Shown piece by piece: positions 1-64,000 of a DNA stretch of 64,000 bases. The position numbers were made by a program, and so were the translations under genes. Numbering within the stretch: the first letter of the stretch is position 1; each line of letters opens with the position of its first letter. Below the pieces are notes generated by a model. That model was not told where the DNA came from and ran no database searches. It worked only from the letters and a program-made list of their open reading frames with translations. The DNA lies in NCBI GenBank assembly GCA_008330645.1, contig VLTN01000002.1:1054001-1118000 (forward strand). The letters are read 5' to 3'. The stretch comes from Cafeteria roenbergensis (lineage: Eukaryota; Sar; Bigyra; Bicosoecida; Cafeteriaceae).

Positions 1-372
1 TGGCGCCCTTGTCGTGGGAGGGCGTGCCCCCTTTTGCCGGCGTGCACTGCAGCACGCAATGGCCAGCTCCTCGGGCCAGCGTCCGGCTGCGCCATCAGCC
101 GGAGGCGTCCGGTGCGCGACGAGCGCCGCGGGCAGCCTCGCCTGGCGCCAGCTCGCGGCCCGCCAAAAGCACTCACACCCCGGCAGTCCATGCGCCTTGC
201 ACAGCCCAACGAGGCCACACATGCGGGCTCTCGGCCAGCGCCCCTCCTCCGCGCTGGACAGCGCCGGAATCCGCACAGCTCGACGGCGACGGCAGAGCCG
301 AGAGCCGCTTGGCCTGACCACAAGCCGCGGCCCCTCGCAAGAGGAACCGTGGGGGTATCCACACGAGGGACA
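1..372. other. No gene supported at window edge
   Basis: Open frames here lack good starts and look like high-GC chance ORFs. The stretch presumably holds the end of an upstream gene cut by the window, and/or the promoter and 5' UTR of the gene starting at 373. Nothing else is visible. Confidence 0.4.
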
Positions 373-1578
373 ATGGCCAGCATCAAGACAAGCAAGCATG
401 CCACAACGATGCTGGGGGAGCCAGTCCAGTTCCTCTGCGTGAGCGAGACAAAGCCAGATGTGTACAACGACAAGAAAGGTGAGCGCCGCTGCGCGTCGAG
501 TAGCTGCCTCCCCCCAGCTCCTGGAAGCGAGCCGCGCACAGTCGGTCAAACATTGCGGGCGCTGGTAAGCGCATTCCCTTCCGCCTGGTAGCCCAGGAGC
601 CCGCTCGCCTGCCGCGCTTGCGGCTGTTGCAGCCGCCGCACCGGCAATCCAGTGACCCGCTTTTGGGGCTCGGTCGAGTTCCCTTAAGCTCGCTTGCAAC
701 CGGCCCGGCACGGAAGCGCTGCAGCGGCGCCCCAGCCAGGGGAGCGAGCCTACCGCGTTGTTGTTTTCTGCTGTTCGCTTTTGCCGCAGATCCTCTTCCC
801 GAGCGCTGGCGAGCGGTGCCTGAGGCCTTCAAGAAGCCCCAGTGGGTCGGATCGAACGTTCCCCCGCAGCCCCACGGCAGCAAGGGCTTCTTTTCGACTC
901 CCGCGCACGCCAAGGTTGTCAAGTCCAGGGGGGGCGAGGAAAAGGTGGTCGTCGACGATTTCTTGGACAAGACCAAGTACGCAGCTGCGGCCAGGCCCAA
1001 GCACGGCGTGTCGTTCGGGTCGAACGACGCGAGCCGCCGGGACCAGTTCACACAGTTCATTGAGCAAGAGCGGTGAGGCCCGATGGGTGGCGGGCTACCT
1101 TGCGCTTCGGGACACTCTCCAGGCTTCGCCAGCCCAGCACCGTCGCATGCGCCTCGCTGGCTCGGCGTCGCAGCCTTCTCGGCCTGGCCAGGAGATGGAC
1201 GGCCCTGCGCACGCCCATCTCTGGTGCACGGTCGCAATCCGGCCCCAATCCTGCCCCTCCCCGCCCCTCCCCGCTCACAGGTACCGCGAGCGCCTTCGCG
1301 GCGAGGCCAAGTTCCTTCGCCGGACTGCTGCGGCCGCTTCGGCGGCCGGGAGCCCCGCCAAGAGTGGCATGACTGCAGCCGAGACCCTCCGAAGCATGAA
1401 CACGGGCCGCCGCTGGGGCCCCGCGAAGAAGATGGGAACGTGGTCCACCGCGTCGGATGACATCGGCTTTGGCATGGACGAGGTGAAGTTCACGTCCCCG
1501 CGGCGCGGCAAGGTTTCCACCACCGCGCAATTCCACAACTCGGGGCACCTGGCTGTGGGGGGTGCAGGAGATGCCTGA
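373..1578 (+). CDS. Conserved-looking small basic protein, probably ciliary; three exons
   Basis: I do not recognise the family. The model joins exons 373-478, 790-1072 and 1281-1578. Donors are GTGAGC and GTGAGG, both acceptors end CAG, and phases 1 and 2 match, giving 228 residues. The protein is basic and poor in predicted helix, with short motifs such as KTKYA, SFGSNDASRRDQF and EQERYRERLRGE. The RRD-F / YRE-L pattern recalls small axonemal and microtubule-associated proteins, but that is an impression, not an assignment. The next gene on the same strand is the transition-zone gene B9D2, which makes a ciliary role plausible. The C-terminus is uncertain: a weak donor near 1555 would allow splicing in phase into the B9D2 exon at 2055, which would make the two one gene. 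Coding status looks sound because three exons join without a stop; function is unknown. Confidence 0.6.
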
Positions 1579-2036
1579 TTTGCTCGGGCTCCGCCAGGCG
1601 GCCAACACTCGCCGAGTTGCAGTGCGCGCCGCCGGCCCTGCCCGAAGCTGCTCGTTTGCGTGCCTTGCAATGGCGCTGCCCCCACTCCCCCCCCCTCCGC
1701 CCAAAAGGTTCTTTCGTGGGTGGCCCAATTTCGCCTCCGTTCCCCACACAGGCCAGAAGCTTGCCCCCGGAGCCCCCCCACAAACCCTGGCTCTGACTGC
1801 GTCCCGTCCTGCACACGACTGTTGCTGGTCAAATGCTTGCACTGCGCCAAATATCCTATTCTGAAGCAAGCGCGCCCTCCGCACTGGCTAGCGCCGGCCA
1901 CGGGGTGCGGCAACCATGCCCCAGGGTGAGAGGCGTGGCTCGCCATGTGGCGGCGCGTGCTTGTGGCGTTGTGAACGAGCTGGCCCTGTCGCGTCGGAGC
2001 GCCCCCGGCTGTCGCCTGTCGGCGGCCAACCGCTGA
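1579..2036. other. Spacer between two same-strand genes
   Basis: This 458-bp gap has no coding signal. It is either 3' UTR plus the B9D2 promoter or, if the upstream gene is fused to B9D2, an intron. A CAG at 2052-2054, just after the proposed B9D2 start codon, is an acceptor in the right phase for the fusion model. Confidence 0.4.
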
Positions 2037-3116
2037 ATGTCTCTCGCCACCCAGGACGAGCCGCCGCCCCTTCCCCTGCGCGTACACGCAGTGTACATAA
2101 CTGGGACAATCTCTGCGGCCAGCGGCTTCGATGCTGGGTCGCTGTTCTGCAGGTGGAGAGTCGAGCACGACCTGCGCAGTTGGCGCTTGGTGTCCGGCGA
2201 GCCCGAGGGCCAGACCCAAGCCGCCGAAGTTGTGAGGAATCTTCCGGCGCAACGCGCTGCTGCGACGCGACGAGTGGCGTGCAAGGGGGGAGCGCGGGCG
2301 CGAGTTGCCCTGCGTGCGGGCAGTCGCAACGCCGTTGCCCCAAAAAAGGTTCCGGCAATGCGCAGCGTCGGCGGCGGCGGGCCCGGAAGAGGCTTGCTGG
2401 CGCTCTTTCAGGTGCCCCCCTCCCGTTGCATCGGCTCGGGCTTGTGGCCGCTTTGGTCCAAAGGCTTCCTCCCAGCCGCGAACAACCGCCACAGCTGCCG
2501 AGAGTCCTCGCCGCTGGCTCGCCCGCTTGCCGCTAATTTTTGTCTTGTTTTGCAGGACGGCGAGGGCATCGCGCTGTGGGACCACCCCATAGACCTTCAT
2601 CTGTCTGCCACAGACGTGATCGGGTGGCCTTCGCTGGTGCTTGAAGTATGGCGGCACGAGTCCTCAACCGCTCGGAACGAGCAGACGGGCGTGGCGCTGT
2701 TTCGCTTCCCCTCCGTGCCAGGGGAGCACCTGCGAGAGGTTGGGGCGTGGCGTCCCAGGGGCACCGCGTGGGAGGGCTTTGTTGCCGCGCTCGGGGGGCC
2801 CAAGCCGTCCCTCAAGTCAGCTGAGGGGGCGTTCACTGTGAACGCTGACAGATCCGACCTGACCACGGTGACGGCCGGCACCGTCATCGTGGAGTGCAGA
2901 ATAGCGGTGCGCGAGATGGCAGGGTCCGGAATGGTTCTCCAGCCGATGACCGGCGCTGAGGTGAAGCTGGTCGGGGACGCCATTGCAGGTGCGTACTCCG
3001 CGGCGAGGAAAGGGGGGCGCTACATCGACGAGGAGCCCGACACAGCAGGCGCGGTCGGCGCCGACGAGGCGAGCAGTGGTCCCTCGGCCGCCCGGGGCTA
3101 CGCCGGATCAAGGTAG
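2037..3116 (+). CDS. B9D2: B9 domain-containing protein 2 (ciliary transition zone)
   Basis: B9D2 is a subunit of the MKS/B9 complex at the ciliary transition zone, where it helps gate membrane-protein entry into the cilium. Exons are 2037-2231 and 2556-3116: GTGAGG donor, TTTTGCAG acceptor, phase 0, 251 residues. The B9 (C2-like) domain starts near residue 14 and spans most of the protein. It carries the B9D2 hallmarks ITGTISAASGF, SLFCRWRVE, LLSG-like LVSGEPEGQTQ, WDHPIDLH, GWPSL-LEVW, and a VPGEH...WRPRGT segment. The tail after residue 215 or so is an extension beyond the human protein (175 aa) and is Gly/Ala-rich. The start ATG at 2037 puts the B9 domain close to the N-terminus as in homologues. 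The alternative is that the first exon begins at 2055 and is spliced to the upstream gene. Confidence 0.87.
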   Translation: MSLATQDEPPPLPLRVHAVYITGTISAASGFDAGSLFCRWRVEHDLRSWRLVSGEPEGQTQAAEVVRNLPAQRAAATRRVACKGGARARVALRAGSRNAVAPKKVPAMRSVGGGGPGRGLLALFQVPPSRCIGSGLWPLWSKGFLPAANNRHSCRESSPLARPLAANFCLVLQDGEGIALWDHPIDLHLSATDVIGWPSLVLEVWRHESSTARNEQTGVALFRFPSVPGEHLREVGAWRPRGTAWEGFVAALGGPKPSLKSAEGAFTVNADRSDLTTVTAGTVIVECRIAVREMAGSGMVLQPMTGAEVKLVGDAIAGAYSAARKGGRYIDEEPDTAGAVGADEASSGPSAARGYAGSR

Positions 3117-3433
3117 CCTGCGGCACGCTGCCGTAGCAATGCGTGGAGCTTGCATTCCCGCTTGGTGACCCAAACACTGCCACCGGCTCGCTCCCCCTCA
3201 CCGGAACAAATCCAACGCGAACGCCAAGCTATTGCAGGCGGGGCATTCCTCACCACAGGAATCACGCGCCACAGCCCCTCGGGGCAAGCGCGGGGGTCGC
3301 GGTTATTTTCGCTGCCGCGCGACGACCAAATGTCCGCAATCGACTCTGCCAGGACTTCGCCAACCCGTCAAAGCTTGCACTTGACCCCTTGCTGCCGAGG
3401 ACGGCTCAAGGACGCGCAGCCCGCACGGCTTGA
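3117..3433. other. Intergenic spacer
   Basis: No gene seen in these 317 bp; probably the 3' UTR of B9D2 and the promoter of the large cyclophilin gene. Confidence 0.4.
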
Positions 3434-6400
3434 ATGCGCCTCTCCCAGCGCAGGACGACGCGAGGGGCGCCCCGCCATTCCCGGGCGTTCCAGCTCGCGC
3501 AGTGAGAAAACGGCTGGCTTCTGCGCAAATCGCTCAGCCCCCCGGAGCGCGCGCCCCCGGCTCCAGTTTGCGCTGTCTCCGACCATGTGTCGTGTGTGGC
3601 CGCAGAGAGCTCATCGGGGGCGCTTCAGCGACCGACTCGTCACAGACAAGCGGCAGCTTTGCCGCCTCGCACGTGTTCCTAACCGTCGAGGTCGCGTCGA
3701 CAGCGCGCGAACCCAGAGCTGTGGGAGAGGGGAGAGTCATCATTGAGCTGCGAGATGATGTAGTTCCGGTGACATGCGAAAACTTCCGGCGTCTGTGCAC
3801 CGGCGAGGCGGGATCTTCTCGGCAGGCAGCTGGGCGCGACCTTCACTATCAGGGCTGCGACTTCTTCCGCATCGTGCCGGGTTTCGTAGCCTCTTGCGGC
3901 GACGTCCTCGGCCTTGGCGGCAAAGGCAACGAAGCCGCCTTGCGACCCGGGGAAACGCTCGCGAAGCCAGGGGGGCTGTTCAAGGACGAATCGTTCGCCC
4001 TTGCCCACGACTCGGCTGGGGTCGTGAGCATGGCCAACGCGGGACCGAACTCGAACGGCTCGCAGTTTTTCATCACACTGGCGCCTGCCCCCCAGCTCGA
4101 CGGCCGCCATGTTGCATTTGGCAAGGTCGTTCGGGGACTGGAGCTGGTGCAGCGCCTCGCCAGCTCGCTGCCGCTGAGGGACTTCAAACCCCAAGGCTGG
4201 ACGGCCACAGTGAAGCTGAGCGGGATTTTCCGGGGCGCCCTTCCCCCCAGCGGCGTGCCCATGTCCGCGTGGGAGCCGCTGGAGACGTTTGAGCCCGCCC
4301 CGGCCATTGTGGATGCTTCAGCCTTGCGCGTCCTCGACACCAGGCGGCTCGCCACGAGCGCGGGCTGCTTGATCCAGGTTCGCGGTCGCGGCGGCCAGCG
4401 CCGCTGGACTGCGGAGCCTGGTCCGCCCCAGGCCGATTGCGTAGTCGCTTCGGTTGAAGACCCATTGCTCGCCGAGGTGCTGCCTCGCGGGGCGAGGCTG
4501 GTGAGAGGCGCTCCCGACCTGGAGGCGCTGGACAAGGCGGGAGCCTTGCGCCTAGGGTACGCGGCTGCGGACGATATCCTCCTGGGCATAGAAGCGGAGC
4601 CGCTGTCGGCCATCCCGCCGGAACGCTGGGCAGCGGACGAGCGCTGGACGGTAACCTTCTTCGCCGATAGCCCGACCAGCCCCTCGACCTGCCTCTCACG
4701 GACCGTGAGCTGCGAGGCATCCCATACCGTTCCAGTTGCGATGCTGTCGGGGGGCAGTCTCGTGGCAATCGAATCCGCGTCGCCTCTGCGGCCGCTCCTG
4801 GGGGGGCTCGCGAGGCTCGCGGGTGTGTTTCCATCGCGCCGGGCTGCACCTGCCAGCGACAGCAAGTCTGTCATGTCACCTGCGCAGGCTGTGGCCGCAG
4901 CCCGGGAGCGTGGCTGCAGCTTGCTGTGGCACTTCAGCCCCATGCAGAGCTTCGCCGCCCCCGTTGCTCTGGCTGACAACTCAATGCTGCAAGAGGCCGA
5001 AGCCCGCTTCGTCGGCACCGAGCTCGGGATCGAGTGCGCGGACGACGCCCTGTGGAGCGTCTCGGCAGTGAGCGCTGGACCAGATGGAAACCCCTCCCCC
5101 ATCACAGTGGGCCATGTCATCAAAAGTATTCGTCTTGTGAGCGATCGAGGCGAAATTCTTGTCAAGCTGACCCCTGCGTATGGACGCTGGGCAGCTGCCA
5201 AGGCCCGGGCCGAGTACGCGATGAGGACCTCCGCGCAGTACGGAATGACGCTGTCAGCCGTAGTTCACGCCATCCCAGCTCCTCCTCAGGCAGCTCGCTT
5301 CGGACCCGGACAGGACCCCCGGGTTGATGCCTCAGGGCCGCAAGCAGCAATCGAGCACGTGTCAGCCCACGGCCGGGATATTGCAGACGCCGATCCCATA
5401 ACACCCGAAGCCAGCGTGGCTGGAAACATGGCAGCAGCGCAAGTGTCGGGCACCGCGAGGTGCGAGAGACCGGTATCAACTGCCATCCCGGCTGCGACAG
5501 CGACTGGGTCGAGTCCGCTCGGGAGCGCATCGGCGGCCTTCCCGGCTGCGCCAGCGACTGGGTCGGGTCCGTTCGGGAGCGCATCGGCGGCCTTCCCGGC
5601 TGCGCCAGCGGCTGTGTCGGGTCCGTTTGGGAGCGCATCGACGGCCTTCCCGGCTGCGCCAGCGGCTGTGTCGGGTCCGTTCGGGAGCGCATCGACGGCC
5701 GTCCCGGCTGCGCCAGCGGCTGTGTCGAGTCCGTTCGGGAGCGCATCGGCGGCCGTCCCGGCTGCGCCAGCGGCTGTGTCGGGTCCGTTCGGGAGCGCAT
5801 CGGCGGCCTTCCCGGCTGCGCCAGCGGCTGGGTCGGGTCCGTTCGGGAGCGCATCGGCGGCCTTCCCGGCTGCGCCAGCGGCTGGGTCGAGTCCGCTCGG
5901 GAGCGCATCGGCGGCCTTCCCGGCTGCGCCAGCGGCTGGGTCGGGTCCGTTTGGGAGCGCATCGACGGCCTTCCCGGCTGCGCCAGCGGCTGGGTCGAGT
6001 CCGTTCGGGAGCGCATCGACGGCCGTCCCGGCTGCGCCAGCGGCTGGGTCGAGTCCGCTCGGGAGCGCATCGGCGGCCTTCCCGGCTGCGCCAGCGGCTG
6101 AATCGGGTCCGTTCGGGAGCGCATCGACGGCCTTCCCGGCTGCGCCAGCGGCTGGGTCGAGTCCGTTCGGGAGCGCATCGACGGCCTTCCCGGCTGCGCC
6201 AGCGGCTGGGTCGAGTCCGCTCGGGAGCGCATCGGCGGCCTTCCCGGCTGCGCCGGCGGCTGGGTCGAGTCCGTTCGGGAGCGCATCGGCGGCCGTCCAG
6301 GCTGCGCCAGCGGCTGAATCGGGTCCGTTTGAGAGCGCATCGACGGCCTTCCCGGCTGCGCCAGCGGCTGGGTCGAGTCCGTTCGGGAGCGCATCGACGG

Positions 6401-9400
6401 CCTTCCCGGCTGCGCCGGCGGATGGGTCGGGTCCGTTCGGGAGCGCATCGGGCTTCACAGGCGGGATGTTCGGCCAGGCCGCCTTCCCCTCCTCGCCCGC
6501 TCCGGCCGAGGCACAGGCTGCGCCCGTCGCGTCGGGCCCGGAGGAGGACGAGAGCGACGGCGCCGACCAGGCCCCGGAGGGCGCCTCTGCGGCGGCTGGG
6601 CCGGCCGCGGATGCCGACGGCGCGGATACCGGCGGCCGCGTGCGAGTGCGCGTGGGCCGGGGGCAGAAGTTGGGCCTGACGCTGGGGGTGTCCGATGCCG
6701 ACTGCGGCGGCAGTGTGGTCGCGTCGGTCAAGGCCGGGGGCGCGGGAGCTCAGGCGGGCGTGCAGGTGGGGATGCATGTGGAGGAGGCGGCGGTGGAGTC
6801 GTCGTCTGGCGGCGTGACCGAGCGCGTGTCGCTGGGCGGCGAGGGTGTGGAGGCCTGCAAGCGTGCGATCAAGGCGATGACCAAGGCCGCCGGCTCTGTG
6901 GCGGGAGGCGTGATGGTGCTCGTGGTATCCGGCGGCGACGGCGATGCGGGGGCGGAGGGCGCTGGGGGTGCGGCTGAGGCCGGGGGCTTCGGGGGCGCAG
7001 CGGCTGGGTCGAGTCCGTTCGGGAGCGCATCGGCGGCCTTCCCGGCTGCGCCAGCGGCTGGGTCGGGTCCGTTCGGGAGCGCATCGGCGGCCTTCCCGGC
7101 TGCGCCAGCGACTGGGTCGAGTCCGTTCGGGAGCGCATCGGGCTTCACGGGCGGGATGTTCGGCCAGGCCGCCTTCCCCTCCTCGCCCGCTCCGGCCGAG
7201 GCACAGGCTGCGCCCGTCGCGTCGGGCCCGGAGGAGGACGAGAGCGACGGCGCCGACCAGGCCCCGGAGGGCGCCTCTGCGGCGGCTGGGCCGGCCGCGG
7301 ATGCCGACGGCGCGGATGCCGGCGGCCGCGTGCGAGTGCGCGTGGGCCGGGGGCAGAAGCTGGGCCTGACGCTGGGGGTGTCCGATGCCGACTGCGGCGG
7401 CAGTGTGGTCGCGTCGGTCAAGGCCGGGGGCGCGGGAGCTCAGGCGGGCGTGCAGGTGGGGATGCGTGTGGAGGAGGCGGCGGTGGAGTCGTCGTCTGGC
7501 GGCGTGACCGAGCGCGTGTCGCTGGGCGGCGAGGGTGTGGAGGCCTGCAAGCGTGCGATCAAGGCGATGACCAAGGCCGCCGGCTCTGTGGCGGGAGGCG
7601 TGATGGTGCTCGTGGTATCCGGCGGCGACGGCGATGCAGGGGCGGAGGGCGCTGGGGGTGCGGCTGAGGCCGGGGGCTTCGGGGGCGCAGCGGCTGGGTC
7701 GAGTCCGTTCGGGAGCGCATCGGCGGCCTTCCCGGCTGCGCCAGCGGCTGGGTCGAGTCCGTTCGGGAGCGCATCGGCGGCCTTCCCGGCTGCGCCAGCG
7801 ACTGGGTCGAGTCCGTTCGGGAGCGCATCGGGCTTCACGGGCGGGATGTTCGGCCAGGCCGCCTTCCCCTCCTCGCCCGCTCCGGCCGAGGCACAGGCTG
7901 CGCCCGTCGCGTCGGGCCCGGAGGAGGACGAGAGCGACGGCGCCGACCAGGCCCCGGAGGGCGCCTCTGCGGCGGCTGGGCCGGCCGCGGATGCCGACGG
8001 CGCGGATGCCGGCGGCCGCGTGCGAGTGCGCGTGGGCCGGGGGCAGAAGCTGGGCCTGACGCTGGGGGTGTCCGATGCCGACTGCGGCGGCAGTGTGGTC
8101 GCGTCGGTCAAGGCCGAGGGGCGCGGGAGCTCAGGCGGGCGTGCAGGTGGGGATGCATGTGGAGGAGGCGGCGGTGGAGTCGTCGTCTGGCGGCGTGACC
8201 GAGCGCGTGTCGCTGGGCGGCGAGGGTGTGGAGGCCTGCAAGCGTGCGATCAAGGCGATGACCAAGGCCGCCGGCTCTGTGGCGGGAGGCGTGATGGTGC
8301 TCGTGGTATCCGGCGGCGACGGCAATGCGGGGGCGGAGGGCGCTGGGGGTGCGGCTGAGGCCGGGGGCTTCGGGGGCGCAGCGGCTGGGTCGAGTCCGTT
8401 TGGGAGCGAGGGGCATCGGCGGCCTTCCCGGCTGCGCCAGCGGCTGAGTCGGGTCCGTTCGGGAGCGCATCGGCGGCCTTCCCGGCTGCGCCAGCGGCTG
8501 GGTCGGGTCCGTTCGGGAGCGCATCGGCGGCCTTCCCGGCTGCGCCAGCGGCTGGGTCGAGTCCGTTCGGGAGCGCATCGGGCTTCACAGGCGGGATGTT
8601 CGGCCAGGCCGCCTTCCCCTCCTCGCCCGCTCCGGCCGAGGCACAGGCTGCGCCCGTCGCGTCGGGCCCCGGAGGAGGACGAGAGCGACGGCGACGACCA
8701 GGCCCCGGAGGGCGCCTCTGCGGCGGCTGGGCCGGCCGCGGGTGCCGACGGCGCGGATGCCGGCGGCCGCGTGCGAGTGCGCGTGGGCCGGGGGCAGAAG
8801 CTGGGCCTGACGCTGGGGGTGTCCGATGCCGACTGCGGCGGCAGTGTGGTCGCGTCGGTCAAGGCCGGGGGCGCGGGAGCTCAGGCGGGCGTGCAGGTGG
8901 GGATGCATGTGGAGGAGGCGGCGGTGGAGTCGTCGTCTGGCGGCGTGACCGAGCGCGTGTCGCTGGGCGGCGAGGGTGTGGAGGCCTGCAAGCGTGCGAT
9001 CAAGGCGATGACCAAGGCCGCCGGCTCTGTGGCGGGAGGCGTGATGGTGCTCGTGGTATCCGGCGGCGACGGCGATGCGGGGGCGGAGGGCGCTGGGGGT
9101 GCGGCTGAGGCCGGGGGCTTCGGCCCGGCTGCGCCAGCGGCTGGGTCGAGTCCGTTCGGCTGGAGCGTCGAGTCCATCGGCATCGGCGGCCTTCCCGGCT
9201 GCGCCAGCGACTGGGTCGAGTCCGTTCGGGAGCGCATCGGGCTTCACAGGTGGGATGTTCGGCCAGGCCGCCTTCCCCTCTTCGCCCGCTCCGGCCGAGG
9301 CACAGGCTGCGCCCGTCGCGTCGGGCCCGGAGGAGGACGAGAGCGACGGCGCCGACCAGGCCCCGGAGGGCGCCTCTGCGGCGGCTGGGCCGGCCGCGGG

Positions 9401-12400
9401 TGCCGACGGCGCGGATGCCGGCGGCCGCGTGCGAGTGCGCGTGGGCCGGGGGCAGAAGTTGGGCCTGACGCTGGGGGTGTCCGATGCCGACTGCGGCGGC
9501 AGTGTGGTCGCGTCGGTCAAGGCCGGGGGCGCGGGAGCTCAGGCGGGCGTGCAGGTGGGGATGCATGTGGAGGAGGCGGCGGTGGAGTCGTCGTCTGGCG
9601 GCGTGACCGAGCGCGTGTCGCTGGGCGGCGAGGGTGTGGAGGCCTGCAAGCGTGCGATCAAGGCGATGACCAAGGCCGCCGGCTCTGTGGCGGGAGGCGT
9701 GATGGTGCTCGTGGTATCCGGCGGCGACGGCGATGCGGGCGGCGCTTCGGAGGGCGCTGGGGGGGCGGCTGAGGCCGGGGGCTTCGGGGGTGCAGCGGCT
9801 GGGTCGAGTCCGTTCGGGAGCGCATCGGCGGCCTTCCCGGCTGCGCCGGCGGCTGGGTCGAGTCCGTTCGGGAGCGCATCGGCGGCCTTCCCGGCTGCGC
9901 CAGCGGCTGGGTCGAGTCCGTTCGGGAGCGCATCGGCGGCCTTCCCGGCTGCGCCAGCGGCTGGGTCGAGTCCGTTCGGGAGCGCATCGGCGGCCTTCCC
10001 GGCTGCGCCAGCGGCTGGGTCGAGTCCGTTCGGGAGCGCATCGGGCTTCACGGGCGGGATGTTCGGCCAGGCCGCCTTCCCCTCCTCGCCCGCTCTGGCC
10101 GAGGCACAGGCTGCGCCCGTCGCGTCGGGCCCGGAGGAGGACGAGAGCGACGGCGCCGACCAGGCCCCGGAGGGCGCCTCTGCGGCGGCTGGGCCGGCCG
10201 CGGGTGCCGACGGCGCGGATGCCGGCGGCTGCGTGCGAGTGCGCGTGGGCCGGGGGCAGAAGCTGGGCCTGACGCTGGGGTGTCCGATGCCGACTGCGGC
10301 GGCAGTGTGGTCGCGTCGGTCAAGGCCGGGGCGCGGGAGCTCAGGCGGGCGTGCAGGTGGGGATGCATGTGGAGGAGGCGGCGGTGGAGTCGTCGTCTGG
10401 CGGCGTGACCGAGCGCGTGTCGCTGGGCGGCGAGGGTGTGGAGGCCTGCAAGCGTGCGATCAAGGCGATGACCAAGGCCGCCGGCTCTGTGGCGGGAGGC
10501 GTGATGGTGCTCGTGGTATCCGGCGGCGACGGCGATGCGGGGGCGGAGGGCGCTGGGGGTGCGGCTGAGGCCGGGGGCTTCGGGGGCGCAGCGGCTGGGT
10601 CGAGTCCGTTCGGGAGCGCATCGGCGGCCTTCCCGGCTGCGCCAGCGGCTGGGTCGAGTCCGTTCGGGAGCGCATCGGCGGCCTTCCCGGCTGCGCCAGC
10701 GGCTGAGTCGAGTCCGTTCGGGAGCGCATCGGCGGCCTTCCCGGCTGCGCCAGCGGCTGGGTCGGGTCCGTTCGGGAGCGCATCGGCGGCCTTCCCGGCT
10801 GCGCCAGCGGCTGGGTCGGGTCCGTTCGGGAGCGCATCGGGCTTCACAGGCGGGATGTTCGGCCAGGCCGCCTTCCCCTCTTCGCCCGCTCCGGCCGAGG
10901 CACAGGCTGCGCCCGTCGCGTCGGGCCCGGAGGAGGACGAGAGCGACGGCGACGACCAGGCCCCGGAGGGCGCCTCTGCGGCGGCTGGGCCGGCCGCGGA
11001 TGCCGACGGCGCGGATGCCGGCGGCCGCGTGCGAGTGCGCGTGGGCCGGGGGCAGAAGCTGGGCCTGACGCTGGGGGTGTCCGATGCCGACTGCGGCGGC
11101 AGTGTGGTCACGTCGGTCAAGGCCGGGGGCGCGGGAGCTCAGGCGGGCGTGCAGGTGGGGATGCATGTGGAGGAGGCGGCGGTGGAGTCGTCGTCTGGCG
11201 GCGTGACCGAGCGCGTGTCGCTGGGCGGCGAGGGTGTGGAGGCCTGCAAGCGTGCGATCAAGGCGATGACCAAGGCCGCCGGCTCTGTGGCGGGAGGCGT
11301 GATGGTGCTCGTGGTATCCGGCGGCGACGGCGATGCGGGGGCGGAGGGCGCTGGGGGTGCGGCTGAGGCCGGGGGCTTCGGGGGCGCAGCGGCTGGGTCG
11401 AGTCCGTTCGGGAGCGCATCGGCGGCCTTCCCGGCTGCGCCAGCGGCTGGGTCGAGTCCGTTCGGGAGCGCATCGGCGGCCTTCCCGGCTGCGCCAGCGG
11501 CTGGGTCGAGTCCGTTCGGGAGCGCATCGACGGCCTTCCCGGCTGCGCCAGCGGCTGGGTCGAGTCCGTTCGGGAGCGCATCGGCGGCCTTCCCGGCTGC
11601 GCCGGCGGCTGGGCCGAGTCCGTTCGGGAGCGCATCGGCGGCCTTCCAGGCTGCGCCAGCGGCTGGGTCGAGTCCGTTCGGGAGCGCATCGGCGGCCTTC
11701 CCGGCTGCGCCAGCGGCTGAGTCGAGTCCGTTCGGGAGCGCATCGACGGCCTTCCCGGCTGCGCCGGCGGCTGGGTCGGGTCCGTTCGGGAGCGCATCGG
11801 GCTTCACAGGCGGGATGTTCGGCCAGGCCGCCTTCCCCTCTTCGCCCGCTCCGGCCGAGGCACAGGCTGCGCCCGTCGCGTCGGGCCCGGAGGAGGACGA
11901 GAGCGACGGCGCCGACCAGGCCCCGGAGGGCGCCTCTGCGGCGGCTGGGCCGGCCGCGGGTGCCGACGGCGCGGATGCCGGCGGCCGCGTGCGAGTGCGC
12001 GTGGGCCGGGGGCAGAAGCTGGGCCTGACGCTGGGGGTGTCCGATGCCGACTGCGGCGGCAGTGTGGTCGCGTCGGTCAAGGCCGGGGGCGCGGGAGCTC
12101 AGGCGGGCGTGCAGGTGGGGATGCATGTGGAGGAGGCGGCGGTGGAGTCGTCGCCTGGCGGCGTGACCGAGCGCGTGTCGCTGGGCGGCGAGGGTGTGGA
12201 GGCCTGCAAGCGTGCGATCAAGGCGATGACCAAGGCCGCCGGCTCTGTGGCGGGAGGCGTGATGGTGCTCGTGGTATCCGGCGGCGACGGCGATGCGGGG
12301 GCGGAGGGCGCTGGGGGTGCGGCTGAGGCCGGGGGCTTCGGGGGCGCAGCGGCTGGGTCGAGTCCGTTCGGGAGCGCATCGGCGGCCTTCCCGGCTGCGC

Positions 12401-13395
12401 CAGCGGCTGGGTCGAGTCCGTTCGGGAGCGCATCGGCGGCCTTCCCGGCTGCGCCAGCGGCTGGGTCGGGTCCGTTCGGGAGCGCATCGGCGGCCTTCCC
12501 GGCTGCGCCAGCGGCTGGGTCGGGTCCGTTCGGGAGCGCATCGGGCTTCACAGGCGGGATGTTCGGCCAGGCCGCCTTCCCCTCCTCGCCCGCTCCGGCC
12601 GAGGCACAGGCTGCGCCCGTCGCGTCGGGCCCGGAGGAGGACGAGAGCGACGGCGACGACCAGGCCCCGGAGGGCGCCTCTGCGGCGGCTGGGCCGGCCG
12701 CGGATGCCGACGGCGCGGATGCCGGCGGCCGCGTGCGAGTGCGCGTGGGCCGGGGGCAGAAGCTGGGCCTGACGCTGGGGGTGTCCGATGCCGACTGCGG
12801 CGGCAGTGTGGTCGCGTCGGTCAAGGCCGGGGGCGCGGGAGCTCAGGCGGGCGTGCAGGTGGGGATGCATGTGGAGGAGGCGGCGGTGGAGTCGTCGTCT
12901 GGCGGCGTGACCGAGCGCGTGTCGCTGGGCGGCGAGGGTGTGGAGGCCTGCAAGCGTGCGATCAAGGCGATGACCAAGGCCGCCGGCTCTGTGGCGGGAG
13001 GCGTGATGGTGCTCGTGGTATCCGGCGGCGACGGCGATGCAGGGGAGGAGGGCGCTGGGGGTGCGGCTGAGGCCGGGGGCTTCGGGGGCGCAGCGGCTGG
13101 GTCGAGTCCGTTCGGGAGCGCATCGGCGGCCTTCCCGGCTGCGCCAGCGGCTGGGTCGAGTCCGTTCGGGAGCGCATCGGCGGCCTTCCCGGCTGCGCCA
13201 GCAGCTGGGTCGGGTCCGTTCGGGAGCGCATCGGCGGCCTTCCCGGCTGCGCCAGCGGCTGGGTCGAGTCCGTTCGGGAGCGCATCGACGGCCTTCCCGG
13301 CTGCGCCAGCGGCTGGGTCGGGTCCGTTCGGGAGCGCATCGGCGGCCTTCCCGGCTGCGCCAGCGGCTGAGTCGGGTCCGTTCGGGAGCGCGTAG
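3434..13395 (+). CDS. Cyclophilin-type PPIase fused to FG repeats and nine PDZ-like modules
   Basis: The N-terminal 190 residues (about 3660-4240) are a cyclophilin fold: TCENFRRLCTGEAG, FFRIVPGF, SMANAGPNSNGSQFF and LDGRHVAFGKV. Catalytic Arg55, Phe60, Gln111, Phe113 and His126 equivalents are present, but Gln63 is Ser and the cyclosporin-contact Trp121 is Gln, so activity may be reduced. A unique region of about 400 residues follows (4240-5485). Then come 18-residue PFGSAS-type repeats and nine acidic-linker/PDZ-like modules. The tentative first exon is ATG 3434 to 3501 (GTGAGA donor), spliced to 3657 in matching phase; the continuous frame upstream of 3657 has no ATG. The frame is open 3657-8114. 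It then changes through small indels between about 8115 and 9240 and near 10279 and 10330, and is open again to TAG 13393-13395. Cyclophilin plus FG repeats recalls RanBP2/Nup358, so a nuclear-pore role is possible but unproven; the PDZ modules are not known there. Inferred length is about 3.3 thousand residues. Confidence 0.8.
5487..6448 (+). repeat. 54-bp coding minisatellite (18-residue FG repeat), first block
   Basis: About 18 tandem 54-bp units encode variants of PFGSASAAFPAAPAAGS, each with one Phe-Gly (three units PLG, one PFE). Substitutions are few and keep the 18-residue period. The same unit recurs between all downstream PDZ-like modules in runs of roughly 2 to 8. Confidence 0.95.
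6449..13389 (+). repeat. Higher-order tandem array: FG spacer + acidic linker + PDZ-like module, nine copies
   Basis: Nine copies of a composite unit; the shortest spacing is 690 bp. Each has a GFTGGMFGQAAF segment, an acidic linker (EEDESDG), a PDZ-like domain and a variable run of 54-bp FG units. PDZ-like domains start near 6640, 7330, 8020, 8770, 9426, 10238, 11027, 11987 and 12737. Each has a GLTL carboxylate-loop-like motif, an SVKAGGAGAQAGVQVGM core, and a final VMVLVVSGG strand. Linker variants (DGADQ or DGDDQ; AADADG or AAGADG) are shuffled between copies, as expected from unequal exchange or gene conversion. Copies are almost identical, so expansion is recent. Confidence 0.93.
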
Positions 13396-13811
13396 GCAGT
13401 TGCCTAGGCTGCACCAGCCTTATCCAACGCGCTGGCCACTCTCCAGGCACGCGAAGGTGCCTGTTTGGTTAGCTGGAGCTCCTTTGCTGCGAGGCCTTTA
13501 GCGTGCAGGCCACTCAAACTTTTAGTGTCGCCTAGGCCGCGTGAATTTGCGTTGCCGTCGTGCGCCACCTGTGTGCCATGGCGGCTGCTCGTGTCGCGTT
13601 GCCTCCATGTCTGCGGCGCGCAGGCCTTCGTGCTGCCACTGTGGTTGTGGCTATGGACCCAGTGTGTGCACTATGCTGCAGATCACCGATTCAAAACTGC
13701 TGACAATGTCGGCGGCGTCGGGTGCCGGAATATTTGCTGAAGGCTTGGTCAACGCAGCATGCCCGCGAACTGCCGCGAGCACGCGCGCCTCGGGAAGCAG
13801 CCATGGCCTGC
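13396..13811. other. Convergent 3' ends
   Basis: This gap separates the stop codons of two convergent genes. Its first 30 bp or so are a degenerate copy of the 54-bp unit from the upstream gene, so the stop lies in a decayed repeat. The rest holds no recognisable gene. Confidence 0.55.
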
Positions 13812-14927
13812 TCACTGGAAGCTCAGAGTCACCGCACCGCTCGAGGAGTCTACAGTCGCCTTGGCATTGCACAGCGGCGTGACTGGCTTCACTGGCGTCA
13901 CGTCCCAGTCTGCCTTGACAGTCTGGCCGCCAGCCGTGAGCTTGATGCCAGTGAACACCGAGGGCTTCTGCGGGAAGGTCCCGCAGCCCTGGCAGCCGTA
14001 GCACTCGAGCGTGTTGTAGCCCCAGGGCTGCGACTGCAGGCGGGAGTTGGTTGCCGACTGGACGGTGGTCTTTCCAGTCCTTGTGTTGGTCGAGATGACG
14101 TCCCAAGACTGGTCTCCAGTCCTGGTCATGTTGCCGAACACAAGGTCACCCTCCGACATGCTGATCTCTGTGGAGGCCAAGGCGCCGTCGCGGAAGGTCA
14201 CGTACCAGCTGCGGGCGCTCCACGAGTAGCCGTCGCTTGCAGGGTACTGCAGCACAGGCTGAATGATGTCGAAGTCGGTGGACGGGTCAGGGTCGGCCTT
14301 CGGGATCCAGTTGATGTTTTGCAGACCTGTGGCGAAGGAAAGGGGGGTTGGGAATCAAGAGTCGCTTTGGGAGCGGTGCTGGCGGGGCGGCTGGCAGGCG
14401 TGCGGGAAGCACCGGTTGCTCTGGCAGAGCGCAGCACGGCCCCGGGGACAGTTGAAGCTGCGAGGCTCGCGCGCGTCGCCCTCCGCAAGGTGACCGCCCG
14501 GCTTGACCGGGGCCTCACCGGTGAAGAGATAGAGCACCTGAGGCACCTCCTTTGGCGCATCTGGGGTCGAGAAGGACCCAAGGAAGCTGTCGTAGGCTGG
14601 CCCCGTGGCTTTGGTGGCAGTGTAAGCCAGCCAGCCGTCGTAGTCGGCCGGAAGCGTGGGCATGGACACCGAGCCCCGCACGCGAGGCGCGCCGCTGGCG
14701 CATGGTGGGAACCGGTGCACCGAACCGTCTGGGAACGTGGCCTCCAAGCCGCCTCCTGGCGCCCGCCGAGACCGCGTGCCGCTCGGGACCTCGTTCACGC
14801 AGTGCGCGGGAAGGGCCCCGAGCCCCGGCACGGGGCGGTGCTCGACGCCATTGATGGCGACACTTGGAAGGGATGCGGCCGCGGAGGCGATGACGCAGGC
14901 TGCGATGGCGGCAAGGAAAGATCGCAT
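13812..14927 (-). CDS. Secreted protein of unrecognised family; two exons
   Basis: Exon 1 is 14927-14519 and exon 2 is 14326-13812 (GTGAGG donor, CACAG acceptor, phase 1), giving 307 residues. A signal peptide is clear: MRSFLAAIAACVIASAAASL. The mature protein has no transmembrane segment. It contains aromatic and Trp motifs DGWLAYTATKA, PQVLYLFTG, NINWIPKADP, FDIIQPVLQYP, WSARSWYVTF, FGNMTRTG and PWGYNTLE, followed by a CYGCQGCG cluster. The split exactly inside LYLFTG-LQNINW with no loss of pattern supports the intron. I believe similar secreted proteins exist in other microbial eukaryotes, but I cannot name the family or a function. One NMT sequon fits a secretory route. Confidence 0.75.
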
Positions 14928-15111
14928 CCTGGCAGAGTGCGTTTGCGCCTTGCTGCCGCCGTCCAGAGATGGAAGCTGGGCTGGCAGAGCAACGCTGCTG
15001 CGGGCGCAGGGAGAGGGCAAGTGCCCACGGCGGCACAACCCGCGCTTGCGCTGCTCTTGGGAACTGAGGGCCGGCCCTGTACCCACCCGTTCGCCAGAGT
15101 AGCGTCTGGAG

Positions 15112-17472
15112 ATGGCGCAAGGGCCAGCGGAGGGGCTAATGGCCATCGTCGAAGACAACCTGTGGCGGTCGTCGGCTCGCGGCTCACAAGACTTGCCTCG
15201 CATGATCCGCAAGGACAAGAGCACCGCCGCCTTTCGGATCCGCTTCCCCGACATCGTCGACCGGTACAACATGGACACTGGTGAGGAGCTGTCCGAGAGC
15301 TTGACGTTTCGTCACGACGGCGAGGAGGAGCGGGAGCGCGGCCGAGCTGGGCACGCCGCAAGCGCGGGGTACACCTCTGGGTCCCGCAGCCCGCTCCCAG
15401 CAGCCTTGTCAACTTTGGCACGTAGGCGTGCGTCCTACAGGCGGGCGCTCTCGCGGAGCCTCTCGGTGCGGGCACTGCGCGCCAGCCCCAGCGGCACTCT
15501 CAGCGACATTTACACCTTCGACGGCATCAGCCGCTACGTGCGCTTTTCGGAGCTGCAGCCGCTGTGGGTCGACGTTGAAGATGATGCCCTGCCGTCTCGT
15601 GGGGAGAAGGGCTTCGTGGAGCTGAGCGTCCGCGTGCGCGGCTCTGTGCCGTACAGCTCGCATGCGGAGGGGGGACCTATCTGCTTGCTCTTTAGCCTCG
15701 ACGTGTCGCGGGTGCCGCAAGACGCGCCCGGCCGGCCCCGGCCTGACACATTGATCGCCCTCAGCGATTTTTTCATCTCTCAGCAAGCTCCAGTCACCGT
15801 CGACGAGCACACCGGTGAGATCAGGCGGCGGCAGACTGGGCCCGCGACCGTAAAGCCCCATAAGCGGGCCTCTGGGGCCTCCTCGCCCCCGCTCCCAGCT
15901 GACGTCGCGGAGCGAAATGTGCAGGATGTGGTACAGATGGCACTGGCGTCCTTTTACGCGCCCAAGGCGCCATGGCTGGCCGGAAACCCGTGCCCCTGGC
16001 CTGACGTTCTTGGAGCGACCGAGGCAGACACCATCGACCGGGCCGAGCAGCTTGCCTCCGACTTGGCCATGATTCCAGGCGAGCCCAACCATGCAACTGT
16101 CGCTGCGTCGTTTCCGGCGAGGCCGCGCGAGTTCGCGGGAGCGGGCAGCACTCCACTCTTGGGAGACTCACTCAGGCCCGACCCACAGCTGGCTGGCCCG
16201 CTCAGTGGCACCCCGATGTCAGTGGACGGTCCCCGTTTGTCCGCGGCGCCGGCATCCCGCTCGTCCCAGAGGATTTTCCCGCCCCGGATCGGCTCCAGAA
16301 AACATGCGCGGCAGCATGTTGCTCGGTCGCCCGACCAGGGCGCACAGGAGGCCGGAATGGCGATGCTGGTCATGGCCAGCGAGCTAGCTCAGCAAGGTCG
16401 GCAGCCAAGTGATGCCCCGTCGAGCGTCGACGGCGCGGGAAGTCCGAGAAACGTTCAAATGCTGTCCCCTTGCAGCGAGGTGCGAGGCACGCCTGCGCAT
16501 CAGCACGTCGCGGCGTCGCCATCAAGTCAATCCGAGTTGGCAGCTCATGGCGGCTTCGCACAGCGGGGGCGGGCTGACCCCTCTGGCCAGGCACAGCGTG
16601 CTGCGTTCTCAACTCCGGCCCAGAGAGGCCGCGGCACAGCCGAAGCCGCGCCAGACCGAGGCATGGACTCTGGCCTGTCCCTGGCAAGGTACTCCATGAC
16701 TGTCGCACGCAGCACTAGTCTGCTCGGCCGGGCCCAGCAGCCGCTCGCCGCGGGCAGTGGGGTGGCAGATGGCGGTCGATCGGCTCCACGAGCAGTCGCA
16801 GCTGCTGCGGCGGCCAGTGGCGCACCCAGCGTAGGCGCCGGGTTTGGCCGGCCGCCCCGTGCCTCCAAACGCCTGCGGGCATGGTCTGGCTCGCGAGGCG
16901 GGGAGCTGCGTCGAGAGAGCTCTGCGGACTCTGGGAGGATGCTGTCTGCTGGCTGGCCGTCGCCCTTGTTCGAGCTACGGGTAGGTGACACCGCGGGCAC
17001 GCTTCAGCAAGGCACGTTTCAGCGCAGCTCGTGGCATGGAGTCCAGGCGTCAGGGCGCCAAGGCAGCGCAGCGTCGCACGCCCCAAGCGGGGCGATGACC
17101 CCGTTGTTTGGCTCAGATCTGGCTGCTCCGCAAACCCCCGTCGCGCTCATGCCTGCCATAAGACCCGGTGGAGACGACGCGTGGAGTGAGGATGCTGGTC
17201 GCGCATCCGACGGTGTGGGTGACGACGCCGCACGACGCCGCCTGGCTGACGCAGGGCCAGCCGATACGCGCAACCCTCTGCCCCAGGACGGCACGGCGGC
17301 GCCAACTCTCCTTGCAATGGCCGCGGAAATGCAGTGCGAGCCGCAGCCCGGGGCCACTGCCGTGGCCAGTCTGTTGTCCGAGCTTGCTGAGCCCCGAGCT
17401 CCTCCGAGCCTCCGCCGCCCGTCCGCTGCCAAACCAGCTTCCACCTCCGGAAGCGGTCCTGCGCCTGTCTAG
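15112..17472 (+). CDS. Unrecognised protein with long disordered C-terminal half
   Basis: The frame is open for 786 residues from ATG 15112. A likely short intron runs from the GTGAGG donor at 15280 to the acceptor CAGCAG near 15404 (phase 1, frame kept); without it the protein reads through. The N-terminal 55 residues are ordered-looking (DNLWRSS, AAFRIRFPDIVDRYNMDTG). A second block of about 170 residues (TFDGISRYVRFSELQPLWVD, FVELSVRVRGSVPY, ICLLFSLDVSR) looks like a beta-rich domain. From about residue 300 on it is Ser/Ala/Gly/Pro/Arg-rich and low in complexity, typical of nuclear or scaffold proteins. I see no catalytic motif. It is head-to-head with the secreted-protein gene, 184 bp between start codons. 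Confidence 0.65.
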   Translation: MAQGPAEGLMAIVEDNLWRSSARGSQDLPRMIRKDKSTAAFRIRFPDIVDRYNMDTGEELSESLTFRHDGEEERERGRAGHAASAGYTSGSRSPLPAALSTLARRRASYRRALSRSLSVRALRASPSGTLSDIYTFDGISRYVRFSELQPLWVDVEDDALPSRGEKGFVELSVRVRGSVPYSSHAEGGPICLLFSLDVSRVPQDAPGRPRPDTLIALSDFFISQQAPVTVDEHTGEIRRRQTGPATVKPHKRASGASSPPLPADVAERNVQDVVQMALASFYAPKAPWLAGNPCPWPDVLGATEADTIDRAEQLASDLAMIPGEPNHATVAASFPARPREFAGAGSTPLLGDSLRPDPQLAGPLSGTPMSVDGPRLSAAPASRSSQRIFPPRIGSRKHARQHVARSPDQGAQEAGMAMLVMASELAQQGRQPSDAPSSVDGAGSPRNVQMLSPCSEVRGTPAHQHVAASPSSQSELAAHGGFAQRGRADPSGQAQRAAFSTPAQRGRGTAEAAPDRGMDSGLSLARYSMTVARSTSLLGRAQQPLAAGSGVADGGRSAPRAVAAAAAASGAPSVGAGFGRPPRASKRLRAWSGSRGGELRRESSADSGRMLSAGWPSPLFELRVGDTAGTLQQGTFQRSSWHGVQASGRQGSAASHAPSGAMTPLFGSDLAAPQTPVALMPAIRPGGDDAWSEDAGRASDGVGDDAARRRLADAGPADTRNPLPQDGTAAPTLLAMAAEMQCEPQPGATAVASLLSELAEPRAPPSLRRPSAAKPASTSGSGPAPV

Positions 17473-17740
17473 GTCGAGCTTCGCGCGCCTTGGTGGGTGG
17501 TCCACCCCGTAGGGGCAGCAGCGGGAGCACAGCAGAGGCACCAAGATCGCGTTGGAATGTGTGTGTGTGCCCTCCGCCCTCCGGGCCTGGAACCAGAAAG
17601 GCAAACGTTGCCGCGTTGGCCGCTTCGAGTGGCAACAGTCACAGACGCACACGCTCATGCAAGCGAAGAAAGGAACTGCCGGGCTAGAGCGAAGATCGCG
17701 CGAAGCCAGCTTGCTGAGCCCTTCCAGCCAGCCGGCCGGC

Positions 17741-19624
17741 TCAGATGGCGGGACTTTCCTCTTCCGCGTCGCCTCCAGGCGCTGCAGCCGCAGCGGCCGA
17801 GTAGGATCCGCCTGCAGGCCCTGAGGTGCCCCCTGACGAGGCGGCAGCCGCTGCTGCACTCGCGTCCGCTTCGCTCGCAACGCGCACGGCTGCGGCTGCC
17901 TGCTTCGTGTCGCCGCCGGCCCTGCGCCAGGCCTCGACCTTGCCTTCCTCCGCAGTCGCCGCCTCGGCCGAAGACGCAACGATGCGGCTCCAAAGGTTCT
18001 CCGCAGCCTCCGCGCGCATGGCCTCCATCACGGCAAAATCAAGCAGCATCTGCTTCGAGTCGGCCAGGCGCATCCCGCGCAGCTGCGCAACCTCGTCGAG
18101 CAGCTCGTTGTTTGCAGTCACGAACGCCTCTCGGGCCTCATCCACCGCGGAAACCGCTTTGGCAACTTCCGCGTCGGCAGCCGGGCCCTTGGTAGGGTCG
18201 CCGCGAACGCGGTCCTGCGCCACGCGCTTGGCCTCGAGGCGCTCCTTGCTTGCCTGGAGCGAAGCGCTGACTGCCTCGCGGTACCGGAATGCCGCCTGGG
18301 CTGCCTCTGCGACCGCGATGGCGTCGCGGAGGTCTTCCCGGAACCAGCGCAGCTCGCCCGAGGCAAGCATCGCCTCCATCTTCCCCTGGTTGTGCATGGT
18401 CGACCCGATTTTGGAGAAGCTGGCACCCAGGTCCTCCTTCTCGTGGTTGCCCAGGGTCTCGTAGCCCTTCCAGTACTCGAGCATCCGGCCGGCGGCTTCG
18501 AGGCGCTTGGTGAGCATGGATCCTGCTGCCTTCTCGGCCCGCACCAGCGCCGCATGGACGCCGTTGATGTAGGTGCTGAGCTCCTCGAAGCTGAGGTCAG
18601 CAGCCGTCCGCGTCGCAGGGTCGGACGGGGCTCCGCGGACGCGGTCGACGGCCGAGCCGATGGCGCTTCCGGCGGCGCTCATCATGGAGAACACGCCCCT
18701 CTGCATCGACTCAGTCATTTTAGGGCGCGTGGCATCCTTTACGGCGGTGAAGCCAGTGTCTTCCAGGGTCAGGAACTGGAACACCGGCTCTGCGAGCGAG
18801 CGGGAGGGCGGGGGAGAGCCGCGCGGCAGTGAGGAAGCGGGCCCAGTGAGGAAGCGGGCCCAGTGAGGAAGCGGGCCCAGTGAGGCCGCCCGCAGAGCAC
18901 CGCGGCGGCGAGCACAGAGACTTTGGGACACCCCGGCGTGAGCAGGCTTTGCGGCCGCCTGCGATGTCTGGAAGCAGCAGCAAGGCCTCACCTGCCACGC
19001 GCAGACGAGGGTGCGACGCAATGCGGTCCACGAAGCGCTGCAGGCCGCGGTTGCGTGACTCGATGAACTCGTCATGGAAGTTCTTCACGGGCAGCCCGTC
19101 CTTTGGGGGGAGCGGGGGAACGGCCACGGTTGGCGCCACCATCAGCAAGCGCTTGCGGAGCCAATCGAAATCTGAGTACCGGCGCACCACCTCGAACGTG
19201 GACTGCTCGAAGCGCTCGATGCCGCGCTGCTGCGGTGCATATCCTTGTGTCAAGTGGACGGGGGCGCGACAGACACGGTCGAGGCGAGGGGGAGGTCCTC
19301 TCGGGCGAGGCGGGTGCCTGTCCGCATGGAAACTTGCTGCTCCGCCGGGGGCCCGCGGCCAGCCGGCCCCGCCCGCACCCAGAGCCACGAGCGCAACGAG
19401 GCAATGGCACCGCCTGCACTCTTGCGAGAGAGGCGAATCGCCCAAGTCGCAGTCTCGCCTGGCGCAGCAGGGGGGCGCGCCCCCATCGCACAACCGAGCT
19501 GGCTCACCGAGGAAACGATCTTGTACGTCGTGTAGGGTGCGCGCCCGTCGCCTTGCGTCTGCGGCTCCCCCACACGGATGTCCAAAAAGCTGTCCCCTCC
19601 GCTGGCGGTGCCGGTGGCGGCCAT
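17741..19624 (-). CDS. PX-BAR sorting nexin (SNX1/SNX4-like)
   Basis: Sorting nexins bind endosomal phosphoinositides through a PX domain and shape tubules with a BAR dimer in retrograde or recycling transport. Exons are 19624-19508, about 19229-18992 and 18789-17741 (GTGAG donors, CAG acceptors, phases 0 and 1), giving 467 residues. The PX domain (residues 12-125) shows YTTYKIVSS, the lipid-binding FEVVRRYSDFDWLRKRL, the proline turn VPPLPPKDGLPVKNF, and EFIESRNRGLQRFVDRIASHPRL. A helical BAR region (about 170-400) follows, with KMTESM, LSTYINGVHAALVRAEKA and LDFAVMEAMRAEAAENLW. The Ala/Gly-rich tail looks disordered. The first acceptor could also be three bases further on. Which SNX subgroup it belongs to cannot be fixed by eye; length is close to SNX4. 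Confidence 0.87.
18829..18882 (+). repeat. 17-bp tandem repeat in sorting nexin intron 2
   Basis: Three perfect head-to-tail copies of agtgaggaagcgggccc lie inside the 202-bp intron. On the gene strand (-) the reverse complement is C/T-rich, so it may add to the polypyrimidine character upstream of the acceptor. Confidence 0.85.
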
Positions 19625-19866
19625 CGTGCAGTCTCCCGGTGCGAGTGTGGCGAGGCTGCAGCCTGGGCAGCCAAGTTGCAGAGCCGCGCCGGAGCATGCG
19701 CCTGAAAACGCGGCCGCAACTTGCCGCGCCGGCCACAACGTCACGCTGCGGTGCCCTACGGGCGCCGCACGGTTGGACTGGGGGGAGGGCGGGGGCAGCT
19801 GCGGCCTTGAGCCACCGAGCGCCGATTCTTACCGCAGCAGCGGCGAGGCACAGGGCGAGGTTCGTG

Positions 19867-22405
19867 ATGGCTGGCGTGGAGGACAGCGTGCTGCGCCTGG
19901 GCGATGAGTTCAGCCGGCTCAGCACGTCGCCTCTGTGGGAAGTTATGAAGTCTTACTACGCCCAACAGGGCTTGCGCAGCTGGCGCGAGGAAATTGTGCC
20001 GTCATACATCACTTGCAACGTCGTCGTGGCCAAAACTGTGGTCCAGCTTGTCGTGGCCATGTGCGATGAAGCCGACGCCAGGCGCGGGCGTGCGGGGCCC
20101 GAGACGCGGGTGACAGTGCTTGAGTTCGGCGCAGGGTCTGCAAACCTCATGTACTGGGTCTGGCTTCTTGCGGCCGAGCACGGCGTGCTTGGACCCCGGA
20201 TGCGGCGGCGCAAGCTGCGCTTCGTGGCGTCCGACTGCTCAAGCTCCATCATAGACGAGCTGCTTGAGATGCCAGTCTGGGCCGCCGCTACCAAAAGTGA
20301 CAAGGGGGTCGACCTGGCCGTGGTTGATGCCCTGAGCTGGTCCGGCGAGCCTGTGCGAACGCAGCGGCACGGCTGGACTGTTGGCGGCGCCGGCGAGGCC
20401 GTGTGCGGGCTCTGCGGGTACGTGTTCGACACTCTCCCGCACGACGCGTTTGCGTTCTCGGGGGGCGCTGTGAGTGAGAGCTGGGTGGCGCTGCAGCGCG
20501 ATGGAGCAGCGGCCAGCACCACGGGCATGGACACTCCTGGCGAGCGCTCGTCAACAGCGTCAGCAGACGAGCTGCGCGGTCTCACGCCGGAGCAGGTGCT
20601 GCGCAAACGCTCGCTGGTGTGGAGGGACGTTGCTCTGCCCGCGTGGCGCTCCTACTACAGGGGGCTGGGCCATGCCGGCGGCTTGCTTGCACTTCCTGCG
20701 AGCCCAGCGGCGGACGGGGGGCAGGTGGACCAGCAGCTTGCGCTGGTGATGGACGGCCTGCTTGCCGGCTACGCGTCTCTCTTCCGGTGCGGGAGCGCTG
20801 GGGCGTCGGACGGGGCTGCTGGACCGGCCGCAACTGCGGCCGCGGCCACCACTCCACGCCGCGACTCGGCAGCGGCAGAGCAGTCGGCAAAGGCCGCTGA
20901 GCCTGCAGCTTCGCCCGCAGCGCCAGCAGCGCTCGAAGCGCTCCAACCGGGCGGCGACACGCGCGCTACAGACTGCTGCGGCCGCGGCGACGCAAGTCCG
21001 GGGCACGGTTCGGCCGGCCACGGCGACGTGGATTCTGACGACGGTGCGAGCGACGCAACCGACAGTGACGATGACAGCAGCTGTTCGTCTGGCAGCGACT
21101 GCTCGAGCCCGGCAGAGCTGGCCACGGCTCGCCTGACGCTGCCCATCGGTGGCCTGCGGCTGCTGCGATCTCTCCAAGTCCTCATCACTGGCGACGCAGA
21201 CAGGCGCGCCCATGGCGATCCTGCTGACGCTGCTGGCCCCGCTGCTCCCGGCCAGCCGGCACCGCTAGCGGCTGCAAAGGGCCGTGTCGACTGTGCTCCG
21301 CCGAGCGGCCTCGCCGCGTGCATCGTCCTCGACAAGGGCTTCTCCGAGCCGCATTCGTTTGTGGGCCTGGGGCCCCCCGAGCTTGCGCTGCACGGAAGCT
21401 TCTCGCTCATGGTCAACTTCCACGCGTGCGAGCTCGCTGCTGCTGCTCTGGGCGGGTGCTGGGCGACGGCGGGCTGCGACGGGGACGACATCCGCCTTGC
21501 CGCCTGTGTGCTGCCGCCCGCGACCGAGCGGCGGGCAGCCCCGAGGAGCTTCAGGTCGCCCATGAAGGAAGCGTATCCGCGAATCTACGAGGCAATCAAC
21601 AGCGCCCCGTGCGGCGGGCCCGACGCCTTCTTCCACCTGTCCTGCGCGCTCCCGGTGAGCAGTCGCAGCTGCCGCCCGCGGAGGCGGCTTCGCCAGCACA
21701 GGCCGCGCCGCGTGGCGACGTGGGCATAGCCTCTGACATGCTCCAATCGATCTGGGAGGCGTCTGCGGCTGGGCCTCGAGGTCGAGCTGCTGCCGCTTGC
21801 CCGCATGACTGTGCCTGCCAAAAAACTCTTTTCGTCCTGTGCACTCTTGTCGCTCGCAGGACGCGCACGACGTGGACCGCTTCAAGCGCAAGCCGACAAT
21901 GCCGTTGACCTCCATCCTTGCCCTGTGCCAGATATCGGACTGGGACTCGGACGTGTTTGCGCGGTCTCGAGCCTGGATCGCGCAGCTGCTTCCCACCGCA
22001 AGGGAGGAGCACTTGCAGATGCTGCGTGACGGCATGGCCCGGATGATTTCGATGGAGTACCCGCTCTGCGTCCACAAGGACGTGCCGTTTGAGGCCGCAC
22101 GGATGTTTCAAGCGATGGGGTGGTTCGGCAGGGCGTCGGAGCTGTTCCGCGTGTCCATCGCCAGGCACGGCGAGGTCGCGAGCTCGGCGCTGAACCTTGG
22201 GCTGTGCCTGGCAGCCCGAGGGGAGCACGCTGAAGCTGCTCTGTGGCTGGACAAGGCAGGCGCGCTGGAGCCCGCCACAAACGGCAAACGGCTTGCGGAG
22301 TCTTGCCGGGCCAAGCTCAGGGCCGAGGCAGCAGCAGCTGCTGCGCAAACTGCAACCGAGGTCACGCTGGGATCGCGCACCGTTCTGCTTGGACTCCCGG
22401 AATGA
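19867..22405 (+). CDS. Putative SAM-dependent methyltransferase with C-terminal helical repeats
   Basis: Exons are 19867-21654 and 21860-22405 (GTGAGC donor, CTCGCAG acceptor, phase 0), giving 777 residues. The N-terminal block LSTSPLWEVMKSYYAQQGLR, VPSYITCN and the Rossmann motif I VLEFGAGSANL (residue 84 on), followed by KLRFVASDCSSSIIDEL, match the layout of a bacterial and protist methyltransferase family that starts with this conserved SPLW...YY...G header. A Ser/Asp-rich insertion (about residues 310-430) splits the catalytic domain before VLDKGFSEPHSF and FSLMVNFHACELAA. The last 110 residues (PFEAARMFQAMGWFGRASEL, ALNLGLCLAARGEHAEAALW) are TPR-like. The substrate is unknown. It is head-to-head with the sorting nexin gene, 242 bp between starts. 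Confidence 0.77.
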
Positions 22406-22756
22406 CGCCGAGCCGGCAGTGGTTTCCATCGCGAGCGGCAGCGGAGCGGCAGCGGAGCGGCAGCGGAGCGGCAGCGGAGCAGCTTTGCATCGCAAGATGT
22501 CGCCACACGGGTCCGGCAGCGGCTTGAACCGTCAGCTGTGCACAGGCCTGCTCGCTCCGCGCATAATGCAAGGACAGTTTCTGTCGCCGATGCCTCACGC
22601 ACACTTCATGTCGGGCACCCAGCCTTCGGGCCAAGGGACGCACCATCGCTCTCGGTCTCTCGCGGGCATCGCCGGCGCCGCCCCTCACACACAAGCAGCC
22701 GCGGCGACACAACCAGGCCTCACGCTCCACGTGCCGGGGCGAGGCTGCCTGCCCCT
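22406..22756. other. Convergent 3' spacer
   Basis: The spacer between two convergent stop codons contains the 11-bp minisatellite listed separately. No gene is seen. Confidence 0.5.
22432..22481 (+). repeat. 11-bp minisatellite
   Basis: About four and a half copies of gagcggcagcg, just past the methyltransferase-like stop. It lies in the presumed 3' UTR region and has no coding role I can see. Confidence 0.85.
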
Positions 22757-24035
22757 TCACGCTCGCTTCCCGGTCCGGGGTCGCAGACCCGGCTTCGTCC
22801 GCGACCGTGCCGCCACACGCTTGGCGTCCTCGGCTGCCGCGCGGGCCTCTTGCGCCTCCGCCAGCGTCTTGCTAGCCTCCTCCCTCGCCGCCGCGGCCCC
22901 TGCCAGCTGCGCACGGGCCTCCTCCGCCCTCTCTGCAGCCTGCGTCATCTCAATGCGCAGGCTCCTCAGTGCTTCGTCGCGCGACCGCCGGGCCCGCATC
23001 GCCACCTCCCTCGACGAGGCCAAATCTGCCTCAAGCTCCGCCACTCGCTGCAGCATCGACTGCACCGTGTCGCGCAGCTGCACGGCCTCCGATTCCGTGG
23101 CCTCTGCCATCGCGCGGTCCTGGGCTGCGCGAGCTTCGACCTCCTCCACGCCTCGCACCCGCTCCGCGGCGTGCTCCCGCGCCGCGTCAGCCGACTGCTC
23201 CCTCGCAGCGGCCCGCTCCGCCGCCGCGGCTGCTGCAGCCGCGGCGTCGGCCTCTCGTGCCCGCGCCTGCTCCGCCAACAGGGTCTGCTTCTCCGCCTCC
23301 GCGTGGCAGACTGCCAGCTCTTCCTGCGCCGCATGCACATCCCCCCTGAGCGACTCCTCGCGCTCGGCGGCAGCTGCGAGGTCGGCCCGCAACGCGTCGT
23401 TCTCGGCCTGCATAGCGCCGCGCAAGTGGGCGAGGGCCTCTTCAGCCTCCTCGCGCTGGGATGCCAGGCGCTTGTCCGCCTCTTGCAGCCTCCCTTCCAT
23501 GTCGTGGACGCCGTCGGTGGCCCTGCCCAGGCGCTGGCGCAGCCGCTTCGCCGCGTCCTTGAAGTCGTCTGCACGCTTTGCACTTGCCCGAGAGGCCTCC
23601 GCAGCGTCTGTCAGTTGCTTTTCGAGGCGCTTAATCTCCATGCGCTGCCGACCACATCGCTCCGTGAGCTCGTTCACGACGGACTTGCCATCCTCAACCC
23701 GCGCGCGGGCTGACGCGGCTGCCCGCAAGGCCCGCTCCTTCTCCGCCTTCTCTTGCCCCAGCGCAACGCGGAGAGTCTCTTTGTCCTCCTCGAGGCACTT
23801 GCAGCGGTTGATCAGCCAGAGCTGCGGAAGCGCGGGACGGTCGCGCAGCAGCAACCGGTTGGCAAACGCTGCGCGCCGCGGCGGGCGGCGCCTGACGACT
23901 AGAGGTGCCAGCACCACAACCTCCACCTCCACCGCCACAGCCACAGCGGTTGCGCCCCTTGCCCCCGATTCTCACCAGCCGCTCCTCCGGGAGCACCTCA
24001 GACCGTAGGAGCGGGGCATGAGCCGCAGTCGCCAT
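22757..24035 (-). CDS. Long coiled-coil protein
   Basis: Exon 1 is 24035-23976 (MATAAHAPLLRSEVLPEERL) and exon 2 is 23821-22757 (GTGAGA donor, CTTCCGCAG acceptor, phase 0), giving 374 residues. After a short head (LWLINRCKCLEEDKETLR) the chain is almost all charged helix rich in Glu, Arg, Ala and Gln, with heptad spacing and no Pro or Gly breaks until a basic tail ending RPRTGKRA. This indicates an elongated dimeric coiled coil, as in cytoskeletal, centrosomal or ciliary linkers. The sequence is too low in complexity to name a family. The longer read-through N-terminus (Val/Arg-rich) is rejected because it is intron translated. Confidence 0.72.
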
Positions 24036-24408
24036 TCGTGCAGTCCGGAGATGGGTGTCGCTCTGCGCCGGTGGCTCCCTGACGAGCCCAGAGATCAGCG
24101 TTCAGCGCCGAGGGCCTCGCGCACTGCAATAGCACCGGCACTTGCTGCGAGCGCCGATCTGCTGTGTGAGACGTCACGAGTCTGCCGGTGCCTCGCGGGT
24201 TGCAGGTTGGTGGCGCGAACCGGCAGAGCTTTCACAACGGGTCGCGCGGCCCGCGGCGCGGCGCTCTCGCGGAGGCGCGCAGGGACGCGCACGACGCACA
24301 TCACCGCTCCAATACTTTCAAAAACTTGGTTGGGTCGCACTTGACGAGCAGGACCGCCGGAGGCTGGGAGCGCAGGTGGGGGCGGCCCCGCGTGGCGCGG
24401 GCCGGGGC
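24036..24408. other. Spacer between two minus-strand genes
   Basis: These 373 bp contain the promoter of the coiled-coil gene and the 3' UTR of the phospholipase B-like gene. No other feature is seen. Confidence 0.4.
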
Positions 24409-26459
24409 TCAGAGAGCGGCGGTGACCCAATCAAAGGCGAACAGGTCCGGCAGGCCGACGTGAGCGGGTGGCGGGGAAAAGGAAGAGGTCGAGAACCGGA
24501 ACGGCGGCATGTTGCCTGAGTGTGTGGGACCGCTGATGACGACGCTGGCGTAGCGGGTGCCGCCAACGAGGGTTCCACTGCCGTCGGCGTCGGTAGTCGA
24601 GACCGCCTCCCCGCGAAGCAGGCGAGCGGAGGTGATCTTGCAGTCGGTCTCGACGTGGTTCCTGTGACCGAGCGCGCTGATGGCATAGGTGCCGTTGGCC
24701 GGGTTGAGATCGTCGCGGCATGCGATGGCGTTCTCTGCGGAGGAGGGCGGCCAGAGGCCCTCCTGCCCCTGCCGGGAGATGGGGTCGAACAGGAAGTTGT
24801 TGTAGCGCATGATGGCGCGCATGCCATCAAGGCCTCGCACGTCCGTGTGGTTGCGGGCGAAGATGAGGGCGCGGGCGGTGGCGTTGTAGCTGAACCAAGG
24901 CCCGAGCTTCTTCTCGATGGGGATGAGACCCGAGCGCTCGAAAACGTCAGGGAAAGCGGGGACGTTGTAGGAGGGCACGTACGTTTCCGTCCTGAGGCGG
25001 TCAGTGATGTCGTGGTACTCGACGTAGCCCGGCAGCTGATCAAGCATCGTCAGCGCACCAGCGGAGAGCACCGGCGGGGAGCCCTTGCGCAGCTGCACGC
25101 GCGAGTTGTCCAGGATGATGAACTCGTTGTTGTACGTCCCCGAGTTGAGCGTGGAGAAGACCTCACACCACTGCTCGCCAGTGGCTCCCAGCCTGTTCGC
25201 TACGGAGTTGCGCACCCACTCCAGCACCGACTGGGGTTGCACAAACTTCCACAGGGTTGGGTTGGAGTTCCCAATGGTGGTCTCCAGGACGACCATGCCG
25301 GGGTCCTGAGCATCGGCGCCGGCTGTGACGTAGTAGTCGTCGGACGAAAACAGGGTGCCAGGGTAGCTAGACATGAACACCGTCGGGCGAGAAACGGCCT
25401 CCTGGCCGCCGGCTGTCGCGCGGTACGGAAGGTCGTAGCGCTTAAACACGCGCGTCAGGTCGTTCAAGGAGCCCCAGGTCGCCTGGGCGATAAGAAGATC
25501 ATCCGCGGTGAGCTTCACAAGCGCCGAGCAGTGCCCGCCGCCCCCCCAGCCGTCCCCCCGGGCCTTGATTCCCAGGCGCGCGCGCATCGCCGCACTAGGG
25601 ATGAGACCCTCCACGGGGATGCCCGTCTGGGCGGACACGGCCGAGGCGAGGTCCTCCAGGTCGCCCCCGATCTGCATGTTGCGAAATGCAACCGGCAGCA
25701 GCGAGGCCGACGGAGGCGCCGCACTGGCGTAGCCAGCCTCTAGCCCAGCCGTTTGGGCACCCATCAAGCCGACTTGGTGCCAAAAGGGGCTCGTCGACGC
25801 GTTGGCCTTGACTCCAGCGGCCACAAAGTCTGCATTCCGAGCGAGCCAGTCCTCAAGCTGCGGGCAATCCAAACGGTGACTGGCGACAGGCAAGAGGCAA
25901 AGCTGGCCGCGAGCCCCAAACGGCACGCAGTTTGCCCTTCGCCCTCGCAGGTGGCTCACCGGCTTCCCAAGGGTCGCGTTCACGGCGGTGTTGAAGGCGA
26001 ACTGGGAAATTCGCTGCCAAGTCAGCGCCCCTTCCAAAAATCCTGCATTTCGCGCAAGATCGCGGGCAAAGAAGCGCACTGGGTTGCAAACACGCAACGG
26101 CCACGGGCATAGCGCCCACTCGTGGGGCAGCACCTGCTCATGAGCCCCGGCTCACCTGCTGCGAAGGCAGTCTCCGTGTCGTTGGAGGACTTTCGGCCCT
26201 CCAGGCGAAGGAAGGTCCAGCCATTCTCGTCGATCTGGTCCTCAAACTGGGCCCTCGAAAGCCACGGCGTGCCTGAAGGCAGCACGGACGACGTGCGAAG
26301 CTGGCCGTCGGGCCCCGCGAAGCAGTAGGTGTACGGCGAAGCTCGCAGCGCCTCCGAATGGGCGTGGCGCTTCGAGAGCGGCTCCATGCGGTTCGCGCCG
26401 GCCTGCCAGGCTTGGCAGGCCATGAACGCCAGGGCACACACAGCAGTAAGCGCCTTCAT
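24409..26459 (-). CDS. Phospholipase B-like protein (PLBD family, Ntn-hydrolase fold)
   Basis: PLBD proteins are glycosylated lysosomal or secreted Ntn hydrolases, reported as phospholipase B/amidase. Exon 1 is 26459-26156 and exon 2 is 26078-24409 (GTGAGC donor, ACCCAG acceptor, phase 1), giving 657 residues. A signal peptide is visible (MKALTAVCALAFMACQAWQA). Family motifs in order: GHCSALVKL with the presumed N-terminal nucleophile Cys (near residue 285), DDLLIAQATWGSLNDLTRVF, MSSYPGTLFSSDDYY, TTIGNSNPTLWKFVQPQSVL, VANRLGATGEQW, NSGTYNNEFIILD, LDQLPGYVEY, SYNVPAFPDVFERSG, ALIFARNHTDVRGLDGM, MRYNNFLFDPIS, NAIACRDDLNPANGTY and PDLFAFDWV. The whole family core is present. It is somewhat longer than the usual 550-600 residues. 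Several NxS/T sequons fit the secretory route. Confidence 0.94.
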
Positions 26460-26564
26460 CCTGCGCAATGTGCGGCGTCAGCAGTTCTGGCCGTTCGCGG
26501 CGGGGCACTTGAGCGAATGTTTTCCGGCTCGCAAGCATTCACGCAAAAGTCCCGGCACGCGAGA

Positions 26565-29500
26565 TTAAATGAGGGGCGCATCGTCTTCCTGAGGTTGCTT
26601 GAACGCCTCGGGGACTTCTGAGTCGCTCTCGTCAAACGAGGGCAGTGTGCTCGACCCAGCCGGTTGAGACACCTTGCCCAAGTCCGAGGGCTCGGCATCC
26701 CAGAGCGAGTCGATTTGTGCCTGAGCAGACGCAACAACGTCGTCAGAACCTAGGCCGCTCTCGGCCCAATGGTCATTAGCCCCGAGAGGATTTGCCACCG
26801 CCTCAGCCGCATCAGCCACCGGCTCCACAGCTGCCTCGGCCGCATCAGCCACCGGCTTCGACGCTGCCGCCGCCGCATCAGCCACCGGCTTCGACGCTGC
26901 AGCCGACGCATCGGCCACCGGCTTCGAAGCTGCCTCGGCCGCATCAGCCACCGGCTTCGACGCTGCAGCCGACGCATCAGCCACCGGCTTCGAAGCTGCC
27001 TCGGCCGCATCAGCCACCGGCTCCACAGCCGCCTCGGCCGCATCAGCCACCGGCTTCGACGCTGCCGCCGCCGCATCAGCCACCGGCTCCACAGCTGCCG
27101 CCGCCGCATCAGCCACCGGCTCCACAGCCGCCTCGGCCGCATCAGCCACCGGCTTCGACGCTGCCGCCGCCGCATCAGCCACCGGCTTCGACGCTGCAGC
27201 CGACGCATCGGCCACCGGCTTCGAAGCTGCCTCGGCCGCATCAGCCACCGGCTCCACAGCCGCCTCGGCCGCATCAGCCACCGGCTTCGACGCTGCCGCC
27301 GCCGCATCAGCCACCGGCTCCACAGCTGCCGCCGCCGCATCAGCCACCGGCTCCACAGCCGCCTCGGCCGCATCAGCCACCGGCTTCGACGCTGCCGCCG
27401 CCGCATCAGCCACCGGCTTCGACGCTGCCGCCGCCGCATCAGCCACCGGCTCCACAGCCGCCTCGGCCGCATCAGCCACCGGCTCCACAGCCGCCTCGGC
27501 CGCATCAGCCACCGGCTTCGAAGCTGCAGCCGACGCATCAGCCACCGGCTCCACAGCCGCCTCGGCCGCATCAGCCACCGGCTCCGAGCTGCGCTCCGCC
27601 GCATCAGCCACCGGCATCCACAGCCGCCTCGCCGCCGCATCAGCCACCGGCTCCACAGCCGCCTCGGCCGCATCAGCCACACGGCTTCGACGCTGCCGGC
27701 CGCCGCCACCGCATCAGCCACCGGCTTCGACGCTGCCGCCGCCGCCGCATCAGCCACCGGCTCCACAGCCGCCTCGGCCGCATCAGCCACCGGCCACCGG
27801 CGCTCCACAGCCGCCTCGGCCGCATCAGCCACCGGCTTCGAAGCTGCAGCCGCCGCATCAGCCACCGGCTCCACAGCCGCCTCGGCCGCATCAGCCACCG
27901 GCTCCACAGCCGCCTCGGCCGCATCAGCCACCGGCTCCACAGCCGCCTCGGCCGCATCAGCCACCGGCTCCACAGCCGCCTCGGCCGCATCAGCCACCGG
28001 CTCCACAGCCGCCTCGGCCGCATCAGCCACCGGCTCCACAGCCGCCTCGGCCGCATCAGCCACCGGCGCTGCAGCCGACGCATCGCCACCGGCTTCGACC
28101 TGCCGCCGCCGCATCAGCCACCGGCATCTCCACAGCCGCCTCGCCGCCGCATCAGCCACCGCCGCTCCACAGCCGCCTCGGCCGCATCAGCACACCGCCG
28201 CATCAGCCACCGGCCACAGCCGCCTCGGCCGCATCAGCCACCGGCTTCGACGCTGCAGCCGACGCATCAGCCAGCCTGCCTCCGCCGCATCAGCCACCGG
28301 CTCCACAGCCGCCTCGGCCGCATCAGCCACCGGCTTCGACGCTGCACAGCCGCCTCGGCCGCATCAGCCACCGGCTCCACAGCCGCCTCGGCCGCATCAG
28401 CCACCGGCTCCACAGCCGCCTCGGCCGCATCAGCCACCGGCTCCACAGCCGCCTCGGCCGCATCAGCCACCGGCTTCGACGCTGCAGCCGACGCATCAGC
28501 CACCGGCTTCGACGCTGCCGCCGCCGCATCAGCCACCGGCTCCACAGCCGCCTCGGCCGCATCAGCCACCGGCTCCACAGCCGCCTCGGCCGCATCAGCC
28601 ACCGGCTTCGACGCTGCAGCCGACGCATCAGCCACCGGCTTCGAACCTGCCGCCGCCGCATCAGCCACCGGCTCCACAGCCGCCTCGGCCGCATCAGCCA
28701 CCGGCTCCACAGCCGCCTCGGCCGCATCAGCCACCGGCTCCACAGCCGCCTCGGCCGCATCAGCCACCGGCTCCACAGCCGCCTCGGCCGCATCAGCCAC
28801 CGGCTCCACAGCCGCCTCGGCCGCATCAGCCACCGGCTTCGAAGCTGCCGCCGCCGCATCAGCCACCGGCTCCACAGCCGCCTCGGCCGCATCAGCCACC
28901 GGCTCCACAGCCGCCTCGGCCGCATCAGCCACCGGCTCGGTCGACGCACTCGAGGCATTCGCACTCAAACCAGACTCCAATGCGTCACCACTGGTTGCGT
29001 TGCGGATAGCACCGGAGCTGTTGATTGAACTGTTGCTGGCTCCAGTGGCTGCCCCAGCATCGGCAGGCGAAGACTCCAAGCCAGCGGCGGAACCGTCTGG
29101 CATGACTTCGCCGGACACGACATCTCCACCAAGCGCCTGTGGCGTGGTCGCTGCAGCGTCCGCTGAATCGGCATCGCTGGCGGGCTCGGAAGGGAGCCCT
29201 TCGTCGTTGACAGCTGGCTCTCCTGGCGAGGGTGCCATCATGGCTGAGAGGGCGCTGTTGGCAGCCTGCGCTGCGAACAACGTTCCAGCCCATGCCATGC
29301 TCGCCCCAACGACCAGAGCCTCCCAGGACACTGCCCCAGCTGTGGACGCCGCCGCCTGAACGATAGCGTGGGTACCAGGCGCCATGCCCATCTGCTCTGG
29401 CACGCCCTCGATGGCGAGCGCGCCCAGCAGCACTGAGAGACCGGCCACGACCACGGCTACAATGGTGCAGGCGAGGCCAAGGCCGCCGCAGGGACCGCGC

Positions 29501-31276
29501 GGGGGCGGGTCGCGCGCCACACGAATGGCAGTGATGCGCCGGTCCCTGCTGGCGCCAGAGACGACTGCCCTGCAGTTGGGAGTGAGAGCCACTGAGTCCA
29601 CGGGGCAGTTGTGCTGCTTTCGCACGCACAGCGTGTCCCAATTCTCGTCCAGCACGCGGACGGTTCCCGTGCTGTCTCCCAGCGCGTACCTGCGGCACCT
29701 CCGCTCATCTGTGGCAGCACGCAGGTCCGACGCGGCATCGAGGAGCGCAGAGCGGCGAGCTGGGTTCACCCTGGCGTACTCGTCAGCCACGGCCTGCTGG
29801 TCGGCGAACCCGACGGCCAGGCTGTAGCCGGGTGCCTCCGAGACGGCGCGCACGTCCACGCAGTGCCAGCGGGCCTTGGGCAGGTCCGTGGGCGAGCGGG
29901 ACAGGGATTCCGGCGGTGTGAAGCGAAGGCTGCTGGAGAAGGCGGGGTCAGTGGGGTCGCTTGCATACCGGGCTGCCTCTCCCACCAGCTCGGGGTAAGG
30001 GCACGACGCGATGGCGGGGTCATCAGGGACGAGAAAGCGCCAGCGGGAGAGGACCGTCCACGCAGCCATGGAGCTCTCCAGAACCACGATGGAGCGGGAC
30101 TCATCCTCGAACACGGCCTTGTGAGCGCGGAACTCTGCCTTGGTTGGCGGGCGACGCGAGCGCTTCCGCACCGAAGCCGGGACCTCCCCGCCGGTTGCTC
30201 GCATTGCTGCGCTGGGCAGCTCGTGGACGATGTTCTTCGACAGCTTCCACAGCCGCACTGAGCTGTTCCGGGCTGTCGACGCCAGCCAGCGCCCCCCCTT
30301 GCCTGTAGCCACGCTTGTGACCTCTGCGCCGTGCGAGGGCAGGGCCTGCCAGATCCGCGCCTCAACCCGTACTTCCAAGCCCTCGTCGTTCCGCGCCACG
30401 ATCCAGATCCTGACCACGCCGTCGCTGCCGCCTGTGGCCACCGTGTGCTCGTTGAGCGCCACAGCGCACTCCTGGGTCATGCCCCCGTCAGCATCGGCCC
30501 CAAACACGGTTCTCATCGACGCCACTTCGCGGAGGAAGCCACTGGCGCTGCAGTCGTCGGCCGAGGCCCTGCCCATCGTGACCCCGACGACTGGCGTCAG
30601 GATCTTGCATGTGTCGTTGGCGTTGGCGTACCACGTGCCTGCGTCGGAGGGAGAACAGCCTGTCACCAGGTCCTCTCGCGGAAACACCTGCGAATACACC
30701 TCTCTCAGCGGCTCGAGCCTCCCGCCAGTCTCCGGGGTAATCGGGCCGGCGCTGCCTTCGTAGAGAGTCTGCGATCCTCATGGGCCGGACGCGAGGACAG
30801 GCGCGACGCTCAAGTGGACAGGCGCAAGCTGCTTACACCGCCTTGCAAGACCAGATGCCACACTCGGCGCCGTTTGCGGGAGGAGCAGGGCAGCAAACCT
30901 TGAACAAACGAGCCGCAACGTGGGAGCTGCCGCCGACGGAGGCCCGAGCAGCCGACACGGCGCCCGTCGGGCGCGAGAGCGACGCATGGCTCACGAGGGA
31001 GTTTGGGGTCTCGTTCTGCCCGCCCCCGGCGCAGGCAAGGACCCTGAAGCGCCCGTGCTTGTCGTCTGGCACGGGAACGCAGGACACTGCCCACACTGGC
31101 GCGCGAGCTTCGGTCTCGACGCCGACCAAAAGTGGTGCCTCCGCGTCGGATGCGGCCATGGTCGCCTCGTCCGGGCACTGGGCGCCCTCCAGCACGCACT
31201 TCGCACGAGCGCGTCTCCGCGGCAGTGGCGCCGACGCCGACGGCAGCACGGGGCCAGCGCTTCGAGTATTTGCCAT
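26565..31276 (-). CDS. Sec12/PREB-like WD40 membrane protein with 11-residue repeat tail
   Basis: Sec12/PREB is the ER exchange factor for Sar1 that starts COPII coat assembly. Exon 1 runs from ATG 31276 (or 31159) to 30839; exon 2 starts at 30768 (GTGTAA donor, GCAG acceptor, phase 0). Exon 1 has the Sec12-like opening WAVSCVPVPDD...FRVLACAGGGQNETPNS, matching the Gly-rich N-loop followed by Asn that contacts Sar1, though the family Lys is not evident. WD-type blades follow (TVATGGSDGVVRIW, VTSVATGKGGRWLASTARNSSVRLW, VDSVALTPNCRAVVSGASRD). Then come one strong membrane segment (LACTIVAVVVAGLSVLLGAL), a second hydrophobic stretch, NxS/T sites, and a very long EPVADAAEAAV-type tail ending EDDAPLI. 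The repeat frame is open from the 5' side to about 28267 and from about 27680 to the stop. Between these, several small indels break it; assembly error in the repeat is a serious alternative. The Sec12 assignment is inference from architecture. Confidence 0.68.
26795..28960 (-). repeat. 33-bp coding minisatellite (11-residue repeat)
   Basis: Roughly 60 tandem 33-bp units read on the minus strand as EPVADAAEAAV, with a second common type KPVADAAAAAS / KPVADASAAAS. The stretch 27590-28290 contains units of irregular length; the two flanks are regular. The array has no stop codons on several frames of both strands, which creates long false ORFs. Confidence 0.95.
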
Positions 31277-31415
31277 CTGTGGAATATATGGTGCAAGTTC
31301 GCGCTTGTCGCACGAGTCGCACCTGTGGCACGGCTGAGCGCACCGTTCCGCCGGCCCGTGCTGCGGGCCACAGCAGCGCGTCGTTGTCTCCGCTGCCTGG
31401 GCCGGAGGGTGTGCG
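31277..31415. promoter_or_regulatory. Short head-to-head intergenic region
   Basis: Only 139 bp separate the start codons of the divergent Sec12-like and seven-transmembrane genes, so their promoters must overlap here (about 256 bp if the Sec12-like start is 31159). It includes a relatively A/T-rich patch near 31265-31295. I see no convincing TATA box. Bidirectional promoter use is inferred from geometry only. Confidence 0.45.
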
Positions 31416-33689
31416 ATGGGGGCGTTGAGAGCCGCCGGGCTGCTTTGGGCAGTGGGGGCAGCCGCCGCGAACGCGCGCGTCAGCGGGCTGGCGGAGCCAA
31501 CCTATCGGATCCCAGCCGTCGACTCCCACGTAGCTCCCGACTTCATTTTCCCCATGATTCGGTGGAGCGGCGAGAGGGGCGCCATTTTCGAGCTGGCTGC
31601 GACCCTGAGCGTGACCGTGACCAACGCTCCGGCAACTGTTGCCCTGGTTCCAGACAGCGCCGTGAGCGCCAGCGCGGCCCGGTCGGTATTTGCCATGGTC
31701 GTTTGCCCCTCATCTGTGTCGGACACCGTGCAGCTGACGCTGCCTGCCGCCCCGGGAGTCAACCCCGGGCTGGCCGACGTTTGCATGCGGGACGCATTTA
31801 TCCGCACGAGCGCCTTCCGGCGAGAGCCGACGGCCGCGTCATGCGGCCACGTCTTTATGCACCCTTCGGCGTTTCCGACGAACAGCTCGCCGTTTGACGC
31901 GGGCCCGCCCCGTGTGGTCTCCGCTCACGCCACGTTCGAGCTGGCCGCGACGGCGATGGTGGTGCCCGAGGCCGACTCGTGGACAGTCTTTCTGAGCGCG
32001 TGTGGAATGACAGATGTGCAAAACATGGTCATATCCTTTAACGAGGAGCATGATGCGTGCCGTAACGAGGCCCTGCGGCGGGCGGTGGACTCTACAGGTG
32101 CCATCGGGAACCTGAGCATCGGAGGCCACCTGGTGGATTGCGGCCAGCGGGCCGATCCGTTCACCTGGGCGCTCAGCGCCAACACTTCAATATCGGCTCG
32201 CCAGGCTGGCGGAGAGCAGCTGCAGGCTGGTGACATGTGGCTGCTTGTGACGCGCCCGGGTTTCTTGGGTCTGGAGCTCGCTGCCACCTTGCTATTCGCC
32301 GCTCGGCTGTGCGCTGCCCGAGCCAGGCAGTCCTTGCGACTTCACAACAGCTTGCTCGCAGCCATGGCTGCTCGGGTCGTTGCGGATGTGGTCTTCCTTG
32401 CAGGGCTTCGCACAATCGCAGTGGGAGCAACGTACGAGACGCAACGGAAGGTGCTGCTGCCGGTGCTGTTCACTGCCTCGGCTGTGGCGACCGTGGCCAT
32501 TGCCACAATGGCCTTCCTGGTCACATCTGGCTGGCAGCTACTCTTTGCGGAGCTTCCTCGCAGCGGACTTCGCGCGGGCTTGGCAGCCACGCTCCTGGCC
32601 GCGCTTGCGCTGACTTCGGCCAACATCATCGGCACTCCCGAGCAGCCGCCTCTTCCAAGCAACTTGCAGCCGCCGTCGACGGGTTCCGAATTGTCCAGTC
32701 GCCTTCCCTCCGGAGAGCCGGAAGGCTCAAGCCGCTTCGGTGGCTCGGGAATGGGACCCTGGATGGCGGCACTTGTTGTGGCAGCCTGTGCATGCTGCGC
32801 AGCTGCAGCGTACTCCCTCTCCTACGGTGCCAACACAGCAGTCGCCACTGCAAGCTTTCGGATGGAGGCAGTTTGGGCCATTCCAAGCGGCCGGCGGCGA
32901 TGGTGGCTGCGCGCGCTGATCGACCAGCAGATGCGCCTGATCGCCTCGTCGAGGAGAGATGCAATGCTCACGCTGCTGGCGTGTATGGCAATGGCGCTGG
33001 CCGCGACCACAACCAGTGACGCCGCTCCCTTCCGCTGGGTGCCTGACGCCATCTTCCAGGCATCGCTCTGCGCGTTTCTGCTTGGAGTGTCCCACAACTT
33101 CCGGCCTCGGCGGGTGCATGCTGCGGCCCTGAGTGCGCAGGTTGCCCCCGAGACGGCCTCCAACGCAGTGCAGCAAGAGCAGACGCTGCGGCTCGTTCTC
33201 TCCATCCCAGCCGTGGACGGCCCGACCGGGCCTGCGAATTTGCGACATGCCTCCCGCGAGCACCTGGTGCGCCGACTGCTGGGCCAGGACGACCCTGCAG
33301 CGTGCGTTCGCGGCTTGCCGCCGCTTGGCACCAAAGCGGACTTGCCTGCGATAGTGCTCATTGTCCGGCCAGCATCGAGGCCCCCTCCACCCCACGCGAG
33401 CTGCACATCGGCACGGGCCGCCGCCACGCCAGAGGCAGCTCCAGACAATTCAGTGGCGTCGGGGCTGCTGCCTGGTGCAGCCGTGTCGCACGGGCCGTCC
33501 GGGGCGACCCTGCGGCCGGCACTCGCTCTTGGGTGCTCCCCTGCGTCAGCCAGGTGGATCGACGGGGGGTCGACCGTTGCGAGACGCCGGCCGGGTGACT
33601 CCCAAGGACCCCGGGACCCAGTGTCCGCAAGGCTGCATACTCTCCTTCGGCGAATGCGTGGTTCGCAGACGGCACCGGGTGCCGCTTGA
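31416..33689 (+). CDS. Seven-transmembrane protein with large ectodomain (GOST/GPR180-like)
   Basis: The single-exon frame encodes 757 residues. A signal peptide (MGALRAAGLLWAVGAAAANA) is followed by an ectodomain of about 260 residues with Cys residues and NSS, NLS and NTS sequons. It ends with a WTVFLSACG...VQNMVISFN segment recalling the W-lxx-NC strand of GOST ectodomains. Seven hydrophobic helices follow: near residues 288, 312, 345, 388, 450, 505 and 535. The sixth and seventh are MLTLLACMAMALAATTT and WVPDAIFQASLCAFLLG, and the sequence then exits at FRPRR, resembling the WRP exit of TMEM87/GPR107 proteins. The cytosolic tail is about 200 residues, Ala/Pro-rich and disordered. Golgi/endosomal traffic or receptor function would be expected for that family; the match is by eye and modest. 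Confidence 0.6.
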   Translation: MGALRAAGLLWAVGAAAANARVSGLAEPTYRIPAVDSHVAPDFIFPMIRWSGERGAIFELAATLSVTVTNAPATVALVPDSAVSASAARSVFAMVVCPSSVSDTVQLTLPAAPGVNPGLADVCMRDAFIRTSAFRREPTAASCGHVFMHPSAFPTNSSPFDAGPPRVVSAHATFELAATAMVVPEADSWTVFLSACGMTDVQNMVISFNEEHDACRNEALRRAVDSTGAIGNLSIGGHLVDCGQRADPFTWALSANTSISARQAGGEQLQAGDMWLLVTRPGFLGLELAATLLFAARLCAARARQSLRLHNSLLAAMAARVVADVVFLAGLRTIAVGATYETQRKVLLPVLFTASAVATVAIATMAFLVTSGWQLLFAELPRSGLRAGLAATLLAALALTSANIIGTPEQPPLPSNLQPPSTGSELSSRLPSGEPEGSSRFGGSGMGPWMAALVVAACACCAAAAYSLSYGANTAVATASFRMEAVWAIPSGRRRWWLRALIDQQMRLIASSRRDAMLTLLACMAMALAATTTSDAAPFRWVPDAIFQASLCAFLLGVSHNFRPRRVHAAALSAQVAPETASNAVQQEQTLRLVLSIPAVDGPTGPANLRHASREHLVRRLLGQDDPAACVRGLPPLGTKADLPAIVLIVRPASRPPPPHASCTSARAAATPEAAPDNSVASGLLPGAAVSHGPSGATLRPALALGCSPASARWIDGGSTVARRRPGDSQGPRDPVSARLHTLLRRMRGSQTAPGAA

Positions 33690-33864
33690 AGGCTGGGCAT
33701 CGACTGCCGGATTGCGCGCACGCTGAATCGAGACGCGCGCGACGGTTCACGACCAAGTCACTCGGTGTCATGCACATGACCACACGCGGTGCAAGCGAAG
33801 GCAAGGCAGCGCCTCCAGGATTGGCCGGGAGCAGCAGCCGCCTAGCGAGGCCAATGGTGCCAGG

Positions 33865-36402
33865 CTACCCAAACTCCCAGTCGGAGCCGGCAGAAGACCT
33901 TCTCACCATGGGCTCGTCCGCTCCGGAACCGCCCAGGGACGACCCATCGCTCGGCTGGGCCACGAAGCTGAAGTCAAGCGCTTCACCATAGTCATCGCCA
34001 ACGGCCTCTGCGAAGTCGACAGCGGCTGACGACGGAGCAGCATCCCGGGTGGCAGGCTCCTGACGCTGGGGGCTTGCTTGGGCTGTGTGCATTGCGGCCG
34101 CGAAGCCGGGATGGCGGAGCACCGATGTGCTCAAGGCTCGAGGGTGAGGAGCGCGTCTCGCCCGTGGAGGCACAGGGCCAGCCATGGTGTGCGGACCGAG
34201 CGGTGCCCTCGCGCCTGCCTGCTCCGGGAGGCGCGCGGCAGCTTCTGGGCCGTCGGCAGAGGTCCGTGGATGCTGCTGCAGCTGCTGCTCCTGCGCCAGC
34301 GCCAGCTGCCCCGTGGCGCCGTCGCCTCCGCGTTCTGTCTCGTCACCACCTGCAGGCACACCAGCTGCCAGCATCCCGCTGGTTTCTGGTTGCGTCGGAA
34401 GTGGGAATCGCGGGGGCTGGCGGGAGGCGAGGCTGCTAACGACGCGCCTTGCCTCCGCCTCCCTGGCCTCGCGTGCGGCAGACGTGGGGGCGTCGTCCGA
34501 CACGGCCCGCAGAATGGGTACACCCGAGGCGCATGTCGCGCCCAAGGTCTCGCCTGCGAATTCTGAACTACGCTGCCCAGGGCCCTGTCCGGCGCCGCGC
34601 GTCGCGTCGGCGCCTGCCTCAAGCTGGCGTCCTGCTGCCACCGAGCCAGGCTGTCGCGCTGCCCGTGGCGCGAGCTCCTGCACCGATTTTCCTGGAAGGA
34701 GTTGCCTGAGCGAGCGCGAGGACCTCGCTCGCAGCGCAGACGCCGGTAGGCCGTAGCTCCGCAGCATGGCGCGAGCGTCGAGCTCGTCCTGGCTGGCCAC
34801 GGGTCTCATGCGCGCGGGCGCCGCAGCTGCAGCCGCAGCGGCGGGGGCCATGCCTCGGGCCGTCAGGAGGGCCAGGGCAAAGTCATCCTCCTCCTCTTCG
34901 TCCCCAGAGTCCCACTGGCCGAGGCGGGAGCCGTTGCCGCTCCCGCCAGAGGACACGCTGGATCCCATGCCGCCACCCCCATTGCCGCTCCTCCCAGGGT
35001 CTGCCGGCGAGCCTCCCGCGGGCCCCCCTCCGGGGTCCATCAGCAAGCCATCGGCAGCGGTGGGAGATGGTGCCAAGGGCCTGGGGTCAGCCCCTGCGTT
35101 GAGTACGAGGCTTGCAGGCGATCCAAGGGCGGCTGGGGCGTCGTGGCCCGGCACCCCAGCGTGCGCCCGGGCGCCGGTAGCATGCGCTCGTCCCAAGCTG
35201 CGATGAGAACGCCCCGCGCTCACCCCCAGCCCTGCGAGCGGCGGGGGCGGGGCGCAGCACGCATCGGACGCCCCGCAGCTGACGCAGCCAAGCGTACGGC
35301 GCAGCAGCGCCCCCACCTGCCGCCTGACGGAGGTCGTTCCCACGATGAACACGACACAGTTGAGGATGCCCTGAGCAGGCCCGAGGAAGCCCGCGAACGT
35401 GCCCACGAGGCTGCCTGGGACCACCTGGGCGTGCCCGGGGTACTTGGGGTTGTCGCGCAGTCCAATGTTGAGCCGGAGGAGGAGGGGGAAGACCGTGCAT
35501 GCCAGGTAAATGGCGGGGTACAGATGGAACCCCGCCAGCCGGCACGGGCTTGAGCGCACGCAAGCCAGGCACCCGTTGCGCGCCCGGCCGGAGAGCTCCG
35601 AGCGGCGCTGGCCTGCGCTGGTAAAGACGCAGTGGTAGCAGCAGCAGACCCGCAAGCAAGCCCGGTGCGCGCACCAGCCGCACCGAGACACGGGGTGTCT
35701 GCGAGACCCTTGCGCCGACAGGTCCTCATCGGCCACGTCAACGGTTGCGCTCGCGGCATCGGCAGCACACACGTGACCCGACACCCGCAGGTAGACGCCC
35801 ACAACATAAGCCATGACGGCGAGCTTCGGGATGTAGAGCCATACGAAGGGCTGCTCGCCGGCCAGCCCGTCGTCCAGCCAGCACATGCCGCCGATGAACA
35901 TGGGCCTGGACGGCCCCGGGATCAGGGGGATGCCCAGCGCAAGGGGGAGGACCCACGACGCATGGTAGAACCAGTAGCGGCGGCGCGCGAACGAGCCGGT
36001 CACCTCTTTGCGAATGTTGATGGCCAGCATCAGAAGCTCGGTGGCCAGGCAGGCCGTCCAAGCCGCAGAGATCAGCGGGGTCAGGGCCAGTAGCCAGGCT
36101 TGAACAACACACAGCGTGTCGTCGGGGCTGGTGTCCGGCGACAGGAACAGGGAGAGCACCCACGAGACGCCCACGAGCAAGTCTGACACGGCCAGGAAGC
36201 ACACTTGGAGCAGGTACCCCCCGATCAGGGCCTTCACCTTGCGCTCGACGCTGGCCGACCCGTCAGCGGACCGCCACTGCTCGGAGGAATACACTACGAA
36301 CGAAACAATCAGCACGAGGCTCCCCAGTGCAGACAGCGCGCCGCAAATGCCGGAGATGAGCTGCATGGAGCCGATAAAGGCCGCGGAGGCCGCAAAGTCC
36401 AT
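33865..36402 (-). CDS. cAMP receptor-like GPCR (class E / Dicty_CAR type) with long tail
   Basis: One exon, 845 residues. Seven hydrophobic helices occupy residues 1-380: LISGICGALSALGSLVLIVSF, YLLQVCFLAVSDLLVGVSWVL, VVQAWLLALTPLISAAWTACL, WVLPLALGIPLIPG, the MCWLDDGLAG...VWLYIPKLAVMAYVVGVYL segment, PAIYLACTVFPLLLRLNIGL and GPAQGILNCVVFIVG. Asp in SDLLVG of helix 2 and the CWLDD extracellular-loop Cys are typical of slime-mould cAMP receptor-like GPCRs. Loop 3 is long, Cys-rich and basic (about residues 215-290). The cytosolic tail of about 450 residues is disordered and Ser-rich, a likely target of kinases and arrestins. The ligand is unknown. It is divergent from the VPS13B-like gene, 516 bp between starts. 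Confidence 0.77.
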   Translation of the reverse strand: MDFAASAAFIGSMQLISGICGALSALGSLVLIVSFVVYSSEQWRSADGSASVERKVKALIGGYLLQVCFLAVSDLLVGVSWVLSLFLSPDTSPDDTLCVVQAWLLALTPLISAAWTACLATELLMLAINIRKEVTGSFARRRYWFYHASWVLPLALGIPLIPGPSRPMFIGGMCWLDDGLAGEQPFVWLYIPKLAVMAYVVGVYLRVSGHVCAADAASATVDVADEDLSAQGSRRHPVSRCGWCAHRACLRVCCCYHCVFTSAGQRRSELSGRARNGCLACVRSSPCRLAGFHLYPAIYLACTVFPLLLRLNIGLRDNPKYPGHAQVVPGSLVGTFAGFLGPAQGILNCVVFIVGTTSVRRQVGALLRRTLGCVSCGASDACCAPPPPLAGLGVSAGRSHRSLGRAHATGARAHAGVPGHDAPAALGSPASLVLNAGADPRPLAPSPTAADGLLMDPGGGPAGGSPADPGRSGNGGGGMGSSVSSGGSGNGSRLGQWDSGDEEEEDDFALALLTARGMAPAAAAAAAAPARMRPVASQDELDARAMLRSYGLPASALRARSSRSLRQLLPGKSVQELAPRAARQPGSVAAGRQLEAGADATRGAGQGPGQRSSEFAGETLGATCASGVPILRAVSDDAPTSAAREAREAEARRVVSSLASRQPPRFPLPTQPETSGMLAAGVPAGGDETERGGDGATGQLALAQEQQLQQHPRTSADGPEAAARLPEQAGARAPLGPHTMAGPVPPRARRAPHPRALSTSVLRHPGFAAAMHTAQASPQRQEPATRDAAPSSAAVDFAEAVGDDYGEALDFSFVAQPSDGSSLGGSGADEPMVRRSSAGSDWEFG

Positions 36403-36918
36403 CCTCGCGCAGCCAGTGAGGGCGGCGTTGCGACACAGGTCCCGTCGCCAAGATCGAGCTGGCCCGACCAGCCCTCAAGGCAAGGCTCGTGGAGGGCGGG
36501 GCTGCGCCTGACTTGCCGCCTCAAGAACTGCTCGCAGAGCTGCTTGACCCGCCGTGGCCACCTCCGCAGGACCACCGGCCGCACGTGGAACCTCCAGCCA
36601 GGCCCGCGGGGTGGAAGGCCGGCTGCTGGGGCGGGGGGCGCTGGGCGCAGTGCGTGCGGTCCACTGCGAGCAGCGTCAGCCCGATCATATTCACGGCCGC
36701 AAGCATGGGGGATTCCAGGCCCGCGACAGCCAAGCATTGAGTGTCGGACTCAGCTCTGCGCACGGCGGGCTCGCGCGCGAGCCTATGCCACCGCGCCCGC
36801 ACCGGCTGTCCCTCACACGCGCGCAGCCCGGCCGAGCAGAGTCTGGCCGTGGCTCTGGCCCGGGCAGCGGGCGGCGTGCGCCCGGACCGGGCGGTTGCCG
36901 CAGCGTGCATCGAGCAGC
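36403..36918. promoter_or_regulatory. Divergent intergenic region
   Basis: These 516 bp lie between the start codons of the GPCR gene (-) and the VPS13B-like gene (+), and must contain both promoters. The VPS13B frame stays open across it, but the chorein domain begins right at ATG 36919, so I treat the upstream part as non-coding. No clear TATA or other motif is seen. Confidence 0.45.
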
Positions 36919-39900
36919 ATGGGCGGCCTTGTGAGCTCGCAGCTGCGCTCGGTGCTCTCCCGGTACGTCACGAACATTTCGCTCGATGGTGTGGGTCTGC
37001 TTGGATCGGATATTGTGCTGAACGACCTGGAGCTGCGAGTGGGGATGCTGGGGGAGCTGCTCCCGCCTGGTGCTCCCATTCGGCTCGTGCGTGGCCACGT
37101 TCAGCAGCTGCGGCTGCAAATCCCGTGGGCGTCGTTGATGTCGTCCCCGGCGCGAGTGTGGCTCGAAGGGGTGTCTGTTGCCGTGCGCGCCGCGTCGCCT
37201 GCCGAGGTGAGCGGCCAGCTGGCGGCCGCAAGCGGCGCGCCGGCTTCAACTCGCGGAGCGGCTGGGCGCTCGGCGTCCGGCAGCCCCGAGCCTCGCGCGC
37301 TGGAACACGCTGGTGGCTCCAGCTTGCACGCAGCGACTGGGTCGGGCGACAGTGGTGGCAACGGCCCAGACGGGGCGCGCGGCGCAGCTGCGGCTGAGGC
37401 GCCAGCGTTGCCCGGCTCTGGCGGCTGGATGGCTTCGGCACTGCGCAGGGTGCTTTCGTCAGCTGAGCTGCGACTGAAGGGCCTTGCTGTGCGCTTCATC
37501 GACGGGGATAGGCAGGCCGTCCTCCTCATCCGAGAGGCAGCCCTGCTCAACGCGGATCCCTGGCTGGACTGGCGCAGCGGCACCGGGGCCAGCGCCGCGG
37601 AAGCGCGCTCGTCGGCGCCTGCCAGGCGGCCTGCCGGCACTGCGGTGGCTCTCCGTCCAGGAGCCCGGCTTGCATTCAAGCGGCTCAGAGTTGGGGGAGT
37701 CTTGGTGGTGGTGGAACGGGCCTCCGGAGCGGGGGCAGCCGGGATTCGATCGACCGCCAGCCTCGGGCGCAGCCGCCAGGGCAGCAGCCGCCAGGGCAGC
37801 AGCCGCCAGGGCAGCAGCCGCCAGGGCAGCAGCCGCCAGGGCAGCAGCCGCCAGGGCAGCAGCCGCCAGGGCAGCAGCCGCCAGGGCAGCAGCCGCCAGG
37901 GCGACGCAGGCAGTCGCGCACGCACCCGGGCCCGTGTCCCAAGCACCGGCGTCGGCGCCGCTCCTGCTGAATCTGATGGCCACACGGGCTCAGCGCTCGG
38001 GCGCCGAACCGATCCGGCCTCTGCGCCATTTTCGTCCCCAGTGAAGCCGCGGAAGCTCCACGACGACCGGCAGATGACGGACCATGCAATGGGCTCGGGC
38101 GGGACCTCGGTCGGCTCGGAGCGGCAGAGCCGGCGGTCGAGGTCTGGCGGTTCGGCGGTGCTCGTCGGCATGGCCATCGCAGAGGGCGACGCTGAGTCTG
38201 GCAGTGACGACTCCGAAGCCGTGAGCGAGGGCGATTCCAACGAATCGCACGAGTCTAGCGCACTGGCGCACGCTGACATCTCGGCGTTCGCGACGGGCGA
38301 GGTGTTTGCCAAGCCGACAGCCTCCTATGCACGCAGCACCTCGTCGTCTGCGTGGGCGACAAGCCGTCGCTCCCGGAGCGGAAGTGCTGCGAGTGGCTCT
38401 GCCGGGAGCTCACCGAGCGCACGTGGCCCGCCTGGACCCGATGCCGCAGTGGGCTCGCCAGCCGCGCCCATGGCAAGCGCAAGCGACCCTGCAGTCGGTG
38501 GAGGCGCCGCGGGACGCTCACAGCCGATGGTGTCCGTTCCCTGGCTCGAGGCGAGGATGACACTTCGAGTCGATGACCCGGCGGCCTCGCCTCTGCATGC
38601 GCTGCTGCCGGCGGCTTCTCCGGACGCGTGGATGGCTGCCGCGAGGGCCGTTGGAATGGCTGACTGCTTGCCCGCGTCTGAAAGGCAGCCGGTTGAGGAC
38701 TGCGACGAGAGACCGCGGGCGGCCGCGGAGTCTGCCGGGGCGCACGCACGCGCCTCGCCGCGCCAGGCGCCGCCGGGGCAGAGCCTGGAGCGCAGCGCGT
38801 CGCAGTCGCGCATGTCGCCCGCGGGGGAGGGGGCGGGATCCGGAGGGTTTGCGTCGTTCTGGTTCGGGGGTCTGTGGGACGACGCCGCCGACACGCGCGA
38901 GCTTCTGGCGGGCGCTCAACGCCCACGGACGCTTCAAGAGCTGGCCGACGACGGGGTATTGCCCCCCATGGGGTGGCTTGCGATCGACGGCAAGGTGTCG
39001 GGGCCGCGGTCTTCGTCGCTCTGGGGCCACCTTCAGCACCCCGCGCTGGCAGAGATTGCAGCCAGCCACCAACCGCGCAATGACAACGGACCAAGCGCCA
39101 GTGCCCGGCCCCTCAAGCCTCGCGCAGTTGCCAGGCGCTCAGGCGCTCCCTATGGCACAGATTGCGACGACTCGGGCTGGGATTCTGGCGCCGACAGCGA
39201 GGGCCCCGGCCGCAGAGCAGCGGCCGCCGTGGCCACCGGTGCAGCAGAGGCCCACGGCGACGAGGGCGACGACGATTTGGTCGAGCGGGCTCCGGAGTCA
39301 GGGAGCGACGACCCGCTGCCTGTGGACTCTCTGCTCCCAGCAGTCGCACCCACCGCCGCCGAGCTAGCCAGCCGCACGGTCGGCGGCGCAGCGGATGCTT
39401 TGGCCGAGGCTGCTGACCCCACTGGCGGGCTGACGGGGGCTGCGAGTAGCGCAGGTGTTGTCACTAGCAACGGGCGGCCAGCCCTTTTGCTCGCAGCATT
39501 TGACGTTCGTGTCCCTGAAATAAGCGTGACCGTCTCCCGGCAGCAGATTGAGTCGCTGCGGCTGCTCGTTGGCGCGCTCAGGCCCGCGCCGGAGGAACAG
39601 GCCCCGCCGACCGCAGCTGCTGCTGGGGGCGCCGCGAGCGCGGCAGGCCCTCAAGACGGCGCCGGCCTGCCGAGCGTGGACCAAGACACAACTGCGCCCT
39701 CGGGGACTCGGGCAAGAGTTATGGCGTCGCCTGAAGGCGACGTTGACAACTTTCGCCGCGGATCTGCTGCCTGCCCGAAGGCAGCCCCGCTGGCAGGCCT
39801 GCCGACGGCACCCGTTGCAGCCGATCATCCGGGGTGCGGACCTGACGCGGAGCCAAGCTTGCGCCTCCGGGCCAGAGAGGAGCGGCAGAGGCGACGACTC

Positions 39901-42900
39901 GCTCGGGCGCGGCAGCGTGCGGGCACGAGCTTCATGGCAATGATGCTCGGCCTGGAAGAGGACGAGGCAGGCCTGGATGAGGGCAGCCGTGACGGGGCGC
40001 CCAGCGACTCCAGCGAAGATGGTCGCTCCGAGTCCGATTGCGCAGCCGACCAAAGCGCGGTTGCGTCGCCCGGCGTTCGCGCCGGTTCGGCGCCAGACTC
40101 CGGACTCCATGCCGGCGGCGCCCAGCTTCACGGCGATGCGAGAGTGCAGCCTTCGGCCTCCGCTGCGCGCCAGCCTGCTGACAGCGCCATCACTCTCGCC
40201 CACCTGCCGCAGCTCCTCTGGACGCAGGCCAACGTCGGGATCATCGACATCTCGCTCGTTGATGACTCGGATGGCGACTTGTCAGCAGCGGCATTTTCTG
40301 CCGCGTTGAGGCAGGGCGAGCGGCCAACGGCTGCCTCGGTTCCTTGCGGCTCGCCAGTTACCCCTGTGCGGAGCAGGAGGGCCGTGTCCCGACTCGGCGC
40401 CGGCACTGCCGCCGCATCCGACGCCCAGGCCCCTGCGCTTCCGGGCCGAGCTGCGCGGGGTCCGCGGAGCTTGAGCTTCCACAGCGGCGCTTCGGGAGTC
40501 AGCGCGGCCTCCCCCAGGCACCGCCTCATGTGGGTGCCGGTCCACGGCATCGGCCTCGTGCCCGTTGACAGCAGCAAAGACCCTTCTCGCGCAGCTTCCC
40601 CGAAAGAGTGCTCCGGTCCAGTGGCTGCCGACAGTCCTTCGCCTGTAGTCACTGCAACAGCTGGCGCATTGAAACTGACGTCTGCCGTGTGGATGCCGGG
40701 AAGGCCGTGGAGTGGCCTGGGCGGCGCCGAGGCGCCGCGGACACGCGCCTCGGCCGGCAGCGCCCCCGCGACCGCACACCCCGCGAAGCAGGGCATCATC
40801 GTGGACACAACCGCCTCCCTGGGCTTTGCTGCACTGGGAGCCAGCTGCGAGCCGCTTGTGGAGCTTGGAACTTGGGCCAGCCCTTCGAAACCCGTGGTCC
40901 CTGCCACGGCGCGGGACCCCGTGACCACGGGCCCCGTGGTTGCCCCATGGGCAGAGCCCCGAGCGCGTAGTGGCGGCGCCAATCTGCCGTGGGTCGCGAT
41001 GCGGCCCGCCAACTCAGCGACAGCAGGCGCCGCTGCGGGCCTCTTCCTGGACCACGGCTTCGAGGCCTCGACGTCGGACGGCAGGCCAGCCGGGTCCGCC
41101 TTGTCGGTGGCCGTTCAGCTGTCGTTCCCATCCGGGTCCCTCGCTGACGCAGAGGCAGCGCTTGAGCGAATCGAGGGAACTGTGGGGGCGCTTGGCGGGG
41201 ACCAGGGCGGCCGTCAGGCCAGCTCGGCGCAAACTCTGCAGTCCGCGCTCGCTGCGACTGACAGGGCAAGTCGCCTGGGCATGTCGGTTGCCGTTGCGGT
41301 TGGCTCTGGCGCAATCAGCGCTGCCGGGACTGCTGCTGCTGCGGTCAATGCTGCCAGCTCCGCTGCTGCAGCTGCTGCTGCGGCGCTGGACACGGATGCG
41401 CCAAGCCCTGGCGATGCTCGGCAGAGGTCGGACGCTTTGCAACAAGCGTCGGCTTCGAACTTCAACGAGGCCGTGGCCGATGGGCCTCGGTCTGCGCTGC
41501 ACGGCGGCGACGGCAGGCAGGGGTTCCTGGATTCCCCCTCTGGAAGCGCCTTCAGCCCGCTTGCTGGCGCCACAGCATCGCTCGCGTCTGAAGGATCTGA
41601 ATCCACAATCGAGGACCCTCACTGGGAAAGCGTCGAACTGAGCGTGTCTGCATCGGCTGGCCACCTGACGGTGCTGGCAGACAACGCTCTCACCGGCATC
41701 ACGGCCGCCATTCACAACATTGCGTTGCCCCTGCTTGTCGAAGACGTGGCCCAAGTCTCCGAGGGCGACGCAGCGATCAAGGAGAGCGGCGGTAGGCCGC
41801 CGCAGCTGCGCTTGAGCGGAGCAGTGAAGTGCACCACCATTGCTGTCGGTGTTCGTCTGCCATGCGAGGCCCCGACTCGGGACTTGGTGTCCACGGTATG
41901 GGCCACCGTCAGCAATCTGGCAGCAGCTGGGAAGCTGCGGCAGCGGGGTGTGGGCTTCGAGCGACAAGAGGTTTCGTCCATGGAGGCGTCTGCGCAGCGG
42001 CTTCGGCTCAGTGTTCAGCACGTCGATTCGGCGGAAAGTGTGTCCCAGCAGTCCTTGCTGTCGCTTCGCCAAGGCGCCGTGTCCGGATTTGCCGCCATGC
42101 GCGCCAATCGGTCAAGTTTCGGGTCGCAGAGCGCTGTGGATTCTGTCTCGTTGGCATTGTCAGCGCGAGAGTGCGCGACTCTCGCAATGGCGTGGCAACA
42201 GGTTGCAGCTCTCGTTGACGCTGCCTCTCAAGGCGACGTGCCTCTCATCGGGGCAGAATTGCCACGTTGCTCTGTCGCGGCGGCGCGCGGCAGTTGGGAT
42301 CGGCAGGCCTTGAGGGCCCAGATCCGGGGGCTCGAAGCACGACTCAGGGTGCATGGGTTGCTCACTGACTCTGCCTTGTCTGGGCCCTTTGATGCGGCCA
42401 CTTTCGAGGACGGGTGCGACAGCTCTGAGGCACCGATCCTTCCTGAATCTATCTGCGCTTCCGTGCGCGTGCACAGTGTTCTTGGAGACGTCGTGGCCAA
42501 GGCCCCGACCCAAGAGCACCCGGCATCTCCGGCTGTGTTTGCAGCCTCCGGCGAAGCTACGTCATCCCCGGAAACGAAAACGCCAGGCTTGCGCGGAGGA
42601 GGTCCAGACGATGAGGGTCGCTGCACGCCGGGCGTCGAGACGCACATGCCTTGGCTGCTGTGGCCAGCACTGTCCGGCAGCCGCCAGGCCGAGAAGGGCT
42701 CGAGCAGCCAGGCGGGGGCGTCGGGCGCGCCCGTGGCACCCTTGTTGGAGCCAGATTCAGATGCATTGGAAGTCAAAGTGCGATTTCAAGACGCCGCGCA
42801 TCTGCTTGACAGGCCGAAACCGGCCATGTCTCTCCTGGTCGGCGCGCTGCAGCTGGACTTGACGCCTGCGATCAACTGGGCTGCTGCTTCGCTTGCTGCA

Positions 42901-45900
42901 GTCGAGAGTTTGCTGCAGTGCTCTGGCCCCGTTGGCAACGCGCGCGTCGGATTCAAGCCAGAATCGCCGGCCGCCCCTGTGCGAGACGCGGTGGCACCGT
43001 CGTCTGTCCCCGGGCCGACCGAGCTGCCGCAGATGGCTCGGTTGCTCGGAGCGGTCGCAGACCGAACGCGCGGACGCGAGCTCTGTGTCTTTCGAGCAGG
43101 GCCGGTTACAATCGAGGCCGAATCGATGCAAGCTGGCGAAGGGGTGCCGCATCGGGTGTCGGCGCGCGTCGGCAGGGTAGTGGGCACTGCGACCCTGGCC
43201 AAGCTGCTCGGCGACGCCGCCGACGAAGCGGGAGGTGCAACAGTCGTGCGCTTGAGCAGGGAGACAGGTATCTCGCTCCGCACCTCGCTGAGGCTGGAGC
43301 GCCTTTGGACAGCTGTGGCTCCAGCTGTGGCCACACCGCGAAGGGAAGTCGGCCCCGAGGCGCGGCGGTCGAAGCGCACAACCGTCGGCCCTGATGCCCC
43401 TCCTTCCGAGGCGCTCGCTGCATCTCTCGAGGCAGACATCACTTGCGACCTCGCTGTTGCCGTCCACGGTGAGCAAGCAGACGCGGTTCGGATCGATGGG
43501 GGCGTGTGCGCTGACAATGTTGTGGTGGTGGTTCACACCGAGCAGCTGGCCAGGCTGGTGCAAGCGCCGGACCCAAGCCCCGATGTGTTGGCTGGGGCTG
43601 GGGGCCGTTCTCAGGACGCCTCTTCAAGCCGCCACGACCTGTTGTCACGCCTTGAGTGGAACTTGGCGATCAGGGTGAAGACGTTGGAAGGCCTCATCGC
43701 CAACGGAGGCACCTCCGTGGGACCAGGGCCGCCAGCGGGAGTTCTGGTCGACCTGCGAGGGCGCAGCATTGCAGCCAGTGTGGCCGGCTCGGCCACTCGC
43801 GGGCTTGCGCCCAGCCTGGAGCCACTCTCAGAACAGGGATCGCGCCAGTGGCAGGCTGTTGTCGAACTCACTGCGTCAGTCGGGAACTTGGAAGTTGACT
43901 CCCGAGCCAGAGCTGGGGCACTGCAGCTCTTTCGGATCAGCGAGGGAGGCGCGCAAGGGGCGGCAGGCCTCGCAGGGCAGGCGGGTCGAGGCACGCCGCG
44001 TGCCAGCGTCACTGTGCGGGCCTTGTGGGTGGAGGCATTCAACCAAGTCCCGCCGTCGCTGGCGGTCACGTGCAGCTTTGGCCTGGGAGCGATCAAGCTG
44101 TTGCTCTGCCCCCAGGAGCTGTCGGAGCTGCTTTCGCCGCTGCAGCGCGCGTGGCCAGCGACCTCCCCAGCCGCCCAGCCTGTGACTGTCGCACAGGGCC
44201 CGGCAAGCGTGGAGCACGCTGAGGTACCAGGCCCACTTCCACCACATCCGCAACCGCAACTGCAGCCGCCGCCAACATCACCTCATCGCCTTCCGGTTTC
44301 GCTCTCGGTTGGGTTTGACGGCAACGCGGGCCAGCTAAACGTGATGCTGCTGTCGCAGAGGCGTGATGCGACGGACGGCTGGTGTCACGCCCCGCTTGCC
44401 ACAGTATCCGTGGAAGGCTTGCATGCGACCACTGAGGCTGGGTTGCAGGGTGGCAGGGTATCCCAGCGCTCGCCGCCCCCACAGGCGCTTGAGGATTCAG
44501 GCCGCGCCACGCCACTTGCGCCGTGTGGCCGGGCCTCAACGTCGCTCAGCGTCAGCCGCGCTGAGCTCCAAGCTCGCAGCCACCTCAGTGACAAACCTGA
44601 GTGGACACAACTGGTCCGTGTCGAAGGCGTGCGCGCAGGAGTAGACGGGGCAGCAGTCGCCATTCCAGCCCTCGGCGGTGCCGACCAGGCAAGTCAGTCG
44701 CGGGTCCCGTCTATCGCCTCGGCCTCCGGAAGCCGCGGAGCAATGTCACTCCACGTTCGTTCGGTGTTCGTGTCTGCCGACGAGGGCGGCTGGGGCGTGC
44801 TGCAGTCCCTGGGCGGCGTCGCAGCTGAAGCGGGAGGTCTGACGCAAGGAGTCGCTCCCACGGCGCAAGCCTTGCCTGCCAACACCCACGCTGCAAGCGA
44901 CCTTCTTTCGGCAACTTGGTGGCCGTCACTAACGTGCACCCTTCAAGACGTCACTGTGGCAGGCCTCGCTGGTGCCGAGGTCGAAGCTCAAGTGAATGCA
45001 AGACAATTGGCAGTGCGGATTCTGCCCGACTCCGGCCGATCCACTGCCGAAGACCGGACTGCGGCAGCAGCCGAGCGAGATTGGAAGCGCTCTGACTTGC
45101 TCGACCGCGACATGGGTTCATCACCAGCTTTTGCGCTCGCCTCTGCCGAGGTTGGGGATGCATCCGTGGCGATTGGCAGAGTTGAGCGAGACCAGCGTCG
45201 CTCGTCTGCCGGGCCGACCACCCGAAAGTTTCGCGTCGTTGGGCGCCTTCACGCGCCGGTGGGCGACGGAGGCGATGAACTCTCCGACCCGTCGGCCGGC
45301 GGCCCGGGCTTCGGCGTCGCCGCGAGACCCTGCTTCAGGCTCGACGCACAGCTGCGCCTGCAGCCAAGCGAATCTCGGGGTGGTGGTGAAAGGCTTTCAG
45401 TTCAAGCTGCATCCCGGGGCCTGGTGGTTGAAGCTGACTTGTCGGCAGCGCTGGAAGTGTGTTTGCCTCGCGCCGGCAGCGGGGCAGCGACCACGGGCAC
45501 CGCACGGCGATATCTGCGAGGCAACACGCCAACCCCGCCGCGCTCATCAAGCATGGCGAGTGCCCGGCTGGTCGTCGGCCGCGTCGAGAGCTCGACACTG
45601 GCTGCGTTGGCAGGAGCTCCTTGGGAGCCCTCCGCTTGTTCCTCTGTGAGCGTGGCGAGCGCTCGGTTGATGCTCGAGCCAGGCCACGCCGAACACGGTG
45701 CCAGGAGCCACCAGCCAGCCCTCGTGGCGAACGGCCTCCGGGCAAGCACCCGCTTGTACTCGCCAGAGTGGCCCCCGGGCCAAAGCTCAGCGTCCTTCTC
45801 TGTGGCAGACCTGCGAGTTCTTGTCGGCCCCGAGTTGCTGCTCCAGCTGGCGGCAGTGGTGGGCCGGGTTGGGAGCGACGGCGCACCGCTCGCCCCCCCC

Positions 45901-48900
45901 TCGCGCCACGAGACTGCTCCACCTCCAGAAGCTGCTTCCATCACCCGTCCTCTTCGCCCCGTTGACACTGCGCTGCGGTTCCTGAGTCTTGCAGAAGTGG
46001 CCAGTGGCGACGGAGCGGGCCAGACCGAAGTGAAGTCCGTCGTAGTCGGCGCTGGAGCAGCCGACTCGTCCGTCGGCGGCCATGTGGAGGTGGATTTGGG
46101 GCCGGGAAGCGTCGCGACAGTGGTGGACGTGCGCTCGACCAAGCCAGTCGAGCTTCCTGTGGAGGCTGCCCTTGCTGACGGTAGCGCGCCCCCAGGGTCG
46201 CTCAGGCAGCTGTCAGAGCTCGAGCCCGACCCAGTGCTTGTTTGCGTTCTCGAGCGCCTGGACGACGTCACGGGACTGTACCACCCATGCGCAGATCTGA
46301 GCCTCACCGTGCTGTGGCGCAGCATGGACCGGGAGGTGCTCAGCGAAGGCTCGGCAGACGGAGAGGACGGGGATGTCAGTTTTGGGCAATCGTCTCTCGG
46401 CTTTCCCGCCTTTGGAACTGGCGAGGCAGCGGCAGTGCGCTCGGAGGATGGCGAGGAGCGCGACTCGATGGCCCTGTCGGAGTGTTCGGAGGAGGAGGTG
46501 CGAGGGGCTGCGTCGCTGCTCCGAGCCGGAGGCGGCGAACGCCGCGACTTGTTTGCCCTCGACGGCGCAATTCTTCAAGGGGACGGTGCAGCTCCTATGA
46601 CAGCCTTGCGCTGGCTGTCTGGCGCGAGCCTTGACATTCAAGCGGGCGCCCTGGACGATCGCTCCGCCGGCTTGGGCGAGCAGGGGATCGCCCAAGATTT
46701 TCGCGCGAGGGCAGCTGAGCTTGCGACGGGCGCAACGCGCGCGAGCGCCGCTTCGGGTGCCGCAGCCGGCGCGTCGGCTGATGGGCACTGGGAAGGACCT
46801 GACTCCGGGAATGCAGCCAGCCGACTTGGCGACACGCATGGCCATGCCAGTCACGCCAATGGCCTTCCGCGGAGTGACCGCGGCAGCGACACAGGGGCCA
46901 TCGCAGCGCAGTGCTGGCGGTTGCAGTGGCGCCTGGGAGGGCGCAGTCGATCGCCGGAGTCGCTCAGCCAGCAGCTCTCGGAGGGAGCTGCCACTGCTGC
47001 CCAGGCGGCCATTGGTGCGCAAATGAGCCGAATTCTGGTGCTCATTGTCAAGCCGCTCAGCGTCGCCAGGCCGCTGCTTGTTGACATGTTCGTTGGTCGG
47101 CTACAGGCCAGCGTGACCTTGCCACCGGATGAGGTGTCAGGGCCGGGCGACACCGTGTCGCTGCAAATTGAGCAAGCCCGGGCTGTGGCCCAGGATGACG
47201 CCAGCCTGCCCGGGGCCCGCGCGCATGCAACTTTCGATGCAGCGACGCTCAAGCTGCTCTGCGCAATGACCTCAAGCGTCAGCTGTCCAGCGACCCTCAC
47301 CAAGGCGTCGGTCAGCGCCTCCATTGTCAACCAGGCCGAGGCGCGCCGGGTGCCTTGCCTTGCAGCGGACCGCACGTCCTTGGCCGGGGCAGCTCCCAGC
47401 ACCGTTAGTGTGAGGATCGCCAGTGTCGAACTGGCTCCCCAAGTTGAGGCTCACATGGCCGCCACGCTTCGCTTCGCTGGAGCGGCGAAGAGGCTGCTCA
47501 GCCGGACCCCGGGTCTCTGTGAACAGTTCGCGAGCGAGCAAGCTGAGCGGGCCCCGCTGATGGGGGAGGCAGCCGGCTGCCTCGTCCACAACGACACATC
47601 GGAGCCTGTGTTTGTCCCCGCACCTGTCGGGACAGACTGGGCAGCGACCTCCATCCCAGCCTCGGCTGCTGCTGCCACCACGATCGTCCGCTTGCGCCCG
47701 TCAGGCCAGACCGGTGCTGCTCCACACGCCCGGAAGACGCCGACAGGCCGGCCGCTGGGCGCAGCTGCGCCACCGAGGCCTGCGAGGGCAGCCTCTGAGG
47801 CGGCAGCTCAGGGTGAAGTGTGCGATCGGAGCGCCGGTCAGGTGGAAGCGGACTCCACTCGTGCGGAGGGGCCTCTGGTTGTTGCACGCAATCGCCTGTG
47901 CTTCTCCGCAGAGGGGGGGCAGCGGTTTCACGCGACTTGGCCCCGATGCACAAGTTCTGAACCTCGGCTTGTGCCAGTGGTATCGGCGAGTCATGGGCTG
48001 GAAGGCATTGCTGGGCACGTGTCCCTGACGCACGGCCTGGACGGGGCCCTTCACGCTCGCCTTTTGCCGAGAGTGATCGTTGTCTCGCCTGCCTGGCTTC
48101 AGGTGCAGGTTCTGAGCCCGCCAAGAGCGGCGGCCAGGAGCGGGGTTGCCTCGACCTGTGGCAACGCTGACGCTCGGCCTGCAGCCAGTCGCCGACTTGG
48201 CACTGGCAGCGGTGGCGGGCACGGGCTTCACGTTCGGGTCGCCGCGCCGCTGCTGGCCACCGACAAGGACGGCACTGTGACGGCCCTCGTGTGCGCTTTG
48301 GGGGGGCAGCTCACACCCTTGCGAGTTGGGGTGGACGCAGCAGCTATTGGCGCCGTCGGCCCCAGGCTGTGGTCTGCAGCCGGGGACGTTGGCGAGGGCA
48401 ACGGATCGCTCGAAGTTTGCTTGCCTGCTTCTGCGGGGGGGCACCTGCAGGTCGCGCTGCACGTGACTGCGAGGCTGACTTCACTGGCAGGTGCGCTGCA
48501 CGTGCTGACGGGCCGCCGGGGCCTCGATGGAGGCTCGGAGCTTCTTCGACACCCTGCCGTGGTTGTGGAAATCACGCCGCGGCTGTCGCTCAAGAGCCAA
48601 TTGAGCTGGCCGATCGATGCCACGCTTCTCAGCGGCAGGCGGCGGCCAGGCGGGCACGAGAGCGGCAGGTCCGGTCCGCAGTCGCAAGGACTCGTCCATG
48701 TTGGGCTCCAAGGCCAGGCCGCGGCAACTGTCACTGGCCGAGTTGTGCTCGCGGCTCGTCCAGACGCCACCCTGGTCCTGGGGTCCTGCGAAGCTGGGCC
48801 GCGCTGGAACCCTGGCGGGCAGGCGACCGTCTTCAGGCTTGCAGGAGCCGAGAGCGGCCGTCCGCCCAGCCGTGCGGAGGCCGCCGGGCTGCCTGCTTTT

Positions 48901-51900
48901 GTACCTGCAAGCCGGCACCTCAGCGCGGTTGCGTCCCTGTGCCGGGGCGTTTCAGCTTTGCTGCGGTGCGAGCGGTGGCAGCCGCATGGCAGTTGCAAGG
49001 CGGGCGTGCTCTCTCCGCTGCGGGAACGCCGTCGCAAGCGAGCCCTTGCCAGCCAGGAGGCAAGGGACAGCAGTGCGGACCGAGACGTAACAGTTCCTGC
49101 CGCCCTCGCAGGAGGCTGCTCTGACTCGGACTGCAGCGACGCAGGCAGCTCGTGTGAGCGCGGCCTCGCTGATTGCCAAAGCGACTCGGACGCCTCAGAC
49201 TCCGAGGGCGGCGATTCACCCGCCGCCGGGGCGGGCCGACACGGGCCTGAGCGCAGGGGATCGGTGGTGGCATCAGTCACTTGCGTCGTTGGACAGACGA
49301 CGTCTGCAGCGCCGGTCCTCCGCTCGGTGGTCCCTGTGCTGCGGCCTTCGGGCCTCGTCGCTGCCGTCGCAGTCACGTCCGTGGGCGTCCCGATGGTCTC
49401 GCTGGGCGACGCACCGCGGCCCGCGCCCGACTCACCGGCCCCCAGCACCGCAACAGCTGCGGTCGCGCGCCGTGCATTCAGTGCCCGCACGCCCGCAGAG
49501 CGAGCTGCGGCCATGCCCAGCGTGTCGCCCCGCGGCCGCGCTGAGGCCCCCCCTGCCCCTGCGGTCCAAGGAGAAGCTTCTTGCCTCCACGGCATCCTGT
49601 CCGTGACCAACCGCACCAGCGCGTCGCTCGTCCTTCGGATGGCGGCCGAATCAGAGGGCTTTGCGGCGACTTCCAGCCCTGCGCAGGTCGTGCACGCGTG
49701 CGTCGAGCCCGGGCGAACGGTCTCCCTGTCTGCGCTGCCGCTGCGGGGCGACCCGCGGATCCAGATGGTGGCCGTGTGCGGCGGGCGAATCCCCGACTCG
49801 GTGCTCCCCGCCCATTGTCGCAACGTCGAGGTCGAGGCACCCGGCTGGGAGGCGTTGGCCAGTGCTGTCGGAAGTGGCATCCGGTGGAGCGAACCTGCAG
49901 TCGGCCTCTCGCCACTGGGCCCAGGAGGAGCAACTGCATACGGGCAGCGTCGCGGGCTTTTGCTGCTGGGAGTGCGCCGCGCAGGTGGCGCAGGTGCGCC
50001 GGCGGCCGCCCACGGGCAGGAGTCAGCTCCAGGCTTGGGCGTTGTCGGCAAGTTTGGCGCCCCCGGCTCCGCAGCAGGCGAGGACGAGCCCGGCTCCCGC
50101 ACCTGCTCGTGGCCGGCGTCTGAGGCGATGCTGCCGAACGGCGACGTGGAGGCGCTGCCTGTGACGACCACTTGGAGATGGCGCGCTGAGTATGCGACGG
50201 CCAGCGTGGCGGACCTCGTCGTCGAGCCGCTGCTCGAGGTTGTGGCAGGGCCAGGCCCTGCATCGGGCATGCTGGCGAGGCGCGCTGCGCTGTGTGTGCC
50301 GCCCTCACCGCACCTGAGCGATGAGGCATCGCTCACGGCCCCGTTTGCCGTCTGGACACGAAGCTGCGAGTCTTTAGCACGCGCTCCTCCAGTCGGGGGC
50401 CGCCCAACCCCTGTCGCCAGCGCGTGTGCCCCTGTCTCGGTGACCCTGCCAGCTCCGCTTCGCCAATACGGCCAGTCCGAGCCTGGCAGGCTGGCGCCGC
50501 TGCAGGTGTCGTCCGTGTTCGGCGGTGAGCGCGACGTGGCTGTGTCTTGGATCGCGTTAGGCGGGGCTGGGGGGGAGTGGTGGTCTCCGTTGCCCCTTGA
50601 CGTCGGCTCGCTGGTCAGTGACGACGACTGCTCCGATGTGGCGGGAAGCGCTGGATTCGAAGGGGGCGACGAGCTCTCGCCCCCTCCAGAGGTTGTGACC
50701 GACGGAATGCTTGGCGGCGAGTGCGGGAGGCGCAGGGTGCTGCAGCGGTCATCATCCTGGCTCGCAGTGCCGGACAGCGCAGGGCAGTCTGAGGCTGAGG
50801 CAAGCACCCTGCCTGTCCCGGCACTGCGGTCGATTGAAGTCGTCGTTCAGCGGCCCTGCGGCCCCAGCCCAACGCATGACTGGCTTCCAGCGGTGGCATG
50901 GGCAGACGATCCGCAGGCTGGCGCTGGCACGGCCACAGCCAGCGCGGGACCTGCACGCCTCGGAGGTGGCGGGGTCAGCGCGTGGTTTTCGTCTTGGCTC
51001 GGCACTGCGGCTGCAGGGGAGCCTGGCTCCAGGGCACTGCCAGACGCTGGGACGGATGCGGCAGGCGCCTCGCGACTCCAAGCGTTTCGAGACAGGGCTA
51101 GCGCACGGCTCTCCGCAGCCGACGGTCACGGATCGGGCTTGCGGGCGCGGAGCGTGTTTGTTCGAAGGCGGCGAGTGCTTCTCGTTTGCGACGGGGACTC
51201 GCCGGCGGCACCGCTGTCGCTCTCTATTTCGGGAGAGCCGCGGAGGCCGTGGAGTTTGGCAGCCGGCGACACCCAACCTTGCGATGCGCTCGTGGTCGGC
51301 GTACCCGTGACCAAGGTTGGTGCTCCTGTGCCGATTGGCGCCCTTCTGGAAGGCCAAGTGGTCCGGACAGACCCCATGTCCCTGTTTCTGCTCGCGGAGG
51401 CCATTATCGCACGCGCTGAGGAGGCCGAGCCGGCTGGCCGGTCTGCAGCCGCTGCTGGAGAGCAGGTGCTGCCAGTGTGTCAGGGTGCCTCGCTCACGCG
51501 TGCAGTCGAAGCGCCGACGCTGCTGCCAGAGTCGACCGGGTCTGCGTCGACCTCCTCTGGGTTCGCCAGCACTCGGGAGCTTCGGCTTGCAATGATGGCA
51601 GCAAGGCGTGTGCCGCCCCCCGCGGGTCAACCTGTGCACGTGCACTCCCGCCCCGCGGGCTCTTGGCCGGACACGAGCGTCGTGGAGCGCCTGCGAGTGC
51701 TTTGCTCGGACACAGCCGTGCCAGTGGCTGTCGAAGCGTCCAGCGACCCGTCGCGCTGTGCAGACCAAGCCCCGTCCGGGGCGCCACCGGCCGGGTCCGA
51801 CCACCATGGCCCAGCAAGGTCGTGGGGGGTGCTGCACAGTCCACCCGGGTCGGCGCTCGTTGCATTCATCGGTCCGAATGCCCTGGCCACTTCGCTTGCC

Positions 51901-54900
51901 CGAGACGAGCAGGCTGCTCCATTGAAGCTCCGGCTGGAGGTGGACAAGGTCAAGGTCCTCATCGGCAGCTCGGGTCGCCCGGTTGCCTGCGCAACTGTCA
52001 GGAGCCTCGGGCTTGAGGCGGCAGCTGCCCCGCCCAGATGGAGGCAGTGCGGTGCCGCTCTCCCTCCAATGCGGCCTTCCACGGCTGCCCTCGCCGCCTC
52101 GGTGATGCACCGTCCCGGCGTGGCCGCCAACGGAACGCCAGGGGCGCTCGAGCTGCAAGCATCACTTGGCCGAGCCACTCTGCGCGTGCTGCGAGATGCT
52201 CACCTCAGCCTCTGTCCGCAGCAGGCCCACAACAGGGCGTCCTTGCTCTTCCGCGCCGTGCTCACAGACCGCCGGGCAGGGGTGCGGAGGGCCGGTCACA
52301 ACGGAACCTCTGCCGGCGAAGCTGAGTGGTCCCTCCGCCTGCTCCACCTACTGCCGCTTGTCTTGGCAGCCAGCGCAGATTCGTCCAGAGTTCGCCAGGG
52401 CGTGGAGGAAGTTCTCATTCCGCTTGCAGAGCGAGTCGACTCGGCTTTGGGCTCGGCAGCCGCGGCCGCCAATGCGCAGCCGGTCGCATCGTGGACAAGC
52501 CCGGCAGAAAGTGCAGTGGTGGAGTTCGAGCGGCTGTCCTTGGACCCTGCAACGATTGAGGTGTCGCTGACGCACGCGGACCCTCGGTTTCGGGTCGCTG
52601 CTCGGAGAGCGCAGCTGCGCCTGTCGGCTTGCCGCGTCGAAGGGGTAATGGCGGCAGCGCCCGACCTGGGCAGGCTGCTGGCAGCGCACTTCATCGCTGA
52701 TGCTGTCTTGTCGCTGCCGCGGCTGCTGGGGTCGCTGGACATACTGGGTAGTCTTCCAGCTTGGGCTGGCGCCGCGGAGTCGTCGGAAGGCCTCCCAGGC
52801 AGCCGTCCCACCACCGGCAGTGCGTCGTCAAACGCGCTTGCGTCGGCTTGGAGACGCGCCACTGCTGCCGAAGCCTCAGAGCTGGCGACTGCAAGCAGCC
52901 CTGAGCTGCGAGGCTCCGCCTCGGCGGCTGCAACCGCGGCTTCTGCAGACTCAGCAACAGCTGGAAGACGCGCCGAGGCGAGGCACGAAGCCATGCTTGC
53001 TGCCTCCGCCTTGGTGTCCGATGCAGGCCGCATTGGTCAGCCGGGGGTGGGCACGGCAAGCACACGGCCGAGTTTGCTGCGTTCCCTGGTGTCCGGGTCC
53101 TCCGGGCTCGCCCGTCACGGCGTTCACGCAGCTCTGCTCGGCTTGGCCTCGGTGCTTAGCTCTGCGAGCTCGAACATCGCCAGGCTGTCGATGGATGAGG
53201 CCTTCGTTCGCCAAGCGGACGCCCGGGCGGCTGAAGGACAGTCTGGGCTGCCAAGCAGCGATAGTGACCGAGACGAGACGGCAAGCGTCTCCACCGGCCC
53301 CACCTCAGCCACTCACGACTGGGAATCACTGGAGCGGCCGGAGAGGAGGCACGCGCGATCGGTGTCCACTTCGTCTCGCGGCCCTGGCCAGCTTGCCGTT
53401 GTGGCCTTGCCACCCGACGCGTGGTGGAGCTTGAATGGGGATGCGGTCGTCATCCGTGCGGCAGCATGCGACACGGTGTGCTCTGATGGCCTTGGCCTCC
53501 GTGGTGCTGACGCCCCCGGGAGCGAGCCCCTCCTCGCGCAGAGAGCCGCAGCGCTTGCAAGCGCAGCGGCACAGGTCGCGGACGAGCGCCAACCAGACTT
53601 GCAAGAGCCGCTGGGCAGCCTTGAGGCACCTGCCGCTGAGGCGAGAGCAGGCTCCGGCGTCCCAGTCGACACGTCGGGCGAATCGAGCCCAAGGTCCGAA
53701 AGCAGCGACCCCGTAGCAGAGGGAGGAGACGCCGAGGCCGCGCGGGTTCCCGCACGCTCCCGGCAGACGATCGGCTCTGCTGTCTGGGACGTTGGCTCGT
53801 CAATCTGGGCTGGACTCTCGGGCATTGTGGTGGAACCCATTCGCGCCGTGTCGGTGTCACCAACGCTGGCCAGCGCCGCTGCGGGCGTCGGTCGCGGGCT
53901 GGCCGGCGCTGTGACGAAGCCGCTGTCAGCTGTTGCGTCGCTCACTGCCGGCGCGGCTCGAAGCGCTGCAGCCGGGCTTGCCCCGCGCCCAGTGGCAGGT
54001 TTCCATCGGCGCCAGAACGCAGGGGCCCGCGAGGCTGGCTCCCCTAGCGCCCTGGGGCCTCGGGTCCATGGAACCGGCCATGCTGGGCCCATCAGTCAGG
54101 GCGGCGCCACTCCCAGAGCGCTCGGTCCGGCAACGAGTGGGCGCGGCCGGCTGGGAGCTGCGGAGCATGCAGCCGGGCAAGCGCTTCTGCGGGCTCAGGC
54201 GATCCCACAGGCTGCTTGGTCCGATGGCGGGCTCGGCAGTGCGCGACCGCTCGCCGTCTTGCCTGCGATCGTGACCATCGCGGACTCGTTTCAAGACCCT
54301 GCTCGCGGCCTCCGATGGGATGCCGTCCTTGTCGTGTTGGGGCAGCCATCGGGGCCAAGACTGGAGCAGCAGGCCGTGGGCCTGGCCCTCCTCGTGCGTG
54401 GGAGAGGGAGTGAACAGAGCGCTGGCGTCGGGGATTCGAGCTGCCGCCGCACTTGGCAAGCTGCGATGCAGCAGTGCACTGAAGAGCTGGCTGCTGTGGC
54501 CACCTTGTGCAAGGCAGAAGAGTGGGAAAGCTGGGTGGGCTCCTCTACTGACTCTGTGCTCGCGTCGGATGGCGGTTCCGCTGCTGCAGCTGGCGCTGGC
54601 GCTGCCTCGGCAGCTGGGGCACAGGCAGCGGAAACTGCGGGCCGCGACATGGGACTGCACTCCCCTGGCTCCAAGCGGCGGCATGGGCAGCGACCTCCCG
54701 CCGTGAGCGAGGGCTCCCAGCTCGATCTGCTGACGAGCAGGTCAGAGCATCAGGCGCCCTCATCGCTCGCTGTGACGTCGTCCCTGTGCAGCGAGCTAGC
54801 CGTGATGAGCAGCAGCAGCTGCCGGGAAGACGTGATCGGCATGGACGCGGGGGTTTGGCTTTGTGCGCAGCTGGCACCCACTCGCCAGACGGAGCTCGCG

Positions 54901-55032
54901 AGCATTTCTTGCTCTCGCAGCGGGCGAATCCGAATGCGCTGGCGGGTGCCCCACCCGTCAGGCGATGGAAGCCAGTTCCTCGGAGTGGATGCTCGCCAGA
55001 TCATCCACCAGCCACGCGGCACCGCGCGGTAG
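36919..55032 (+). CDS. VPS13B: VPS13B-like bridge lipid-transfer protein, single 18.1-kb exon
   Basis: VPS13 proteins form long hydrophobic grooves that move phospholipids between organelles; VPS13B acts at the Golgi and endosomes. The 6,037-residue frame has no intron. The chorein N-terminus (residues 1-95) resembles VPS13B: LSRYVTNISLDGVGLLGSDI, VLNDLELRVGML, IRLVRGHVQQLRLQIPWASL. Repeating-beta-groove strands recur through the middle (for example VTVSRQQIESLRLLVGAL near 870). CLVHNDTSEPVFVPAPVG near 3,550 looks like the start of the VAB/SHR-BD-type region. The VPS13 C-terminal signature is present: LPRLLGSLDILG near 5,270, DEAFVRQADARAAEG near 5,430, and VWDVGSSIWAGLSGIVVEPI...GVGRGLAGAVTKPL near 5,620-5,660. 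Start ATG 36919 is fixed by the chorein domain. It is about half again as long as human VPS13B (about 4,000 residues); the excess is Ala/Ser/Gly-rich disordered inserts. Confidence 0.88.
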   Translation: MGGLVSSQLRSVLSRYVTNISLDGVGLLGSDIVLNDLELRVGMLGELLPPGAPIRLVRGHVQQLRLQIPWASLMSSPARVWLEGVSVAVRAASPAEVSGQLAAASGAPASTRGAAGRSASGSPEPRALEHAGGSSLHAATGSGDSGGNGPDGARGAAAAEAPALPGSGGWMASALRRVLSSAELRLKGLAVRFIDGDRQAVLLIREAALLNADPWLDWRSGTGASAAEARSSAPARRPAGTAVALRPGARLAFKRLRVGGVLVVVERASGAGAAGIRSTASLGRSRQGSSRQGSSRQGSSRQGSSRQGSSRQGSSRQGSSRQGSSRQGDAGSRARTRARVPSTGVGAAPAESDGHTGSALGRRTDPASAPFSSPVKPRKLHDDRQMTDHAMGSGGTSVGSERQSRRSRSGGSAVLVGMAIAEGDAESGSDDSEAVSEGDSNESHESSALAHADISAFATGEVFAKPTASYARSTSSSAWATSRRSRSGSAASGSAGSSPSARGPPGPDAAVGSPAAPMASASDPAVGGGAAGRSQPMVSVPWLEARMTLRVDDPAASPLHALLPAASPDAWMAAARAVGMADCLPASERQPVEDCDERPRAAAESAGAHARASPRQAPPGQSLERSASQSRMSPAGEGAGSGGFASFWFGGLWDDAADTRELLAGAQRPRTLQELADDGVLPPMGWLAIDGKVSGPRSSSLWGHLQHPALAEIAASHQPRNDNGPSASARPLKPRAVARRSGAPYGTDCDDSGWDSGADSEGPGRRAAAAVATGAAEAHGDEGDDDLVERAPESGSDDPLPVDSLLPAVAPTAAELASRTVGGAADALAEAADPTGGLTGAASSAGVVTSNGRPALLLAAFDVRVPEISVTVSRQQIESLRLLVGALRPAPEEQAPPTAAAAGGAASAAGPQDGAGLPSVDQDTTAPSGTRARVMASPEGDVDNFRRGSAACPKAAPLAGLPTAPVAADHPGCGPDAEPSLRLRAREERQRRRLARARQRAGTSFMAMMLGLEEDEAGLDEGSRDGAPSDSSEDGRSESDCAADQSAVASPGVRAGSAPDSGLHAGGAQLHGDARVQPSASAARQPADSAITLAHLPQLLWTQANVGIIDISLVDDSDGDLSAAAFSAALRQGERPTAASVPCGSPVTPVRSRRAVSRLGAGTAAASDAQAPALPGRAARGPRSLSFHSGASGVSAASPRHRLMWVPVHGIGLVPVDSSKDPSRAASPKECSGPVAADSPSPVVTATAGALKLTSAVWMPGRPWSGLGGAEAPRTRASAGSAPATAHPAKQGIIVDTTASLGFAALGASCEPLVELGTWASPSKPVVPATARDPVTTGPVVAPWAEPRARSGGANLPWVAMRPANSATAGAAAGLFLDHGFEASTSDGRPAGSALSVAVQLSFPSGSLADAEAALERIEGTVGALGGDQGGRQASSAQTLQSALAATDRASRLGMSVAVAVGSGAISAAGTAAAAVNAASSAAAAAAAALDTDAPSPGDARQRSDALQQASASNFNEAVADGPRSALHGGDGRQGFLDSPSGSAFSPLAGATASLASEGSESTIEDPHWESVELSVSASAGHLTVLADNALTGITAAIHNIALPLLVEDVAQVSEGDAAIKESGGRPPQLRLSGAVKCTTIAVGVRLPCEAPTRDLVSTVWATVSNLAAAGKLRQRGVGFERQEVSSMEASAQRLRLSVQHVDSAESVSQQSLLSLRQGAVSGFAAMRANRSSFGSQSAVDSVSLALSARECATLAMAWQQVAALVDAASQGDVPLIGAELPRCSVAAARGSWDRQALRAQIRGLEARLRVHGLLTDSALSGPFDAATFEDGCDSSEAPILPESICASVRVHSVLGDVVAKAPTQEHPASPAVFAASGEATSSPETKTPGLRGGGPDDEGRCTPGVETHMPWLLWPALSGSRQAEKGSSSQAGASGAPVAPLLEPDSDALEVKVRFQDAAHLLDRPKPAMSLLVGALQLDLTPAINWAAASLAAVESLLQCSGPVGNARVGFKPESPAAPVRDAVAPSSVPGPTELPQMARLLGAVADRTRGRELCVFRAGPVTIEAESMQAGEGVPHRVSARVGRVVGTATLAKLLGDAADEAGGATVVRLSRETGISLRTSLRLERLWTAVAPAVATPRREVGPEARRSKRTTVGPDAPPSEALAASLEADITCDLAVAVHGEQADAVRIDGGVCADNVVVVVHTEQLARLVQAPDPSPDVLAGAGGRSQDASSSRHDLLSRLEWNLAIRVKTLEGLIANGGTSVGPGPPAGVLVDLRGRSIAASVAGSATRGLAPSLEPLSEQGSRQWQAVVELTASVGNLEVDSRARAGALQLFRISEGGAQGAAGLAGQAGRGTPRASVTVRALWVEAFNQVPPSLAVTCSFGLGAIKLLLCPQELSELLSPLQRAWPATSPAAQPVTVAQGPASVEHAEVPGPLPPHPQPQLQPPPTSPHRLPVSLSVGFDGNAGQLNVMLLSQRRDATDGWCHAPLATVSVEGLHATTEAGLQGGRVSQRSPPPQALEDSGRATPLAPCGRASTSLSVSRAELQARSHLSDKPEWTQLVRVEGVRAGVDGAAVAIPALGGADQASQSRVPSIASASGSRGAMSLHVRSVFVSADEGGWGVLQSLGGVAAEAGGLTQGVAPTAQALPANTHAASDLLSATWWPSLTCTLQDVTVAGLAGAEVEAQVNARQLAVRILPDSGRSTAEDRTAAAAERDWKRSDLLDRDMGSSPAFALASAEVGDASVAIGRVERDQRRSSAGPTTRKFRVVGRLHAPVGDGGDELSDPSAGGPGFGVAARPCFRLDAQLRLQPSESRGGGERLSVQAASRGLVVEADLSAALEVCLPRAGSGAATTGTARRYLRGNTPTPPRSSSMASARLVVGRVESSTLAALAGAPWEPSACSSVSVASARLMLEPGHAEHGARSHQPALVANGLRASTRLYSPEWPPGQSSASFSVADLRVLVGPELLLQLAAVVGRVGSDGAPLAPPSRHETAPPPEAASITRPLRPVDTALRFLSLAEVASGDGAGQTEVKSVVVGAGAADSSVGGHVEVDLGPGSVATVVDVRSTKPVELPVEAALADGSAPPGSLRQLSELEPDPVLVCVLERLDDVTGLYHPCADLSLTVLWRSMDREVLSEGSADGEDGDVSFGQSSLGFPAFGTGEAAAVRSEDGEERDSMALSECSEEEVRGAASLLRAGGGERRDLFALDGAILQGDGAAPMTALRWLSGASLDIQAGALDDRSAGLGEQGIAQDFRARAAELATGATRASAASGAAAGASADGHWEGPDSGNAASRLGDTHGHASHANGLPRSDRGSDTGAIAAQCWRLQWRLGGRSRSPESLSQQLSEGAATAAQAAIGAQMSRILVLIVKPLSVARPLLVDMFVGRLQASVTLPPDEVSGPGDTVSLQIEQARAVAQDDASLPGARAHATFDAATLKLLCAMTSSVSCPATLTKASVSASIVNQAEARRVPCLAADRTSLAGAAPSTVSVRIASVELAPQVEAHMAATLRFAGAAKRLLSRTPGLCEQFASEQAERAPLMGEAAGCLVHNDTSEPVFVPAPVGTDWAATSIPASAAAATTIVRLRPSGQTGAAPHARKTPTGRPLGAAAPPRPARAASEAAAQGEVCDRSAGQVEADSTRAEGPLVVARNRLCFSAEGGQRFHATWPRCTSSEPRLVPVVSASHGLEGIAGHVSLTHGLDGALHARLLPRVIVVSPAWLQVQVLSPPRAAARSGVASTCGNADARPAASRRLGTGSGGGHGLHVRVAAPLLATDKDGTVTALVCALGGQLTPLRVGVDAAAIGAVGPRLWSAAGDVGEGNGSLEVCLPASAGGHLQVALHVTARLTSLAGALHVLTGRRGLDGGSELLRHPAVVVEITPRLSLKSQLSWPIDATLLSGRRRPGGHESGRSGPQSQGLVHVGLQGQAAATVTGRVVLAARPDATLVLGSCEAGPRWNPGGQATVFRLAGAESGRPPSRAEAAGLPAFVPASRHLSAVASLCRGVSALLRCERWQPHGSCKAGVLSPLRERRRKRALASQEARDSSADRDVTVPAALAGGCSDSDCSDAGSSCERGLADCQSDSDASDSEGGDSPAAGAGRHGPERRGSVVASVTCVVGQTTSAAPVLRSVVPVLRPSGLVAAVAVTSVGVPMVSLGDAPRPAPDSPAPSTATAAVARRAFSARTPAERAAAMPSVSPRGRAEAPPAPAVQGEASCLHGILSVTNRTSASLVLRMAAESEGFAATSSPAQVVHACVEPGRTVSLSALPLRGDPRIQMVAVCGGRIPDSVLPAHCRNVEVEAPGWEALASAVGSGIRWSEPAVGLSPLGPGGATAYGQRRGLLLLGVRRAGGAGAPAAAHGQESAPGLGVVGKFGAPGSAAGEDEPGSRTCSWPASEAMLPNGDVEALPVTTTWRWRAEYATASVADLVVEPLLEVVAGPGPASGMLARRAALCVPPSPHLSDEASLTAPFAVWTRSCESLARAPPVGGRPTPVASACAPVSVTLPAPLRQYGQSEPGRLAPLQVSSVFGGERDVAVSWIALGGAGGEWWSPLPLDVGSLVSDDDCSDVAGSAGFEGGDELSPPPEVVTDGMLGGECGRRRVLQRSSSWLAVPDSAGQSEAEASTLPVPALRSIEVVVQRPCGPSPTHDWLPAVAWADDPQAGAGTATASAGPARLGGGGVSAWFSSWLGTAAAGEPGSRALPDAGTDAAGASRLQAFRDRASARLSAADGHGSGLRARSVFVRRRRVLLVCDGDSPAAPLSLSISGEPRRPWSLAAGDTQPCDALVVGVPVTKVGAPVPIGALLEGQVVRTDPMSLFLLAEAIIARAEEAEPAGRSAAAAGEQVLPVCQGASLTRAVEAPTLLPESTGSASTSSGFASTRELRLAMMAARRVPPPAGQPVHVHSRPAGSWPDTSVVERLRVLCSDTAVPVAVEASSDPSRCADQAPSGAPPAGSDHHGPARSWGVLHSPPGSALVAFIGPNALATSLARDEQAAPLKLRLEVDKVKVLIGSSGRPVACATVRSLGLEAAAAPPRWRQCGAALPPMRPSTAALAASVMHRPGVAANGTPGALELQASLGRATLRVLRDAHLSLCPQQAHNRASLLFRAVLTDRRAGVRRAGHNGTSAGEAEWSLRLLHLLPLVLAASADSSRVRQGVEEVLIPLAERVDSALGSAAAAANAQPVASWTSPAESAVVEFERLSLDPATIEVSLTHADPRFRVAARRAQLRLSACRVEGVMAAAPDLGRLLAAHFIADAVLSLPRLLGSLDILGSLPAWAGAAESSEGLPGSRPTTGSASSNALASAWRRATAAEASELATASSPELRGSASAAATAASADSATAGRRAEARHEAMLAASALVSDAGRIGQPGVGTASTRPSLLRSLVSGSSGLARHGVHAALLGLASVLSSASSNIARLSMDEAFVRQADARAAEGQSGLPSSDSDRDETASVSTGPTSATHDWESLERPERRHARSVSTSSRGPGQLAVVALPPDAWWSLNGDAVVIRAAACDTVCSDGLGLRGADAPGSEPLLAQRAAALASAAAQVADERQPDLQEPLGSLEAPAAEARAGSGVPVDTSGESSPRSESSDPVAEGGDAEAARVPARSRQTIGSAVWDVGSSIWAGLSGIVVEPIRAVSVSPTLASAAAGVGRGLAGAVTKPLSAVASLTAGAARSAAAGLAPRPVAGFHRRQNAGAREAGSPSALGPRVHGTGHAGPISQGGATPRALGPATSGRGRLGAAEHAAGQALLRAQAIPQAAWSDGGLGSARPLAVLPAIVTIADSFQDPARGLRWDAVLVVLGQPSGPRLEQQAVGLALLVRGRGSEQSAGVGDSSCRRTWQAAMQQCTEELAAVATLCKAEEWESWVGSSTDSVLASDGGSAAAAGAGAASAAGAQAAETAGRDMGLHSPGSKRRHGQRPPAVSEGSQLDLLTSRSEHQAPSSLAVTSSLCSELAVMSSSSCREDVIGMDAGVWLCAQLAPTRQTELASISCSRSGRIRMRWRVPHPSGDGSQFLGVDARQIIHQPRGTAR
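37771..37900 (+). repeat. 15-bp coding microsatellite in VPS13B-like gene
   Basis: Eight full and one partial copies of agccgccagggcagc encode a run of SRQGS in a disordered insert (about residues 285-327). Copies are identical, so copy number probably varies between strains. The period keeps the frame. Confidence 0.95.
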
Positions 55033-56565
55033 CTCTGTGGCGTCCGCCTCCGCGGGCGATGAAAATTCGCTCGCGACTGCCCTTGTGAGACGGGCTTGCA
55101 TCCCGTGCGTGGAGAGGGTGGTGGCCCTTGCTGCGTCCTCCTGTGCCAGACCGCTCCCTCGCGCCAGCGCGTGCTTTGAACTTGATGTTGCGCTGTTGAA
55201 GGCATCTTGAGGCGTGGAGCACGCCGGCACGCACACAAACCACGATACCAGCGCCGACGCAGTTGCTGTTGGCCGATTGAGCGCTCAAGGTGAAACCGAG
55301 TGCAGTCACCGCTGCGTTTCCCATGGGCGCCGGCAAAAGAAGCCTGTCCGCACGGGACGCCGCCTGGGATCCGGAGGCATGCGGAGTAGACTGGACAGGG
55401 TTCGCGAAGAATCCCGCGCATTGGAATGGGGTCAGGCCCCTGTGGGCTCCTTTCCATGGGTTTGCTCGCGCGACTTGTCCTGTGACTCTGCCGCGGCTTG
55501 GAATGCTGATGCTCCGCAGAGGTGGATTGCTGTTGCGGCTGTGGAGGCTTTCGCCGTGGCCGTGGAGAGCCCGTGCCAGCTTTGGGCCGTCGAGTTTCTC
55601 TGCGAGTGAACTGCGCGCAGCCGTGCACCGCAACCGCCAGGGAGACTCCCTGATGCTCGTATCAGGCCGACTGCGTCGCTTGCCGGGCCATGAGCGAGTC
55701 CGATGTGAGTTCCACTGCCGAGGGAGGATGCGTGCTGCTTGCTGAACCCTCGGATATGCCAAGCGCAGAGCACCAGCGAGGCAGCAGCGCTGGAGCCCGG
55801 AGCGCTGTTGACCCCCGGGCGGCTTCCACTGCCCGACGCCTGCGGCAGCTGGGCACGCTCGTGCTGACTTCACTCACCCGAAGCAGCTCCTGAACGGCTC
55901 CCGTGCCTCCCCCCCATCGCTGCTTCCTTGTCGGCTGGGGCTGCCCTTGCAGTTCCGCGCCTGACGGGCTGCCGCTGGGCAGCAGCGCCGGCAGCCAGCG
56001 CCGCCCAACGGCGGCCAGGCCTGTGGTCCACCTGCGGTGAAGCCTGCCCTTTGCCTGTGGCCCCGTGGCGCTTGCGGGGGCGCGCCTTTGGCGTGAGACT
56101 CAGAGTCGTCGGCCGCTTGCGGTTTTGGGCTCACCAGTACCGTTCGAGCATTGCCATTGTGAGGCCCTGGGCAGCGCGCCGAACGCAGCCTGCCGCTCGC
56201 GGTGCCGCTGGCCGGTCATTTGCGGGGTCGCCTCCGCGCGGGCGCCGCTCTGCGCCGGGCCTTGCAAGCCGCCGAGCCGAGTCTGCGCTCGCCGTCGCCG
56301 AGTCTGTGCTTCAACTCTGCCGGGGCTGGACCGGCACCCGCGGCACAGCAGCGCGCGCAGCTCCGGTGCTTCTCGCGCGAGGCGCGCTCCGCCTGGCCTT
56401 TCTCGCCGCCTGCAGGTCTGTGGGTAGGCCAGCGGGCCTGACTCCCCTGCCAGAAGGCCCAGGCCGCCGGTCGGGCGCTCTCTGCGGCCGCTGCTGCCGC
56501 GCGCAGTCGCTCACGGCTGGCTTGGCAGCGGGCCTCCTCGGCGACCTGCCCCGTGAGCCCTTGCC
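55033..56565. other. 1.5-kb stretch without a supported gene
   Basis: Several open frames occur on both strands but lack family motifs, and most begin at non-ATG codons. One point of interest is ATG 55690 encoding MSESD followed directly by a GTGAGT consensus donor; this could be a tiny first exon of a downstream gene. The plus frame 55928-56668 is open but is not supported otherwise. The region presumably also holds the VPS13B-like 3' UTR and the next promoter. Confidence 0.4.
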
Positions 56566-58041
56566 ATGGACTGGGTTATCCCCGCGTCGCTTGAGCGCGC
56601 CGACCTGGAGGATGCGGCCGCGCAGCTGGCGGAAGGCTCGAGCTCTGACGACCAAGACTTGCGTCTGATGTGCGGATTGTGCTCGCTTGCGTTGGACGTG
56701 CTCAACGCCTTGACGCTTCGCCACGGGCGGCCGCGCGTCCGTGCCGCCGTGCGCTCAGTGCTCCTGGGGTTGGCGCAAGAGCTGCCTCCGGGGAGCGGGT
56801 CGCCGAGCGCAGGCGAGCGCTTGCAGCGCGCGGCCGAGAGGGCGGCGTCGCCGTCGTACCTCGCCATCACTGCCGCCAACTGCGTCCCGGCCGTTCTTCG
56901 CGCGCGGGACTTGCTGGAGGAGGTTGACCCTGCGGACGGGGAGGGTGCTGGGCTGCAGGGGCTCGCGGAGGCAGCCTCGGCGATGGCGGCGGGAGCGAGT
57001 GCAAGCGCGACTGCGCATGCGCCGGCGCCGGCGGTTGCGCCTGCGACCCCTGATCGCCGCCTGAGCGGCAGCTCGGGCGCCGACCACCGGCCAGCAAGCG
57101 CGGGCATCGTAATGCTTGGCAGCCCTCTTGACTCGAGCTTCGACGAGCTGGACAGCAGCGGCGCTCGAGAGCGCGCGGCAATGGGAGCTCGTGCGCGGGT
57201 CAGCGACTCGCCAGAGTCGCCGACGACGCCCCCGCGGCCGCCATCCAGCTCCCCCACACGAGAGGGCGCCGTCATTGCGAGCTCCCGGATGTCCCCCTCG
57301 GCGCGCGGCTGGGGCGCGGAAATCCCAGACTCCGCCGTGGGCGTCCGATGGCCCGGCCCTCACGAGACCGAGGCTCGTGCCTGGCGGGCCACGGCGGGAC
57401 CTGGGGCGCGCGGCGGCGAGCCCTACAGGGAGGCGGGCGGCCTCCTGGGCGCGAGTGGCTCCACGGGCCGCAGCGAGTCCGTCCACCGGGCAGCGTCGCG
57501 CTCACCGTCGCCCGCGCGGTCGAAGCGGAGCAGCCTCGGGTCTGTGGGCGCGCACCACCAGCGGCGGCTCCCGATTTTCGGGGACGGCCTGATGCGGCGG
57601 TCGAAGCCCGGCACGCGCGAGTACGAGATCGAGATGGCTGCGGAGCGACGCCGGCGCATGCTCGACTACGGCAACGCTCGGTCACGCGCCGCCGGGGAGG
57701 GGGACATGGAGCGTCACGTGGCTGGCGAGCACTGGGGCCGAGACGCGGGCCGGGCGCGCGCCCGTTCCGGCAGGGGGACCGGGCCGTCCTCCACAAGCGC
57801 GGCGCAGCGCCGGGGACGGGCACCCAGAGCGCTCGGGCGAGTGGGCACCACCGCAGGCGGCGAGCGCCCAGTTCCCGACGGCAGCTTCATGGAGCAGCTT
57901 CCAGGCCCCGCGGGGAGGCCGGCAGCGCGGAAGCTGCCGGTCTCAGCGACGGCGCGCATCGTCACCGCCCGGCAGGCGCAGCCCGCTGGGGCCTCGGAGG
58001 CTGCGACGCCAGACCCTTCTCGCGCGGGATCGCACGAATAG
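56566..58041 (+). CDS. Unrecognised protein: helical N-terminus, Arg/Ser-rich disordered tail
   Basis: ATG 56566 is preceded in frame by TGA 12 bp upstream (56554-56556), which supports this start unless an exon junction intervenes. The protein has 491 residues. Residues 1-130 are predicted helical and fairly hydrophobic (RLMCGLCSLALDVLNALTLR, VRAAVRSVLLGLAQELP, SYLAITAANCVPAVLRARDL), suggesting an alpha-helical repeat or bundle. The rest is rich in Ser, Arg, Gly and Ala, with a conserved-looking KPGTREYEIEMAAERRRRML segment near residue 345 that could be a short helix. No catalytic motif is visible and I do not recognise a family. Confidence 0.6.
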   Translation: MDWVIPASLERADLEDAAAQLAEGSSSDDQDLRLMCGLCSLALDVLNALTLRHGRPRVRAAVRSVLLGLAQELPPGSGSPSAGERLQRAAERAASPSYLAITAANCVPAVLRARDLLEEVDPADGEGAGLQGLAEAASAMAAGASASATAHAPAPAVAPATPDRRLSGSSGADHRPASAGIVMLGSPLDSSFDELDSSGARERAAMGARARVSDSPESPTTPPRPPSSSPTREGAVIASSRMSPSARGWGAEIPDSAVGVRWPGPHETEARAWRATAGPGARGGEPYREAGGLLGASGSTGRSESVHRAASRSPSPARSKRSSLGSVGAHHQRRLPIFGDGLMRRSKPGTREYEIEMAAERRRRMLDYGNARSRAAGEGDMERHVAGEHWGRDAGRARARSGRGTGPSSTSAAQRRGRAPRALGRVGTTAGGERPVPDGSFMEQLPGPAGRPAARKLPVSATARIVTARQAQPAGASEAATPDPSRAGSHE

Positions 58042-58655
58042 CCGGGAGCTCACGCCACTTCCTTGTGGGGCGTTTAGCTCCCATGCCTTCGCTGCAGCCG
58101 GCGGCGGCAGAACGAGCGCTAAGATTGTGTGCCGCGCGTGGTTGAGTGTGCTCGTGGAGCGGTGGCGGCCTGGCTGGTGTGAAATTGGCGCCAACGCGTG
58201 CTTGCTGGGCTGCTGCCGGGGCCAGGGGGCGCTTTGGCCCCACACGGCCGGGCTGGGCGGTCGCCTTGCAGCCGCAGGGACAGCGACCACGGGGCTCTGC
58301 AACGACTCGGTGTTTGTTGGTTCGCAATCGCGTCGCCGGTCGGGCGCCATGCACACGCGGCACCCTCCGCCCTTGCCGCAACGCCTTTGCACCCAGCGCG
58401 GGGCTCGGCACTGGTCTCGCTCCGCGCGAGCGAGCGCGGCGCAGCGGCCATCGCAAGGCGTTGCGCATGGCAGCAGCTCGCCGAGAGGGCTCCGCCGTTT
58501 CTCGGCCGCAGTCCGGCCCCACGAGCCGATCGCTGGGAGTCCGGGCGGGGGCCGCCCCGTCCGTCCCAGCGGAGCGCCATGCACCAAGCCCGTTGACGGA
58601 TCGACATTCCCGTCGCGCGGGAGGCGCCGTGAGCAGAGAGTCTGTGCAAGCAGCA
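58042..58655. other. Intergenic spacer
   Basis: A 614-bp spacer between two same-strand genes, with no coding signal beyond chance open frames. It contains a GTGAGC near 58630 and a CAG just before ATG 58656, so a 5' UTR intron is possible. Confidence 0.4.
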
Positions 58656-61600
58656 ATGCGCCGTCGCGGCTTTGCCTCCAGCTCCCCCGACAGCTCCGGC
58701 CGGGAGGGCCGTGGCTCGGAGCAGCGTCGGCCCGCAACCTCGGGGATGGCTGGCACGCTGTTCTCCGACGAGGGCGCGCTGGCCGACCTGGTTGCGGACG
58801 TGGAGCAGCAAAGCGCCCCGCCGTCGGAGCGCTCCGACTCCGAGAGTGGCATCGACATGGCGATGCGGGCCGAGCTGAGCTCGCTCACACAGCAGCTGAT
58901 TCACGCCGGCATCGGGTTCACGTTCGACCCTGGGCTCATGGGCGCCGAGGAGGGCTGGGACCCGCTGCTGGAGCCGGCGTTTCCTTGGGACGCGGTGGAG
59001 GCTATCAGCGCACCGGAGGAGCCCGCCGAGGCGGGAGCTGGCCGGGACAAGGCCGAGGAGCCGGAAAGAAGCGCTGCATTGTCTGGCCAAGGCGTCGAGG
59101 ACGAGGGGGCGGACGCTGCTGGCGTGGGCGCCGGCGCAACGGCCGCTGACAACGACTCGAGCGGAACCAACGTCACCGAGGCCGGAAGCGGGGACGAGGA
59201 CAAGAGCGAGGCCAGCGACGAGGAGTCGGCGGCGGCCAGTTCGCAGCGAGACGGCTCCAGCGGCCTCCAGTCTCCGCGCTCCATGCTCAAGGGCCGCTCT
59301 GGCGACCTGGCCACCGTGGCGGAGGAAGGCGGGGCCGGGACGTCGCCCGCGCGGCGCGGCGCCGAGGGCCGCCTGGAGGGGCTGCGCCCGCCCAACGTCA
59401 TCACCCAGCTGAGCCCTCGGCCCGACGGCGTGTCCCCCGCGGTCTCGGGCGACACGAACGACTCCGGGGCGCTGTCGCGCCGCGCGCCAGTCGCGCTCTC
59501 GGCCTCTGGCGCGCGTGCAGCGACAGGCTCTTCCTTCGACAAGCAGGGCGGCGTCGTGGACCTGTCTGGGGCGAGCGGGCCCCCTCCCGGGGTCGGCCCA
59601 ATCGTCGCCGACGCAGGGACTGGCCGCGCGGAGGCCGACGCCAGCGCGCCAGCGTCGCCCGGACCGCAGGCCATCCGCCGGTCGCGCACTTCGGTGCGCT
59701 CGCGCCCAGGCGGCCGCCGTGACTCGGTGGAGCTGGGAGCGACGTCGCCGACGCGCGCGGGGCGCAGCCCCAAGCCAGTAGACGGCGGAACGATTGTCCG
59801 GTCCCAGACCGCGACGTCGCCGCGGGGCCGGCACTCGAGGCAGGCGACTGCGCCTGGAAGGCCGATTCGCAGGCCTACAGGCGCGGCAACGCCGCTTGGC
59901 CGCAGCAGCGCGATGCAAGGCCTGGGCGCTGCCGCAGCGGCGGGCACAGGGTCGCAGCGGTCCCTCGGCGCGGCCGGGTCAGCCGCGCCCCGCGCCAGAG
60001 CGACCACAACGCGGGGGCGCACCCGCGGCTTCTCGGGGCTGACGAGCAGCGGGCCCGACGTCGGCAGCGCCCCAAGCGTGGCGAGTTCAACCAGGCCCCG
60101 CGCCCGGCCGCCTCTGAGCAAGGCCGACTCGAAGGCAAGCCGCAGCAAGGCGGCCAAGGCGAAGCGGAACGAGCGGAAGAGGGAGGCGGAGCGCCAGCAG
60201 GAGGCCCGCGAGCGCGAGGGCATGATGGCGGAGGAGTGGGTGTCCGCCAGGGCGAGCTGGTGGGGCTCGTCCTCCGGGGACGGCAAGTGGAAGACGGTGC
60301 GCGTGTTCATCAGCTCCACCTTTGGGGACATGATGGGGGAGCGCGACGCGCTCACGCGGAACGTCTTCCCGCAGCTCAACTCGATGATCAAGTCTCGCCG
60401 CGTCAGGTGCCTGCCAGTCGACCTGCGCTGGGGCCTCTCCAGCCTCGACACGTCCGATGAGGGGCTGGGCGCTCTGGAGCACTGCCTCCTGGAGATTGAG
60501 GCCAGCAGGCCCTTCTTCCTCTACCTCGCCGGCGACCGCTACGGCTGGACCCCGCCGACGTACCGCGTTTCCGACGACCCTCGCTTCGCCTGGTGCAAGT
60601 CGTTCGAGGCCGGCCACTCCATCACGGACCTGGAGGTGCAGTCCGGGTTCCTCCGCAAGCCGTACACGCCGGTGCACGCCTGGATGTACCGCCGCCGGCC
60701 AGACTTTCTCGTGGACGTTTGCGACGAGGACGAGCAGCGCATGTTCCAGTTCGACTACGCGGCAGGCGGTCCCGAGGAGCGCATGCAGCGCGCCCTGTGG
60801 CGGGACATTCACGACCACCCCTTTGCCAAGACGCGCGACTACAGCTGCGTGTACGGCGGCAAGGACGAGGAGGGCAAGCCTCACGTCCGGGGCCTGGAGC
60901 AGTTCGAGCGCGACGTCCTCCACGACATTTACGAGTCCATCTGCATGGAGTTCCCGCCGCCGCCGCCGCCCCCGAGCCCCCTGCACGTCGAGCGGGCGTT
61001 CCACGACCACTTCGTGCAGCAGCGCGCGGCCAGCTTCATCGGGAGGCAAGGCATCATCGACGTCCTCACGGCGCACGCCAACGGGGACTGCTCCGGCTCG
61101 AGCCTCCCCTTCGTGGTGGTTGGCGCCCCAGGCAGCGGCAAGACGAGCCTCGTTTGCAAGTTCGCAAAGCAGTACTCCGAGGCGGCGGGACCGTCGGCCG
61201 CCACGCTCGTCGTGCACATCGTTTCGGCGTCGCCAACGTCAACGGAGATCCGGGAGGTGCTCCTTCGGCTCTGCCACGAGCTGGTCGAGTGCCTGCAGCT
61301 GGACTGGGACCCGGCAAACGACTCTGCCGACTACCAGACGGTGAAGGAGCTCTTCGCGGAGACGCTCAAGATGGCAGGGCGGGAGGCCCTGGCCAGGCAC
61401 TCCCGCGTGCTCGTGGTGATGGACGCGATCAACCAGCTGAACCCGTACAACGGGGCTCACATGGTGGACTGGTTCCCGCTCTTCGCGCCGCCGGGCGTGC
61501 GGGCTGTGCTCTCAACAACCCCGGAGTCGGCGGCCCTCACTGCCCTGCAGCGCCGCGACCCGCCGCCCAAGCAGCTGACCGTGCCCGGCCTGAGCGAGCC

Positions 61601-64000
61601 GGAGCGGCGCGAGATCGTCGTGACGCAGCTTCGCGAGTACCGGAAGAAGCTGCTCCCCTACCAGCTGGACCTGGTGCTGGCCAAGCAGGACTCCTTCAAG
61701 CCGCTGTACCTTCTCACGCTGTGCGAGGAGCTTCGGCTGCAGGCCCAGTACGGGCGGGACGGCACCGGGGTGGACGACAAGATCCGCGAGATGCCCGCGC
61801 AGGTGCGCGCCCTCATGGACGAGGTGCTGAAGCGCATCGAGCGGGACATCGCGACGTGGGCGCGCACGTCGGGAAGCGCGCTGGTGGGGCTCCGGGTGCC
61901 CAGGGCGCCGACGGTGGGCACCCCGAGGCAGTCGGCGTCCGAGGGCGGGGACGACGACGCCAGGTCGGCCGGAGGCAGCGGGTCCCAGGCGGAGTGGTGG
62001 GCATCGAACGCCTCGGTGGCAACCGGCGCCGACGCCAGCGAGGGCGGCCGCCGCAAGGGCGGTGCCGTGACCGCTTCGGGCTCGGGCGGCTCGGCAATCG
62101 GCGACCCCAAGGGGAGGCGAGGCAGCGTGGCCAGCTCCATCGCGTCCCGAAGGACGCCCCGCATCAACTCGGGCAAGGCATTCACCGCGCTGCGCATCGA
62201 GGAGGGGGCGGCGGAGGACGACCAGTCCGTGCAGATGCAGAGCCCCGCTGGTGACGGCGAGATGCCGCTGCCCGTGGCGCAGGGCGCGGCCGCGGACCTC
62301 CCCGGGCGCACCGGGTCCGGGCGGTCGGGGTCTGTCGGTGCGAGCCGGAGCAGCAGCACCCCCGCGGCGCAGGGCGAGAGGGACGACGAGGACGGGGAAG
62401 GAAGCGAGGGCGGGCCCGAGGGCACGGACGCCGGCTCGGGCACGCTGGCCGGCAGGCAGACGGCGACGCCGCTGCACGACGACGGCAACGACGAGACCAA
62501 CCTCATGGCCCTGGGGCGGCGGCTGGTGCGGGACGCGCTCACGCTGCTCGAGTGCTCGCGGCACGGCCTGTCGGAGTCGGAGCTCCTGGAGCTGCTGGCC
62601 CCTCCCGGGCGGGAGCGCCTGCCCCCCGTGGCGTGGGCGCGGCTGTACCGCACGCTGGAGGTGTACCTGCGGCCGCAGGACGAGGGAGGCGAGGGCATCA
62701 TCGGCTTCTTCCACCAGCAGATCCGCTTCGCCGTGCGGCGCCGCTACCTCTCGCACTCGCGGGACGCGGAGCCCCGCGTGATGGAGCGGCTGGCGCACTA
62801 CTGCGAGGCCAAGGCCGATCCGACGGGCGACGGGAGGTGGCTTGGCAAGTCCCAGCGCCACTTCGACGACTTGGTGTTCTACCAGCTGGGCGCGCACGAC
62901 TACCTCGGCCTCCAGCGGACTCTGGGCAACATTCGCTTCATCGAGGCCAAGGTGGCCTTCGGCGGCGCCACGGCCGAGCACCTGCTCCGGGACTACTTCC
63001 AGGCGCAGGACTGCCTTCGCACGGTCAAGTTTTCGCTGCTGCGCGACCGCCTGGCCGGGGCGCCGCTGCGGCAGCGCAAGTCTGCGACCTCCAGCCCGCG
63101 CGCCTCGCGAAGCAGTCCGGTCGCGACCTCGGCGCGCGGCGGCGGCGGCGGCACCTCCGGCGGCTTCTCCGTCGCATCGGGCCCCACGAGCGTCGCAGGC
63201 ACCGCGTCGGCGACTCTGAGCCTGGTCCCGAGCTCGCCGGGCTCGCGCCAGGTCACGCGCTCCGGGAACCAGGCCAGTCCCCGGACCCCTTCCAGCTCGG
63301 GCAGCGGCAAGCAGCTTGTTGCTGCCGCGTCCGACGGCTCTGCGAGCGGGCAGGGGGGCCCGCCCGTCGTTCGGCTCTCCCGCACAGGCGTGGTCTCCCA
63401 CTACGACTCGTTCCGCGTCTTCGTGAGCGGCCACCAGGCCCTCCTGGCCGCGTTCGCGAGGCTCACGCTGCAGTTTGCCCTCTCCCAGCCGGACGACACC
63501 GCACCGCACGTGGCGGCGGCGGCCGTGGTCGAGAGCCACCTGCGCTCCCTGACTCTGGAGATGGAGACGCGCGAGAAGAGTGCCCGCGACAGAGCCGCCT
63601 TCGAGGTGCGCCGGCTCAGAAAGGCTGAGTGGCTCGCCCAGCGCATCGCGCTGCACGTTCGCGACGACTTGCGGGCCTGGGCCGCGGCTGGCTTCGCCCC
63701 CGCGCAGGTGTCGGCCATGGCGTCGGCGGACGCAATCGCCGCCGACGAGCTGGGACAGGGCCTCGAGGGCTGGGAGGCGCTGGGCGCCGTGCGCAAGCCC
63801 GACGCCGGTTCCTCAGGCTCGCCATTCTCGCCGGCGCCTCTCGCGGCCGCTGCCGCCGAGGCCGACCCCTGGGTGGTCGCCGCTGCCGCGGCTCGCGTTG
63901 CCAGGCTGGCACAGCAGGCTCGCAGTCGGGATAGCGCACCCAGCCGGCCGCCCAAGCTCGGTCACGCCTCCGCCTCGGCGGGCGGGCCTTCATCGAGGCG
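58656..64000 (+). CDS. DUF4062 + NACHT-type STAND NTPase (NPHP3/NWD1-like), 3' end outside window
   Basis: One frame is open from ATG 58656 (alternative ATG 58746) to the window end, at least 1,781 residues. The first 500 residues are acidic then Arg/Ser-rich and disordered, ending in a basic helix (KADSKASRSKAAKAKRNERK). DUF4062 begins at about residue 548: VRVFISSTFGDMMGERDALT, VDLRWGLSS, PFFLYLAGDRYGW. A NACHT-type P-loop follows at about 821 (VVVGAPGSGKTSLV), with Walker B VLVVMDAINQL at 918 and a sensor-like stretch VRAVLSTTPES. After a 230-residue disordered insert comes a winged-helix-like region, LLECSRHGLSESELLELLAP and GIIGFFHQQIRFAVRRRYL near 1350. The same DUF4062-NACHT order occurs in nephrocystin-3 and NWD1. 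TPR or WD repeats would be expected beyond the window. A ciliary role is possible but inferred. Confidence 0.87.
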   Translation, partial: MRRRGFASSSPDSSGREGRGSEQRRPATSGMAGTLFSDEGALADLVADVEQQSAPPSERSDSESGIDMAMRAELSSLTQQLIHAGIGFTFDPGLMGAEEGWDPLLEPAFPWDAVEAISAPEEPAEAGAGRDKAEEPERSAALSGQGVEDEGADAAGVGAGATAADNDSSGTNVTEAGSGDEDKSEASDEESAAASSQRDGSSGLQSPRSMLKGRSGDLATVAEEGGAGTSPARRGAEGRLEGLRPPNVITQLSPRPDGVSPAVSGDTNDSGALSRRAPVALSASGARAATGSSFDKQGGVVDLSGASGPPPGVGPIVADAGTGRAEADASAPASPGPQAIRRSRTSVRSRPGGRRDSVELGATSPTRAGRSPKPVDGGTIVRSQTATSPRGRHSRQATAPGRPIRRPTGAATPLGRSSAMQGLGAAAAAGTGSQRSLGAAGSAAPRARATTTRGRTRGFSGLTSSGPDVGSAPSVASSTRPRARPPLSKADSKASRSKAAKAKRNERKREAERQQEAREREGMMAEEWVSARASWWGSSSGDGKWKTVRVFISSTFGDMMGERDALTRNVFPQLNSMIKSRRVRCLPVDLRWGLSSLDTSDEGLGALEHCLLEIEASRPFFLYLAGDRYGWTPPTYRVSDDPRFAWCKSFEAGHSITDLEVQSGFLRKPYTPVHAWMYRRRPDFLVDVCDEDEQRMFQFDYAAGGPEERMQRALWRDIHDHPFAKTRDYSCVYGGKDEEGKPHVRGLEQFERDVLHDIYESICMEFPPPPPPPSPLHVERAFHDHFVQQRAASFIGRQGIIDVLTAHANGDCSGSSLPFVVVGAPGSGKTSLVCKFAKQYSEAAGPSAATLVVHIVSASPTSTEIREVLLRLCHELVECLQLDWDPANDSADYQTVKELFAETLKMAGREALARHSRVLVVMDAINQLNPYNGAHMVDWFPLFAPPGVRAVLSTTPESAALTALQRRDPPPKQLTVPGLSEPERREIVVTQLREYRKKLLPYQLDLVLAKQDSFKPLYLLTLCEELRLQAQYGRDGTGVDDKIREMPAQVRALMDEVLKRIERDIATWARTSGSALVGLRVPRAPTVGTPRQSASEGGDDDARSAGGSGSQAEWWASNASVATGADASEGGRRKGGAVTASGSGGSAIGDPKGRRGSVASSIASRRTPRINSGKAFTALRIEEGAAEDDQSVQMQSPAGDGEMPLPVAQGAAADLPGRTGSGRSGSVGASRSSSTPAAQGERDDEDGEGSEGGPEGTDAGSGTLAGRQTATPLHDDGNDETNLMALGRRLVRDALTLLECSRHGLSESELLELLAPPGRERLPPVAWARLYRTLEVYLRPQDEGGEGIIGFFHQQIRFAVRRRYLSHSRDAEPRVMERLAHYCEAKADPTGDGRWLGKSQRHFDDLVFYQLGAHDYLGLQRTLGNIRFIEAKVAFGGATAEHLLRDYFQAQDCLRTVKFSLLRDRLAGAPLRQRKSATSSPRASRSSPVATSARGGGGGTSGGFSVASGPTSVAGTASATLSLVPSSPGSRQVTRSGNQASPRTPSSSGSGKQLVAAASDGSASGQGGPPVVRLSRTGVVSHYDSFRVFVSGHQALLAAFARLTLQFALSQPDDTAPHVAAAAVVESHLRSLTLEMETREKSARDRAAFEVRRLRKAEWLAQRIALHVRDDLRAWAAAGFAPAQVSAMASADAIAADELGQGLEGWEALGAVRKPDAGSSGSPFSPAPLAAAAAEADPWVVAAAAARVARLAQQARSRDSAPSRPPKLGHASASAGGPSSR

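Follow-up and report, generated by a model that had tools for sequence, protein, structure and literature searches.

The pairing of a cyclophilin domain with FG repeats is otherwise known, to our knowledge and within the portions of the literature consulted, from Nup358 (RanBP2) in animals, where the cyclophilin domain is C-terminal, and repeated PDZ modules are found in multi-PDZ scaffold proteins, e.g. MPDZ and InaD-like. Excerpts of two papers differ on how widespread Nup358 is, one calling it metazoan-specific (PMC4758718) and the other vertebrate-specific (PMC8421043). Among the matches listed from open-licence PMC titles and abstract starts, no published cyclophilin/PDZ/FG-type fusion is described. 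Here we evaluate a locus within a 64,000-nucleotide stretch of the Cafeteria roenbergensis genome (the whole analysed stretch, hereafter the window) that, judging from its sequence, probably forms one gene for a large scaffold, read as a single transcript.

One open frame, stop-free from 3385 to 8355 and closed by a stop at 8356, carries in order a cyclophilin domain, a roughly 400-residue linker, a tandem array of 18 copies of a 54-bp unit and the first two modules with their FG spacers (Table 1). Second codon positions have the lowest GC content, be it in cyclophilin, linker or modules, a coding-like pattern that does not distinguish the strands. The proposal of the sequence-only reading that cyclophilin and FG arrays share an open frame is therefore borne out, whereas its single protein of about 3,300 residues is not, as indels disrupt the frame at six sites from about 8117 to 10328. 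Spurious long ORFs also exist in this GC-rich genome, one being a 940-codon antisense ORF at 10048-12870. At the gene start, the ATG at 3434 reads in a different frame from cyclophilin, and the stretch from the stop at 3382 to the domain offers no ATG in frame; translation must therefore begin in an upstream exon or at a non-ATG codon, and the candidate exon that we tabulate is one among 42 computed options, from four ATGs.

The cyclophilin domain itself, as previously proposed, is well recognised by Pro_isomerase (124.3 bits, curated cut-off 21.7). The residues that we take to be catalytic (R55, F60, Q111, F113, L122 and H126 in CypA numbering) are all retained in the alignment to 1qng, where M61, Q63 and W121 are replaced by V, S and Q; with the tryptophan gone, cyclosporin would be expected to bind poorly. 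Genome searches found no match for the linker (424 aa query, window 4231-5502) except the linker itself, and 12 matches for the module, every one at this locus, while scans of viral contigs confirmed no relative for the module (202 pattern stretches) or for cyclophilin plus linker (6).

Table 1. Features of the locus, in window coordinates.
Feature	Position	Strand	Evidence or remark
Candidate first coding exon (ATG 3330)	3330..3366	+	GT-AG intron 3367-3448 would join it to the cyclophilin frame
Cyclophilin-type PPIase domain	3670..4257	+	PF00160 E 7.1e-36; up to 137.6 bits vs PDB cyclophilins
Linker	4258..5481	+	no Pfam family in scanned parts (4291-5400); single genome match
Possible divergent tenth module copy	4987..5295	+	25% identical to module; Smith-Waterman 55; tentative
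First FG array, 18 copies of 54-bp unit encoding SSPFGSASAAFPAAPAAG	5482..6451	+	18.0 copies, 93% match
Module + FG spacer unit 1	6460..7149	+	
Module + FG spacer unit 2 (PDZ-like core 7321-7626)	7150..7839	+	
Unit 3	7840..8589	+	+1 nt near 8117, +5 nt near 8408
Unit 4	8590..9248	+	+1 nt in C run near 8667; scattered insertions about 9124-9180
Unit 5	9249..10052	+	open locally, frame differs from unit 1
Unit 6	10053..10848	+	one G missing near 10277, another near 10328
Unit 7	10849..11808	+	
Unit 8	11809..12552	+	
Unit 9 + terminal FG repeats	12553..13395	+	TAG within last 54-mer ends unit
Indel, +A	near 8117		unit alignment
Indel, +5 nt	near 8408		unit alignment
Indel, +C in C run	near 8667		unit alignment
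Scattered insertions, 22 nt total	about 9124-9180		unit alignment
G loss in G run	near 10277		unit alignment
G loss in G run	near 10328		unit alignment

The expected FG field with regular 18-residue spacing is recovered as 18.0 copies of the 54-bp period at 93% match. Across all three forward frames of 5400-13400 there are 52 PFGS, 4 PLGS and 1 PFES motifs, the FG core being intact in 44 of 49 full 54-mers, and differences among the 49 units by codon position (47, 24 and 22) show no third-position concentration. The first array has 13 PFG in 326 residues (4.0 per 100) with 0 K/R and 4 D/E, which is the pattern of many FG motifs in low-charge spacers by which FG nucleoporins are recognised. Tandem repetition of the unit is far above chance and, since large tandem arrays are common here, the repeat by itself proves no function. 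Elsewhere in the window, a 33-bp unit is repeated in 64 copies (26798-28938).

Comparing this array with nucleoporins of the same genome revealed a similar style. Nup62 (Nsp1_C 32.5 bits, cut-off 24.1) has 12 PFG in 249 residues (4.8 per 100) and a probable Nup54 has 5 in 100, neither with a charged residue; the Nup54 domain match (PF13874, E 6.6e-5, 23.4 bits) is below its cut-off of 30.5 and lies in another open frame, presumably that of the following exon. The A/P/S/G/T share is 86% in the window array, 88% in Nup62 and 82% in Nup54, and all three set PFG in Ala/Pro/Ser spacers of little or no charge at 4-5 FG per 100 residues. They differ in that the two nucleoporins use NPFG where the window gene uses S/GPFG, and in that both have a recognisable nucleoporin domain, none being detected in the window gene. 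Its Nucleoporin_FG score of 25.6 bits is below the cut-off of 32.2, a weak test because the Nup54 array (17.1 bits) and Nup62 (absent at E<=1) fail it too.

Genome-wide, an exact pattern requiring three PFG motifs spaced 11-21 residues apart, with F encoded by TTC and proline by any codon but CCC, matched 44 times at four loci, with 23 in the window gene, 3 in Nup54, 5 in Nup62 and 13 in the NPFG protein NPFGGGGGGGAV on contig 8; the reversed-pattern control exceeded this with 66 matches, so that the four loci are no significance test and arrays of arbitrary motifs abound. The contig 8 protein matched no Pfam family at E<=1, and 3 of 8 neighbouring ORFs matched one at E<=0.01, none nucleoporin-like. 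Searching the genome with Nucleoporin_FG and Nucleoporin2 (Nup98) returned no matches, with controls equally empty, and we therefore claim no absence. The idea of a pore component gains support from the similar PFG style of Nup62 and probable Nup54, but no anchor turned up in the three ORFs scanned and the Nucleoporin_FG match is sub-threshold. The PFG style of these two nucleoporins could serve as a signature by which more FG nucleoporins might be recognised in this virus-host model.

The count of nine modules held, with nine GGMFGQAAF sites (at the start coordinates of units 1 to 9 in Table 1) and nine LGLTLG motifs, and acidic stretches precede these near-identical modules. The copies carry 24 base differences from the majority across 495 columns, such that expansion was recent or the copies were homogenised. 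As 15 of these differences are nonsynonymous (358 sites) and 9 synonymous (137 sites), and FG-unit variation is not concentrated at third positions, strong purifying selection is not demonstrated.

Their assignment as PDZ-like is weakly supported. For a single module the Pfam scan listed just two families, each of them a PDZ family (E 0.025 and 0.037) and each below cut-off (PF00595 14.9 bits against 23.2; PF17820 14.8 against 27). In the ORF at 10351-13392 these reached 18.5 and 15.2 bits (PDZ E 0.0027), yet Aminotran_4, itself below cut-off, did better (E 1.8e-4). Against the PDB, phmmer gave the module 14 weak matches, no PDZ among them, and a profile search gave four at E<=10, led by a non-PDZ protein (0.17), with a consensus-PDZ chain next (0.22). 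AlphaFold models were of low confidence (pLDDT 41.7 and 39.5), and Foldseek found no match for either at E<=0.001; we give no weight to its PDZ matches at E 5-10 (4 of 5 for the first model, 0 of 12 for the second). Alignment to PSD-95 PDZ3 was no better than chance (p 0.29), and among six PDZ-hit loci in the genome, of which a stop filter removed L022, the five compared in their PDZ frame gave p 0.015 for L026 and 0.21-0.92 for the other four.

A divergent tenth module copy may possibly lie in the linker, a tentative reading of an alignment whose score was reached in 3 shuffles of the module and 13 of the linker, out of 3000 each (controls: cyclophilin p 0.07, B9 neighbour p 0.68, reversed module p 0.22). 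Two linker stretches were no closer to PSD-95 PDZ3 than chance (p 0.65 and 0.60), and the linker copy gave p 0.06-0.83 against the five genome PDZ frames, none below 0.05. The lowest value in the comparison set, p 0.005, belonged to a nonsense pairing of the linker copy with L025 read in antisense, so that strong evidence cannot be drawn from p-values of this order. This antisense control and the Aminotran_4 match weaken the PDZ evidence, and the sub-threshold profile matches point weakly to a PDZ identity.

How the frame behaves past the first modules bears on whether there is one working gene. Local module frame after 8356 runs 0, 1, 0, 1, 2, 0, and a repeat gene that is decaying or already partly defunct, translated through cyclophilin, linker and first modules to the stop at 8356 with the remainder as debris, would fit the six frame-breaking sites as well as the absence of a strong purifying signal in the module copies. 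We regard such decay as improbable, as the cyclophilin frame is open across units 1, 2, 7, 8 and 9, the six sites sum to a net +27 nt, a multiple of three (an extra +6 nt within unit 5 leaves the frame unchanged), and four of the six are single-base changes, three of these in homopolymer runs, within a near-identical array of 7 kb. For the published assembly, Canu was run on raw PacBio reads and Racon did the polishing, first with PacBio and then with Illumina data (PMC6972860); polishing would presumably fail in such near-identical repeats, and the six sites are probably assembly errors. The final stop at 13393 arises from TCG->TAG in the last 54-mer. Still more remote is the idea that cyclophilin and repeats belong to two or more distinct genes sharing an open frame merely through GC richness: spurious long ORFs do occur, as the antisense example illustrates, and the cyclophilin frame lacks its own ATG, but codon-position GC is coding-like across cyclophilin and linker, no stop separates the parts, and the linker has its tentative module copy.

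Given one gene, the main rival places the scaffold in the cytoplasm or at a membrane, with a PPIase at its N-terminus, beads that are PDZ-like or of another kind, Ala/Pro/Ser linkers extended through minisatellite slippage, and FG motifs that are incidental. We hold this to be a serious, if lesser, possibility: large tandem arrays are common in the genome, FG units differ mostly at amino-acid-changing sites and module copies are nearly identical, whereas the array resembles those of Nup62 and Nup54 in motif, density and low charge, and the exact PFG pattern is restricted to four loci. Our favoured, still tentative, reading is a lineage-specific FG-nucleoporin-like scaffold, most likely in or beside the FG phase of the nuclear pore. 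In such a scaffold, the FG spacers would mix with the FG repeats of Nup62 and Nup54 and bind transport receptors, the PDZ-like beads could tether several copies of a partner, and the cyclophilin might dock a client with prolines at the edge of the pore and isomerise it. That this stramenopile independently built a Nup358-like pore protein, with PDZ-like beads replacing Ran-binding domains and zinc fingers and alternating with FG barrier segments in one chain, seems unlikely. Should the protein reside at the pore, it would extend the cyclophilin-FG pairing beyond animals, suggesting that evolution coupled the FG barrier to a prolyl isomerase on two occasions, and would have folded beads inserted in the FG chain.

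Elsewhere in the genome, Ran_BP1 matched two loci (contigs 6 and 54), neither of which has an open frame of at least 250 aa bearing at least 6 FG. Set against known systems, the window gene resembles multi-PDZ scaffolds such as MPDZ and InaD-like in its repeated PDZ-like modules joined by flexible linkers, and departs from them in that its modules are near-identical, below Pfam cut-off and accompanied by an N-terminal cyclophilin and FG spacers. Like RanBP2/Nup358, it would be a large single protein combining a cyclophilin domain and FG repeats. Scans of three ORFs at E<=1 found neither a nucleoporin anchor nor a Ran-binding domain, and likewise no RanBP2 zinc finger and no TPR; as the first three did not turn up there, it is not filed as Nup358, from which it further differs in adding PDZ-like beads and in placing its cyclophilin near the N-terminus rather than at the C-terminal end.

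The verified parts of this gene are its cyclophilin domain, its FG-repeat field with regular 18-residue spacing, built on a 54-bp unit that encodes the peptide SSPFGSASAAFPAAPAAG, and the nine repeated modules that follow the first FG array, separated by spacers with variable numbers of the same unit. All three had been described in the sequence-only reading. On these same parts rest both the role that we tentatively consider most probable for the product, a lineage-specific FG-nucleoporin-like scaffold, and its strongest rival, a scaffold with linkers lengthened by slippage, which is possible if rather doubtful.

Features of the gene and its neighbours, in window positions
Feature	Position	Strand	Detail
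B9-C2 ciliary basal body protein	2037-3113	+	PF07162, E 1.6e-31
Cyclophilin domain	~3670-4257		PF00160, E 7.1e-36 (Pfam scan)
First FG array	5482-6451		54-bp unit, 18.0 copies
Frame break	near 8117		+A
Frame break	near 8408		+5
Frame break	near 8667		+C
Frame break	~9124-9180		+22 in pieces
Frame break	near 10277		one G lost
Frame break	near 10328		one G lost
Vps5 C-terminal-like domain	17741-19072	-	PF09325, E 3.6e-9
Another large minisatellite	26798-28938		33-bp tandem array, 64 copies

Comparison of the FG array with nucleoporins of the same genome drew on Nup62 on contig 25, marked by Nsp1_C, and on a contig-7 locus where an NPFG array is followed by a Nup54 match in another frame (E 6.6e-5, below cut-off), the two being, we infer, exons of one gene. 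FG motifs number 4.0 per 100 residues in the window array, against 4.8 for Nup62 and 5.0 for Nup54; none of the three contains K or R, and four acidic residues occur in the window array. Genome-wide, an exact pattern (three PFG codons spaced 11-21 residues apart, with CCC excluded for proline) gave 44 matches at four loci, namely the window gene, Nup54, Nup62 and a contig-8 protein, and its reversed-pattern control gave 66, so that other motifs too commonly form arrays, and the rarity of PFG arrays alone proves nothing. Allowing any proline codon gave 158 matches and, among the matches listed, one further array, on contig 26, which by eye reads PKGGKPG on the plus strand. An N/S-PFG pattern of shorter spacing, which cannot detect the 54-nt period of the window gene, matched 21 times at the Nup54, Nup62 and contig-8 loci (control, 0). 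With a looser FG pattern, 15 matches were obtained, spread over eight loci (control, 47). This looser search returned glycine-FG-type triples at contig 55:98223-98305 and contig 6:75364-75446, which might be further FG proteins. The contig-8 locus (L058) has an open frame on the minus strand (L058:3700-4989) in which 15 NPFG/SPFG repeats are set in spacers rich in glycine and which matched no Pfam family at E<=1, a candidate FG nucleoporin or NPF-motif adaptor.

Turning to the repeats themselves, the whole gene holds 49 full-length ungapped copies of the 54-bp unit, whose differences are not concentrated at third codon positions. Summed over the nine module copies, 24 base positions differ from the majority across 495 columns, and in the six copies aligned the protein cores are 98-99% identical to the first. 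At codon position 2 GC is lowest in the cyclophilin, the linker and the modules, and likewise in the B9 neighbour; a minus-strand gene, when read from the plus strand, gives this minimum too, so it cannot distinguish the strands. In the FG array GC is highest at position 2. The B9-C2 gene lies directly upstream of the cyclophilin gene; the ORF adjoining the Vps5-like domain has, by eye, a PX-domain look, and from this pairing the locus is perhaps a sorting nexin.

A single intact protein of 3,300 residues starting at ATG 3434 had also been proposed, and neither point held: as read, the frame is broken at six sites, and that ATG lies outside the cyclophilin frame. This frame runs without a stop from 3385 until a stop at 8356, no in-frame ATG lies in the stretch from the 3382 stop to the cyclophilin domain, and a computed candidate first exon from ATG 3330 (splice 3367/3449) is one among 42 possible starts. 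Together the six breaks give a net shift of +27, which is divisible by three, and the starting frame is regained in units 7-9. Because the breaks lie among the near-identical copies of a 7-kb array and are single-base changes at four of the six sites, three of them in homopolymer runs, assembly error would fit better than decay. The window (G000:C2:1054001-1118000, contig 2 of the whole assembly) belongs to an assembly of 36,303,456 bp in 167 contigs; the published description gives, for Cafeteria BVI, 36,327,047 bp, 170 contigs and 70.1% GC, with raw PacBio reads assembled by Canu and polished with Racon (PMC6972860), and strain BVI bears the name C. burkhardae (PMC8547959).

The proposal that the modules are PDZ-like is plausible rather than established. 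One module matched two Pfam families, both PDZ (E 0.025 and 0.037, below cut-off, in a scan whose filters discard most matches above ~0.1), across its first half including the LGLTLG loop. ORF 10351-13392 matched PDZ at E 0.0027 and, better, an aminotransferase model at E 1.8e-4, likewise below its cut-off. A PDB search with a profile of the module copies placed a non-PDZ chain first (E 0.17) and a consensus PDZ chain second (E 0.22); a single module found no PDZ match in PDB, module and linker showed no match to PSD-95 PDZ3 beyond chance, and two AlphaFold runs gave uninformative models (pLDDT 41.7 and 39.5). A lead comes from within the linker, where 4987-5295 can be aligned to the module (25% identity); the local score was reached in 3 of 3000 shuffles of the module and in 13 of 3000 of the linker, and three controls for this match were not significant. 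Against the lead, the segment matched none of the genome's five true PDZ frames compared at p<0.05, and it reached p 0.005 against an antisense frame.

The cyclophilin domain has a top PDB relative at 137.6 bits and retains the residues aligned with the CypA catalytic set, with V, S and Q at CypA positions M61, Q63 and W121. It is 51% identical to the closest of eight cyclophilin loci compared in the same genome, where Pro_isomerase matches number 27, the window one included and some being pieces of split genes.

Elsewhere, at a contig-6 locus (L018), a Ran_BP1 match shares one open frame with sequence that by eye resembles a galactokinase, a candidate read-through of neighbouring genes or fusion. 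Nup358 is called metazoan-specific in one paper (PMC4758718), and the Nup358 row in a table by Neumann et al. 2010 has entries under Opisthokonts only (PMC2951903). Scanning of three ORFs of the window gene (8359-9074, which is repeat sequence, was not among them as a separate ORF) revealed neither a Ran-binding domain nor a zinc finger or TPR, and the gene is not classed as a Nup358. What stands of the likeness to RanBP2/Nup358 is that the window gene, too, has a cyclophilin domain together with FG repeats.
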